Below, piece by piece: positions 1 to 64,000 of a DNA stretch of 64,000 nucleotides. The stretch is from positions 1 to 64,000 of the forward strand of contig CACNYH010000001.1 of the NCBI GenBank assembly GCA_902624495.1. The letters are read 5' to 3'. Each line of letters starts with the position of its first letter. The stretch's first letter is position 1. The notes under the pieces are model-generated. The model had not been told where the DNA came from, searched no databases, and was given only the letters and a program-made list of their open reading frames with translations. Both the position numbers and the translations under genes were made by a program. The DNA comes from an uncultured Pelagibacteraceae bacterium. GTDB lineage: Bacteria > Pseudomonadota > Alphaproteobacteria > Pelagibacterales > Pelagibacteraceae.

Positions 1-659
1 TTAAATTTAAAATCTGAATTTTCTAACGTCTTTGCTTTTATCCCGTAACCCTCAGATCCAAACAATAAAACATTTTTTCCTTTCCAATTATTTTTTGTAA
101 AATCTTTTTTAGCAGAAACATCAAAAGCACTAACCCAAAATTCTTTTGTTTTTAAAAATTTAAGAGCTGTATTTAGATTTGAAACTTTGAATATCTTAAT
201 ATGTTCAGTACCTCCACTAGCACTTTTATAGAGCAATTTACTTTTTGACGGAAAGGATCTCTCTTTGACTATTAATCCATCAATGTTAAATGCGACAGCA
301 CTTCTTATAATTGATCCAATATTTCGAGGGTCAGTTACCTCCTCTAAGGCAATTAAATTAATATTTTTATTTTTATTATTCAAAACGTACTCTTTAAGTG
401 TTATTTCTTCAAGTTGCTCGACTTCAGCTACTAGACCCTGGTGAGCGGTCTCATCTCTACCACAAAGATTATCAAGTTCTTTTTTTGATTTATAAAAAAC
501 ATTGATTGATTTAAACAAATTTAAAGACTGATTTTCTCTATTTAACTTTTTTTGAGCGTCTTCAGTTAAAAATACTCTTGCAATTTTCCTTGAAGGGTTT
601 TTAAGTGCCTCTAAAACTGCATGTTTTCCAACGATTAAAAAAGTGGTTTTTTTCATCAT
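1..659 (-). CDS. rlmB: 23S rRNA (guanosine-2'-O)-methyltransferase RlmB / TrmH family (3' end truncated by window edge)
   Basis: Minus-strand frame from ATG at 659 (or 656) reads MKKTTFLIVGKHAVLEALKNPSRKIARVFLTEDAQKKLN..., typical of the SpoU/TrmH N-terminus; open to the window edge. Confidence 0.85.
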   Translation of the reverse strand, partial: MMKKTTFLIVGKHAVLEALKNPSRKIARVFLTEDAQKKLNRENQSLNLFKSINVFYKSKKELDNLCGRDETAHQGLVAEVEQLEEITLKEYVLNNKNKNINLIALEEVTDPRNIGSIIRSAVAFNIDGLIVKERSFPSKSKLLYKSASGGTEHIKIFKVSNLNTALKFLKTKEFWVSAFDVSAKKDFTKNNWKGKNVLLFGSEGYGIKAKTLENSDFKF

Positions 660-709
660 TTTAAGCAAATTTTTCAAATTACTAGCATATTTTATGGCAA
701 AATGATTTA

Positions 710-737
710 TTGCAATTATTCAATAAATGCTTATAAA
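710..737 (+). promoter_or_regulatory. Putative sigma70 promoter for tRNA-Tyr/tRNA-Gly/tuf
   Basis: TTGCAA (710-715), 16-nt spacer, TATAAA (732-737), upstream of tRNA-Tyr. Confidence 0.5.
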
Positions 738-790
738 ACCTTTGTTGTTAAATGCTTTTTAAGTTAGTGGGTATCCCCACAATCATGTTA

Positions 791-876
791 GGAGGGGTAC
801 CAAAGCGGTCAAATGGGGCGGGCTGTAAACCCGTTGACTTCGGTCTTCGAAAGTTCGAATCTTTCCCCCTCCACCA
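791..876 (+). tRNA. tRNA-Tyr (GTA)
   Basis: Acceptor GGAGGGG pairs with CCCCTCC; anticodon loop CTGTAAA; variable arm; GTTCGAATC T-loop; encoded CCA. Confidence 0.95.
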
Positions 877-922
877 AACTTAAAAACTTTGATAATGAAA
901 GAGCGAAATAAGTTTGGATATT

Positions 923-996
923 GCGGGTGTAGTTCAATGGTAGAACGCTAGCCTTCCAAGCTGGATGTAAGGGTTCGATTCCCTTTACCCGCTCCA
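923..996 (+). tRNA. tRNA-Gly (TCC)
   Basis: GCGGGTG...TACCCGC acceptor, anticodon loop CTTCCAA, GGTTCGATTCC T-arm, encoded CCA. Confidence 0.95.
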
Positions 997-1032
997 AAAT
1001 AAGTAATAAAAATTAAAGTGAGGAAAAAATAG

Positions 1033-2232
1033 ATGTCAAAAGAAAAGTTTAACCGAAACAAACCACATTGTAATATTGGTACAATCGGACACGTAGACCA
1101 TGGTAAAACAACATTAACAGCTGCTATAACCAAAGTGTTATCAGAAGCTGGAGGTTCAAGCTCTGCAAACTTCGTTGCTTATGATCAAATTGATAAAGCC
1201 CCAGAAGAAAAAGAGAGAGGAATTACAATTTCAACAGCTCACGTTGAGTATGAAACTGAAAAAAGACACTACGCTCACGTAGACTGCCCGGGTCATGCTG
1301 ACTATGTAAAAAATATGATTACAGGCGCAGCTCAAATGGATGGAGCGATCTTAGTAGTAAATGCAGCAGATGGTCCTATGCCTCAAACAAGAGAACATAT
1401 ACTTTTAGCTCGTCAAGTTGGTGTACCTGCTATCGTAGTATTTTTAAATAAAATTGATACAGTGAAAGATAAAGAGTTGGTTGATTTAGTTGAGGAGGAA
1501 ATCAGAGAGTTACTAACTTCTTATAAATTTCCAGGAGACAAAATTCCTATAGTTAAAGGATCTGCTTTAAATGCTGTTGAGGGAAAAGATGAAGCTACTG
1601 GTAAGAATGCAATCATGGAGTTAATGAAAGCTGTAGATGAAACAATTCCTCAACCTGATAGACCAAAAGATAAGCCTTTCTTAATGCCCGTTGAAGATGT
1701 TTTCTCAATTTCTGGAAGAGGCACAGTAGTAACTGGAAGAGTAGAGTCTGGTGTTATTAAAGTTGGTGAAGAAATTGAAATAGTAGGTATTAGAGATACT
1801 AAAAAATCTGTTTGCACTGGTGTTGAAATGTTTAGAAAACTTTTAGACAGTGGTGAAGCAGGAGATAACATTGGGGCACTTTTAAGAGGTGTTGAGAGAG
1901 ATGATGTAGAAAGAGGTCAAGTTCTTTGCAAACCTGGTTCTATTACTCCTCACACTGAATTTGAATGCCAGGCTTATATTTTGAAAAAAGAAGAAGGAGG
2001 AAGACATACTCCATTTTTTACAAAATATAGACCTCAATTTTATTTCAGAACAACAGATGTAACTGGTGAAGTTACTCTTCCCTCTGGGACTGAAATGGTA
2101 ATGCCTGGTGACGATGGTAAATTTACTGTTAAGTTAATTACTCCAATTGCAATGAGTGAAAACCTTAACTTCGCTATTAGGGAAGGTGGAAAAACAGTAG
2201 GAGCTGGAGTAGTTACTAAAATAGTAAAATAA
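1033..2232 (+). CDS. tuf: Elongation factor Tu
   Basis: [33 protein letters not shown]... G1 motif and NKID. Confidence 0.99.
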
Positions 2233-2238
2233 ACGCTT

Positions 2239-2314
2239 AGGAGCGTAGTTCAATTGGTAGAGCGCCGGTCTCCAAAACCGGAGGTTGTGGGTTCGAGTCC
2301 CTCCGCTCCTGCCA
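2239..2314 (+). tRNA. tRNA-Trp (CCA)
   Basis: AGGAGCG...CGCTCCT acceptor, anticodon loop CTCCAAA, GGTTCGAGTCC T-arm, encoded GCCA. Confidence 0.95.
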
Positions 2315-2329
2315 AAACTACAGATTAGT

Positions 2330-2521
2330 ATGAAAAACCCTTTGAAATTTATACAAGAAGTTAAACAAGAAACCTTTAGAATTACCTGGCCGACGAAAAA
2401 AGAAACAATGATGGGTGCTATAATGGTTTTTGCTCTAGCATCTATCGCTGCAATTTTTTTTTTAATTTTAGATCAAATTTTAAGATTTTTACTTAACTTA
2501 ATTTTAACAATAAATTTTTAA
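2330..2521 (+). CDS. secE: Preprotein translocase subunit SecE
   Basis: MKNPLKFIQEVKQETFRITWPTKKETMMG...; start trimmed from the ORF track (2285) because the longer ORF overlaps tRNA-Trp. Confidence 0.93.
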   Translation: MKNPLKFIQEVKQETFRITWPTKKETMMGAIMVFALASIAAIFFLILDQILRFLLNLILTINF

Positions 2522-3046
2522 ATGAATTGGTATATAGTTCAAGCTTACTCAGGATTTGAAAAAAAAGTAGTTGAGTCCATAAAAGAAGAATTGAAAAAAA
2601 ACAAACTTTCAGAAAATTTACAGGAAGTATTAGTCCCTACACATCAAGTTACTGAGGTAAAAAAAGGAAAAAGAACAAAAAAAGAGAAAAAATTTTTCCC
2701 TGGGTATGTTTTGGTAAAAATTGAACTTACAAAACAAATTTACCATTTAATCAAAAACTTACAAAAAGTTAGTGGCTTTTTAGGATCGTCAGACAAACCT
2801 ACGCCTATATCTGATAATGAGATCAAACGTATTCTTGGGCAAGTTTCCGAAAGTGCAGTAAGTCAAAAAACTAGTATAAACTTTGAAATAGGTGAAAAGG
2901 TAAAGGTTTGTGATGGGCCTTTTGCTTCTTTTAATGGATTAATTGAAGAAATTGATGAAGAAAAATCTAGACTTAAAGTGTCAGTTTCTATATTTGGTAG
3001 AGCTACTCCGGTAGATTTAGAATTTAACCAAGTGGAGAAAAATTAA
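2522..3046 (+). CDS. nusG: Transcription termination/antitermination protein NusG
   Basis: [20 protein letters not shown]... FFPGYVLV... KOW region. Confidence 0.97.
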
Positions 3047-3471
3047 TGGCTAAAGAAATAACAGGTTATGTAAAATTGCAAATTAAAGGCGGTCAAGCTA
3101 ATCCTGCACCTCCTGTAGGTCCTGCTCTCGGCCAAAGAGGCATTAATATAATGGAATTTTGTAAGGCGTTTAATGAAAAAACAAAATCTTTTATGGGTAA
3201 GCCTGTCCCAGTGATAATAACAGTCTATAAAGATAAAAAATTTGATTTTATTATAAAGTCTCCACCAGCATCTCATTTTATTAGGGAAGCTGCTAAGCTA
3301 AAAAGTGGCTCAAGTGAACCTGGTAGAGTTGTTGCAGGATCAATTACAATGAAACAAGCAGAGGCAATAGCAAAAGAAAAAATGAAAGATTTAAATGCTT
3401 TTGATTTAAAAGAAGCTACAAAAATAATATGTGGATCAGCAAGATCAATGGGTATCGAGGTAAAAGAATAA
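3046..3471 (+). CDS. rplK: 50S ribosomal protein L11
   Basis: [37 protein letters not shown]. Confidence 0.99.
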
Positions 3472-3473
3472 TT

Positions 3474-4160
3474 ATGAAAAAAAATTCAAAAAGGTATAAT
3501 GCGATTTTAAAAAATTCTATCAGAGATAAAAAGATAAGCGCAAAAGAGGCTTTAGATTTAGTTAAAAAAAATTCAACAACGAAATTTGATGAGTCTATTG
3601 ATGTATCATTAAAAATTAATTTAAAACAATCTAAAGGCGGCGATTTAAGTTTGAGAACTGTTGTAAATTTGCCTAATGGTTCTGGAAAAAAAAGAAAGAT
3701 AGCAGTATTGTGTGAACCAAGTAAAATCGAAGAGGCAAAAAAGGCTGGTGCAGATATAGCTGGATCTGATGATCTTATAGAAAAAATTGCTTCAGGAAAA
3801 TTTGATTTTACAAAACTTATTTGCACTCCATCAATGATGGGAAAAATCGGAAAATATGGAAAAGTTTTAGGTCCAAAAGGTTTAATGCCTAATCCAAAAT
3901 TAGGAACAGTATCAACCGATTTACAAAAATCAGTTAATGATTTTAAAACAGGACTTGTTGAAATACGAAATGATAAAGATGGGAATCTAGCTTCTACAAT
4001 TGGAAGAAAAAGTTTTTCTACTGAAAAATTATTAGAAAACTATAATTTTTTTATTGAAAGTGTAAAAAAAGAAAAACCTGATACCATTAAGGGCGAATTA
4101 ATAAAGGGCACTTACATTACATCTACCATGGGTATTTCTTATAGGATTGGAGTAAAATAA
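3474..4160 (+). CDS. rplA: 50S ribosomal protein L1
   Basis: MKKNSKRYNAILKNS...; LGPKGLMPNPKLGTV. ORF start trimmed from 3429. Confidence 0.97.
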   Translation: MKKNSKRYNAILKNSIRDKKISAKEALDLVKKNSTTKFDESIDVSLKINLKQSKGGDLSLRTVVNLPNGSGKKRKIAVLCEPSKIEEAKKAGADIAGSDDLIEKIASGKFDFTKLICTPSMMGKIGKYGKVLGPKGLMPNPKLGTVSTDLQKSVNDFKTGLVEIRNDKDGNLASTIGRKSFSTEKLLENYNFFIESVKKEKPDTIKGELIKGTYITSTMGISYRIGVK

Positions 4161-4167
4161 AGTTATG

Positions 4168-4677
4168 ATGTCAAAAGAAGCTAAGAAAAATTACGTTGAA
4201 GAGATGAAGAAAAATTTTACTGACAATGAGTCAGTAATGATTGCACAATATCAAGGCCTAAATGTAAACGAATTAGATGCATTAAGAAAAGAGCTCAGAG
4301 ATAAAGGTATTTTATTTAAAATAACAAAAAATAGAATAACTAAAATAGCTATTAAAGAAACACCAAAAAAAGATCTCGAGAAATATTTTATTGGACCAAC
4401 AGCAACAGCGATTTCATCTGATCCTATTTCGACAGCAAAAATTTTAACAAAATTTTCAAAATCTAACAAAAAGCTCAAAATAGTTGCTGGTTTTATGGAC
4501 GGCAAAGTTTTAGATGAAAAAGAGGTATCAATAATAGCGACACTTCCGTCATTAGAGGAAGCAAGGGCTAAAATTGTGGGTATTTTGGCCTCACCTGCAC
4601 AAAAATTAGTGAGTATTTTACTTGCACCAGGCTCAAAAATTGCTAATTTAGCGCGCGCAAAGAGTTTAAAAAATTAA
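4168..4677 (+). CDS. rplJ: 50S ribosomal protein L10
   Basis: MSKEAKKNYVEEMKKNFTDNESVMIAQYQGLNVNELDALRKELRDKG; tandem ATG at 4165/4168. Confidence 0.96.
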   Translation: MSKEAKKNYVEEMKKNFTDNESVMIAQYQGLNVNELDALRKELRDKGILFKITKNRITKIAIKETPKKDLEKYFIGPTATAISSDPISTAKILTKFSKSNKKLKIVAGFMDGKVLDEKEVSIIATLPSLEEARAKIVGILASPAQKLVSILLAPGSKIANLARAKSLKN

Positions 4678-4692
4678 TTCACAGGATACAAT

Positions 4693-5064
4693 ATGGCAGA
4701 CTTAAATAAAATTATAGATGAACTTTCAACATTGACAGTAGTAGAAGCAGCAGAGCTTTCAAAACAGTTAGAGGAAAAATGGGGCGTAACAGCAGCTGCA
4801 CCAGTAGCAGCAGCACCAGCCGGAGGAACAGCTGCACCTGCAGGCGAGGAAAAATCTGAATTTTCTCTTTTTTTAGCATCTGCAGGCGACAAAAAAATTA
4901 ATGTTATTAAAGAAGTTAGAGCAATAACTGGTTTAGGTTTAAAAGAGGCAAAAGATTTAGTTGAAGCTGCACCAAAAGAAATTAAAGGTGGTGTAGCAAA
5001 AAAAGATGCCGAAGAATTTAAGAAAAAACTTGAAGCAGCTGGAGCTAAAATAGAACTAAAGTAA
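4693..5064 (+). CDS. rplL: 50S ribosomal protein L7/L12
   Basis: Ala-rich hinge plus C-terminal [50 protein letters not shown]. Confidence 0.99.
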
Positions 5065-5080
5065 ACAGGATTTAAAGTAG

Positions 5081-5118
5081 TATTTCATTGCAACAAAAAA
5101 TTGCAATGAAATATTTTT
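5081..5118 (+). terminator. Stem-loop plus T-tract between rplL and rpoB (putative attenuator)
   Basis: TATTTCATTGCAA (5081-5093) / loop CAAAAAA / TTGCAATGAAATA (5101-5113), 13 bp perfect, followed by TTTTT. Confidence 0.65.
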
Positions 5119-5122
5119 ATTG

Positions 5123-8100
5123 ATGCAATTATCTTTTACGCAAAAGAAAAATATTAGAAAAAACTTTGGCAAATTAGTCGAAGGATTATCTATTCCTAAT
5201 CTAATAGAGGTACAAAAAAATTCATACAATGAATTTCTAGAATCGAAATCATTGAAAGAGCAGCTTAGTGATCTTTCTAAAGGTATAGATAAAGTTTTTA
5301 AAAGTATATTTCCAATAGAAGATGGCAACGACAAAGCTACTCTTGAATATATCTCTTATAAATTAGAAAAGCCAAAATTCGATGTTATTGAATGTAAGCA
5401 AAGAAGTTTATCTTATTCAGCAGCATTAAAAGCAAACCTAAGGCTTGTTGTATACGATATTGATACTGAAAATAATACTAAGCAAATTCTATCAGCTAAA
5501 GAACAAGAGGTGTTTATAGGAGATTTGCCTCTTATGACTCCTAGCGCAACATTCATAACAAATGGTGTTGAAAGAGTTGTAGTAAATCAAATGCATAGAA
5601 GTCCAGGAGTATTTTTTGATCATGATAAAGGCAAAACACACGCCAGTGGAAAATTATTATTTAATTGTAGAATAATTCCTGGAAGAGGATCGTGGTTAGA
5701 TTTTGAATTTGATCCAAAAGATATTTTATACTTCAGAATAGACAGAAAGAAAAAATTACCTATTACTACAATTCTATATGCTTTGGGTTATAAACAAGAA
5801 AAAATCATTGAGACTTTTTACACTAAAGAGAAATATGTATACAACACAGACACCAAAAATTGGTCTACAAATTTTAATCCAGAAAATTATAAAAGGCCAA
5901 TTAAGCTATCATTCGATTTAGTAGACTCGAAAACAAATAAAAAAATTTTATCAAAAGGTGAAAAACTAAATCTTATAATTGCAAGAAAATTACAAGAAAA
6001 AGGTTTAAAATCAATTACTGTTACAAACGATCAAATTATCGGTAAATACGTTGCATCAGAAATAAAAGATAAAAATAATGAAATTTTAGTGCATGCCGGT
6101 TTCGATATTACTGAGGAACAGCTAGAAAAAATTCTCCAAAAAGAAGGTGAAAAGAGTATTTACTTGGTAAATATTGATCCAATTAATAAAGGACCTTACA
6201 TTTTAGAAACTCTTAAAATAGATAAAAATTCAAATAAATCTGAGGCTTTAAATGACATTTATAAAGTTTTGAGGCCAGGGGAAGCGCCTTCGGTAGAAAT
6301 AGCCCAAGAGATTTTTAATAACTTGTATTTTAAAAAAGAAAGATACGATCTTTCAGAGGTTGGAAGAGTAAAATTGAATTCAAAACTAAACTTAAACACA
6401 AGCTTAAAAAAAACAATTTTAGAAACTTCAGATGTAATCGAAATAATAAAATTCATGCTTGATTTACGAGATGGAAAAGGAGAGGTAGATGACATAGATC
6501 ACCTAGGTAATAGACGTGTGAGATCTGTGGGTGAATTAGTAGAAAACCAGTTTAGAATCGGTCTCTTAAGAATGGAAAGGACTGTCAAAGAAAAGATGTC
6601 AACTTTTTTAGAAATAGAGTCTGCTATGCCTCAAGATCTTATTAATGCTAAACCAATAACAACCTCGTTAAAAGACTTCTTTGCAACCTCTCAACTTTCT
6701 CAATTTATGGATCAAACTAATCCATTATCAGAAATTACTCATAAAAGAAGAGTTTCAGCTTTAGGACCGGGTGGATTAACAAGAGAACGGGCTGGATTTG
6801 AAGTAAGAGATGTTCACCCTACTCACTATGGCAGGATTTGCCCGATAGAAACACCTGAGGGTCCAAATATTGGATTAATAAATAGTTTGGCTACTTATTG
6901 TAGGGTAAATAAATTTGGTTATATCGAGAGTCCATATAAAAAAGTTGTAAATGGTAAAGTTACCTCTGAGATCAAATATTTGTCAGCTATTGAGGAAGAG
7001 AAATTTACCATCGCTCAAGCCAACTCTATTTTAAAAAGTGATGGTTCATTTTCAGAAGATCTAGTTGCTTGCAGAAAAAATTTAAATTTTGAACTTTCTA
7101 CGAAAGAAAGCATTGATTATATTGATGTATCTCCAAAACAACTTGTTTCCGTAGCCGCGGCTTTAATTCCTTTTTTAGAGAATGATGACGCTAACAGAGC
7201 ATTAATGGGTTCAAATATGATGAGGCAAGCTGTTCCTTTATTAAAACCAGAAGCTCCATTAGTAGGAACAGGAATTGAGTCAGACGTAGCTCTTGACTCT
7301 GGAGTTACAATAGTTGCAAAAAGAAATGGAGTTGTTGATAAAATAGACGGTAAAAGAATAGTAGTAAAAGCTACCGAAGTTACAGACTTATCTCAATCTG
7401 CAGTAGACATTTATAACTTATCAAAATTTCAAAGATCAAATCAAAATACATGCATAAATCAGAAACCACTAGTTAAAGTTGGTGATAAGATAAAAAAAGG
7501 GGACATAATTGCAGACGGACCAGCAACAAAACTTGGTGAACTTGCTTTAGGAAAAAATGTGACGGTGGCATTTATGCCATGGCAAGGATATAATTTTGAA
7601 GACTCCATTTTAATATCTGAAAGATGCGTTACTGACGATGTTTTTACCTCTGTTCATATAGAGGAGTATGAGTCAATGGCAAGAGATACTAAATTAGGAG
7701 CAGAGGAAATTACAAGAGATATTCCTAATGTGAGTGAGGAAAGTCTTAGAAATTTAGACGAATCTGGTATTGTATATGTAGGTGCAGAGGTAAAACCTGG
7801 AGATATACTAGTTGGTAAAGTTACACCTAAAAGTGAAACTTCATCGAGCCCTGAGGAAAAACTATTAAGATCTATATTTGGCGAAAAAGCTACAGATGTG
7901 CGAGATTCCTCTTTAAAGTTACCATCTGGCAGTACAGGTGTTGTAATTGATGTAAGAGTTTTCAACAGACACGGGATAGAAAAAGACGAAAGATCAATTG
8001 CTATTGAGAGAGCTGAGATTGAGTCTGTGCAAGAGGATAAAAAGGTTGAAGAAGAAATTTTAAATAGAAATATTAAATTAAGAGCAATAGATCTTCTAAA

Positions 8101-9217
8101 TGGACAAAGTATTGATAAACAATTTAAAGATTTAAAACCAGAGACTACATTAAATAAAAATGATCTAGAGGACTTGAGCTTAAAAGATTTTTGGAAAATC
8201 TCACTACAAAAACAAGAGATTAACAATAATCTTGAGAAACTTAAAAATCAATTCGAAAATGCCTCAGAAGATATTAAAATAAGATTTGAAGATAAAGTCA
8301 CTAAAATTCAGCAAGGTGATGATTTGCTACCAACAGTAATGAAAGTTGTAAAAGTATTTGTTGCTGTAAAAAGAAGATTGATGCCAGGAGATAAAATGGC
8401 TGGAAGACACGGAAACAAAGGTGTTGTAAGTAAAATAGTTCCAGTTGAAGACATGCCTTATATGGAAAATGGAAAACCCGTTGATATAGTTTTAAATCCC
8501 TTAGGTGTACCAAGTAGAATGAACGTTGGTCAAATTCTAGAGACTCATTTGGGTTGGTCATGTTCAGAGCTTGGAGATCAGATTAAAGTTTACTTAAAAA
8601 ACTTTGAAAGAGAAATCGATAAATTAAAAGGAAAATTAAAAGATATTTATGGTGATACTTATTTTAATCAAGTTATATCAAAGTTATCAACAAAAGAAAT
8701 AGCTGAATTAGTTCAAAATCTCTCAAATGGTATACCAATAGCTACACCAGTTTTTGATGGTGCTAGCACTAAAGATATAAATGAAATGCTTAATTTGGCA
8801 AAGCTTCCTGGGACTGGGCAAACACATTTGTGGAACGGGCAAACTGGTGAAAGATTTGATAGACCTGTAACAGTCGGAATTATTTACATGTTAAAACTGA
8901 ATCACTTGGTAGAGGATAAAATACATGCTAGGTCAACTGGTCCTTATAGTTTAGTTACGCAACAGCCTCTTGGTGGAAAAGCTCAACTAGGAGGTCAAAG
9001 ATTTGGAGAAATGGAAGTTTGGGCATTAGAAGCATATGGTGCTTCTTATACTCTTCAAGAAATTTTAACCGTTAAATCTGATGATGTGGCAGGTAGAACA
9101 AAAGTTTATGAAACTATTGTAAAAGGAAACAATAATTTTGAGTCTGGTGTACCAGAGTCATTTAACGTTCTGGTCAAAGAAATAAGAGCTTTAGGACTTA
9201 ATATTGAGCTTAACTAA
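5123..9217 (+). CDS. rpoB: DNA-directed RNA polymerase subunit beta
   Basis: [31 protein letters not shown]...; [29 protein letters not shown] at 5123; the ORF track begins with a TTG at 5120. Confidence 0.99.
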
Positions 9218-9219
9218 TT

Positions 9220-12200
9220 ATGGAAAAAAATTTAACAAAAAATTTTGAATCACAAAACTTAACCCAAGAAAACGATTTTAATAGTATAAAAATCACCCTT
9301 GCTAGTCCTGAAAAAATTAAGTCCTGGTCTTTTGGTGAAATAAAAAAACCTGAAACAATTAATTACAGAACTTTTAGACCAGAGAAAGACGGTTTATTTT
9401 GTTCTAGAATTTTTGGACCAGTTAAAGATTATGAGTGTTTGTGTGGTAAGTACAAAAGAATGAAGTTTAGAGGAATTATATGCGAGAAATGTGGTGTAGA
9501 AGTTACAAAATCAAACGTAAGAAGAGAAAGAATGGGCCACATAAATTTAGCATGCCCAGTAGCCCACATATGGTTTTTAAAATCTTTACCGAGTAGAATT
9601 TCATTGGCAATAGATATGAAATTGAAAGAAGTTGAAAAAGTTTTATATTTCGAAAGTTTCATAGTTATTGAGCCTGGTCTTACAACTTTAAAAAAAGGTC
9701 AACTTATTTCAGAAGAGGCATTAATTAAAGCACAAGATGAGTTCGGGGAAGATGCTTTTACTGCTGGTATTGGTGCGGAGGCTGTAAGAGAGATATTATT
9801 AAATTTAGATTTAAAAAAAGAACAAAAAAAATTAAGAGACTCATTAGTTGAAATCAAATCAAAAGTCACTGAAGAAAGAACCATTAAAAGATTAAAACTT
9901 ATTGAGTCATTTATTTCCTCAGGCAATAAACCAGAATGGATGATATTAACTTCAGTGCCTGTTATCCCTCCAGAACTTAGACCTCTAGTTCCTCTCGATG
10001 GAGGTAGATTTGCCACATCTGATCTTAACGATTTATACAGAAGGGTCATTAACAGAAACAATAGGTTAAAACGATTATTAGACTTAAAAGCACCTGACAT
10101 AATTGTAAGAAATGAAAAAAGAATGTTACAAGAATCTGTAGATGCATTATTTGATAATGGAAGAAGAGGTAGAGTAATTACAGGCACTGGAAAAAGACCT
10201 TTGAAGTCTTTGGCAGAGATGTTGAAAGGGAAACAAGGTAGATTTAGGCAAAATTTATTAGGTAAAAGGGTAGATTATTCAGGTAGATCAGTAATAGTTG
10301 TTGGTCCAGAATTAAAATTACATCAATGTGGTTTACCGAAAAAAATGGCTTTAGAACTTTTTAAACCTTTTTTATATGCAAGATTGGATAAGCTTGGCCT
10401 TGCAACTACAATAAAACAAGCAAAAAGACTTGTTGAAAAAGAAAAAAGTGAAGTCTGGGACTCTTTAGAACATATTATTCGAGAGCATCCAATACTTCTT
10501 AATAGAGCTCCAACTTTACACAGGCTTGGTGTTCAAGCGTTTGAAGCAAAATTAATCGAAGGAAATGCTATTGAATTACATCCATTAGTATGTGCCGCAT
10601 TTAATGCAGATTTTGATGGGGATCAAATGGCTGTGCACATCCCTTTGAGTTTAGAAGCTCAATTAGAAGCTAGAGTATTAATGATGTCGACCAACAACAT
10701 TTTAAGTCCTTCTAATGGAAAACCGATAATAGTCCCAAGCCAAGATATAGTTCTAGGAATATATTACCTATCTCAATCTGAAGAAAATGATAAAAAACCG
10801 AAAGGAATATTTTCAAATATAGAGGAAATAGAGCAAGCTTTAGAAAGCAATATTATAAGCTTACATTCAAAAATTATTTCAACATTTAATACCATCGATA
10901 ACAACGGTAAACCTATTGTTGAAAAATATACTAGTACGGCAGGGAGATTTTTATTAGCAAACGTATTGCCTAAAAACAGCAATATTAAATTTTCTTTGAT
11001 AAATAAACTTTTAACAAAAAAGAATGTTTCAGAGGTAATAGATACAATTTTTAGATATTGCGGTCAAAAAGAAACTGTAATTTTTTGTGATAGAATTAAA
11101 ACTTTAGGTTTTAAACATGCTTTCATGGCAGGTATCTCATTCGGAAAAGATGACTTAATAATTCCAAAAACTAAAGAAAACTTAATTAACAATACTAAAA
11201 AACAAATTGAAGAATATGAGAAGCAATATTCTGATGGATTAATTACTAGAGGGGAAAAATATAATAAAGTAGTAGATGTTTGGTCTAAATGCACTGACAC
11301 AGTTGCTAATGAGATGATGAAAGAAATTTCTTCAGCAGAGAAAATTTATGATGATGATAGAATAGAAACAAATTCAGTTTATATGATGGCTGATTCTGGC
11401 GCTAGGGGCTCCCAAGCTCAGATGAAACAATTAGCAGGTATGCGAGGATTAATTGCAAAACCTTCTGGTGAAATAATCGAGACGCCCATTATTTCTAATT
11501 TTAAAGAGGGATTATCAGTTTTAGAATACTTTAACTCCACTCATGGAGCAAGAAAAGGGCTAGCTGATACAGCCTTAAAAACTGCTAATTCAGGATATCT
11601 TACAAGAAGGCTGTGTGATGTAGCTCAGGACGTACAGATTACAAAAAAAGAGTGTGATCCAAAGAAAAGATCCTCGGTAAATATTTCTGAGATTATCGAA
11701 GGTGGTAATATTTTAGTAAGTCTGTCTGAAAGAGTTTTGGGAAGAGTAATTGCTGAAAATATTAAAAATCCTGTTACTGGTGAAGTGATAGCAAAAAAAG
11801 ATAAGCTTATCGATGAGTTTGACTGTGAAAAAATCGATGCTGCTGGTGTGAAATCTGTAAATGTTTATTCAGTAATAACTTGTGCCTCAACTCGTGGTGT
11901 ATGTCAAATATGTTATGGTAGAGATCTTGCCAGAGGAAAATTGGTAAGTGTTGGTGAAGCAGTAGGTATGATAGCCGCACAATCAATTGGAGAACCTGGA
12001 ACACAACTTACAATGAGAACTTTTCACGTTGGAGGTACCGCACAAATTAAAGAGGAGTCTCAAATAATTTCACAAACTAAAGGTAAATTAAACATAATTA
12101 ACAAAAATTTAATTGAGGACTCAAAAAAGAACATAATTGTAATGGGAAGAAACACTCAACTAAGTATTGAGGATGAAAACGGAAGACAACAAGCTATTTA

Positions 12201-13416
12201 TAAAGTCAATTATGGTTCAAAATTATTCTTCAAAGACGGAGAAATAATTGAAAAAGGAAAAAAAATTGCTGAATGGGATCCTTATACTTTACCGGTAATA
12301 GCTGAAACTAGCGGAATAGTAAATTATATGGATTTAATGGAAGGATCTTCGTTAACAGAAACTTTAGATGATGCAACTGGTCTATCGTCCAAGTCAGTGA
12401 CAGATTGGAAATCTTCATCAAAAAATTCTGAATTAAAACCTAGAATTACATTAAGAGATGATAAAGGAGAAATAATTAAAAAAGCAGATGGTAATGAAGC
12501 TAGATATTATCTTGTTCCAGACACAATTCTATCAGTTAAAGATGGACAAAAAATATCTGCAGGGGATGTTCTTGCTAGGCTTCCTAAAGAAACTTCTAAG
12601 ACAAAAGATATTACTGGAGGTTTACCAAGAGTTGCAGAACTGTTTGAAGCAAGAAGACCAAAAGATAGTGCTATTATAGCAGAGAACGATGGTGTTATTG
12701 AGTTTGGAAAAGAAGTAAGAGGTAAGCAAAAAATATCGATCATTTCATCTAATAATGGAGAAACATCTAATTACCTAATACCAAAAGGTAAGCATGTAAA
12801 TTTTAATCAAGGGGAGAAAATAAAAAAAGGTGAATATCTTCTGGATGGCAGCCCAGCTCCACACGATATTCTAAGAATTTTAGGTGTAGAAAAATTAACT
12901 GAATATTTTGTTACTGAAGTTCAAGAGGTTTATAGATTACAAGGTGTAGTGATTAACGATAAACACATTGAAACTATTGTCAGACAAATGTTAAAAAGAG
13001 TTGAAGTTAAAGATCCAGGTGACTCGGAGCTATTAATTGGTGAAGTCATTGATCTACTGGATATTAATGTTATAAATGATAATTTAAGAAAGGAAAAAAA
13101 GAAACCTGTAACTTTTGAGAGAGTTTTACTTGGAATTACAAAAGCATCCTTACAAACAAATTCATTTATATCCGCTGCATCATTCCAAGAGACAACAAGA
13201 GTTTTAACTGATGCGTCTATTAAGGGAAAAACTGACACACTAGATGGATTAAAAGAAAATGTAATAGTAGGTAGACTGGTTCCTGCTGGTACTGGTTTAA
13301 CAAAAATAGAGTGGGATAAACAAGCAAGAGAACAAGATAAAGTTAGATTAGAGGAACTTAAGAAACAAGAGCTAGAATCTGCTACAGCTGCGCCAGAACA
13401 GCCATCACAAAACTAA
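9220..13416 (+). CDS. rpoC: DNA-directed RNA polymerase subunit beta'
   Basis: [24 protein letters not shown] zinc site; [12 protein letters not shown] catalytic motif. Confidence 0.99.
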
Positions 13417-13434
13417 ATAAAAGCTAGTAAAATA

Positions 13435-13462
13435 TTGACTTTTATAAATTCAGTGCTAGTTT
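13435..13462 (+). promoter_or_regulatory. Putative promoter for rpsL-rpsG-fusA-S10 operon
   Basis: TTGACT (13435-13440), 16-nt spacer, extended -10 TGC-TAGTTT, in the 149-nt gap between rpoC and rpsL. Confidence 0.5.
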
Positions 13463-13565
13463 ACGGCACATTTTGAATGTTAGAAGTAAAGTGGATTATA
13501 ACTTTAAACACTAACAATTATTCTGCAAAAAAAGGTTACACTTACCTATAACTTCAAAATTTTTT

Positions 13566-13937
13566 ATGCCAACAATTAACCAGTTGATTAAAAAAAGTAG
13601 GATTAAACCTTTAGCTAGGAACAAAGTTCCAGCTTTGGAGAAACAACCATTAAAAAGAGGTGTTTGTGTCAAGGTTTATACGACTACTCCAAAAAAACCT
13701 AATTCAGCTTTAAGAAAAGTTGCAAGAGTTAGATTATCAAACGGATTTGAAGTAACCGCTTACATTCCGGGAGAAGGACATAATCTTCAAGAACATTCAG
13801 TTGTCTTGTTACGAGGTGGAAGAGTAAAGGATTTACCTGGGGTAAGATACCACATACTTAGAGGTAACTTAGATACCCAAGGTGTGGCTAATCGTAAAAA
13901 AAGAAGATCTTTATACGGAACAAAAAAACCAAAATAA
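13566..13937 (+). CDS. rpsL: 30S ribosomal protein S12
   Basis: [12 protein letters not shown]...[18 protein letters not shown]. Confidence 0.99.
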
Positions 13938-13940
13938 TTT

Positions 13941-14411
13941 ATGTCTAGAAAAAGAAAAGCACCTGTTAGAAAAGTTTATCCTGACCCAAAGTTTCATTCA
14001 GAAGTAGTTTCAAAATTTATTAATTCAATTATGTATGATGGTAAAAGATCTACTGCAGAAAAAATACTTTATGACGCGCTAGATATAATAAAGAAAAAAA
14101 ATAATGAAGATCCATTAAAAATTTTCAACAATGCGATAAGTAATGTTAAACCAAACCTTGAATGTAGATCAAGAAGAGTTGGGGGAGCAACTTATCAGGT
14201 TCCTGTTGAGGTAAAATCAAAAAGAGCTCAAGCTTTAGCTCTTAGATGGATTATGGAGGCAACAAGAAAAAGAAAGAATAAGTCAATGGCAGAAAAATTA
14301 TACGCAGAAATTTTAGACGCATCACAGAACAAGGGTTCAGCAATTAAGAAAAGAGAGGATACTCATAAAATGGCAGAGGCTAACAAAGCCTTCGCTCATT
14401 TTAGATGGTAA
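13941..14411 (+). CDS. rpsG: 30S ribosomal protein S7
   Basis: [39 protein letters not shown]. Confidence 0.99.
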
Positions 14412-14417
14412 ATTTTT

Positions 14418-16490
14418 ATGGCCAAATATACATTAGATAAATATAGAAATATTGGTATCATGGCACATATTGATGCTGGTAAAACGACTACAACAGAGAG
14501 AATTCTATATTATACTGGAAAAAGTCATAAAATTGGAGAAGTCCACGATGGCGCTGCAACTATGGATTGGATGGAGCAAGAACAAGAAAGAGGAATTACA
14601 ATTACGTCAGCAGCAACTACATGTTTTTGGAGAGACCATAGAATAAATATAATAGATACACCTGGACACGTCGACTTTACTATTGAGGTAGAGAGATCCT
14701 TAAAAGTTCTAGATGGAGCTGTTGCGGTATTTGATGGAGTTGCAGGAGTGGAACCTCAATCAGAAACTGTATGGAGACAAGCAGATAAATACAAAGTTCC
14801 AAGAATTTGTTTTGTAAACAAATTAGACAGAACAGGTGCAGATTTTTATCGATGTGTTGACATGATCAAAGAAAGACTTGGATGTAAGCCTTTACCTCTA
14901 CAAATTCCTATTGGATCTGAGGCAGAACTAAAAGGGGTGGTGGACCTAGTAAAGATGAAAGGTGTTGTTTGGCAAAATGAGGATTTAGGTGCAAAATTTG
15001 ATTACGTAGAAATTCCAGCAGATTTAAAAGAAAAAGCAGACAAATATAGAAAAGATTTAGTAGAAACAGCAGTCGAACAAGATGAGAAACTAATGGAATC
15101 TTACTTAGAAGGTAAAGAACCATCTGAAGCTGATTTAATTAAATGTATACGAAAAGGCACATTATCATTTGAATTTGTTCCAATTTTTACTGGATCAGCT
15201 TTTAAAAACAAGGGTGTTCAACCCTTACTTGACGCAGTGATTGATTATTTACCAAGTCCCAGTGACCTTAAGTCTATTGAAGGGACTAAAGTTGGTTCTG
15301 AGGATAAAGTTACAATGAAATTTGATGAAAAAGAAAACTTTTCAGCTTTAGCTTTTAAGGTTGCAAATGATCCATTTGTTGGTTCTCTAACTTTCATTAG
15401 AATTTATTCTGGAACACTTAATGCAGGGACTTCAGTACTAAATTCATCAAAAGATAAAGATGAAAGAATAGGCAGAATGTTACTAATGCATGCAAACAGT
15501 AGAGAAGATATTAAACAAGCAACAACTGGCGATATCGTTGCTTTAGCTGGTTTAAAACACACAGTAACTGGCCATACACTATGCGACTCTAAGAATCCAA
15601 TTCTCTTAGAACCAATGGAGTTTCCTGACCCTGTTATCGAAATAGCAGTAGAGCCTAAAACAAAAGGAGACCAAGAAAAAATGGGAGAAGCATTAGCGAG
15701 ACTTGCAAAAGAAGATCCATCTTTTAGAGTATCTTCTGATGAGGAGTCGGGACAAACAATCATCAAAGGTATGGGAGAATTACACTTAGATATAATTGTA
15801 GATAGAATGAAAAGAGAATTTAAAGTCGAGGCAAACATCGGTGCTCCTCAAGTAGCTTATAGAGAAACTATATTAGGGTCTGCAGAAATGGAATATATAC
15901 ACAAAAAACAAAGTGGTGGCGCAGGACAGTTCGCTAAAGTAAAACTAGGTGTTGAACCTCTTGAGGCCGGTAAAGGAAGGGAAGTCGAAAATTTAATAAA
16001 GGGAGGCGCAATACCTAAAGAATTTATTCCTGGGGTAGAAAAAGGTGTAGAAAGCGTTGCCGAAAGTGGAATTTTGGCTGGTTTTCCAATTATAGATTAC
16101 AAAGTAAAAATTTTAGATGGATTACATCATGACGTAGACTCAAGCGTGCTTGCTTTTGAAATTGCAAGTAGATTTTGTTTTAGAGAAGCTTGTCAAAAAG
16201 CTACTTTAAAATTACTAGAACCAATGATGAAAGTTGAGGTTGTAACACCTGAAGAATTTATGGGTGATGTGATTGGGGATTTAAACAGTAGAAGAGGACA
16301 AGTTGGTTCAACAGAACCAAGAGGAAACGCAACTGCTATAAATGCAGTAGTCCCATTAGCAAACATGTTTGGATATATAAATAACTTGAGATCATCTACG
16401 CAAGGTAGAGCTCAGTACACAATGCAATTCAGTCACTATGACAAGGTTCCACAAAATGTTCAAGACGAAGTAACAAAAAAATTAGCTTAA
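14418..16490 (+). CDS. fusA: Elongation factor G
   Basis: [32 protein letters not shown]; full length 690 aa. Confidence 0.99.
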
Positions 16491-16492
16491 TT

Positions 16493-16801
16493 ATGGATAA
16501 TCAAAATATCAGAATACATTTAAAGGCATACGATAATAAGATCCTAGATTTATCAACTGAGGAAATAGTTAATACTGCTAAAAGAACTGGGGCTCAAGTT
16601 AAAGGACCTATCCCATTACCTACTCGAATCGAGAGATATACAGTTTTAAGGTCACCTCACATAGATAAAAAAAGCAGAGAACAATTTGAATCAAGAACAC
16701 ATAAAAGATTAATTGATATAATTGAACCTACTCCTCAGACCGTTGAAGCGTTGATGAAACTTGATTTAGCGTCTGGAGTAGACATAGAAATAAAAATTTA
16801 A
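16493..16801 (+). CDS. rpsJ: 30S ribosomal protein S10
   Basis: [14 protein letters not shown]...[25 protein letters not shown]. Confidence 0.99.
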
Positions 16802-16805
16802 ACTT

Positions 16806-17510
16806 ATGAGCATTGGATTAATAGGAAAAAAAATTGGTATGACTAGAGAGTTTATGGATACAGGTCAATCTGTTCCTGTTACTGTCATTAAAGTAGAGAA
16901 AGGCCGAGTTTTAGACGTAATTAGTAAAGATAAAAGAGGATATAACGCTGTAAAGATTGGTTTTTTTAAAATTAAAAATTCAAAACTTTCAAAACAAATG
17001 AAAGGGTACTTTGCCAAAAAAAATACAGAGCCAAAAAAAATTTTGAAAGAATTTAGAGTTACAAACAATGATCAATATAAAGAAGGGAATGAACTAGGCT
17101 TAGAAATTTTAAAAGATAAAAAGTTCGTTGATGTAAAATCAAAAACAATTGGAAAAGGATTTGCAGGTGTAATGAAAAGATGGAATTTTGGAGGATTAAG
17201 AGCTTCCCATGGTGTATCTGTATCTCATAGATCACATGGATCTACGGGACAAAGACAAGATCCTGGTAAAGTATTCAAAGGAAAAAAAATGGCAGGGCAC
17301 ATGGGTGATAAATTAAGAACAATGTTAAATTTAGAGATTGTTAAATCAGATTTAGAAAATAATCTTTTATATTTAAAAGGATCAATACCAGGATCCAAAA
17401 ATTCAACCGTAATATTGAGAGAGTCTATTAAAAACGTAAGAAAAAAAACAATTAAAGAAAAACACGAAGCAAAATTAAAAGCTGTAGCAGCAAAAAAGGG
17501 AAAAAAATAA
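16806..17510 (+). CDS. rplC: 50S ribosomal protein L3
   Basis: GLIGKKIGMTREF...RASHGVSVSHRSHGSTGQRQDPGKVFKGKKMAGHMG. Confidence 0.98.
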   Translation: MSIGLIGKKIGMTREFMDTGQSVPVTVIKVEKGRVLDVISKDKRGYNAVKIGFFKIKNSKLSKQMKGYFAKKNTEPKKILKEFRVTNNDQYKEGNELGLEILKDKKFVDVKSKTIGKGFAGVMKRWNFGGLRASHGVSVSHRSHGSTGQRQDPGKVFKGKKMAGHMGDKLRTMLNLEIVKSDLENNLLYLKGSIPGSKNSTVILRESIKNVRKKTIKEKHEAKLKAVAAKKGKK

Positions 17511-18146
17511 ATGAAGATTCCAATTTTAAATATTGATGGAACTAAGGGAAGCACTTTGGAAATTCCAGACAAATTGATTAACTTAAAAGTAAATCATAGG
17601 CTTATAAAATATGTTATTGATTGGCAGTTAAATAATGCTAAACCGAGAACAGCAAAAACAAAACAAAGAAATCAAATTGCAGGTTCAACGAAAAAAATTG
17701 TAGCTCAAAAAGGTAGTGGTGGAGCTCGGCACGCAAGCAGAAAAGCACCTATATTCGTAGGTGGTGGTGTGGCTCATGGACCTAAAGGATCCGTTTATAA
17801 AAACAAAAAGATAAATAAGAAAGTAAGAAAATTAGCATTAGCTCAAACCCTATCTAAAAAAAACTTAGATAAAAACCTCTACATTTTAGCCGATGTAAAA
17901 AAAGAAATTAAAAAGACAAAAGAATTTAATAAATTTTTGGTAAAAAATAAGTTAAAGAATATTCTTATAATATCAGATGAGGACTCACTTAAAAATATAA
18001 ACAAATCTGCGAGAAATATTAAAGATTTAAAATTGATTAAGCATGAAGGTACAAACGTTTACGATCTATTTAAATACAAAAATGTAGTTATTACATCAAC
18101 ATCTGTAAAAAAAATTCAAGAAAGGTTACTAAATGAAAAAAATTAA
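17511..18146 (+). CDS. rplD: 50S ribosomal protein L4
   Basis: KQRNQIAGSTKKIVAQKGSGGARHASRKAPIFVGGGVAHGPK. Confidence 0.97.
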   Translation: MKIPILNIDGTKGSTLEIPDKLINLKVNHRLIKYVIDWQLNNAKPRTAKTKQRNQIAGSTKKIVAQKGSGGARHASRKAPIFVGGGVAHGPKGSVYKNKKINKKVRKLALAQTLSKKNLDKNLYILADVKKEIKKTKEFNKFLVKNKLKNILIISDEDSLKNINKSARNIKDLKLIKHEGTNVYDLFKYKNVVITSTSVKKIQERLLNEKN

Positions 18147-18426
18147 TTATATAGACTCTATAAGGTATCCGATAATTACTGAGAAGGCTACAATTTTGTC
18201 GGAACAAAATAAAACAGTGTTTAAAGTTAATACTAAGGCAAATAAAAAAAGTATTAAAAAAAATATTGAAAAATTATTTAAGGTCAATGTAGTTAAAATA
18301 AATATTATAAATCAAAAAACTAAAATAAAGATGAAACAAGGGAGAAAATCTTATAAGTCCGGATACAAAAAAGCTATTGTCACATTGAAAAAAGGACAAA
18401 GTATTGATCTCACAACAGGAATATAA
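18133..18426 (+). CDS. rplW: 50S ribosomal protein L23
   Basis: IRYPIITEKATILSEQNKTVFKVN; 14-nt overlap with rplD; position. Confidence 0.96.
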   Translation: MKKINYIDSIRYPIITEKATILSEQNKTVFKVNTKANKKSIKKNIEKLFKVNVVKINIINQKTKIKMKQGRKSYKSGYKKAIVTLKKGQSIDLTTGI

Positions 18427-18429
18427 TTT

Positions 18430-19263
18430 ATGGCATTAAAAACTTTTAAACCCTACACAAAGTCTACAAGAGGCACAGTCGTTTTAGATAAGAGCGATTT
18501 ATGGAAAGGTTCGCCATATAAACCTTTAACCAAAGGTCAGAATTTTACAGGCGGTAGAAATAACTACGGAAGAATTACATCAAGACATATAGGAGGAGGC
18601 TCTAAACATAAATATAGAATAGTGGATTTTTTTAGAAAAAAACACAACGTTGTTGGTACTGTCGATAGAATTGAGTACGATCCAAATAGAACAGCCTACA
18701 TTGCGTTGATTACTTACACCGATAAAGAAAAATCTTATATAATTTGTCCTCAGGGGTTAAAAGTAGGCGATAAGATAGTATCAGGACAAAAAGCTGAAAT
18801 TAAAATAGGAAATTCTTTACAACTGAAAGAGATACCACCAGGAACCTTATTGCACAATGTCGAGCTTATACCTGGAAATGGAGGAAAGTTAGCAAGATCT
18901 GCAGGATCTTCTATAACCTTATCAGGTTACGACGGTGATTATGCGATTTTAAAACTTTCATCTGGGGAGACAAGAAAAGTCAGTAGCTCTTGTACAGCAA
19001 CGATAGGAACAGTTTCAAATGCAGATCAAAAAAATATCAAAATTGGTAAAGCGGGGAGAAATAGATGGAGAGGGAAAAGGCCTCAGACTAGAGGCGTTGC
19101 AATGAACCCTGTTGATCACCCCCATGGCGGAGGTGAGGGTAAAACATCTGGAGGTAGAAGCCCAGTGTCTCCATGGGGCCAGTCTGCAAAAGGATTAAAA
19201 ACTAGAAGGCCGAAAAGAAGTGATAAATTAATTATAACAAGAAGAAAGAAGAGAAATAAATAA
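18430..19263 (+). CDS. rplB: 50S ribosomal protein L2
   Basis: [15 protein letters not shown]...[29 protein letters not shown]. Confidence 0.99.
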
Positions 19264-19571
19264 TGTCAAGATCAATTTGGAAAGGACCATTTGTGCATCC
19301 TAGCTTATTAAAAAAAATTGATAAATTAAAGAGTGGCCAGAACAAAAAACCAATCAAAACCTGGTCTAGAAACTCTACTATCATTCCAGATTTTGTTGGT
19401 CACAGCTTTATGATACACAATGGAAAAACTTTTATACCTATCACTATTTCCGAAGAAATGGTTGGTCATAAGTTAGGTGAATTTGCACCAACTAGAACAT
19501 TTAAAGGTCATACTCCTGCTGATAAAAAAGCAGCAGCAGAAGCAAAACCTACTGATGGAGACAAAAAATAA
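19263..19571 (+). CDS. rpsS: 30S ribosomal protein S19
   Basis: [16 protein letters not shown]...[17 protein letters not shown]. Confidence 0.98.
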
Positions 19572-19939
19572 TGGAAAAAAATAACTTGATAGTAAAAGCT
19601 ATAAATAAAAATGTGAGAACCAGTCCAAGAAAATTAGCTTTAGTATGCAATTTTATTAAAGGAAAAAAAGCAGATAAAGCCCTAAGAGACTTAGAATTTA
19701 CAAGAAAAAAGATTGCTAAAGAAGTTAGTAAGACTGTTAAATCTGCTATTTCTAATGCTGAAAATAATTATCAATACGATATAGATAATCTTTTTGTAAA
19801 AGAGGCATATGTTGGAAAATCTCTTGTTATGAAGAGATATAGACCTAGAGCCAAGGGTAGAGCATCTCCTATAAAAAAGCCATTTAGCAGAATTACAATT
19901 ATATTAGAAGAAAAGAAAGAAAAAAAGGTTAGTAAATAA
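19571..19939 (+). CDS. rplV: 50S ribosomal protein L22
   Basis: [25 protein letters not shown]...[23 protein letters not shown]. Confidence 0.97.
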
Positions 19940-20625
19940 TGGGACAAAAAATAAATCCGATAGGATTAAGACTTGGAATTAATAGAGGTTGGGACTCAAC
20001 TTGGTTCGCCAAAAAAAAAGATTTTGGAAAATATCTTATTGAAGATTTCAAGATTAGAAACTACATCAAAAAAAATATACTTAACTCTGGAGTATCAGAA
20101 ATAATTATTGAGAGGTCTTCAAAGAAGTGTGTTGTATCTATACACACATCAAGACCAGGCTTTGTTATTGGAAAAAAAGGAGCAGATATTGAAAAAATAA
20201 AAAAAAATATTATGAAAATTACTAATGGGGACGTAAATGTTAATATTAAAGAAATTAAAAAGCCAGAACTAAACTCTAATTTAGTAGCTGAAAATATTGC
20301 CCAGCAACTAGTTAAAAGAGTTGCTTATAGAAGAGCAATGAAAAGAGCAATGCAATCTGCGATGAGATTAAACGCAAAAGGAATTAAAGTTATGTTAAGC
20401 GGTAGATTAGCTGGAAATGAAATTGCAAGAACTGAATGGTTAAGAGAGGGAAGTATTCCATCTCATACATTAAGGGCAGATATTGATTATGGGTTTGCAG
20501 AAGCTCTTACAACTTATGGAATTATCGGTGTAAAAGTATGGATTTATAAAGGCGAGTTAATGGCTAAAGACGTTGAAAAAGAAAAAAAAGAAAGAGTAAA
20601 AAATGCTACAACCAGTAAGAACTAA
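19939..20625 (+). CDS. rpsC: 30S ribosomal protein S3
   Basis: [40 protein letters not shown] motif. Confidence 0.98.
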
Positions 20626-21007
20626 ATATAGAAAAGCTTTTAAAGGAAGAATTCACGGCAATGCGTCAAGAGCAGTGATGCTTAATTATGGGCAATTCGG
20701 ATTAAAAGCTATGGAACCTGAAAGAATAATAGGAAAACAAATAGAAGCAGCCAGAGTTGCATTAACAAGATATATGAAGAGAACCGGTAAAGTTTGGACT
20801 AGGATTTTTCCAAATATACCAGTTTCAAAAAAACCTACAGAAGTAAGAATGGGTAAAGGTAAAGGTTCTCCGGAGTATTACGCATGCAGAGTTAAGCCAG
20901 GAAGAATTATATTTGAAATAGACGGCGTCAGTGAAGAAATTGCCAGAGAAGCTTTATATAAAGCTGGTGCTAAATTACCAATTAAAACTAAATTTATAAA
21001 AAGATAA
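20603..21007 (+). CDS. rplP: 50S ribosomal protein L16
   Basis: [19 protein letters not shown]...[22 protein letters not shown]; 23-nt overlap with rpsC. Confidence 0.98.
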
Positions 21008-21008
21008 A

Positions 21009-21197
21009 ATGAATAAAAAAAAAGTAGAAAAAAAATTAACCAAAGACCAAGCAGAAAAAAAAATCTTATTATTAAAAAAAGATTTGTTTAATATAAGGTT
21101 TAAAAAGATTAATAATCAAATAAATAACCCTGCTCAATATAACCAAATTAAAAAAAGTATAGCAAGATTATACACAAACTTGAAAAATATAAAATGA
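21009..21197 (+). CDS. rpmC: 50S ribosomal protein L29
   Basis: 62 aa; [35 protein letters not shown]; position between rplP and rpsQ. Confidence 0.92.
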
Positions 21198-21421
21198 CAA
21201 AAAAAATATTAAAAGGAGTAATTACAAGTGCTAAAAACAATAAAACTGTGGTTGTGGAAGTAGAAAGAAAATTTAAACACCCTTTTTATGAAAAAGTAAT
21301 TAAAAGATCTAAAAAATATCATGCGCATGATGAAAAAAATAAATTTAAAGAAGGTCAAAAAGTTTCAATAATAGAGTGCAAACCTTATTCAAAAAAGAAA
21401 ACTTGGCAGGTAATCGAATAA
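21194..21421 (+). CDS. rpsQ: 30S ribosomal protein S17
   Basis: [41 protein letters not shown]. Confidence 0.96.
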
Positions 21422-21789
21422 TGATACAAATTCAAACAGAACTATCAGTAGCAGACAACACAGGCGCTAAAAGAGTTGAATGCATAAAGGTTTTAGGAGG
21501 ATCTAAAAGGAGATATGCATCAGTAGGAGATATAATAGTAATAAGTGTCAAAGATGCTATCCCTAAAGGAAAAGTAAAAAAAGGTGCAGTTCACAAAGCT
21601 GTGGTTGTAAGAACAAGGAAAGAAATTTATAGAAATGATGGATCAAAAGTACAATTTGATAATAATGCTGTAGTCTTAACGGATGATAAAGGGGAACCTA
21701 TTGGTACTAGAATATTTGGTCCAGTAACAAGAGAATTAAGATCAAAGGGTCATACTAAAATTATATCATTAGCACCGGAGGTTCTTTAA
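21421..21789 (+). CDS. rplN: 50S ribosomal protein L14
   Basis: [33 protein letters not shown]; start trimmed from 21376. Confidence 0.98.
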
Positions 21790-21791
21790 AA

Positions 21792-22043
21792 ATGGAATTA
21801 AAAAAGGGCACACAAGTAAAAATAATTGCAGGAAAAGACAAAGGTAAAACAGGGGAAATTTTAGAAATAAATAAAAAATTAAATACTGTAAAAATTAAAT
21901 CAATTAACATGGTAAAAAAACACCTTAAACCCACCAAAGAGAATAAAGGCGGCATTATTTCTAAAGAAAGTTTCATTCATCAATCTAATGTGAAAAATAT
22001 TGACCAAAAAAAAATTAGTAAAGAAAAGGCAGGAAATAAATGA
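21792..22043 (+). CDS. rplX: 50S ribosomal protein L24
   Basis: KGTQVKIIAGKDKGKTGEILEI KOW motif; position. Confidence 0.96.
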   Translation: MELKKGTQVKIIAGKDKGKTGEILEINKKLNTVKIKSINMVKKHLKPTKENKGGIISKESFIHQSNVKNIDQKKISKEKAGNK

Positions 22044-22591
22044 CCTCTAGATTAAAAGTTGCATACGATAAAGAAATAATTACAAAATTATTAGCTAAAT
22101 TATCTCTAAAAAATAGACACGAAGCTCCAAGGATAACTAAAGTAATTCTAAATATGGGGCTAGGTGAAGACGCATCTGACGGAAAAAAATTGAAATCTTG
22201 TATTGACGATATGTCTATGATCGCTGGACAAAAACCAGTGGTAACTAAATTTAAAAAATCAATCTCTAATTTTAAAACAAGAAAAGGAGCAAACGCTGGT
22301 GTAAAAGTTACCCTAAGATCCTCAAAAATGTACGAATTTATTGATCGTCTTATAAATATCGCTCTTCCTAGAGTAAAAGATTTTAGAGGACTTTCCTCTA
22401 AATGTATCGACAATTCAAATAATTTTTCTTTTGGAGTCAAAGAACATATAATTTTTCCAGAGGTAAATTTTGATAAAGTTGATAAAATTAGAGGTTTAGA
22501 CATAACAATTGTTACCTCTAGCAAAAATAAAACTGGAACTATTGAGCTTTTAAAAGAGTTTAATTTTCCCTTGAACAATAAAAAGAACTGA
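22040..22591 (+). CDS. rplE: 50S ribosomal protein L5
   Basis: PRITKVILNMGLGE...AGQKPVVTKFKKSISNFKTRKG. Confidence 0.98.
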   Translation: MTSRLKVAYDKEIITKLLAKLSLKNRHEAPRITKVILNMGLGEDASDGKKLKSCIDDMSMIAGQKPVVTKFKKSISNFKTRKGANAGVKVTLRSSKMYEFIDRLINIALPRVKDFRGLSSKCIDNSNNFSFGVKEHIIFPEVNFDKVDKIRGLDITIVTSSKNKTGTIELLKEFNFPLNNKKN

Positions 22592-22597
22592 GGACAA

Positions 22598-22903
22598 ATG
22601 GCTAAAACAAGTGCAATACAAAAAAATTTAAGAAGAATAAAATTAGTAAAAAAATACGCTAAGAAAAGAGCTGCTTTAAAAAAGATAATAAACAACAAAA
22701 AATTGGAATTGTCAGAGAGATTCGAAGCTCAATTAAAATTAAATAAATTACCAAAAAACTCTTCAAAGATAAGAATTAGAAATCGTTGTGAGGTATCAGG
22801 TAGACCACATGGAGTTTATAGAAAATTAAAAATATCCAGAATTGCCTTAAGGGATATGGCATCCTCTGGCAAAATTCCTGGAATAACTAAATCAAGCTGG
22901 TAG
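22598..22903 (+). CDS. rpsN: 30S ribosomal protein S14
   Basis: [40 protein letters not shown]. Confidence 0.98.
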
Positions 22904-22910
22904 GAGGATT

Positions 22911-23309
22911 ATGACTTATACGGATCCAATTGGAGATATGTTTGCGAGAATAAGAAATGGACAAATGAGAAATTTGAACTCCGTTGAAATCCCTTCATCT
23001 AATTTTAGAAGAAATATTTTAGAAATTTTAAAAAGTGAAGGATACATAAAAGATTTTTTTATAGAGAAAACTGTTAATAATAAAACAAGTCTGAGAATTT
23101 CACTAAAATATTATGAGGGGGATCCAGTCATTAAAGAGATTAAAAGAATTTCCAAACCTGGAAGAAGAGTTTATTCAAGAGCAAACAGTATTCCAAAAGT
23201 GATGAATGGTTTGGGATTAGCAATTTTATCAACCCCAAAAGGCGTTATGAGCGATGTCGAAGCAAGAAAACAAAATGTCGGTGGAGAAATAATTTGTAGG
23301 GTATTTTAA
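22911..23309 (+). CDS. rpsH: 30S ribosomal protein S8
   Basis: DPIGDMFARIRNGQ...GLGLAILSTPKGVMSDVEARKQNVGGEIICRVF. Confidence 0.98.
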   Translation: MTYTDPIGDMFARIRNGQMRNLNSVEIPSSNFRRNILEILKSEGYIKDFFIEKTVNNKTSLRISLKYYEGDPVIKEIKRISKPGRRVYSRANSIPKVMNGLGLAILSTPKGVMSDVEARKQNVGGEIICRVF

Positions 23310-23851
23310 TGTCAAAAATTGGAAAAAAAAATATAACTATACCAAAAGAATCATCGATTAAAATTGAAGGTGGCAATTTAACGATCACAGGACCTAAAGG
23401 GACAAAAAAATTGACAATAAACGATAAGATATTTACCTCAAAACTTAATGAAAGTGAATTTCAAATTAAGCCATTAGAAAAAAAAATTGATAAAAAAACC
23501 GCAATTATGTGGGGAACTTATAGAAGTTTAATTAACAATGCTGTGAAAGGTGTTTCAGCTGGTCATGAAAAAGTATTGGAACTATCCGGTGTTGGTTTCA
23601 GAGCAAACTTAAAAGGCGAAGTATTAAACTTACAACTTGGTTTTAGCCATGATATAAATTTTAAAATTCCTAAAGAAATTAAAATAATGGTCGAAAAACA
23701 AACGATTATAAAAATAAATGGAGTAGACAAAGAACTAGTTTCAAAAATTGCTGCAGATTTAAAAAGCTTGAAACCTATAGAGCCTTATAAAGCTAAAGGG
23801 ATTAAAGAAAGAGGTCAATTCGTTTTAAGAAAAGAAGGAAAGAAAAAATAA
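23309..23851 (+). CDS. rplF: 50S ribosomal protein L6
   Basis: [14 protein letters not shown]...; [26 protein letters not shown]. Confidence 0.98.
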
Positions 23852-24201
23852 TGAGAAATAATACTAAAGAAAAAAGAAAACTAAGAAATAGGAAAAAATT
23901 AAAAAAAGTTAACAGTAATAGATATAGAGTATCTGTAAACAAGTCATTAAACAATATATCAGCTCAAATAATTGATGATTTAAATAACAAAACACTTGTA
24001 TCAGCATCATCAATTGAAAAAGATTTTAAAATTAAAAAAACAAAAAAAATTGATAAATCAACAATAATTGGAGAAATTTTAGCTAAGAGAGCTAAAGAAA
24101 AAAAAATAAACGAAGTTTATTTTGATAGAGGAGGATACAAATATCATGGAAGAGTAAAAATATTTGCAGAAACCTTGAGAAAGAATGGATTGAAATTTTA
24201 A
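23851..24201 (+). CDS. rplR: 50S ribosomal protein L18
   Basis: [30 protein letters not shown]...[28 protein letters not shown]. Confidence 0.96.
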
Positions 24202-24719
24202 TGTCAGAAAATAAAAAAATTGAAAGCGAAATAAAAGAAAAACTGGTCGCCATTAATAGAATAACAAAAGTTGTTAAAGGTGGAAGAAGGTTTGGTTTTG
24301 CTGCTTTGGTGGTTGTAGGTAACCAAAAGGGCACTATTGGTATTGGACAAGGTAAATCTAAACAGGTTCCAGATGCAATAAAAAAGGCTACTGAATTTGC
24401 TAAAAGAAATTTAATTAAGATACCACTTAAAGAAGGCCGAACACTTCACCATGATGTGAAAGGCAAAAATGGATCTGGGAAAGTATTTTTAAGAGCTGCT
24501 CCAGCCGGCACGGGTATAATAGCAGGTGGTGCAATAAGATCAGTTTGTGAAGTTTTAGGGATCCAAGATGTTGTTGCAAAATCTTTAGGATCTGCAAACC
24601 CACATAATGTTTTAAAAGCATGTGTCAATGGGTTGAAATCTCAAAATTCTCCAAAAATATTGTCAGCTATAAGAGGCAAAAAAATTTCTGAAGTTATATC
24701 AAAAAGGGAGGCAAAATAA
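24201..24719 (+). CDS. rpsE: 30S ribosomal protein S5
   Basis: [46 protein letters not shown]. Confidence 0.98.
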
Positions 24720-24720
24720 T

Positions 24721-25173
24721 ATGGAATTAAATAGTCTAGTTAAGATTAATAAGAAAAAAATTCGAGTTGGAAGAGGCATTGGTTCTGGAAAAGGGAAAAC
24801 TTCATCTAGAGGTCACAAAGGTCAAAAATCGAGGTCAGGAGTTGCAATAAAAAGTTTTGAAGGAGGTCAAATGCCATTATACAGAAGACTCCCAAAGCGA
24901 GGATTCAAGAGTTTTAAAAAAAAAAAAATGGTAATTTTAAATCTTTCGAATATTCAAAACATTTTCGAGAAAGCAGAAAATAACTTAAAAAATATTTTGG
25001 ACTTAAAAACTTTAAAAGATAGAAATTTGATTGATAAAAAAACTTTGCAATTAAAAATATTAGGAGCTGGTGATCTTAAAAAAAGTGTTGAAATCACCGC
25101 TAACTTTGCTTCAAAAAAAGCGTCTGAAAAAATCGAAAAAGCTGGTGGAAAATTAAGCTTAGTAAAAAAATAA
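24721..25173 (+). CDS. rplO: 50S ribosomal protein L15
   Basis: RVGRGIGSGKGKTSSRGHKGQKSRSG...GGQMPLYRRLPKRGFKS. Confidence 0.98.
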   Translation: MELNSLVKINKKKIRVGRGIGSGKGKTSSRGHKGQKSRSGVAIKSFEGGQMPLYRRLPKRGFKSFKKKKMVILNLSNIQNIFEKAENNLKNILDLKTLKDRNLIDKKTLQLKILGAGDLKKSVEITANFASKKASEKIEKAGGKLSLVKK

Positions 25174-25184
25174 TTTAGAATATT

Positions 25185-26489
25185 ATGTCAAGTGAAAGAT
25201 TAAATACTGCAGGTGCTTTTAGTCAAGCTACAGATTTAAAGAATAGAATTTTTTTTACAATTTTAATATTGGTAATTTATAGACTAGGAACTTATGTGCC
25301 ATTAGCCGGAATTGATCCAGATGCTCTAAAAGAAATAATGGCATCAAGTCAAAAAGGTCTTTTAGGAATGTTTAACATGTTTTCAGGTGGAGCAGTTACT
25401 AGAATGGCAATATTTGCATTGGGGATAATGCCATATATATCTTCCTCAATTATTGTTCAGTTGTTAACAGGAGTTTCAGATTATTTTAAAAATTTAAAAG
25501 AACAAGGAGAAATTGGACGAAAAAAAATTACTCAAATTACGAGATATGGAACAGTTTTAATCGCCTGTCTCCAAGGTTATGGAGTATCAGTAGGATTAGA
25601 AAATGCTGGGAATTTAGTTTCTGATCCAGGATTATCATTTAGAATAATTACAACGATTTCTTTAGTAGCTGGAACAACATTTTTAATGTGGCTAGGTGAA
25701 CAGATCACTCTAAGAGGGGTAGGTAATGGTATTTCTTTAATTATATTTTCAGGAATAGTGGCTGAAATTCCTCGAGCATTAGCATCAACTTTTGAATTGG
25801 GTAGAACAGGAGCATTATCTGCTTTAATGATTGTAGGAATTTTTATTTTAGTAATTTTTACTGTTTTATTTATTGTATTCTTTGAGAGAGCAATGAGAAA
25901 AATTTTAATAAATTATCCAAAAAGGCAAGTAGGAAATAAAATGTACGGTGGTGAGTCTTCTCATTTACCTCTAAAGATAAATACAGCAGGAGTTATTCCA
26001 GCAATATTTGCATCAGCGCTTTTGCTCTTACCAGTTACAATTTCAAACTTTGGTTTCGCTGACTCAGATACTTTTCTAAAAATTTCTTCTATGTTTACTC
26101 AAGGACAACCTCTGTATATGTTATTGTATGCTTCAGGTATAATATTTTTCTCATTTTTTTATACATCGATTGTATTTAATCCAAAAGAAACATCGGAAAA
26201 TTTAAGAAAATATGGTGGTTATATACCAGGCATTAGACCAGGAGAAAGAACAGCGGAATATATTGAAACAATTTTAATTAGACTTACTACAGTTGGATCA
26301 CTTTACCTTACTTTTGTGTGTCTAATGCCAGAATTTCTTATTGCAAAATACCCTATTCCTTTTTATTTAGGGGGAACTTCAATATTAATTGTAGTAGTTG
26401 TAGCAATGGATACTGTTACTCAAGTACAAACAAGACTGATGAGCTCACAATATGAGTCTTTAATCAGAAAAACTAAATTTGGAAAATAA
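25185..26489 (+). CDS. secY: Preprotein translocase subunit SecY
   Basis: Multi-TM; LGIMPYISSSIIVQLLTG; GIRPGERTAEYIE. Confidence 0.99.
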   Translation: MSSERLNTAGAFSQATDLKNRIFFTILILVIYRLGTYVPLAGIDPDALKEIMASSQKGLLGMFNMFSGGAVTRMAIFALGIMPYISSSIIVQLLTGVSDYFKNLKEQGEIGRKKITQITRYGTVLIACLQGYGVSVGLENAGNLVSDPGLSFRIITTISLVAGTTFLMWLGEQITLRGVGNGISLIIFSGIVAEIPRALASTFELGRTGALSALMIVGIFILVIFTVLFIVFFERAMRKILINYPKRQVGNKMYGGESSHLPLKINTAGVIPAIFASALLLLPVTISNFGFADSDTFLKISSMFTQGQPLYMLLYASGIIFFSFFYTSIVFNPKETSENLRKYGGYIPGIRPGERTAEYIETILIRLTTVGSLYLTFVCLMPEFLIAKYPIPFYLGGTSILIVVVVAMDTVTQVQTRLMSSQYESLIRKTKFGK

Positions 26490-26497
26490 TATATTTT

Positions 26498-27064
26498 ATG
26501 AATTTAGTTATATTTGGTCCTCCAGGCGCTGGTAAGGGAACACAATCGAGTTTCATCACAAAAAAATTTAATTTATATCAATTGTCAACTGGAGAACTTT
26601 TAAGAGAAGAAATAAAAAATAAAACTAAGTTAGGGAAAAAAATTTCATCAATTATCAATTCTGGTGATTTAGTCTCAGATGAAATTGTTAGTGAGCTTAT
26701 AGAAAAATTTATTTCTAAAAAAGAATTTCAAAATAGAATAATTTTTGATGGATATCCACGAAATTTATCTCAAGCTAAAAACTTAGATATTCTTTTAAAA
26801 AATAGTAATCAAAAAATTGATATGGTTTTAAAATTATCGGTAAGCCTAGAAACAATTAAACAAAGGATATCGGAAAGAAAAACTTTAGAGAATAGAACTG
26901 ATGATGACGAAAAAACTGCTATAAAAAGATATGAAACTTATGAAAAAAACAGTAAACTTGTAATTGATTTTTATGAACGTTTAGGTTTATTAAAAGTAGT
27001 AAACGGCGAGCGATCTATTGCCGAAATTAGTAGCGAAATTAGCGCACTAATTGAAGTTATCTAG
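26498..27064 (+). CDS. adk: Adenylate kinase
   Basis: MNLVIFGPPGAGKGTQSSFI P-loop; FDGYPRNLSQA. Confidence 0.98.
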   Translation: MNLVIFGPPGAGKGTQSSFITKKFNLYQLSTGELLREEIKNKTKLGKKISSIINSGDLVSDEIVSELIEKFISKKEFQNRIIFDGYPRNLSQAKNLDILLKNSNQKIDMVLKLSVSLETIKQRISERKTLENRTDDDEKTAIKRYETYEKNSKLVIDFYERLGLLKVVNGERSIAEISSEISALIEVI

Positions 27065-27066
27065 GG

Positions 27067-27094
27067 TTGACTTTGAGCAATTTCACAATATAAA
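27067..27094 (+). promoter_or_regulatory. Putative sigma70 promoter for rpsM-rpsK-rpoA-rplQ
   Basis: TTGACT (27067-27072), 16-nt spacer, TATAAA (27089-27094), in the 60-nt adk-rpsM gap. Confidence 0.6.
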
Positions 27095-27124
27095 TACGCA
27101 GTAAATAATTTACTCATTAAATAT

Positions 27125-27508
27125 ATGGCTCGTATAGCAGGGATCAACATTCCACAAAACAAAATTGTCAGTATAGCATTAACTTACATTCATGGAATAG
27201 GATTACACTCTTCAAAGAAAATTTGTAAAAAACTAGATATTCCCGCTTCCAAAAGAGTTAACGAACTATCTGAAGAGCAGGTTCTTAAAATCAGAGAATT
27301 CATAGATGCTAATCACAAAGTAGAAGGGGATTTAAGAAGGGAAGTTTCAGTAAATATAAAAAGACTTGTTGATTTAGCTTGTTACAGGGGTTCAAGGCAC
27401 AAAAAAAAATTACCTGTGAGAGGCCAAAGAACTCAATGTAATGCTAGAACTCGAAAAGGAAAAGCCATTGCTATTGCGGGCAAGAAACTTACCCCATTAA
27501 AAAAATAA
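27125..27508 (+). CDS. rpsM: 30S ribosomal protein S13
   Basis: [26 protein letters not shown]...[16 protein letters not shown]. Confidence 0.98.
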
Positions 27509-27514
27509 TTTTAT

Positions 27515-27961
27515 ATGAATAAAAAGAATGAAAAAAAAGAGAAAAAGGATGATTTAAAAAAACTTGAGGCTAATAAAGCGCCAGTTGTAAAAAAGAAAAA
27601 AAAAATTAAAAAAAATATTACTTCAGGTATAGCCTACGTTTATTCAACTTTTAATAATACAATAATTTCTATTGCTGATGAAAATGGTAATGTTATTTCT
27701 TGGTCTTCAGCGGGTTCTAAAGGATTTAAAGGATCAAGAAAGTCTACACCATATGCTGCACAAGTCGCTGCTGATGATGCTGGAGAAAAAGCCTATGAAC
27801 AAGGCTTAAGAACTTTAACAGTTCAAGTAAAAGGCCCGGGTTCAGGAAGAGAGACAGCACTAAGGTCTTTACAATCAAGAGGTTTTAAAATTTTGACGAT
27901 AAGAGACACAACACCAATGCCTCATAATGGTGCTCGTCCACCAAAAAGAAGGAGAGTATAA
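27515..27961 (+). CDS. rpsK: 30S ribosomal protein S11 with Lys-rich N-terminal extension
   Basis: [30 protein letters not shown]...[18 protein letters not shown]; about 30 Lys-rich residues precede the S11 core. Confidence 0.97.
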
Positions 27962-28996
27962 ATGCAATCAACAACAAATATAATTGATAAGAATTGGAAA
28001 GCATTAATCAAACCTAATAAGCTTGAAATAAAAAGTAATGAAGATAAAACTATTGCAAAAGTCGTAGCAGAACCTTTAGAAAAAGGTTTTGGTCAAACAA
28101 TTGGAAATTCATTAAGACGAATACTTCTATCATCTATTCAAGGTGCAGCGGTGACCGCAATTCAAATAGATGGAGTTTTACATGAATTTTCCTCTATTAA
28201 AGGGGTAAGAGAAGATGTTACTGATATTGTTTTAAATGTAAAAAATTTAGCAATTAAATCAACGTCTTCAACTCCGAAAAAAATAATTTTAGACATAAAG
28301 GGACCTAAAGAAGTGAAAGCTAAAGATATCACTTTAGTTCCTGAAGTAGAAATACTAAATCCTGAGCAAACTATCTGTAATCTTGATGAAAAGACTAATT
28401 TTCATATGGAGCTAATGGTAAGCACAGGAAAAGGTTATATACAAGCACCAAAAAACAAGACTGAAGATAGTCCATTAGGTTTAATTTCAATAGACTCATT
28501 ATTTAGTCCGGTAAAGAAAGTCTCTTTTTCGGTTGAGAATACTCGAGCTGGTAGCGCACTAGATTATGACAAATTGTTAATGACAGTAGAGACAAATGGT
28601 ACAGTTGATGCAGAGGATGCAATTGCTTACTCAGCCAGAATATTTCAAGATCAATTATCAATGTTTGTAAACTTCGAAGATCCACAAGAAGTAGTAAAAG
28701 AAGTAAAATCATCTGAGCCTGAATTTAATAGAAATTTATTAAAAAGAGTTGAGGAGCTCGAACTTTCTGTTCGATCAATGAATTGTCTAAAGAACGATAA
28801 TATAATTTATATTGGAGATTTGGTTCAAAAAACTGAGCCAGAAATGCTTAGAACTCCAAATTTTGGAAGGAAATCCTTAAATGAGATTAAGGAAGTCTTA
28901 AACACAATGTCATTATATTTGGGTATGGAAATACCTAATTGGCCCCCAGACAACATTGCTGAATTATCTAAGAAATTAGAGGAAAACAACTACTAA
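27962..28996 (+). CDS. rpoA: DNA-directed RNA polymerase subunit alpha
   Basis: [56 protein letters not shown]; alpha-CTD. Confidence 0.99.
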
Positions 28997-29445
28997 TGAG
29001 ACACGGCTTAGGGTACAGAAAACTTAATAAAACAAGTGAGCATAGAAAAGCTTTATTTAAGAATATGCTAAATTCATTAATTAAATATGAACAAATAATC
29101 ACTACTTTACCAAAAGCAAAAGAACTTAAACCACAAATAGATAAAGTCATTACAATAGGTAAAGATAACAATTTAAGTAACAAAAAAAGATTATTTTCAA
29201 AGCTTCAAGATAAAAAATCGGTAACGAAAGTTTTTGATGAACTTTCTAAAAGATATAGTTCAAGAAAAGGCGGATACTCGAGAGTTTTAAAAGCTGGCTT
29301 TAGAACAGGTGACGACGCACCAATGGCGGTGATTGAATTAGTTGATCGAAATCCTGAGGCTAAAAAAGTTGATAAGCCAAAAAAAACCGAGACAAAAGAC
29401 AAAAAAAAAGAAGCTCAACCAGAGCCTAAAGTAGCAAATAAATAA
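28996..29445 (+). CDS. rplQ: 50S ribosomal protein L17
   Basis: [29 protein letters not shown]. Confidence 0.98.
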
Positions 29446-29456
29446 ATTAAGCCTTC

Positions 29457-30356
29457 ATGCCTAAATCATACACTGTAGACGATGATTATAATGACTCGCG
29501 TCTTGATAAATGGTTTAAAAATAAAATACTAAATTTACCGCACTCTTTATTAGAAAAAATACTTCGACAAAATAAAGTTAAGGTTAATAAAAAAAAAACT
29601 AAATCATCATATAGATTGCAGAAAGGTGATTTGATTGAGATTTATGATATTTCTAAATTAAAACCAGTAGATAAAAAAGCAAAGATTAAATATTTACCAA
29701 AAAAAAAAGAAATTAATACTTATGATGATTACGTAATAGAAGATAATGCAAATTTCATAGTAATTAACAAACCAAATGGTATTCCAGTTCAATCAGGTAC
29801 AAAATCATTTAAAAACATTATAGATATATTGAAGAATTCAAAATACTTTGAAAATTCAAAACCTTTCATTGTTCATAGATTAGATAAGGAGACATCTGGA
29901 GTTCTGATTATTGCAAAAAATAGAAAATATGCTCAATTATTTACTTCACTTTTTAGGATAAGGAAAATTCATAAAACTTATTTAGCGATAGTGTATGGAA
30001 AAGTTGATAAGTCTATAAAAGTCATGAAAGATGATTTAATTTATTACGAAAATAATAAAAAAATTTCTCAAAAGGCTATTTCAAACATTAAAATCATCAA
30101 GTCGAACGAGGGATATTCATACTTAGAATTAAATCCGATTACTGGAAGAAAACATCAGTTAAGAAAACAATTACTTAAAATTGGAAGTCCAATAATAGGA
30201 GATGATAAATATTTTTTAAATGATAGAAAAAGAATAAAAATAAAAAACCTTATGTTACATGCATATAAAATAAAATTTATGATTAACAATATGCAATATA
30301 ATTTTAAAGCAAAATATAACAAATTATTTGAAGATTTTCTTAAAAAAAATATTTAA
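29457..30356 (+). CDS. rluC: RluA/RluC-family 23S rRNA pseudouridine synthase
   Basis: S4-like N-terminus; PFIVHRLDKETSGVLIIAKN catalytic HRLD motif. Confidence 0.88.
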   Translation: MPKSYTVDDDYNDSRLDKWFKNKILNLPHSLLEKILRQNKVKVNKKKTKSSYRLQKGDLIEIYDISKLKPVDKKAKIKYLPKKKEINTYDDYVIEDNANFIVINKPNGIPVQSGTKSFKNIIDILKNSKYFENSKPFIVHRLDKETSGVLIIAKNRKYAQLFTSLFRIRKIHKTYLAIVYGKVDKSIKVMKDDLIYYENNKKISQKAISNIKIIKSNEGYSYLELNPITGRKHQLRKQLLKIGSPIIGDDKYFLNDRKRIKIKNLMLHAYKIKFMINNMQYNFKAKYNKLFEDFLKKNI

Positions 30357-30964
30357 ATATTATTAATATTTTTTATAAAAATTTTTGCTAAATCATTCTC
30401 AAATTTCTTAGGTTTAACCGAAATTAATTTGTATATTGAAGTAACCTTTTTATTATCTAAACCACAAGGAATAATTTTTAAATACTGATTTAAATTATTT
30501 GTAATATTTATTGAACAGCCATGATACGCAACCCATCTAGATACTCTAATACCTATTGCTGCAATTTTTTTATCTTTAACCCATATACCAATATTTTTCT
30601 TATCTTTTTTGGATTGAATTTTATATCTTTCTAAAAATTGTATTATACTCTTTTCTATTGAATTTATTAATTTTCTTATGTCTTTTTTTCTATTATTCAA
30701 ATCGATGACAAAGTAAATAATTTTTTGCCCAGGGTTATGCAATGTAATTTTACCCCCTCTATTTGATTTGATTATTTTAACTTTTTTATCTATTATCTCT
30801 TTTTTGTTAAAACTTACCCCGGCAGTATAAGTAGTGGGGTGTTCCAGGATCCATAATAATTCCCTATTTGTCCCTTTTTTTACCTCCTCTACTCTTTTAT
30901 TGAGATAACGCATTGCTATCTTATAGGGTATACGTTTTTTGCTGATTTTAATTTCTATACTCAT
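30353..30964 (-). CDS. lipB: Octanoyl-[ACP]-protein N-octanoyltransferase LipB
   Basis: LLWILEHPTTYTAGVS...NRGGKITLHNPGQKIIYFVIDL; KKIAAIGIRVSRWVAYHG. Confidence 0.93.
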   Translation of the reverse strand: MSIEIKISKKRIPYKIAMRYLNKRVEEVKKGTNRELLWILEHPTTYTAGVSFNKKEIIDKKVKIIKSNRGGKITLHNPGQKIIYFVIDLNNRKKDIRKLINSIEKSIIQFLERYKIQSKKDKKNIGIWVKDKKIAAIGIRVSRWVAYHGCSINITNNLNQYLKIIPCGLDNKKVTSIYKLISVKPKKFENDLAKIFIKNINNI

Positions 30965-30969
30965 TTAAT

Positions 30970-30998
30970 TTGAATTTTATCATTATATAGACTAATAG
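30970..30998 (+). promoter_or_regulatory. Putative promoter for mgtE with dyad over the -10
   Basis: TTGAAT (30970-30975), 17-nt spacer, TAATAG (30993-30998); 13-mer palindrome AGACTAATAGTCT at 30989-31001. Confidence 0.35.
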
Positions 30999-31024
30999 TC
31001 TCAAAAAAACTTAAAGAGGCATTT

Positions 31025-32404
31025 ATGACTTTAGCAAAATCAGGAGAGGCAAAAAAAGTCAATTTGGATTTTAATAAAGAATTTATCAGCACTTTCACCC
31101 AAAATATTGAGAGTAGAAACGTTGAATTTATAAATCAAACTCTAAAAGATTTGCATGAAGCTGATGTTGCTAATTTAATTGAAAATTTAAATCCTGATAT
31201 AAGAAATAAATTAATCGAAATTGAGTCATTTAATATTGATCCAGAAATTTTTATTGAATTAAACGAGTCAGTCCAAAGCGAAGTTTTACAATTACTTTCT
31301 ATAGAATCTCTTATTAAAATAATAAAAAGATTAGAGTCTGATAATGCTATTAAAATTCTTGAAAATTTATCAAAGGAGGTAAAAGAAAAAGTTTTAGAAA
31401 AACTTCCCCCAAAAGATAAATTTTTACTTCAAGAGGGACTAAGTTACCCTGAAGACTCAGCAGCAAGAATAATGCAAAGAGAATTTACGGCAGTACCCAG
31501 CAACTGGACTGTAGGACAAACTATTGATTATTTAAGAGAAAACAAAGATTTACCTGAAGAATTCTTAGAGATATTTATTGTAGATAATGACTTTAAACCA
31601 ATAGGGACTGTTCCTTCTTCAAGAGTGCTAAGAACATCTAGAGACTTAAAAATGAACTCTATAATGAGAGAAATGCCAGTCTTAATTTCAGTTAATATGG
31701 ATAAAGAAGAAGTTGGTCTCACTTTTGAAAACTATAACTTGGTCTCTGCAGGGGTGGTTAACAAAGAAAACAAATTAGTTGGCATGATCACAGCAGATGA
31801 TGTGGTAACAGTTGTTCAAGAAGAAGCAGAAGAAGACGCTTTACGTTTAGCAGGTGTCGGTGATGAAGAAATTACCGATAGTGTTATGTTAAAAACAAAA
31901 AGAAGATTTAATTGGTTATTATTAAATCTATTTACAGCTTTATTAGCTACTTGGGTTATAAGTTTCTTTGGAGCCTCAATAGAACAAATGGTAGCTCTAG
32001 CATTTCTTATGCCGATAGTTGCCTCAATGGGAGGGAATGCTGGGATGCAAACTTTAGCTGTTACTATTCGAGCAATAGCTACCAAAGAATTATCAAAAAG
32101 TAATTTTAATAGAGTAGTTGGTAAAGAATTTTTAATAGGTATTTTAAATGGGATAATTTTTGCAATAATAACTGCTATAATTGTTCAATTATGGTTTAAA
32201 GAATTAAATCTTTCTCTATTGATTGGTATTTCAATGGTCTTAAATATGATTGTTGCAGGCTTATTTGGTATTTTAGTCCCAGTATCATTAAAAAAACTTA
32301 ATATTGATCCTGCTTTAGCTTCTAGTGTTTTTGTTACAACTATTACAGATGTTATTGGATTTCTTTCTTTCCTAGGTTTAGGATCTTTTTATTTTTTAAA
32401 TTAA
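31025..32404 (+). CDS. mgtE: Magnesium transporter MgtE
   Basis: MgtE N-domain plus CBS pair plus TM domain with PIVASMGGNAGMQTLAVTIRA motif. Confidence 0.96.
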   Translation: MTLAKSGEAKKVNLDFNKEFISTFTQNIESRNVEFINQTLKDLHEADVANLIENLNPDIRNKLIEIESFNIDPEIFIELNESVQSEVLQLLSIESLIKIIKRLESDNAIKILENLSKEVKEKVLEKLPPKDKFLLQEGLSYPEDSAARIMQREFTAVPSNWTVGQTIDYLRENKDLPEEFLEIFIVDNDFKPIGTVPSSRVLRTSRDLKMNSIMREMPVLISVNMDKEEVGLTFENYNLVSAGVVNKENKLVGMITADDVVTVVQEEAEEDALRLAGVGDEEITDSVMLKTKRRFNWLLLNLFTALLATWVISFFGASIEQMVALAFLMPIVASMGGNAGMQTLAVTIRAIATKELSKSNFNRVVGKEFLIGILNGIIFAIITAIIVQLWFKELNLSLLIGISMVLNMIVAGLFGILVPVSLKKLNIDPALASSVFVTTITDVIGFLSFLGLGSFYFLN

Positions 32405-33216
32405 ATATTATCAATTAATCTAATTTCTTTAATATAGTAGGCAATGAATAAATTGAATTTTTTGCTTTTTTTTTTAATTTTTTTAAAATTTTTAGTATTA
32501 TAATTTTCCAAATAATCTATTTTACTGACACCTAAATCTTTCAGGTCTTTTTTTATTTTATTTAGATTAAATGAATTATAATTTTTTTTAATTTTTTTCT
32601 TTAAGTTATTTAAATAATAATAAATGTTGGATGCAATTTTCATCTGCTTTTCATCAAGATTTGAATTTCTTGTTGAGAGAGCTACTCCATTATTTTCTCT
32701 TATAGTTTTACATTCAATAACCTTAGATTTAATCTTTCTTTTTTCGATATGTTTTTTTACTAGATACAATTGTTGATAATCTTTTTTCCCTAAAAAAATA
32801 TATTTAGGTTTAATTATTTCTAAAAACCTATTTACTACATTTAAAACACCTTCAAAATGACCCTTTCTAAATTTACCGCATAATTTTTTTGAAAATTTAT
32901 CTAAGTAAACTTTTTCCTTTGGTATAAATCCGTATATGTCTTTAAGTGTTGGGATATACAAGTAATTAACTTTTAATTTTTTTAGCTTTTTTAAGTCTGT
33001 TTTTATACTTCTTGGATATGATCTAAAATCACTTTTTTTATTGAATTGTGTGGGATTTACAAAAATTGAGACTAAAGTTTTAAACTGGAATTTCTTAGAT
33101 TTTTTGATCAATGAAATATGCCCTTTATGTAATCCGCCCATCGTAGGCACAAATGATATTCCTTTAGTTTTTAAGATCTCTTTCTGAAGCGTATGTTTGT
33201 CTTTAAATATTTTCAT
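32401..33216 (-). CDS. panC: Pantoate--beta-alanine ligase
   Basis: ISFVPTMGGLHKGHISLIKKSK...SIFVNPTQFNKKSDFRSYPR; HIGH-like motif. Confidence 0.94.
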   Translation of the reverse strand: MKIFKDKHTLQKEILKTKGISFVPTMGGLHKGHISLIKKSKKFQFKTLVSIFVNPTQFNKKSDFRSYPRSIKTDLKKLKKLKVNYLYIPTLKDIYGFIPKEKVYLDKFSKKLCGKFRKGHFEGVLNVVNRFLEIIKPKYIFLGKKDYQQLYLVKKHIEKRKIKSKVIECKTIRENNGVALSTRNSNLDEKQMKIASNIYYYLNNLKKKIKKNYNSFNLNKIKKDLKDLGVSKIDYLENYNTKNFKKIKKKSKKFNLFIAYYIKEIRLIDNI

Positions 33217-33254
33217 TTCTATAAAGCAATGATAATAACTATTATAAGAATCAT

Positions 33255-34070
33255 ATGATAAAACAAGCCATTATTCCATTAGCAGGATTAGGGACTAGAA
33301 TGCTTCCTTTGACAAGTGTGATACCTAAAGAATTAATGCCAATCAATGGTAAACCAAATTTACAATATATATTAGACGAATGTATTGATGCAGGTATAAA
33401 GGAATTCATCTTTATAATCTCAAAAAAAAAACTATCAATAAAAAAATATTTTTTTAATGATAATTTCTATAGAAAAATATTAAAAAAGAAAAAAGATAAA
33501 AGACTTCTTGAAGAGTACAAAAAAATAAAAAGATATCAAAAAATGATTAAATTTGTTTATCAAAATAAACCTCGAGGAACAGGGGATGCAGTTTTGAAAT
33601 GTAAAAAATTTATAAAAAATAAGTATTTTTTAATGTTATTGCCTGATGACTTAATAATAAGAAAAAATTGTTCTGAGGAAATGATAAAATTACATAAAAA
33701 AACTAATGGATCTATAATTGCTACAAAAAAAGTGGAAAGAAAAACAGTCTCAAGATGGGGAATTTTATCAATCAAAAATAAAAAAAAAAATTACTTTCAA
33801 ATTAAAGATGTAGTAGAGAAACCTAGCATCAAAAAAGCCCCGTCAAATTTCGCAATTATTGGAAGATATATATTAACGACAAAGATTTTTAACGAAATTA
33901 AAAAATTAAAACCTGGTCAAGGTGGAGAGATACATATTACTGACGCAATTAGAGGATTAATTAAAAAAGAAAATAAATTTTATGGAAATATTTTTACAGG
34001 AAAATATTTAGATTGCGGTACTTTAAGTGGATATATTAATTCAAGTATTGAAATATTTAAAGGAAAATAA
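33255..34070 (+). CDS. galU: UTP--glucose-1-phosphate uridylyltransferase
   Basis: AIIPLAGLGTRMLPLTSVIPKELMPINGKPNLQYILDE. Confidence 0.93.
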   Translation: MIKQAIIPLAGLGTRMLPLTSVIPKELMPINGKPNLQYILDECIDAGIKEFIFIISKKKLSIKKYFFNDNFYRKILKKKKDKRLLEEYKKIKRYQKMIKFVYQNKPRGTGDAVLKCKKFIKNKYFLMLLPDDLIIRKNCSEEMIKLHKKTNGSIIATKKVERKTVSRWGILSIKNKKKNYFQIKDVVEKPSIKKAPSNFAIIGRYILTTKIFNEIKKLKPGQGGEIHITDAIRGLIKKENKFYGNIFTGKYLDCGTLSGYINSSIEIFKGK

Positions 34071-35375
34071 ATGAAACTTTGTATGATAGGTACAGGTTAC
34101 GTCGGATTAGTAAGTGGTGTTTGCTTTGCAGACATAGGTAATCAGGTTGTATGTGTTGATAAAGATAAAACTAAAATAGATAAACTTAATTTTGGTGTCT
34201 CCCCAATCTATGAGCCAGGGTTAGATGAATTAATAAAAAAAAATTTTTTAGCTAAGCGTCTTTCTTTTACTACAAATATAAATAAAGCTATTAGCATATC
34301 AGATATAATTTTTATATGTGTGGGAACACCTACAAGAAAAGGATCAATTAAAGTTGATTTATCTTTTGTTAACAAATGCACAAAAGATATATTTAAGTAT
34401 TCAAAGAGAAAAAAAATTATTGTAACCAAATCTACTGTTCCAGTAGGAACAGGCGATGAAATCGAAAAAATTTTAAAAAAAAAGAAAAAACTTTTTACAG
34501 TAATCTCTAATCCTGAATTCTTAAGAGAGGGAGAAGCAATACGTGATTTTAGATACCCAGATAGAATTGTTATAGGATCTAATGAAAAAAAAGCCTTTAA
34601 CACTATGAAAAAACTTTATGCACCATTAATAAATAAGGGCTCAAAATTTTTTACTACTTCAAGAAGAGGAGCTGAACTAATAAAATATGCATCAAATGCT
34701 TTTCTTGCGACCAAAATTACTTTTATAAATGAACTTGCTAATTTGTGTGAAAAAACTGGAGTAAATATAGAGGATATCTCTTTAGGCATGGGTTCTGATA
34801 GCAGGATAGGCGGTAGATTTTTACGAGCTGGCCCAGCTTATGGTGGTTCTTGTTTTCCCAAAGATACTAAAGGACTTGTATCAGCAGCAGATAAATCTAA
34901 AATTAACTTGTCTGTTGTTAAATCAGTTATTAAATCAAATCAAGAAAGAGTAAATCTACTAACTCAAAGAATTCATAAAATTTTAGGTTCAAATATAAGA
35001 AATAAAAACATTTCTTTTTTAGGCGTTACATTTAAACCAAACACTGACGATATGAGAGATTCATCTAGTCTCAAAATGATACCTTATCTTTGTAAAAAAG
35101 GTGCAAAAGTTAGATATTACGACCCTTCTGGAGAAAAGAATGAGTTTAAAAAGATTAAAAACTGTAATTACAGAAACAATATAAAATCTAGTTGTAATGG
35201 TGCAGATTTAATAGTTCTACTCACCGAATGGGATGAATTTAAATCAATAGATTTCAAAAAGGTTGTTAAAAATAGTAAATTTAAAGTGTTCGATTTAAGA
35301 AACCTTTATTCTACTGAAGAAATGAAAAAAAATAAGATTAAATATTACTCTGTTGGTAGACCTGACGCTAATTAA
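34071..35375 (+). CDS. ugd: UDP-glucose 6-dehydrogenase
   Basis: MKLCMIGTGYVGLVSGVCFADIGN; GPAYGGSCFPKDTKGL catalytic Cys; GVTFKPNTDDMRDSSSL. Confidence 0.96.
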   Translation: MKLCMIGTGYVGLVSGVCFADIGNQVVCVDKDKTKIDKLNFGVSPIYEPGLDELIKKNFLAKRLSFTTNINKAISISDIIFICVGTPTRKGSIKVDLSFVNKCTKDIFKYSKRKKIIVTKSTVPVGTGDEIEKILKKKKKLFTVISNPEFLREGEAIRDFRYPDRIVIGSNEKKAFNTMKKLYAPLINKGSKFFTTSRRGAELIKYASNAFLATKITFINELANLCEKTGVNIEDISLGMGSDSRIGGRFLRAGPAYGGSCFPKDTKGLVSAADKSKINLSVVKSVIKSNQERVNLLTQRIHKILGSNIRNKNISFLGVTFKPNTDDMRDSSSLKMIPYLCKKGAKVRYYDPSGEKNEFKKIKNCNYRNNIKSSCNGADLIVLLTEWDEFKSIDFKKVVKNSKFKVFDLRNLYSTEEMKKNKIKYYSVGRPDAN

Positions 35376-35832
35376 GTTCAAATATAGCGTCAACTTCAAC
35401 AGCAACTCCTAAAGGTAAACTATTTACACTAACCGCAGCTCTTGTATGTTCACCTTTTTTTTCAAAAATTTTAGCTATTATATCTGAAGCACCATTTATG
35501 ATTTTAGGCTGATCTTTAAAATCATCTGTTGAGTTGACGTAACCAGTTAGTTTAACACAAGTTTTAATTTTATTAAGATCTCCATCACAAGCTTTTTTAA
35601 CGTGGGCGATTATACTTAATCCACATCTTTCAGCGGCCATATAACCCTGTTCTAAATTTAAGTCTTTACCTATTTTACCAGTGATAAGTTTTGCATTTTT
35701 ATCTATTGATACTTGCCCAGATATAAATAGTAATTTTCCAACAATTTTAGTGGCAACGTATGCCCCAACAGGTCCTTTTGGATCAGGTAAAGTAATATTT
35801 AATTTTTTAAGATTATCATCGATAATACTCAT
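35368..35832 (-). CDS. RidA/YjgF/Rid-family protein
   Basis: PVGAYVATKIVGKLLFISGQVSID...ERCGLSIIAHVKKACDGDLNKIKTCVKLTGYV...HTRAAVSVNSLPLGVAVEVDAIFE. Confidence 0.88.
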   Translation of the reverse strand: MSIIDDNLKKLNITLPDPKGPVGAYVATKIVGKLLFISGQVSIDKNAKLITGKIGKDLNLEQGYMAAERCGLSIIAHVKKACDGDLNKIKTCVKLTGYVNSTDDFKDQPKIINGASDIIAKIFEKKGEHTRAAVSVNSLPLGVAVEVDAIFELN

Positions 35833-35834
35833 TT

Positions 35835-36047
35835 TTATTTACCCAATTTTTTCTTCACCCAGTCAGTAAGTTTTGAGTCTGTATTAAGTTTTTTTGACCC
35901 TTTCTTACTTAGATCAATACTTTTATCTTTTACACATTTAGACCATTCAATTGGTTTATCAATTAAATCTTTGCACTTTTTTTCATCAGAAAACAAATTT
36001 GTTATGACAAAAATATTAAAAAAGATTATTAAGATTATGTATTTCAT
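35835..36047 (-). CDS. Small putative secreted protein (70 aa), function unknown
   Basis: Hydrophobic N-terminus MKYIILIIFFNIFVITNLFSD followed by a Lys-rich mature part with two Cys; overlaps topA stop by 4 nt. Confidence 0.65.
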   Translation of the reverse strand: MKYIILIIFFNIFVITNLFSDEKKCKDLIDKPIEWSKCVKDKSIDLSKKGSKKLNTDSKLTDWVKKKLGK

Positions 36048-38611
36048 TTTTTTCGTCCTTTCTTTTTAGTTTTATCGTATTCTTTTCTTTTTTCAATTAA
36101 TATAAGCGCCTCTTCCATAGTAAGATCATTTGGATCTTTTTCTTCTGGAATAGTTGCATTAAGAGATTTATATTTTATGTATGGTCCATATTGACCTTTC
36201 ATGATTCTTACTGGTTTTTTATCCTCTGGATGTTCACCAAGATCTTTTATTAATGAAGAAGAAATTCTTCCCGGCTTAGCTTCAGCGATTAATGATATTG
36301 CCCGATTAATTCCGATAGAAAAAAGATCTTCAATATTTTCAAGTCGTGCAGATTTATTTTCACATTTAAGGTAAGGACCAAATCTTCCAGAATTTAATGT
36401 TATGTCCTGACCATTATCAGGGTGTTGTCCTAATACTTTAGGAAGAGAGCATAAATACTTTGCCTTATCTAAATCAATACTGTCAACATCTATACCTTTT
36501 GGAATTGACACATTTTGAAGATGTTCATTCTCATTTTTTTTCTTTCTACTTTTTTTCTTTTTTGTTTCTAATTCATCTTTTTCTTTTTCATATTGTAAGT
36601 AGGGGCCGAATCTACCATTCTTTAAATAAATATCTTTACCCTTTTCATTTTGACCCAGTAATTTAGGCTCTGCTAAGTTATATTGAGCTGCAGCTTTAGC
36701 TTTAGATAAAGGTCTAGTAAATTTACATTCCGGATAATTTGAACATCCTATAAAAGCACCACCTCTAAAACTATTTTTTAGACTTAATTCTCCATTTGAA
36801 CACAACTTGCATTTTCGATCTATTGCGTCTTTATCATCTCTTTCAAAAATTAAAGCTCCTAAACTCTCATTTAATAAGTCTAATACTTCTCTAGTTCTCT
36901 TTTCTTTAACTTTTCCCACATTTTCATAAAAATCTTTCCAAAAATTATTCAAAACTTGAACCCATTCAATTTTACCACTAGTGATTTCATCTAGCTGATT
37001 TTCTAGGTCCGCAGTAAAATTATAATCTACGTATTTAGAGAATAATTTCTCTAAAAAAGCTGAAATTAGCTTACCTCTATCAGTTGGATTAAACCTTTTA
37101 TTAATTAATTCCACATAATTTCTAGTTGATAATACCGAAATAATACTAGCGTAAGTAGAGGGTCTACCGATGCCTAACTCCTCCATCTTTTTTACTAAAC
37201 TAGCTTCAGAGTAACGTGGCGGTGGATCTGTAAAGTGCTGCTCATCATGTAACTTAAGTATGCTAATTTCTTCACCAACTTTGACTTCAGGCAAAATATT
37301 CTTTGCATCTTCGTCAGTTTCTTGAACTTGATAAACTTTAAGAAATCCATCAAATTTTACTACTGAGCCGCTAGCTCTAAAGTTAATTTTATTATCAATT
37401 GACGAAATAATTATCGTATTTCTATCAAATTCTGCTGGTGTCATTTGAGATGATAAGGCTCTACTCCAAATTAATTCATAGAGTTTAAATTGATCTGCAT
37501 TTACATATTTTTTGATATCAGAGGGTTTTCTACTTATATTAGTTGGTCTAATTGCTTCATGAGCTTCTTGAGCATTCTTTGCTTTTTTTCCAGTATAACT
37601 ATTCGGTGCCTCTGGCAAATATCTATCACCATAATCATCAGTAATGAATTTCCTAAAATCTTCAATTGCTTCTTTTGAAATATTAGTTCCATCAGTTCTC
37701 ATATAAGTAATTAATCCGGTAGTTTCACCCTCGATATCTACTCCTTGATACAGTCGTTGTGCAATTTGCATTGTTCTGGAAGCTCCAAAACCAAATCGTC
37801 CTGAAGCAGTTTGCTGTAAGGTAGATGTGGTGAAAGGGGCCAGGGGATTACGCCTGAATACTTTTGTGTTTACATCTATAATTTTAAATTTTGTTTTATT
37901 GATTACATCAACTGCTTTTTGTATTTCTTCTTTATTTTTGAAAGAAAATTTTTCTATTTTTTCTCCATTAAATAAACTTAATTTTGAAAAAATATTTTTA
38001 TTATTTTTATTTGTAAAGTCTGATGTAAGAGTCCAATATTCATCTGGCTTAAATAATTCTATTTCCTTTTCTCTTTCTGTAATAAGCTTTAAGGCCACAG
38101 ATTGAACTCTTCCTGCTGATTTTGATCCAGGTAATTTAGTCCAAAGAATTGGTGAGATATTAAATCCGACAAGATAATCTAACGCTCGTCTAGCTAAGTA
38201 AGCTTCGACTAAAGGCAAATGGATTTGTCTAGGATTTTTTATAGCATCGAGTATTGCTTTTTTAGTAATTTCATTAAAGACAACTCTTTCTAAATTTTTA
38301 TCTTTGAGAAGTTTCTTTTTTTCCAGAACTTCTTTTACGTGCCAAGCTATAGCCTCACCTTCACGATCTGGATCCGTTGCTAAAATAATTTTATCTGAGT
38401 CTTCAGCAGCATTTGTAATTTCTTTTAAATATTTTTTGGAAAAAGAATCAATTTCCCATTCCATTTGAAATTTATTTTCTGGATCGACAGATCCATTTTT
38501 TGAAGGCAAATCTCTTATATGACCATAACTTGCTAAAACTAAATAATCTTTTCCTAAATATTTATTTATTGTTTTTGCTTTAGCTGGACTTTCAACAATT
38601 ACTAAGTTCAT
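36044..38611 (-). CDS. topA: DNA topoisomerase I
   Basis: MNLVIVESPAKAKTINKYLGKDY (start trimmed from 38647); TDPDREGEAIAWH; ITYMRTDGTNIS; C4 zinc finger. Confidence 0.98.
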   Translation of the reverse strand: MNLVIVESPAKAKTINKYLGKDYLVLASYGHIRDLPSKNGSVDPENKFQMEWEIDSFSKKYLKEITNAAEDSDKIILATDPDREGEAIAWHVKEVLEKKKLLKDKNLERVVFNEITKKAILDAIKNPRQIHLPLVEAYLARRALDYLVGFNISPILWTKLPGSKSAGRVQSVALKLITEREKEIELFKPDEYWTLTSDFTNKNNKNIFSKLSLFNGEKIEKFSFKNKEEIQKAVDVINKTKFKIIDVNTKVFRRNPLAPFTTSTLQQTASGRFGFGASRTMQIAQRLYQGVDIEGETTGLITYMRTDGTNISKEAIEDFRKFITDDYGDRYLPEAPNSYTGKKAKNAQEAHEAIRPTNISRKPSDIKKYVNADQFKLYELIWSRALSSQMTPAEFDRNTIIISSIDNKINFRASGSVVKFDGFLKVYQVQETDEDAKNILPEVKVGEEISILKLHDEQHFTDPPPRYSEASLVKKMEELGIGRPSTYASIISVLSTRNYVELINKRFNPTDRGKLISAFLEKLFSKYVDYNFTADLENQLDEITSGKIEWVQVLNNFWKDFYENVGKVKEKRTREVLDLLNESLGALIFERDDKDAIDRKCKLCSNGELSLKNSFRGGAFIGCSNYPECKFTRPLSKAKAAAQYNLAEPKLLGQNEKGKDIYLKNGRFGPYLQYEKEKDELETKKKKSRKKKNENEHLQNVSIPKGIDVDSIDLDKAKYLCSLPKVLGQHPDNGQDITLNSGRFGPYLKCENKSARLENIEDLFSIGINRAISLIAEAKPGRISSSLIKDLGEHPEDKKPVRIMKGQYGPYIKYKSLNATIPEEKDPNDLTMEEALILIEKRKEYDKTKKKGRKK

Positions 38612-38679
38612 TAATTGTTTATTTTCAAAATTAAACGAGTTTGTCAAATTTATTATTGAAAAACTAGAAAAGACAGCAC

Positions 38680-39261
38680 TTATAACTTAATTTTATTTTC
38701 TGTAGAACTTTTAAGTCTTAAAATATTTTCTTTATGAGTAAAAAGAATCATCACAAAAAAAATAAAAAGTATTAGGATATTGTTATTTATTTCGTAAAAA
38801 TATGCATAGAGAAAAACTATCAACGAAGAAATCATTGAAGATAATGATGCAAATCTAAATAATAATGATAAAGAAATCCACGCTATGATAAAAATTAAAA
38901 AAAATTTATTAGATAAAGCTAAAATTACTCCAAGGTAAGTTGCCACACCTTTTCCTCCTTTAAATTTTAACCAAACAGGAAAAATATGTCCGATGAAACA
39001 AATTAATGCAGATAGAGAGGTTAAGTCTTCAAAATAAAATATTGTTATATAAACTGAAATATATCCTTTAAATAAATCAAGAGCTAACGTAGTTATTGCG
39101 AGAAATTTATTTCCAGTTCTAAGCACATTTGTAGTTCCGATATTGCCAGAGCCAACAGTTCTAATATCTTTTTTTAGAAATATCCTAGTTAAGAGTAATC
39201 CAAATGGTATTGATCCCAAAAGGTATGAGTAAATTGCTACAATAATTAAATCTATGTCCAT
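38680..39261 (-). CDS. plsY: Glycerol-3-phosphate acyltransferase PlsY
   Basis: YLLGSIPFGLLLTRI...GSGNIGTTNVLRTG...GHIFPVWLKFKGGKGVATYLG. Confidence 0.96.
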   Translation of the reverse strand: MDIDLIIVAIYSYLLGSIPFGLLLTRIFLKKDIRTVGSGNIGTTNVLRTGNKFLAITTLALDLFKGYISVYITIFYFEDLTSLSALICFIGHIFPVWLKFKGGKGVATYLGVILALSNKFFLIFIIAWISLSLLFRFASLSSMISSLIVFLYAYFYEINNNILILFIFFVMILFTHKENILRLKSSTENKIKL

Positions 39262-40541
39262 TAGTTCGAATATACTAATTCGCCTTGAAGCAAAGTCATT
39301 TTCACTTTACCTTGTAATTTTTTATTTTCAATCGCAGTATTTTTTGATTTTGATTTAAGTTCTTCAGCTTTCACTACCCATGGTTTTTCCAGATCAAATA
39401 TACAAATATCTGCGTCCGATCCTTCTTTAAGGGATCCTTTATCTATTTTTAGTATCTTAGCTGGATTAATCGTTAAGCACTTAATTATTTTTTCCAAAGG
39501 CAATGATTCATTATGGTAAAGCTCTAAAGATAAAGATAGCAATGTCTCTATACCGATAGAACCTGTCGCTGCTTGTGCAAACGGAAGTCTTTTACTTTCC
39601 TCATCTTCAGGAATGTGATCTGATACAATTACATTAATGAGATCATTTTTTATTCCTTCTATTAATGAAAGTCTATCCTCCTCGCTTCTAAGAGGAGGAG
39701 ATAATTTCAAAAAAGTTCTAAATTCTCCGATGTCATTTTGATTTAACGATAAATTGTTAATAGAAACCCCTGTGCTGAATTTTATTCCATTAGATTTATT
39801 TTTTTTAATAACATTAAGAGAGTTTTTTGAGGAAATTTGATTAATATGATATCTGCAAGGAAATTCACTTAACAAAGATAAATCCCTTTCAATAATAATC
39901 TTTTCAGCAATATCTGAGACACCTTGTAAACCTAATCTTGTTGCCACTTCGCCCTGATTAATGCATGAATTTTTAGCTAATTCATAATCCTCGGCATGTT
40001 GCATAATCAGAACATCAATGTCTGAAGCATAGTTCATTATTCTAGACATCAATTCAGAATTTTGAATAGTTTTATTAACATCACTAAACCCAATAATTCC
40101 TCTTGCTTTTAACAAACCAAATTCAGTCATCTGATTACCCTCCATCTGTCTAGTAATCGAAGCACATGGAAATAGATTTACCTTAGCTTTATCTCTACCC
40201 CTTCTAATTATAAAGTCCACCATAGATACGTTGTCTATAACTGGCTTAGTATTTGGCATAGTTACAATTGAAGTTACTCCACCTGCCAAAGCTGCTTGGC
40301 TTAATGTTCTAAAATTTTCTTTATATTCAAAGCCAGGCTCTCCAACAAAAGCTTTCATATCAACTAATCCAGGAATAGCTACTAGGCCTTTCAAATCAAT
40401 TTTTTCTGCTGATTTAGATGTACCTAATTTTTTTCCAATAGATTTTATTTTTCCTTTTTCATCGATAACTATATTTCCTATTTCATCCATCTTTTGAGAT
40501 GGGTCGATAATTCTCACATTTGTCAAAATTTTTTCTTTCAT
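39261..40541 (-). CDS. pyrX: Dihydroorotase-like protein (probably non-catalytic PyrC')
   Basis: Dihydroorotase fold motifs, but HxH replaced: PGLVDMKAFVGEPGFEYKENF; adjacent to pyrB. Confidence 0.85.
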   Translation of the reverse strand: MKEKILTNVRIIDPSQKMDEIGNIVIDEKGKIKSIGKKLGTSKSAEKIDLKGLVAIPGLVDMKAFVGEPGFEYKENFRTLSQAALAGGVTSIVTMPNTKPVIDNVSMVDFIIRRGRDKAKVNLFPCASITRQMEGNQMTEFGLLKARGIIGFSDVNKTIQNSELMSRIMNYASDIDVLIMQHAEDYELAKNSCINQGEVATRLGLQGVSDIAEKIIIERDLSLLSEFPCRYHINQISSKNSLNVIKKNKSNGIKFSTGVSINNLSLNQNDIGEFRTFLKLSPPLRSEEDRLSLIEGIKNDLINVIVSDHIPEDEESKRLPFAQAATGSIGIETLLSLSLELYHNESLPLEKIIKCLTINPAKILKIDKGSLKEGSDADICIFDLEKPWVVKAEELKSKSKNTAIENKKLQGKVKMTLLQGELVYSN

Positions 40542-41486
40542 TTATTTACAGTACAATTTTAAACATGCCATCCTAACAGCTACACCTAATTCAACTTGTT
40601 CTTTCACGAGACTAACATTTATGTCATCTGCTAATTTAGTATCAATCTCAACACCTCTGTTCATTGGACCAGGGTGCATTAGTAAAGCATCTTTTTTTGC
40701 AAACTTTAGTTTTTCTGGCGTTAGTCCAAAAAATTCGTAATATTCTCTCTTTGATGGAAGAAAAGATCCCTGCATTCTTTCATTTTGCAATCTTAACATC
40801 ATAACAATATCACACCCATCTAATCCTTTTTTCATATCGGTAAATGATTTAACACCTAAGTTATCTATCCCTTCGGGCATTAAAGTTTTTGGTGCAATGA
40901 CATTTACTTCTGCACCCAACATATTCATTAAATAAATGTTAGACCTAGCAACTCTTGAATGAAGAATGTCTCCGCATATTGCAATTTTTAATCCCTCAAT
41001 GTTACCTTTTCTATTAATAATTGTTAAAGCATCAAGTAAGGCTTGTGTAGGGTGTTCTCTCCTTCCATCACCTGCATTGATGACCGTACAATTTACTTTT
41101 TGTGAAAGAAGATTTGGTGCACCCGAGTCTTGATGTCTTATAACAATAATGTCAGGATGCATGGCATTTAATGTCATGGCAGTGTCAATTAATGTTTCAC
41201 CTTTTTTTAATGCAGAGTTACCCATATTCATCGTCATTACGTCCGCTCCTAGTCTTTTTCCAGCTAAATCAAATGAACTCTGTGTCCTTGTAGAAGGTTC
41301 AAAAAATAAGTTTATTTGAGTTTTTCCCCTAAGGACATCTAGTTTTTTAGAACTTCCTCTGTTTAATTTTATGAAGGATTTTGCTTCGTTTAAAATCTCT
41401 TTTGCCTCGAGAACTGATAAATTTTGAATACCTAATAGATGTTTGGGAGTGTTTTTAATAGCTGTAACTTTTTTTTCAGTTGCCAT
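40542..41486 (-). CDS. pyrB: Aspartate carbamoyltransferase catalytic subunit
   Basis: [51 protein letters not shown]. Start trimmed from 41495 to MATEKK. Confidence 0.96.
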
Positions 41487-41521
41487 TAAAATCAACTCTA
41501 TAGGCCTTTTACTATATTATA

Positions 41522-41986
41522 TCAAGTATTTTTTTTATGATAATAATCTAGAATCCCTTGAAGTATAAATTGAGCAGAATTCTCGTCTAATTTCTTCACT
41601 TTTTTTGATGAATTAATTGCTAAATCATTAGATAGATTAAAGGCTCCCTGGCTAGATAGTCTCTCATCCCATAAAGTGATATTTTCTGTAATATCTTTTG
41701 AAAGATTTTTAGCTAGATCTTTGGCTGATTGTGAAGAAGGCCCTTCCGTTCCATCCATATTAATTGGATTACCTATGACTATTCCGTCAATGTCATATTC
41801 TTCGAAAATTTTCTTAATTTGATCAACTAGGTCTTTATAATTTTCTTTAATAATCGTGGTGTATGGCGTAGCTACAATTTTATTTTCATCTGATAGAGCT
41901 ATTCCTATTCTTTTGCCGCCAGGATCAATACCTATTAATCTTGATTTTTTCTTGGTTTTTTCAATAAATACGTCAATATCGAGCAT
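41522..41986 (-). CDS. ruvX: YqgF/RuvX-family putative Holliday junction resolvase / 16S pre-rRNA nuclease
   Basis: RLIGIDPGGKRIGIALSDENKIVATPYTTI...VIGNPINMDGTEGPSSQ. Confidence 0.93.
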   Translation of the reverse strand: MLDIDVFIEKTKKKSRLIGIDPGGKRIGIALSDENKIVATPYTTIIKENYKDLVDQIKKIFEEYDIDGIVIGNPINMDGTEGPSSQSAKDLAKNLSKDITENITLWDERLSSQGAFNLSNDLAINSSKKVKKLDENSAQFILQGILDYYHKKNT

Positions 41987-42037
41987 GAAATTTACCTAAT
42001 TTGTGATAAAACACATTTAAATTAACTTATTGCACAA

Positions 42038-42324
42038 ATGTCCTTAGATAAAGAGAAAATTAAACATGTAGCAAAATTAGCTCGAATTTCAGTTGATGAA
42101 GCTAAAGTAGATAGCTTAACCAAAGATTTAAACTCAATTTTCAAGTTTATTGAACAATTAAATGAACTGAATACTGATAAAGTTGAACCATTAACATCGA
42201 TTTTAAACCAGTCTTTGAGATCAAGGAAAGACGAAATCAGTGATGGCAAGATAAGAGAAAAAATTCTTAAAAATTCTCCAAAAAAAAATGAGGAGTTTTT
42301 TGTAGTTCCAAAGGTGGTTGAGTA

Positions 42325-42325
<1 letters not shown>
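42038..42325 (+). CDS. gatC: Asp/Glu-tRNA(Asn/Gln) amidotransferase subunit C
   Basis: [45 protein letters not shown]. Confidence 0.95.
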
Positions 42326-43778
<1,453 letters not shown>

Positions 43779-43782
<4 letters not shown>

Positions 43783-45248
43783 GCAAAGAAAAATTTGATT
43801 ATTTTATAAATGGTGAGAAAGGGAAGTATGAAGTAGTTATAGGTCTAGAAGTTCATGCTCAAGTCCTTTCTAATTCTAAACTTTTTTCAGGCTCCTCAAC
43901 TAAATTCGGAGCTGATCCTAACAAACAAGTAAGTTTAATTGACTCTGCTTTTCCCGGAATGCTACCAGTTATCAATGAGGAGTGCGTGAAACAAGCTGTA
44001 AGAACAGGCTTAGGTTTAAATGCAAAAATAAATAATTATTCAGTATTCGATAGAAAAAATTATTTTTATGCAGATCTTCCACAGGGCTACCAGATTTCCC
44101 AATATAAAAATCCTATTGTTGGTGAAGGAAAAGTTTTACTGGATATGCCTTATGGTTCAAAAGAAATTGGAATTGAAAGGCTTCATTTAGAACAGGACGC
44201 AGGTAAAAGTATCCATGATATGGATCCTTCAAGCACCTATGTTGATTTAAATCGTTCTGGAATAGCTTTAATGGAAATCGTTAGCAAACCCCATCTTCGT
44301 TCGCCCGATGAAGTAAATGCTTACATAAAAAAATTAAGAACCATTATGAGATACTTGGGTACATGTGATGGCAATATGCAAGAAGGTTCATTAAGAGCAG
44401 ATGTAAATGTATCAGTAAGAAAAGTAGGCGATAAAAATTTCGGCACAAGATGTGAAATTAAAAATGTAAATTCAATTAAATTTATGCAAATGGCGATTGA
44501 ATATGAGGCTAATCGACAGGTTGAATTACTAGAAGATGGAAAAGAGATAGATCAAGAAACAAGATTATTTGATACAAAAAAAAATGAAACAAGATCAATG
44601 AGATCAAAAGAAGATGCTCACGATTATAGATACTTTCCTGATCCAGATCTTTTACCCTTAAAACTTGAACAAAAATTAATTGATGATTTAAAAAAATCTT
44701 TGCCTGAGTTGCCAGATAATAAGAAGGAGAGATTTATTCAAGAATATGGGCTTAACTCATACGAAGCAAACGTATTGGTTTCTGAAAAAGAAATCTCTGA
44801 TTATTATGAGGAAGTTGCAAAATTATCTGACAAAAAACTAGCAGCTACATGGATGATGGGTGATTTATTTGCAATGCTCAACGACAAAGGACTTAATATT
44901 TCTAACTCACCAATTTCTGCTAAAAATTTTGCTGAGTTAGTACAATCAATTAAATCTGGAGAGATTTCAGGAAGAATAGCAAAAGAAGTTTTCGAAATTA
45001 TGGTTGAAAGCGGTGATAACCCAAAAAAAATCATAGAGTCAAAAGGGATGAAACAACAAAGCGATCCTAAAGAATTAGAGAAAATGATTAATGAAATACT
45101 ATCAAAAAACAAAGATAAAGTTGATCAATATAAAGCTGGAAAAGAAAAATTGTTTGGTTTTTTTGTTGGACAGGTTATGAAATTATCTGGCGGGAAAGCA
45201 AACCCTCAATTGACAAATGAAATTCTAAAAAAACTTTTAAAAGGCTAA
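43779..45248 (+). CDS. gatB: Asp/Glu-tRNA(Asn/Gln) amidotransferase subunit B
   Basis: [40 protein letters not shown]; start trimmed from 43770. Confidence 0.98.
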
Positions 45249-45250
45249 TT

Positions 45251-45904
45251 ATGCCTAAATCATTAGATTTAACAGATAATCTTGAAAAATATATCGTTGA
45301 CCACTCTGAAGATCTATCGGATATCCAAAAAGAAATCTTAGATTACAATTTAAGTCTTGGTGACCAAAAGAAATTACAAATATCTATTTCACAAGCACAA
45401 TTCCTTCAAACATTAATTAAGATATCTGATATCAAAAAAGTTTTAGAAATTGGAAGTTTTACAGGTTTTAGTGCTTTATCAATGGCATTATCATTACCTG
45501 AAGATGGATTTTTAATTAGCTTAGATAAAAATACTGAATTTAGCAAAAAAGCAAAAACCTTTTACGATAAGGCTAATGCAAATAAAATTACACAAATTAT
45601 AAAGCCAGCAATTGAGAGTTTAAAAGATTTAGAAAATTCTAAACGAAAATTTGATCTAGTTTTTATTGATGCAGATAAAGAAAATTATGTAAATTATTAT
45701 GAAAAAAGCATTGAATTGATTGATAAAAATGGACTTATTATAATTGATAATGTTTTGTGGCATGGTGAGGTGGCTGATAAATCAAATAATGATAAATTTA
45801 CAAAAATTATTAAAGATTTTAACAAACATATTAAAGATGATAATAGAGTGACAAAAAATATTCTTCCTATAGGCGATGGATTAACAATTTGTATTAAAAA
45901 ATAA
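45251..45904 (+). CDS. Class I SAM-dependent O-methyltransferase (CCoAOMT-like)
   Basis: VLEIGSFTGFSALSMALSLPEDG...FDLVFIDADKENYVNYYE...IIIDNVLWHGEV. Confidence 0.85.
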   Translation: MPKSLDLTDNLEKYIVDHSEDLSDIQKEILDYNLSLGDQKKLQISISQAQFLQTLIKISDIKKVLEIGSFTGFSALSMALSLPEDGFLISLDKNTEFSKKAKTFYDKANANKITQIIKPAIESLKDLENSKRKFDLVFIDADKENYVNYYEKSIELIDKNGLIIIDNVLWHGEVADKSNNDKFTKIIKDFNKHIKDDNRVTKNILPIGDGLTICIKK

Positions 45905-46815
45905 TGTTTACTGTTTTTGGATTTTATAAGTTTAAAAAGATTAAATCTTTAAAGAAATTTAGATCTTTATTCCAATCGGAATTCCTTAATAATAAAGTCA
46001 GAGGGACCTTAATACTTTCTGCAGAAGGTATTAATGGTACAATTGCAGGACAAAAAAAATCGATTTTGAAAATAAAAAACTTATTAAAAAAAAGATTAAA
46101 GTTTATTAAGTTTGATAGTAGTAATCATTCTACAAGCAGGTTTCAACCATTTCATCAAGGAAAAGTTAAGATAAAGAAAGAAGTTGTACCTATCGGTTTA
46201 AAGATTGATAAAAAAAACAAAAAACAAAATAAATATCTCTCAGGTAATTCTTGGAATAGATTGATATCTAAAAAAGAAACTTTAGTTGTTGATGCAAGAA
46301 AGTCATTTGAATTTAAAGTGGGTACTTTTAAAAAGGCTATTAATCCTAATATCACTAACTTTAGGGATTTTCCAAAATATTTACAAAAGATAAATAAAAA
46401 CAAACCAGTTGCTATGTTTTGTACAGGTGGCATTAGATGTGAAAAAGCATCTGTTTATTTAAAACAAAAAGGTTTCAAAAACGTTTTTCAATTAAAAGGT
46501 GGTATCCTTAATTATCTAGATAAAGTTGAGAAGAAAAATAGTTTGTGGAAAGGAGAGTGCTTCGTATTTGATAATAGAGTGTCAGTTAAACATGGATTAA
46601 AGCAAGGTTCTTTCTCGGTTTGTGGCGGTTGTAGAACACCCATTTCACCTTTGGACAAGAGATCAAAGATGTATGAAAGAGGTGTTTCTTGTCATAATTG
46701 TTATAAAAATCTCACAGAAAGTCAAAAGACTAGATTTAGAATGAGACAGAAACAAATTAATGTTGCTAAAAGCAAAGGTATCAAGCATATGTTTCAGAGA
46801 GAGTATACCTTATGA
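45904..46815 (+). CDS. trhO: Rhodanese-related tRNA uridine hydroxylase (YceA/TrhO)
   Basis: GTLILSAEGINGTIAG...MFCTGGIRCEKASVYLKQKGFKNVFQLKGGILNYL; Cys-rich C-terminus. Confidence 0.9.
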   Translation: MFTVFGFYKFKKIKSLKKFRSLFQSEFLNNKVRGTLILSAEGINGTIAGQKKSILKIKNLLKKRLKFIKFDSSNHSTSRFQPFHQGKVKIKKEVVPIGLKIDKKNKKQNKYLSGNSWNRLISKKETLVVDARKSFEFKVGTFKKAINPNITNFRDFPKYLQKINKNKPVAMFCTGGIRCEKASVYLKQKGFKNVFQLKGGILNYLDKVEKKNSLWKGECFVFDNRVSVKHGLKQGSFSVCGGCRTPISPLDKRSKMYERGVSCHNCYKNLTESQKTRFRMRQKQINVAKSKGIKHMFQREYTL

Positions 46816-48170
46816 AATCAATAAATTTAGTGGGTGAACCAATAATCGATTTGCTTAAAAAAATCGCAATACCAGCGAGCACCGGAACACTTTTTCAAAC
46901 TCTTTATAATATTGTAGATACTTTTTTTGCAGGAAAAATATCTGCAAACGCGTTAGCAGCTATAGCAAAATCTTTTCCTTTATATTTTATAATTATTGCT
47001 ACAGGAGTAGGTATCGTTTCAGCTTCAAATGCTCTAATAAGTAACTCGCTCGGCGCAAAAGAAGATCGTACTGCATCTTTATATGTGGCTCAATCACTTC
47101 TTTATTCTGTCTTTGTTTCAATTTTAGTAACCATAGTTGGCTTATCTTTTTCAGATGATCTCTTGAGATTTATGGGCTCAGATCAAGAAACAATAAAATT
47201 AGCTACAGATTATTTAAACATTATTTTTTTTGCTACTTTTATTTTTTTAATTCAGATCTCTTTAAATGGAGCGCTAAATGCTCAAGGTGATACTAAAAGT
47301 TATAGAAACGTTTTAATAGTTAGTTTCTTCTTAAATATTGGACTTAATCCCTTATTTATTTTTGGCTTAGGACCTATTCCAGCTTTTGGTATTGCAGGAC
47401 TTGCAATAGCAACAGTAATCGCTCAACTTTTAGGATTAATTTATTTAGCCTACAAAGTTTATTGCTGTGAACTAAAACAGTATTTAGGTCCTCAATGTTT
47501 TCTCCCAAAATTCGATTTAATCAAAAATCTTACTAATCAATCTGTGCCAATGATGATGAATATGTTTATGATTGGCTTAGGTATTTATAATATTTTATTT
47601 TTTGTAAGTAAATTTGGATACCTTGCTGCAGCTGGTTATGGTTCAGCTCTAAGAATTGAACAAATTCTTTTATTACCAGTAATTGGACTTAATACAGCCG
47701 TTCTAACAATTGCAGGTCAAAATTTTGGAGCTAAACTTTTCGATAGAGTGGATGAGTCTTACACTAAAGCAATTATGGTTGGCTCATTATTTATGATTTT
47801 AGCAGGGGTTATTGTCTTTTTATTAGCTGATAATATTGTTTCAATTTTCACTGATAATCAGGAAGTGATAGATTTTGGGGCTGATTATTTAAAAGTAGCA
47901 GCCTTTATTGGACCTGTGTATCCTGTTTTTTTTATAACTAATGCTTTGTTTCAAGCAATTAAAAAGCCGATTTATACAGTAATAATAACTTTCTCGAGAC
48001 TTGTGTTGCTACCGTTTTCTACAATGTCAGTTGTGGTATTTATTTTAAATGGCAGTTTCAAAGATTTATTTTTAGGTTTATTCTTTATAAATTGGACATT
48101 TGGGATTTTAGTATTTTTATTTTCAAAGTATTATATGAAAAAACTTTTTAGCAAGACAGCTAAAGTTTAA
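46812..48170 (+). CDS. MATE-family efflux transporter
   Basis: 12-TM-like; TLFQTLYNIVDTFFAGKISANALAAIAKSFPL; LNGALNAQGDTKSY. Confidence 0.9.
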   Translation: MKSINLVGEPIIDLLKKIAIPASTGTLFQTLYNIVDTFFAGKISANALAAIAKSFPLYFIIIATGVGIVSASNALISNSLGAKEDRTASLYVAQSLLYSVFVSILVTIVGLSFSDDLLRFMGSDQETIKLATDYLNIIFFATFIFLIQISLNGALNAQGDTKSYRNVLIVSFFLNIGLNPLFIFGLGPIPAFGIAGLAIATVIAQLLGLIYLAYKVYCCELKQYLGPQCFLPKFDLIKNLTNQSVPMMMNMFMIGLGIYNILFFVSKFGYLAAAGYGSALRIEQILLLPVIGLNTAVLTIAGQNFGAKLFDRVDESYTKAIMVGSLFMILAGVIVFLLADNIVSIFTDNQEVIDFGADYLKVAAFIGPVYPVFFITNALFQAIKKPIYTVIITFSRLVLLPFSTMSVVVFILNGSFKDLFLGLFFINWTFGILVFLFSKYYMKKLFSKTAKV

Positions 48171-48172
48171 AA

Positions 48173-48907
48173 TTATTTGTATTCTAGTTTATTCTCTAAT
48201 TTTCTCACAAAATAAGATACTACTAAGATTAGCACTAAGTATTCCAAAATTAAAAAAGTGTATATTTCTAGAGGTCTGTAGGTAGTAGTGACTAGCTCAT
48301 TAGCTTTTCTTGTTAAATCTCCTATACCTATAATTGATACTAGAGAGGACATTTTTAATACATAAACAAATTGATTTCCCATGGCTGGTAATACAACTTT
48401 AATCGCTTGCGGAAGAATTACCAATCTCATCTTTCTCCAGAAATCCATTCCTAAAGACTCTGAGACTTCATGTTGACCTTTTGAAATTGAATTAATTCCT
48501 GCTCTAAAAATTTCTGCTTGAAACGCACTCTCACTAATAGTCAAAGCTATTATTCCAGATACAAATGGCGAGAAACTTACTCCAATCATGATTGGAAGGC
48601 CATAATAAATCCAAAGAATTAAAACTAACAAAGGGATGGCTCTAACAATTTCTACGTATGTTATGTTAAAATAAGTTAAGAATTTATTATTTGACAATGA
48701 AGGTAGAGCAACTATCAAACCGATAATCATAGCTAGAATGATTGAAACTACTGAAATATAAATCGTAGTTGTAATTCCACTAATTAAAAATTTAAGATTA
48801 GTTAAACCATCTATATTATCTGGACTAAGAATATACCAACCCCATTCATAGTTAGAACTACATCCTTGAAGCAAAAATAGAATAGAAATTATTTTTAAAA
48901 ATTTCAC
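48173..48907 (-). CDS. Polar amino acid ABC transporter permease (HisM/GlnP type)
   Basis: YVEIVRAIPLLVLILWIYYGLP...ISESAFQAEIFRAGINSISKGQHEVSESLGMDFWRKMRLVILPQAI. Confidence 0.9.
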   Translation of the reverse strand: MKFLKIISILFLLQGCSSNYEWGWYILSPDNIDGLTNLKFLISGITTTIYISVVSIILAMIIGLIVALPSLSNNKFLTYFNITYVEIVRAIPLLVLILWIYYGLPIMIGVSFSPFVSGIIALTISESAFQAEIFRAGINSISKGQHEVSESLGMDFWRKMRLVILPQAIKVVLPAMGNQFVYVLKMSSLVSIIGIGDLTRKANELVTTTYRPLEIYTFLILEYLVLILVVSYFVRKLENKLEYK

Positions 48908-48948
48908 TAATTGACTATATTTGTAAATGGGAGGTATTGAAACTTAAA

Positions 48949-49719
48949 TTATAAGCTTTTTAGATCGTACTTTGCCAATAAAGTTTTAAAAAATCCGGAT
49001 GATTTCTTTTTCTTAATCCAATTGCTGACGTAATCATTCCACACTTTGTCACCTTTTGGAACCATCATAGCTAAAAATGCTGGATTTTTTCCTCCATCAG
49101 GAACTATAGCTAATTGAGGATATTTAATAACTAGTTTGTTTGCTTCTGTTGAACTTGTTATATTTCCATCAGCTCTTCCCGCTAAAACTTCTTGAAAGTC
49201 TCTTGCAGGAGCTTCAACTGACTGAAGTTTTGATTTTGGAAAAAATTCTTTTGCTTTTTCTTCCTGAGATGTTCCTAACGTTGTAGCTATTGTAACACTA
49301 CTATTATTTAAAGACTCCCAAGTTGAAAATTTTTTTAAATTCTTTTTTAAAACAAGTGGGACTGTTGCATACTTGTAATATGTAGTGGTAAATCCGGCTA
49401 CTTCTGCTCTTTTTGGTGTTTTGGTAACACTTGTTGATATATCGTATCTATCAGCTGTTATTCCTGCAACAATAGTTTTCCACTCTGCAGGCACAAATTT
49501 CACTTTCACGCCTAAATCTTTAGCTAGCTCATTCATCACATCAATATCAAATCCTTTGTACTTGTTCGTTTTTGGATCTTTCATTGACATTGGATCCCAG
49601 TCTCCTGTCGTACCAACTCTTAACTCTCCACTTTTTTTGATTGCGTCTAGTTTAGATGCTGCTTGAGCACTTGTTGTTACAAGTAATACCAATAATATTG
49701 AAAAAATTTTTTTAATCAC
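48949..49719 (-). CDS. Amino acid ABC transporter periplasmic substrate-binding protein
   Basis: Signal peptide; [47 protein letters not shown]. Confidence 0.92.
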
Positions 49720-49794
49720 GTTATGTTATTAGCTAATCTCTCTCTTTTTTTCGATTTGCAATTTGACCCACTTTAACAACCTTTTGAAAAGGGG

Positions 49795-49824
49795 TTGACT
49801 GAAAGGTAGTTTATCAGCTATAAA
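49795..49824 (+). promoter_or_regulatory. umuDC promoter
   Basis: TTGACT (49795-49800), 18-nt spacer, TATAAA (49819-49824). Confidence 0.65.
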
Positions 49825-49839
49825 GAACAAAACAAGAAC
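49825..49839 (+). promoter_or_regulatory. LexA/SOS box of alphaproteobacterial type
   Basis: GAACAAAACAAGAAC = GAAC-N7-GAAC, directly 3' of the -10 and 4 nt before umuD ATG. Confidence 0.8.
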
Positions 49840-49843
49840 ATTT

Positions 49844-50239
49844 ATGAAGTTAACAATACCTTATTATTTACATAAAGTGGGAGCTGGTTTTCCTTCTCCG
49901 GCAACAGATTATATTGAGGACGATATAGATCTAAACTCTCATCTCATAACAAATGCACCAGCTACGTTCATCATTAGAGTGCAAGGTAAATCTATGACTA
50001 ATGTGGGCATATATGACGGCGATCTATTAATAGTGGATAAAAGCTTAAATCCAAAAAATTTCTCCACTGTTATAGCAAATATCAACGAAGAACTTGTAGT
50101 CAAAACTCTGGTTAAAAGTAAGGGCAACAACTACTTAACATCAGGTTCAAAAAACACATCGGATCGAATTAATTTAACAGATAATCCAGAAATAATAATT
50201 TGGGGAGTAGTAACATATGTCATACACAAACAGCAGTAG
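49844..50239 (+). CDS. umuD: DNA polymerase V subunit UmuD (S24 self-cleaving)
   Basis: [18 protein letters not shown]...[24 protein letters not shown]; Ser (GKSM) and Lys (VVKTL) dyad; Ala-Gly cleavage candidate. Confidence 0.94.
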
Positions 50240-51494
50240 AAAAAAAGTTGCATTAATTGACTGTAATTCATTTTATGTTTCTTGCGAAAGATTATTTAAT
50301 CCTAAAATACAAAATGTACCAGTTGTGGTGCTATCTAATAATGATGGATGTGTAATATCCAGATCTACTGAAGCAAAAAAACTTGGAATAAGAATGGGTG
50401 AACCATATTTTAAAGTTAAAGATTTAGTTAAAAAAAACAACGTTCAGATATTTTCTTCGAACTATGCATTATATGGAGATCTTTCTAGACGAGTGATGAA
50501 AGTTTTAAAAGGTTTTACTGATAAAATTGAAATCTATTCTATAGACGAAGCATTTTTAGATTTATCGCATATCAAAGATGAACAAGTCGAAGAATATGGA
50601 AAACAAATAAGAGAAAGAGTTTTAAAATGGACGGGAATACCAACAAGTGTAGGAATTTCAAATACAAAAACTTTAAGTAAAGTTGCAAATCATATTGCCA
50701 AAAAAAATAAAGCAGGAGTGGTATTTCTAAAAGAAAATATAGATAATATACTAAAAGATTTTGATATTGCAGATGTATGGGGAGTTGGAAGACAGTTATC
50801 AAAACTATATATTAAAAATGGAATAGACAATGCTTATAAACTAAAAAATATTTCAAACACATGGGTTAAGAAAAGTACTAATGTTTTAGGTGCGAAAACA
50901 GTAATGGAGTTAAGAGGGATTCCTTGTATAGATTTAGAAACTGAGGAAACAAGAAGAAAAAGCTGTTGTGTATCAAGATCGTTTGGAAAAAAAGTTGAGA
51001 GTTTAGATAAATTAAAAGAGTCTATAACTACTCATTGTTTAAATGCAGCAGAAAAAATAAGAACAGATAAACAAACTACGCGAGCTGTCACTATATTTAT
51101 AAGAACAAGTCCATTTGATAAAAATAGAAAATACTATTCAAATTCTATTACTATTGAATTGCCGGTGGCAACTAATAACAGTATTGAACTTGTAAAAACT
51201 GCAATTAGCGGACTGGGAAAGATTTATAAATATGGTTATTTCTATCAAAAAGCTGGAATTATTTTATCTAAGCTTAGAGACGCTTCTGAAAAAGAGCTAA
51301 ATTTATTAGCACCAATTTTAGAGAATAAATCTCAACCATTAATGAGAGCAATCGATTTTACCAATGCAAAATATGGACGAAATGCAATCAGTATAGCTCA
51401 AGCTGGTATAAGTAACGATTGGAAAATGAGAAGAGAACACTCATCTAGAATAGATACAGCTTCATTTGACTTCCTACCTAAAATAAATATATAA
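50217..51494 (+). CDS. umuC: DNA polymerase V subunit UmuC (Y-family)
   Basis: [51 protein letters not shown]. Confidence 0.97.
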
Positions 51495-51496
51495 TT

Positions 51497-51570
51497 TGTA
51501 TAAGGGGTGTCATAAAGACTGAGATCATACCCAAAGAACCTGACCGGTAATTCAGTAAGGGATAAATGAA
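51497..51570 (+). ncRNA. TPP (THI element) riboswitch
   Basis: GGGGTGtcataaagaCTGAGAtcatACCCaaagaACCTGAccggtaattcagTAAGGGA matches conserved THI-box blocks in order, upstream of a symporter. Confidence 0.9.
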
Positions 51571-53017
51571 AGATATATACCTATCAACACAAACAACGCT
51601 AATTATTACTCTAGTAGTAGGCGCTTTTTTTATCGCCTTAGGTTATATAAATTTAAAAAAAATTTCAGATAATAAAAGCCTAATAATTGGTGACAGAAAA
51701 GAGAGTATTTTTTCATTAACAACGAGTTTATCAGCATCTGCCTTGGGAGCTTGGATATTATTCGGACCAGCTTCAGCAGCAACTTGGGGGGGAATAGGGG
51801 CAGTAATTGGATATGCGTTAGGTACAGCTGCACCTATGCTATTTTTACTAAATTTTGGACCGAAAATAAGGAGAGAATTTCCTAACGGAATGTCTTTAAC
51901 TGAGTTTATTAAAAGAAGATTTGGGACTGGAATTTTAAAGATAATGTTAATCTTAATTCTATTTTATTTGACAATTTTTTTGATAGCAGAAGTCACAGCA
52001 ATAGCTTTTTTAATAAATTTAATCTCAAAAACACCTTTATGGATAACATCCGGACTAACTTTAATCATATGTCTTTTATATATATTAAGAGGTGGATTTA
52101 AACTTTCGATTATTACAGATAAATATCAATTTATAATAATTTTAAGCATAATATTATTTTCTATATTTTTAATTTTAGGAAATTTAGAAATAAATAGTTA
52201 TGAACTGATTAAAAAAAATTCTGCAAAACTTATAAGTAAAAATTATATTCCAAATTACACTGCTGGATTGACATTTTTTATAGCTGTAGCAGCAACAAAC
52301 TTATTTCACCAGGGTAATTGGCAACGTGTCTTTGCTGCAAAAAATAACTTTATTTTAAAAAAAAGTTTAATCTACTCATCAATTATATCATTTTTGATTG
52401 TTTTTTGGATGGGCTACACAGGTCTAATATCTTTTTCACTTGATCCTAAAATAGAACCTGATTTAGCTTTTTTTAAAATAATGTTATCTAATGATAATGT
52501 TTTAATAATTGTTTCTATTTTAATTTTAGCCCTAGCTTTAACATTAAGCACAATTGATACATTAATAAACGCTATTTCAAGCCTAATAATTATTGATGGA
52601 AAAAAACTAAATAAATTTTTAAGTGGCAGAGAAATAAAAGATAAATCCAATAAATTAATTTTATTATTATGTTTGATTGTTTTTATTTTTGCTTCTAAAG
52701 GATATAGCATCTTATATTTATTTTTATTTGCAGATCTTCTTTGTTGTTCGGCAGTTGTAACAATATTCTATGGTTTTTTTAAAAAAAAAATTAATACAAG
52801 ATTGTCTTTAGTATCAATTATTCTTGGTTTAGGCACAGGTTTATTATTTTTCCCAAGTCAAAATTTTCAATCAAGTCTTTTAGTAGGTAATATTATGTCT
52901 ATAGAAAATTTTAGTCCAATAGTCTTATCAAACTTACTCTTTATTTCATTTTTTGTAGCTATAATTGTACCACTTGTAATAATAACAACTCACTCTTTAC
53001 GTAATTCGTTAAGATAA
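51566..53017 (+). CDS. thiV: Sodium:solute symporter, ThiV-like (putative thiamin pyrimidine precursor transporter)
   Basis: SSS-family TM protein (SASALGAWILFGPASAATWGGIGAVIGYALG) immediately after a TPP riboswitch. Confidence 0.8.
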   Translation: MKDIYLSTQTTLIITLVVGAFFIALGYINLKKISDNKSLIIGDRKESIFSLTTSLSASALGAWILFGPASAATWGGIGAVIGYALGTAAPMLFLLNFGPKIRREFPNGMSLTEFIKRRFGTGILKIMLILILFYLTIFLIAEVTAIAFLINLISKTPLWITSGLTLIICLLYILRGGFKLSIITDKYQFIIILSIILFSIFLILGNLEINSYELIKKNSAKLISKNYIPNYTAGLTFFIAVAATNLFHQGNWQRVFAAKNNFILKKSLIYSSIISFLIVFWMGYTGLISFSLDPKIEPDLAFFKIMLSNDNVLIIVSILILALALTLSTIDTLINAISSLIIIDGKKLNKFLSGREIKDKSNKLILLLCLIVFIFASKGYSILYLFLFADLLCCSAVVTIFYGFFKKKINTRLSLVSIILGLGTGLLFFPSQNFQSSLLVGNIMSIENFSPIVLSNLLFISFFVAIIVPLVIITTHSLRNSLR

Positions 53018-53862
53018 ATAGATACAGCTATCCAAATTATTACGAAACCAAAAAACTTTTCAAAGGTTAGAATCTCATCAAAATAAGTTATTCCCAAAAG
53101 AAATTGCGATGTTGGAGTTAAAAACAAAATCATACTCGCTGGACCGATTCCAATTATCTTAAATCCTAAAGTATATAAAAAGAGAGGCACCAAAGTCATA
53201 AATCCAGACCAAAATAAATAAAAAGATAAAAGAGGTTCTTTATAAGAAAAAACATTTAAATTTAAATTTATTAAATAAATAAATAATACAATTGCTATAG
53301 GAGATATTAGCAATGTTTCTATCAACAGACCTATATCTGATGAAACTTTAATTTTTTTTCTTATTAATCCATAAATACTAAAAGTTATTGCAACAGTAAG
53401 ACCAATCCAAGGTAATTCACCAAGTTTTATTAAAAAGTAAAATAAAGAAATTACTACTAATATTACCGCAATAAATTGATTTCTATTTAGTTTTTCTTTT
53501 AAAAATACTCTTCCTAAAAATACACTTATTATAGGGTAGATATAATATCCTAAACTTGAATCTAATAATCTATTTACATTGACGGCATAAAGCCAGGTTG
53601 CCCAGTTTATACTTACCAATAAACCTGATAAAAAAAGTAATAACTGATTTTTTCTCTTTTTAAAAATTTCAATAAATTCTGGCCATTTTTTATAAAAACT
53701 TGTTGTAAGAATTAAAAGAACTGCAGTCCAAATAGTTCTGTGAACAGTCAATTCAATAAATGATGCAAAAGATACAAATTTGAAAAAAATCGTCCCCACA
53801 ACACCCCACCAAAGAGATGCAAAAGCAGCATAAAAAATTCCTGATAATTGTTTTCGTTGCAT
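52990..53862 (-). CDS. rarD: EamA/RarD-family transporter
   Basis: GIFYAAFASLWWGVVGTIFFK...LSGLLVSINWATWLYAVN...LDSSLGYYIYPIISVFLGRVFLKEKL. Confidence 0.88.
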   Translation of the reverse strand: MQRKQLSGIFYAAFASLWWGVVGTIFFKFVSFASFIELTVHRTIWTAVLLILTTSFYKKWPEFIEIFKKRKNQLLLFLSGLLVSINWATWLYAVNVNRLLDSSLGYYIYPIISVFLGRVFLKEKLNRNQFIAVILVVISLFYFLIKLGELPWIGLTVAITFSIYGLIRKKIKVSSDIGLLIETLLISPIAIVLFIYLINLNLNVFSYKEPLLSFYLFWSGFMTLVPLFLYTLGFKIIGIGPASMILFLTPTSQFLLGITYFDEILTFEKFFGFVIIWIAVSIYLNELRKE

Positions 53863-53917
53863 TACAAAGTTGATGCAATATAAGTTAATTTTCTTTATAA
53901 AGATATGTAAAGCTTGT

Positions 53918-54012
53918 GGTGAGATGGGTGAGTTGGTTTAAACCAGGAGTTTGCTAAACTTCCGTAGTATTTAACTATGCTACCGAGGGTTCGAATCCCT
54001 CTCTCACCGCCA
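53918..54012 (+). tRNA. tRNA-Ser (GCT)
   Basis: GGTGAGA/TCTCACC acceptor, anticodon loop TTGCTAA, long variable arm, GGTTCGAATCC T-arm, GCCA end. Confidence 0.94.
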
Positions 54013-54013
54013 A

Positions 54014-56269
54014 TTAGTTAAAATAACTATCTATTTGTACAGGTTCTTTTCTTAGAATATATTTGTAAACATTAATATTTTCTAGAACTCGTTGAACGTA
54101 ATTTCTAGTTTCTTCAAATCTAATTTGTTCAATCCAATTAATATAAGAAATTTGACCTTTTGAAGGATCTCCATTTACTCTTCTCCAAGTTTTTACTCTA
54201 TTTGGACCCGCATTGTACGCGGCAATAGCAAACGGGAAAACACCATTATAATCATTGAGCAGTCCATTAAAATAATATGAACCAAGTTTAATGTTGTATT
54301 CTGGATCTGCTGTTAGTCGACTTATACTATAAGGTAGTTTTGCTTGTTTAGCTACGATCTTAGCTGTGTACTTCATTAACTGCATCATACCTCTAGCTCC
54401 AGCCCAACTATTTGCTTTTCTGTCAAATTCACTTTCTTGTCTGATTATTGCAAGAACAATTTCTTGTTTAGGCATCTGTTTATTATTTACAATTTTTGGA
54501 GTGGCAATAACTGGATAATTATATTTATTCAAAAATCTTTTTTCATAGGATGCTTTTTTTGATATTTGAATTGCAAAATCATATCTTTCAACAGATGTAG
54601 ATAACTCTGCTGCTAAAACTTCACTACCTTTCTCAATATTAAGTTCAGCCAAATGTTTAAGAATATCTTTAGCATATTGGCTTGCATCAAGTTCATGTAA
54701 TAGAATAACATGTTTAATAAGTTTATTTTTTTTAAACTCTTTTTCGTAATCCTTATCAAAATTACTTTCATCTCTTAATTCAAAATTCCCACCCGGATTA
54801 ACCTTATTGAAAGCAAGTTGTCCATAATAAGTCATTGGAAATTTTGCTGCTTCTGAAAAAAAATTATTAGCAGTTTCCTTTTCATTTAATCTTTCATACG
54901 ATTCTCCTAACCAATATGCTCCTCTAGCTAAGCTTATAGGATAGCCAACATTATTGTAAAAATTTTGAAAATGATTAATTGCATACTCAGGAGATTTCAA
55001 AAAAGTTAAAGCTATCCAACCAGATAGCCATTCAGCCTCCGCAAAAGATGGACCAGATGATAGGGAGTGTTCACTAGCTACTTTATATGCTGTCTTATAT
55101 CTTTTTTTGTAAATTAAACTTCTCGTAACACTCTCTCTCTGTTCCCACCATTTATCCGGTCTAACCATTTGTTTTTCAGTTTTATTCGCGTTTTGATATA
55201 AAATTTCTAAAGATCCGTCTAATCGTCCTCTTCGGTTTCTCCATCTCAATCTATCAAACTCTAAACCAGGATCTTTTTTTAAATACTGAGGAACCTTTGC
55301 TATTGCATTGTCTACACCATAAGAGTTACTCATTAAAATTTGTCTTGCATTATAAAGAGCTCTTTGATCGGTAGGCAAATACTTAAGCATTCTTTTTAGA
55401 TCCCAATATTTCCTTTCCCATGCTAAATAATCAGCTCTTTTTACATGATCATCTGACGAGATAAATTTTTTAAATTTAGCTCTGTAATAACCCAAATCAT
55501 TTTTTCTTATCTCAGCAGTGATCCATCCTTCTTTAACTAACTCTTTGACTTTTTCTAGCTTTCCTTGTTCTAGATAGGCCTCAGCTAATTTAATTTTACC
55601 TAAGCCACCTAAGGGAGGATATTTTTCAAACCAATTAATTATTGATGTAGGTGAATTATTTCTTAAATATATTTTTTCTTCTGCCAAATATCTTATTCTG
55701 TTAATTCTTGGATAATAATCATTTTGTTCTATAAATTTTTTATATTCACTAAATGACGCTCCATTTCTAGTGGTTTTGAGATGCATCCAAGTAATTAATT
55801 TTCTGAACTCACTATCTTTAACCTTTTGGGCGCTTTTTAAAGCACTATTCCATTTTTTTTGTTTAATAAAATCAATTGTTTCTTTTGCTCTATCGAAATC
55901 CTTTTTATTAAGAACTTTTGAACTTTTTACTTCTTTTGATGAAATTTTATATGTAATTGGTTTTTTTCTAGGGTACACAAATGTAGATGATACCTGTGTT
56001 TTTACTTCTTCTTTAAGCTCTGTTTTTATTTCTTTTTTTTTAGTAGGCTCTTTTTTTTGTTCAACTTCGGCTAGTTTAGTCTCACCTTTTTTTTCTAATA
56101 ATGGCTTTGGCGCAGGTAGATTTTTATTAATACTTTCTTGGATCTGTTTTTCTGACTTTTTAAAAATTGATGGTTTTTTTTGCGGTAATAGGAAATCTGT
56201 CTCTGAATAAACGATACTAATTTTCAAAAATGATAATAAAAATACTAGACTAATTAATCTATTAAGCAT
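54014..56269 (-). CDS. slt: Soluble lytic murein transglycosylase
   Basis: C-terminal IIRQESEFDRKANSWAGARGMMQLMKYTAK...AIAAYNAGPNRVKTW; start trimmed from 56365 to MLNRLISLVFLLSF (signal peptide). Confidence 0.92.
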   Translation of the reverse strand: MLNRLISLVFLLSFLKISIVYSETDFLLPQKKPSIFKKSEKQIQESINKNLPAPKPLLEKKGETKLAEVEQKKEPTKKKEIKTELKEEVKTQVSSTFVYPRKKPITYKISSKEVKSSKVLNKKDFDRAKETIDFIKQKKWNSALKSAQKVKDSEFRKLITWMHLKTTRNGASFSEYKKFIEQNDYYPRINRIRYLAEEKIYLRNNSPTSIINWFEKYPPLGGLGKIKLAEAYLEQGKLEKVKELVKEGWITAEIRKNDLGYYRAKFKKFISSDDHVKRADYLAWERKYWDLKRMLKYLPTDQRALYNARQILMSNSYGVDNAIAKVPQYLKKDPGLEFDRLRWRNRRGRLDGSLEILYQNANKTEKQMVRPDKWWEQRESVTRSLIYKKRYKTAYKVASEHSLSSGPSFAEAEWLSGWIALTFLKSPEYAINHFQNFYNNVGYPISLARGAYWLGESYERLNEKETANNFFSEAAKFPMTYYGQLAFNKVNPGGNFELRDESNFDKDYEKEFKKNKLIKHVILLHELDASQYAKDILKHLAELNIEKGSEVLAAELSTSVERYDFAIQISKKASYEKRFLNKYNYPVIATPKIVNNKQMPKQEIVLAIIRQESEFDRKANSWAGARGMMQLMKYTAKIVAKQAKLPYSISRLTADPEYNIKLGSYYFNGLLNDYNGVFPFAIAAYNAGPNRVKTWRRVNGDPSKGQISYINWIEQIRFEETRNYVQRVLENINVYKYILRKEPVQIDSYFN

Positions 56270-56300
56270 AAGTTTAAGGATATCTACCTTATATTGTTTT

Positions 56301-57170
56301 ATGCTTAAAGGATCAATTGTTGCATTAATAACCCCATTTAAAGATGATAATCTTGATGAAAACACGTATAGAAGTTTAATTGATTATCACTTAAATAACG
56401 GCACAAATGGTATAGTCCCCGGAGGCACCACTGGAGAGTCTCCCACTTTATCTCATAGTGAACACAAAAAAATTATAGAGATAGCGGTTAAAGAATGTAG
56501 TGGAAAAATACCTGTGATAGCTGGCACAGGATCTAATTCAACGGATGAAGCTGTTGAATTATCTCAATACGCTGAAAAAGCCGGTTCAGATGCATTATTA
56601 GTTGTTACACCATATTACAACAAACCAACTCAAGAGGGCTTGTACCAACATTATAAAAAGATAAACGATAGTGTTGGAATACCAATTATAATTTATAACA
56701 TTCCGTCAAGATCAGTAATAGATATGTCAGTTGAAACCATGAGCAAACTATATGAACTAAAAAATATAGCCGGTGTAAAAGATGCAACTGGTGACTTAAA
56801 TAGAGTAGATCAGCAATTAAAAGCAATGGGAAAAGATTTTATTCAGCTAACTGGAAATGACGATAATGCTCTAGAGTTTAATAAAAGAGGTGGAGTGGGA
56901 GCTATCGGAGTCACAGCAAATATAGCTGCTAAAATTTCTTCTGATTTTCAAAAAGCTTGTGAGCAAAAAAATGAGGAAGCAGAGTCGTTAGATAGGCTCT
57001 TACAGCCCTTACATTCAGCGTTATTTATTGAAAGCAATCCATCACCAGTAAAATATGCAGCATCATTACTAGGTATGTGCAATCCATCTGTAAGATTACC
57101 ATTAGTTGAAATTAGAGAAGCAACAAAAAAGAAAGTTTCAGAAGCACTTAAAGTAGCTAAATTACTTTAA
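56301..57170 (+). CDS. dapA: 4-hydroxy-tetrahydrodipicolinate synthase
   Basis: [13 protein letters not shown]...[18 protein letters not shown]...[20 protein letters not shown]...IIYNIPSR. Confidence 0.98.
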
Positions 57171-57643
57171 TGAAACAAAATATAGCGCCCGGAAGAAAAA
57201 TAATTTGTTTAAATAGAAAAGCTAGTTTTAATTATTTTTTTTTAGAAACTTTAGAAGCAGGTATTTCTTTAAAAGGATCAGAAGTCAAATCGCTAAGAGA
57301 GGGCAAAGGAAGCATTGCAGACTCATACGCTATAGATAACAACGGAGAATTATTTTTAATTAATTCTCATATTCCACTTTACAGACAATCATCCTATAAC
57401 AACCATAATCCTAAAGGTGAGAGAAAACTTCTCTTAAAGAGGCGAGAAATTAATAAGTTGATTGGAAGAATAAATCAGGAAGGTTTGACTATTATTCCTA
57501 CTAAGATGTATTTCTTTAAAGGAAAAGTAAAAATTGAAATCGCCGTTGCAAAAGGAAAAAAACTTTACGATAAAAGACAAGTAAAGAAAAAGAGAGATTG
57601 GAATAGAGAAAGAGCGAGACTGTTAAGTAGAAATAATAAATGA
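57170..57643 (+). CDS. smpB: SsrA-binding protein
   Basis: [29 protein letters not shown]...[21 protein letters not shown]. Confidence 0.98.
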
Positions 57644-58158
57644 TACACCTTAATATTGGATCAAATCTAAATTCTATTCATGGTTCTAGATTTGATAATA
57701 TTTCAATTGCAATTCGGTTACTAATTGAAGCGAAAATTCAAATTGAAAAAATTTCTAATTTTTATGAAACACCTTCTTATCCAAATCAGAAACTACCAAA
57801 GTTTCTTAATGTAGGAACTTTAGTAAATAAAAACTTAAATCTTTTAAGATTATTTAAAGTAATAAATTTAATCCAAAAAAAAATTGGCAGGACTAAAACA
57901 AAGAAAAACGATCCTAGAGTAATTGATATTGATATAGTTGATTTTAATGGTTTAATAAAAGACTCAAAAGATCTTGTTTTACCGCATCCGAGAGCACATT
58001 TAAGAAATTTTGTTTTATATCCGATTTTAGAAATTGATCCTAAATGGTCACATCCAATTTTAAAGAAAAATGCCCAATTTTTAATAAATAATTTAAGCCA
58101 AAAATCCCGGATTGAGATTACAAGATTAAATAAAAATGTTAAAATAAAGCATGATTAA
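57640..58158 (+). CDS. folK: 2-amino-4-hydroxy-6-hydroxymethyldihydropteridine diphosphokinase
   Basis: [30 protein letters not shown]...[13 protein letters not shown]...[16 protein letters not shown]. Confidence 0.92.
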
Positions 58159-59899
58159 CAATAATGAATTAATTAATCAGATTAAATCTTACAATAAATT
58201 TTTAAATTCAGAGTCATTAAGCAAGGCATATGACTTTGCTTTAGAGGCGCATCAAAACCAAAAAAGAGAAGAGGGGGTTCCATATATTATTCATCCAGTT
58301 GCAGTAGCAAAAATTTTAACTGAATTAAAATTAGATAGCGCAACAATTACAACTGGACTTCTTCATGACACTATAGAGGACACTAACGTAACCTATGCAA
58401 CTGTTAAAAAAGAGTTTGGTGAAGAAGTTGCCAATTTAGTCGATGGTGTAACTAAAATTTCTGCATTAGAGGATAAAGCATCTACAGATTCTAAAGCTGA
58501 AAATTTTAGAAAATTAATCTTAGCAACATCTAAAGATATAAGAGTTTTATTAGTCAAACTTGCCGACAGATTGCACAATATGAGGACAATTCAATTTGTA
58601 AAAGATAAAGATAAAATAATTAGAAAGGCAAAAGAAACTATGGAAATTTATGCCCCATTAGCTGATAGGATGGGGATGAATAGAATTAGAGACGAGTTAG
58701 AGGATTTGTCTTTTTCAGTTCTCAATAAACCAGCAAGAGATTTAATTTTAGAAAGATTAAATTTTATTAAAAATAATACTGATGATACATTTAAAACAAT
58801 TTCTAAAGAATTAATTGAAATACTAAATCAAAATGGGATAACTGCAACTATAACAGGACGAGAAAAAACACCTTTTTCAATTTGGCGCAAAATTCAAAAT
58901 AAAAAAATATCCCTTGAACAACTTACCGATATTATAGGCTTTCGCGTAATAGTTAACACATTGGAAGATTGCTACAAAACTTTGGGTATCTTTCATAGTA
59001 GATTTCCAACTATTCCAGGCAAATTTAAAGACTATATATCAACACCTAAGATCAATAAATACAAATCAATTCACACAGCTGTGATAGGTCCTAAGAAAAA
59101 TAGAATAGAGATACAAATTAGAACACATGAAATGCACGAGTTTGCCCAAAGGGGTATAGCTTCTCATTGGAAATATAAATCCTCAGAAAAGTTTTCAGAA
59201 TTATCATGGAAAGAATATGACTGGTTAAGAGATTTAGTTGAAATTATTGAGGCAGGTACTAGCCCTGAACATTATTATGAATTTACAAAATTACAAATGT
59301 TTCAAGAAAATGTATTTTGTTTTACTCCCAAAGGAGCTGTTATAAAACTACCTAAACAAGCGACCCCGATTGATTTTGCGTATGCTGTTCATACGAAAAT
59401 AGGAAATAGTGCCGTAGGTTGCACTGTAAATGGAAGTCACTCTACATTACAAACAATTTTGAAAAATGGAGATTTAGTGAATATCGAAACCTCTAAAAAT
59501 GCAACTCCCTCTTTACATTGGCTCTCATCCTCTAAAACTGGAAAAGCTCGTTCTGCCATTCGAAGATTTTGGCAAGATAGATCTACAGAAAACTTAAATG
59601 TTATTGAAAAAAATTATTCAAGCACAATTGAGGTTGATTTACCCCACAAACCTGGAGTATTAGGTCATATAACCTCGCTTATTGGTCTTAATAAAGGAAA
59701 TATAGTGAATTTAGAAATTATTAAAAGATCAAAGGAACATCTTACTTTTTCTTTTGACTTGCAAATTAAAGATTTGAAAAACTTTACAAACTTGATAAGT
59801 CAAATAAAGCAAAGTAATTTAAGATTTAAAATTATTCGACATAAACAGAAAAAAAATGCTTTCATTAGAAGAATCTTTGAAAATTTTAAAAGAAACTAA
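58151..59899 (+). CDS. rel: RelA/SpoT-family (p)ppGpp synthetase/hydrolase
   Basis: HD motif TGLLHDTIEDTN; synthetase DIIGFRVIV...NKYKSIHTAV; TGS VFCFTPKGAVIKLPKQATPIDFAYAVHT; ACT at C-terminus. Confidence 0.95.
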   Translation: MINNNELINQIKSYNKFLNSESLSKAYDFALEAHQNQKREEGVPYIIHPVAVAKILTELKLDSATITTGLLHDTIEDTNVTYATVKKEFGEEVANLVDGVTKISALEDKASTDSKAENFRKLILATSKDIRVLLVKLADRLHNMRTIQFVKDKDKIIRKAKETMEIYAPLADRMGMNRIRDELEDLSFSVLNKPARDLILERLNFIKNNTDDTFKTISKELIEILNQNGITATITGREKTPFSIWRKIQNKKISLEQLTDIIGFRVIVNTLEDCYKTLGIFHSRFPTIPGKFKDYISTPKINKYKSIHTAVIGPKKNRIEIQIRTHEMHEFAQRGIASHWKYKSSEKFSELSWKEYDWLRDLVEIIEAGTSPEHYYEFTKLQMFQENVFCFTPKGAVIKLPKQATPIDFAYAVHTKIGNSAVGCTVNGSHSTLQTILKNGDLVNIETSKNATPSLHWLSSSKTGKARSAIRRFWQDRSTENLNVIEKNYSSTIEVDLPHKPGVLGHITSLIGLNKGNIVNLEIIKRSKEHLTFSFDLQIKDLKNFTNLISQIKQSNLRFKIIRHKQKKNAFIRRIFENFKRN

Positions 59900-60437
59900 C
59901 GCTCTTTTAGAAGGTCATTTTATATTGTCATCTGGATTACATAGCCCTCAATATATTCAATGTGCTCAACTGATGAGCAAACCAAGTGAAGCATTTAAAA
60001 TATGCTCCTCTCTCTCTCAAAAAATAAAAAAAGAATTTAAAGAATTCGATCTTATCTTATCACCTGCTATGGGAGGTATAATCGTAGGCTTTGAAATTGG
60101 AAGAATATTAAATAAAGAAACTATTTTTTCTGAAAGAGTTAATGGTGAATTTAAACTGCGAAGAGATTTTACAGTAAATAAAAATCAAAAAGTTTTAATA
60201 ATCGAAGATGTAATTACTACTGGAAAATCAAGCTTAGAATGTTCTAAAATTGTGGAAGATAATAATGCAATCATCGTTGGATATGCTTGTTTAATAGATA
60301 GATCTAATGGAAAATCAGCAATTAAAGAAAAAATAGTATCACAGATAAAGATAGATATTCCTACTTATACAGAAAAAAATTTACCAAAAAATTTATTAGC
60401 TCTTAAAGCTGTAAAACCTGGAAGTAGAAATCTTTAA
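59856..60437 (+). CDS. pyrE: Orotate phosphoribosyltransferase
   Basis: LEGHFILSSGLHSPQYIQCAQLM...VLIIEDVITTGKSS PRPP motif. Confidence 0.96.
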   Translation: MLSLEESLKILKETNALLEGHFILSSGLHSPQYIQCAQLMSKPSEAFKICSSLSQKIKKEFKEFDLILSPAMGGIIVGFEIGRILNKETIFSERVNGEFKLRRDFTVNKNQKVLIIEDVITTGKSSLECSKIVEDNNAIIVGYACLIDRSNGKSAIKEKIVSQIKIDIPTYTEKNLPKNLLALKAVKPGSRNL

Positions 60438-61159
60438 TGAGTAAAATAAGACTTGGTGTAAATATAGACCACGTAGCAACAGTAAGAAATGCAAGAGGAG
60501 AAAATTATCCAAGCCCTTTAAGAGCTGCCTTATTTGCGCAAAAAAGCGGAGCCGACTCTGTAACCATTCATCTTAGAGAGGACAGAAGGCATATTAATGA
60601 CTCCGATTTAAAAGAAATAAAATCTAAACTTAAAATTCCATTTAATCTTGAAATTGCAGCTACTAATGAAATGTTTAAAATAGCTTTAAAAAGAAAACCA
60701 CCATTTATATGCATAGTTCCTGAAAAAAGACAAGAAATTACAACAGAGGGGGGGCTTAATTTAAATTTTAGAAAAAATTTTCTAAAAAAAATAATAAATA
60801 AATTAAAGAAAAATAAATCAAGAGTTAGTCTTTTTGTAGAACCAAATTTAAATGATATTAAAGAATCAAAAAATTTAAATGCTGATTGTGTTGAAATACA
60901 TACTGGAAAATTTTGTAATTTAGTTAACAAAAATAAAAATTATAAAAATGAATTAAAAAGAATAAAAACAGCTGTAACAATGGGAAATAAGTTAGGTTTG
61001 GAAGTTCACGCTGGGCATGGCCTTACTTATAAATCTGCAAAAATATTATCAAAAATCTCAGGCATAAAAGAATTTAATATTGGTCATTTTTTAATTGGAG
61101 AGTCAATTTTTGTAGGTCTCAATAAAACTATTAAAAATTTCAGAAAGATCGTTAAGTAA
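60437..61159 (+). CDS. pdxJ: Pyridoxine 5'-phosphate synthase
   Basis: LGVNIDHVATVRNARGENYPSPLRAA...ITIHLREDRRHI-like; VHAGHGLTY. Confidence 0.97.
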   Translation: MSKIRLGVNIDHVATVRNARGENYPSPLRAALFAQKSGADSVTIHLREDRRHINDSDLKEIKSKLKIPFNLEIAATNEMFKIALKRKPPFICIVPEKRQEITTEGGLNLNFRKNFLKKIINKLKKNKSRVSLFVEPNLNDIKESKNLNADCVEIHTGKFCNLVNKNKNYKNELKRIKTAVTMGNKLGLEVHAGHGLTYKSAKILSKISGIKEFNIGHFLIGESIFVGLNKTIKNFRKIVK

Positions 61160-61542
61160 TGAAAATATTTGGTGTTGGCACTGATATAGTAAAAACTAAT
61201 AGAATTCAAAAATTGTTGAGAAGGAAGAATGTTTTAGAAAAATTGTTTAATAAAGAAGAAATTACAAAATGCAAAAGAATAAAAAAAATGACAAATTGTT
61301 TTGCAAAAAGATTTGCTGCAAAAGAAGCTTTTTCAAAAGCATTAGGCACCGGTATTTCAAAAGGAATTAACTTTAATCAGATAGTTGTCCTTAATGAAAA
61401 AAATGGAAAACCCTTTATAAAATTAATTGAAAACACAAAAAAAAATGTTGAAAAAAAATTAAAGAAAAAAAATTATAAAATTTCATTGTCTCTTACTGAT
61501 GAAGATGAGTACGCTGTTGCTTTTGTAACAATTTCAATATGA
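61159..61542 (+). CDS. acpS: Holo-[acyl-carrier-protein] synthase
   Basis: GVGTDIVKTNRIQKLL...FAKRFAAKEAFSKALGTGI. Confidence 0.96.
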   Translation: MKIFGVGTDIVKTNRIQKLLRRKNVLEKLFNKEEITKCKRIKKMTNCFAKRFAAKEAFSKALGTGISKGINFNQIVVLNEKNGKPFIKLIENTKKNVEKKLKKKNYKISLSLTDEDEYAVAFVTISI

Positions 61543-62279
61543 AAAAAAAAAGTTTTATTAAAATTATTGTTGAAAATTTAAAAACTTTATTAGGTGCGTT
61601 ATTGATAGCTATATTGATAAGGTCATTGATAGTTCAGCCTTTTTATATACCTTCTTCATCAATGGAGCCTACTTTATTGGTAGGCGATAGAATATTCGTA
61701 ATTAAATATGTGTACGGATATAGTAAACATTCTTTTCCGTTTAGCCCAAATGTTTCTAATAAGCGTTTTATGCCAAATAATCCAAATCAAGGAGATTTAG
61801 TAGTATTTAAAACTCCAGCAGATAATAGAACTGATTATATTAAAAGATTAATAGGATTACCTGGAGATGAAATTCAATTTATTAACGGAGATCTTTTTAT
61901 TAATGGGAATAAAATATTAAGAGAAAAAAGCGAGATTAAAGAACCTATAAGATGTGGAAATTTTACATTCGACTCTATTACGTATGTTGAAACTCTCCCT
62001 AATGGGGTAAAACATTTAGCAACTTATAATAAAACTGGATCATTACAAAATACAAAAAAATATATTGTTCCACCAAACCATTTTTTTTTAATGGGGGATA
62101 ACAGAGATTGTTCAAAAGATAGCAGATTCCTTGAAGAAGTTGGTTATGTTAATAATTTGAACTTGGTAGGAAAAGCAAAAATAATTTTCTTTTCAAATGA
62201 TACACAAAAGGGAAGTTTATTAAAATTTTGGAATTTACAAAATTCTTTCAGATTAGAAAGGTTATTTAAGAGTTTATAA
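61539..62279 (+). CDS. lepB: Signal peptidase I
   Basis: FYIPSSSMEPTLLVGDRIFVIKYVYGY...DYIKRLIGLPGDEI...FLMGDNRDCSKDSR. Confidence 0.97.
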   Translation: MKKKSFIKIIVENLKTLLGALLIAILIRSLIVQPFYIPSSSMEPTLLVGDRIFVIKYVYGYSKHSFPFSPNVSNKRFMPNNPNQGDLVVFKTPADNRTDYIKRLIGLPGDEIQFINGDLFINGNKILREKSEIKEPIRCGNFTFDSITYVETLPNGVKHLATYNKTGSLQNTKKYIVPPNHFFLMGDNRDCSKDSRFLEEVGYVNNLNLVGKAKIIFFSNDTQKGSLLKFWNLQNSFRLERLFKSL

Positions 62280-62944
62280 TGAGCAAATCTATAAAAGAAC
62301 TTGAAGGTTCAATAAAATATAGCTTTAAAAATAAAGATTTACTTCACAAAGCTTTAACCCACAAAAGCTTTAATTCAGATAACAATAATGAAAAATTAGA
62401 ATTTTTAGGAGACAGAGTGCTGGGCTTAGTTATTTCAAAAAAACTTTTAGAAAAATATCCTAATGAGAAAGAAGGAATTATTGATAAAAAATTTGCTAAT
62501 TTAGTAAACAAAAAAACATGTGTTAAAATTGCAAGAAAGTTAAACCTTAAGAAATATCTATATTTGGGAACCTCACAAAAAAATACAGAAAGATCTACAG
62601 ACAAGATTGTGAGCGATAGTCTTGAAGCAATTGTAGGAGCGATATATTTAGATGGTGGAATAAAGTCTTCAGAAAAATTTATACTAAATCTATGGGAGAG
62701 TTTTATTGTAAATTCTGTCATTACTCTAATTGACTCAAAAACTAAATTGCAAGAGTACAGTTTAAAAAAATTCAAAAAATTACCCAAATATACTTTTTTT
62801 AAAAAAACAGGCCCTCAACATAAACCTATATTTAAGACTGAGGTCGAAATTCCAGAGTCTAAAAGGATAATTGGGGAAGGAGCATCAAAAAAAAAAGCAC
62901 AACAGAATGCTGCAGAAAAATTGATTAAAATTTTGAATATATGA
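62279..62944 (+). CDS. rnc: Ribonuclease III
   Basis: NNEKLEFLGDRVLGLVIS; dsRBD GEGASKKKAQQNAAEKLI. Confidence 0.98.
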   Translation: MSKSIKELEGSIKYSFKNKDLLHKALTHKSFNSDNNNEKLEFLGDRVLGLVISKKLLEKYPNEKEGIIDKKFANLVNKKTCVKIARKLNLKKYLYLGTSQKNTERSTDKIVSDSLEAIVGAIYLDGGIKSSEKFILNLWESFIVNSVITLIDSKTKLQEYSLKKFKKLPKYTFFKKTGPQHKPIFKTEVEIPESKRIIGEGASKKKAQQNAAEKLIKILNI

Positions 62945-63618
62945 ACTGGGAAGATGAATGTTATCTTTTGTCCAAAAGAAAATTTAGAGAAAATGCAAAT
63001 ATAATTAACGTATTTTCAAAAAATAGAGGAAAAGTATCTGGAGTAGTATATGGAGGAAATTCTAGAAAAATAAAAAATTATTTACAAATATCCAACAAGC
63101 TTTACATAAATCACAATGCTAAAAATGAAAATAGACTTGGTTATTTTAAAACTGAACTAGTGAAACCTGTATCTCCACTATATTTTAATGATAAGGAACG
63201 TTCTTCAGCTCTATTATCAATATCATCAATTTTGAATATGTTATTACCTGAGTCTCAACCCAATCAAAATATTTATGAGTCTTTTGAAGAATTTTTAAAC
63301 TCAATAAAACTTGATAATTGGGTGATTCTTTATGTATTCTTAGAATTAAGTTTAATTAAAGATTTAGGATATGATCCTAACTTAAATCAGTTCAAAAAAA
63401 ATAAATCAGAAAATGAATTACAAAAAATTAAAATTGATACCTTTACTTATGATGTACCTTTATACTTAATACAAAATAGAATTCCAGATAATCTTTCAAA
63501 AAATCTAATAAAAGCTTCACTAAATTTTACCAGAAACATTATTCAAAATAGATTTTTTCTTCCAAATAATTTACCTTTTCCAAAGTCAAGAATTTTATTG
63601 GAGAGTTATTATAGATAA
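62941..63618 (+). CDS. recO: DNA repair protein RecO
   Basis: WEDECYLLSKRKFRENANIINVFSKNRGKVSGVVYGG; LSLIKDLGYDPNL; position after rnc. Confidence 0.9.
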   Translation: MNWEDECYLLSKRKFRENANIINVFSKNRGKVSGVVYGGNSRKIKNYLQISNKLYINHNAKNENRLGYFKTELVKPVSPLYFNDKERSSALLSISSILNMLLPESQPNQNIYESFEEFLNSIKLDNWVILYVFLELSLIKDLGYDPNLNQFKKNKSENELQKIKIDTFTYDVPLYLIQNRIPDNLSKNLIKASLNFTRNIIQNRFFLPNNLPFPKSRILLESYYR

Positions 63619-63971
63619 ATATTTTTTATCTTTTTAGCAATATCAATAGCAAAATACGTTACAATAGCGCAAGCTCCAGCTCTTTTAAATGCAATCAAAC
63701 TTTCAATAACTGAATCATCTTTTAAAATTTTTTTTTGTATAGCATTTTTAATTAAAAAATATTCTCCTGAAACTTGATAAGCTAAAACTGGTACTTTGAA
63801 ATTATTTTTAATTTGTTTTATGATATCTAAATATATCATACCGGGCTTAACCATAACCATATCAGCACCTTCTTTTATGTCCAGCGCAACTTCTCTAAAT
63901 GCTTCAGAACTATTCCTGAAGTCCATTTGATATGTTTTTTTATCATTTTTAAGTTTAGATTTACTTCCCAC
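63609..63971 (-). CDS. hemB: Delta-aminolevulinic acid dehydratase (5' end beyond window)
   Basis: YQMDFRNSSEAFREVALDIKEGADMVMVKPGMIYLDIIKQI...VLAYQVSGEY; the minus-strand frame appears to extend past the window edge, so 63971 is probably not the true start. Confidence 0.93.
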   Translation of the reverse strand: MGSKSKLKNDKKTYQMDFRNSSEAFREVALDIKEGADMVMVKPGMIYLDIIKQIKNNFKVPVLAYQVSGEYFLIKNAIQKKILKDDSVIESLIAFKRAGACAIVTYFAIDIAKKIKNIYL

Positions 63972-64000
63972 AGCATCTCTAAATGGACCATAAAAATTTG

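Follow-up and report, generated by a model that had tools for sequence, protein, structure and literature searches.

The LexA operator of Escherichia coli is a palindrome, CTGT-N8-ACAG. The LexA operator of alphaproteobacteria such as Caulobacter is a direct repeat, GTTC-N7-GTTC, which is equivalent to GAAC-N7-GAAC (PMC12700426, PMC3323433). Induction of nrdAB by DNA damage has been described in Vibrio cholerae and E. coli, and EMSA showed no binding of V. cholerae LexA to the nrdA promoter (PMC5963079). In the literature searched, no operator or LexA regulon was found described for Pelagibacter. Comparison across the order indicates that a GAAC-N7-GAAC box in the umuDC promoter of the SAR11 genome studied here is very probably the operator through which LexA represses umuDC (pol V), as part of a very small SOS regulon. 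As predicted from its sequence, this box is a LexA operator of the ordinary type already known from alphaproteobacteria, and the putative operator of nrdAB is the less expected part of the regulon. The SAR11 system resembles that of Caulobacter in the direct repeat and its spacing, in the predicted recA and lexA targets and in the autoregulation that these imply; it differs in the AT-rich centre of the box, in having umuDC in place of an imuAB-dnaE2 cassette, in a GTAC half-site at recA and in comprising apparently only about four operons. With E. coli it has in common a umuDC operon predicted to be under LexA control, an operator lying over the promoter and a homologous UmuD with Ser, Lys and cleavage site, whereas the operator is a GAAC direct repeat and not the CTGT-N8-ACAG palindrome, the arm of UmuD is shorter, and the cleavage position is Ala-Gly (in the genome's own family) rather than Cys-Gly.

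The window (the whole stretch of DNA analysed, 64 kb) is part of the source genome (G000; 815 kb, 73% complete). The features of the umuDC locus are as follows:

49795-49800, + strand: -35 hexamer TTGACT of the umuDC promoter (direct reading; conserved in relatives)
49801-49818, + strand: promoter spacer of 18 nt (direct reading)
49819-49824, + strand: -10 hexamer TATAAA (direct reading; conserved in relatives)
49825-49839, + strand: putative LexA operator (SOS box) GAACAAAACAAGAAC, GAAC-AAAACAA-GAAC, over the inferred transcription start (from conservation)
49840-49843, + strand: ATTT between the box and the umuD ATG, the latter at 49844 (direct reading)
49844-50239, + strand: umuD, self-cleaving pol V subunit of 131 amino acids (NF007621, 138 bits, cut-off 110; Pfam Peptidase_S24)
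50217-51494, + strand: umuC, Y-family polymerase of 425 amino acids, overlapping umuD (PF00817, PF11799 and PF13438; IMS/IMS_C/DUF4113)

On re-reading, the original prediction proved exact in its coordinates: TTGACT-18-TATAAA is followed by GAAC-N7-GAAC at 49825-49839, the first base of the box coming directly after TATAAA and its last base lying 4 nt before the umuD ATG. The two GAAC half-sites form a direct repeat with the 7-nt spacer of a LexA operator, and their place is an SOS gene promoter, where they overlap the contacts of RNA polymerase around the likely transcription start. The upstream neighbour of umuD, a gene for a solute-binding protein, is encoded on the opposite strand, and the umuDC operon therefore needs a promoter of its own. 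This promoter was not listed by the promoter scanner, because the scanner demands a T at the last position of the -10 hexamer.

UmuD was found to align with the structures of E. coli UmuD/UmuD', with the catalytic Ser and Lys kept and Ala-Gly at the cleavage position; it possesses the S24 domain and no DNA-binding domain, and umuC adjoins its gene. Of the models compared with UmuC, the NCBIfam pol V UmuC model PRK03609 is the best by far, with 397 bits against a higher cut-off of 431. Despite this sub-cut-off score, the ORF at 50217-51494 was named umuC from the order of its domains and its position after umuD. The named best matches of UmuC belong to Pelagibacteraceae single-cell genomes and to Candidatus Pelagibacter ubique HIMB058, confirming that the DNA is that of SAR11. 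A search of positions 49600-51800 against Rfam gave no match at the gathering threshold. A TPP riboswitch-like element (RF00059, window positions 51493-51579, + strand) sits between umuC and the gene of an SSF-family symporter (51566-53017); its score of 44.3 bits (E 6.6e-8) falls short of the gathering score, which is 54.3.

Conservation of the GAAC repeats in close relatives was a check set beforehand, and the repeats passed through it unchanged. The umuD promoters were read at 88 loci, made up of that of the window, 79 genome-contig loci and eight divergent members of the genus; one additional locus was left out, its upstream sequence being too short. Both half-sites are intact in all 88, and 80 of these promoters share the identical 16 bases GAACAAAACAAGAACA. 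Over the 68 distinct in-register upstream sequences, identity amounts to 100% in the half-sites and 98% in the seven inner bases, compared with means of 98% for the -35 and 97% for the -10 hexamer, 83% for the spacer and 78% for the region from -90 to -50. In a second family of Pelagibacterales (f2), whose UmuC is about 50% identical, the same 15 box bases follow a -10-like AATAAT, TTGACT is again present as the -35, and the ATG lies farther downstream than in the source genome's own genus, where the box ends 3-4 nt before it. Ten umuD promoters of the sister genus g6 also carry the box, which abuts the ATG in seven. Because the distance between box and ATG differs in f2 and g6, the position of the box is tied to the promoter and not to the start codon or ribosome-binding site. 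The g6 loci with the umuD ATG directly after the box (L342-L345, L348, L349 and L351) imply a leaderless or near-leaderless mRNA. The box was also verified upstream of umuD in further genera. The pattern GAACAWWAYAAGAACA, which takes in the umuD box as well as nrdA variants and, in genera g5 and g7, mraZ variants, was matched in 217 of 248 genomes of the order and in all nine genera (9/9), with four matches for the reversed control.

A lexA homologue, on whose presence the original prediction depended, was identified on contig C7 of the source genome (TIGR00498, 168 bits, cut-off 111), and it has a conserved box of its own. Its product combines the winged HTH DNA-binding domain PF01726 with an S24 peptidase, as is proper to the LexA family, and alignment with LexA structures shows the Ala-Gly cleavage site and the Ser/Lys dyad. 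The gene scores above the cut-off in 59 of 81 genomes, and the LexA DNA-binding domain is present in 15 of the 16 genomes that are at least 90% complete. The box of the lexA promoter, GAACTTTTATAGAAC, is located at 377-391 of C7, 22 nt upstream of the ATG; in f2 it reads GAACATTGATAGAAC or GAACATTGGTAGAAC. In the source genome's own family the lexA box is followed by a second, inverted and weaker box with a GTAC half-site. This inverted GAAC-N7-GTAC box occupies positions 397-412 of L007, downstream of the first lexA box and ahead of the probable lexA ATG (414), and a longer lexA ORF starting at 396 would run through it.

Thirteen GAACN7GAAC sites were found in the source genome, ten inside ORFs and three intergenic, the latter being those of the umuDC, lexA and nrdA promoters. 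Sites within ORFs that are common to several genomes (the ten here, others in relatives) were treated as coding coincidence. The complete genome of a member of the sister genus g6 (G093), read whole as an independent test, likewise holds 13 sites; exactly three of them lie between genes, namely those of umuD, nrdA and lexA. With five control patterns, one site in 120 was intergenic in this genome, against three in 13 for the box (Fisher P = 0.003, with crude gene calls). recA is absent from the source assembly, which is incomplete, and its box was therefore read in relatives: GAACAAAATGTGTAC, with GTAC as its second half-site, is present in 21 of 21 own-genus promoters read, in G093 and in most of the f2 promoters read. 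A few f2 recA promoters differ in the inner bases of the box and two were read only partly; most f2 promoters carry an additional perfect box upstream.

The wider scan of SOS genes proposed with the original prediction thus held for lexA and, in relatives and with a GTAC half-site, for recA, and it failed for imuAB and dnaE2, which are apparently absent. imuAB seem to be missing, as umuC is the only Y-family polymerase match per genome in the relatives. For dnaE2, no gene scored above the DnaE2 cut-off in 61 genomes, the sub-cut-off matches being taken as the main replicative DnaE, and the gene was dropped as a target. uvrA was ruled out as a LexA target, since no box was found for it in twelve genomes even with one mismatch allowed. 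Judged by the boxes found, the SOS regulon seems to consist only of recA, lexA, umuDC and nrdAB.

The nrdA gene of the source genome encodes the large subunit of a class I ribonucleotide reductase (PRK09102, 773 bits over the first 495 residues), and its promoter carries the following feature:

L011 1501-1515, the same as 4411-4425 of contig C17 of the source genome: putative LexA box GTTCTTATAATGTTC around the -10 of nrdA, in the interval that separates this gene from a divergently oriented phosphomannomutase-like gene

The box encloses TATAAT, which lies 17 nt after TTGCAA. Relatives have boxes such as GTTCCTATAATGTTC and GTTCTAATAATGTTC, in which the inner bases vary and the half-sites are kept; an exact copy of the box was found in 29 of 81 relatives, every one of them from the source genome's own genus. 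In contrast to V. cholerae, nrdA of Pelagibacteraceae has a conserved and apparently direct LexA box enclosing its -10. NrdR-box-like palindromes, ACACAACATGTAGTTGT, are situated downstream of it. No nrd box was found in f2 genomes, where class I nrd matches are weak and fall inside a 1,200-residue frame compatible with a class II reductase. A box of the LexA type was observed 88-145 nt upstream of mraZ (MraZ by PF02381), the head of the cell-division cluster, in genera g5 and g7, and a link between SOS and cell division is possible in these two genera only:

L353, about 842-857: LexA-type box upstream of mraZ
L355, about 772-787: LexA-type box upstream of mraZ
L358 and L360: further mraZ boxes of this type

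Taken by itself, the GAACN7GAAC motif is at chance level and statistically unremarkable. The window contains one match against 0.91 expected from shuffling, and the 13 matches of the source genome compare with 13.2 expected from base composition and 22 for the reversed control pattern. Motif counting was consequently dropped as sole evidence for an operator, and the "perfect SOS box" of the original prediction stands as an exact match at the place given, with the match alone being what chance would supply in this genome. These figures are what a functionless chance motif would call for, yet only about 0.0016 matches are expected in a given 100-bp promoter, the half-sites are invariant in 88 of 88 promoters and recur in the second family, and intergenic matches occur at SOS operons only. 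It is this conservation that raises the umuDC box above chance, and the chance explanation, already refuted by it, can be given practically no weight.

A constraint on the mRNA could also preserve such bases, if the GAAC repeats were kept only because the short umuD leader and its ribosome-binding site consist of them. The box does lie where such a constraint would be expected, ending just before the ATG in its own genus and touching it in several g6 members, but f2 keeps the same 15 bases with the ATG farther away, and half-sites of the same sequence also stand before lexA and nrdA, where the distances are quite different and the middle is not identical; this reading is very improbable, if the least so of the alternatives. 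Binding by a regulator other than LexA is given slightly less credence still. It draws on the fact that LexA as the binder is a prediction from sequence; against it, the same box precedes lexA, as expected for an autoregulated repressor, and LexA with GTTC-N7-GTTC is a published alphaproteobacterial pairing (PMC3323433, PMC12700426).

Published expression data are consistent with the box as a LexA operator. In strain HTCC1062 infected with phage HTVC027P, RNA-seq showed recA, lexA, umuD and umuC to be raised, together with nrdA (3.1-8.9 fold) and nrdB, and the authors of that study saw an SOS response; uvrABC also rose, though uvrA has no box (PMC12753301). During late iron stress lexA, recA and mucA group together (PMC2864753). 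All box-bearing operons are thus among the risers, in phage and iron-stress experiments in which many genes changed.

With LexA as the repressor, a protein bound to GAACAAAACAAGAAC right after the -10 would lie across the inferred start site and shut the promoter. RecA filaments formed on damaged DNA would lead LexA to cleave itself, allowing transcription of umuDC, and cleavage of UmuD at Ala-Gly would render pol V active for copying past lesions. LexA would control lexA itself, recA and nrdAB in the same way. A minimal SOS regulon of these four operons, in which LexA bound over the -10 of nrdA directly represses the sole class I ribonucleotide reductase found, appears reasonably likely, with less assurance than the umuDC operator itself. 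Damage or phage infection would then raise both pol V and the supply of dNTPs at once, and phages without nrd genes of their own may profit.

SAR11 are among the most abundant bacteria of the ocean and have shed most of their regulators. In these tiny genomes a predicted inducible mutagenic polymerase has been kept, with the bases of its operator nearly frozen across the order. The putative operator of nrdAB would provide a simple reason for the rise of nrdAB in infected cells, and the predicted regulon is small enough for complete testing. A retained SOS switch would bear on how these bacteria handle UV damage, mutation rate and phage infection in surface water.
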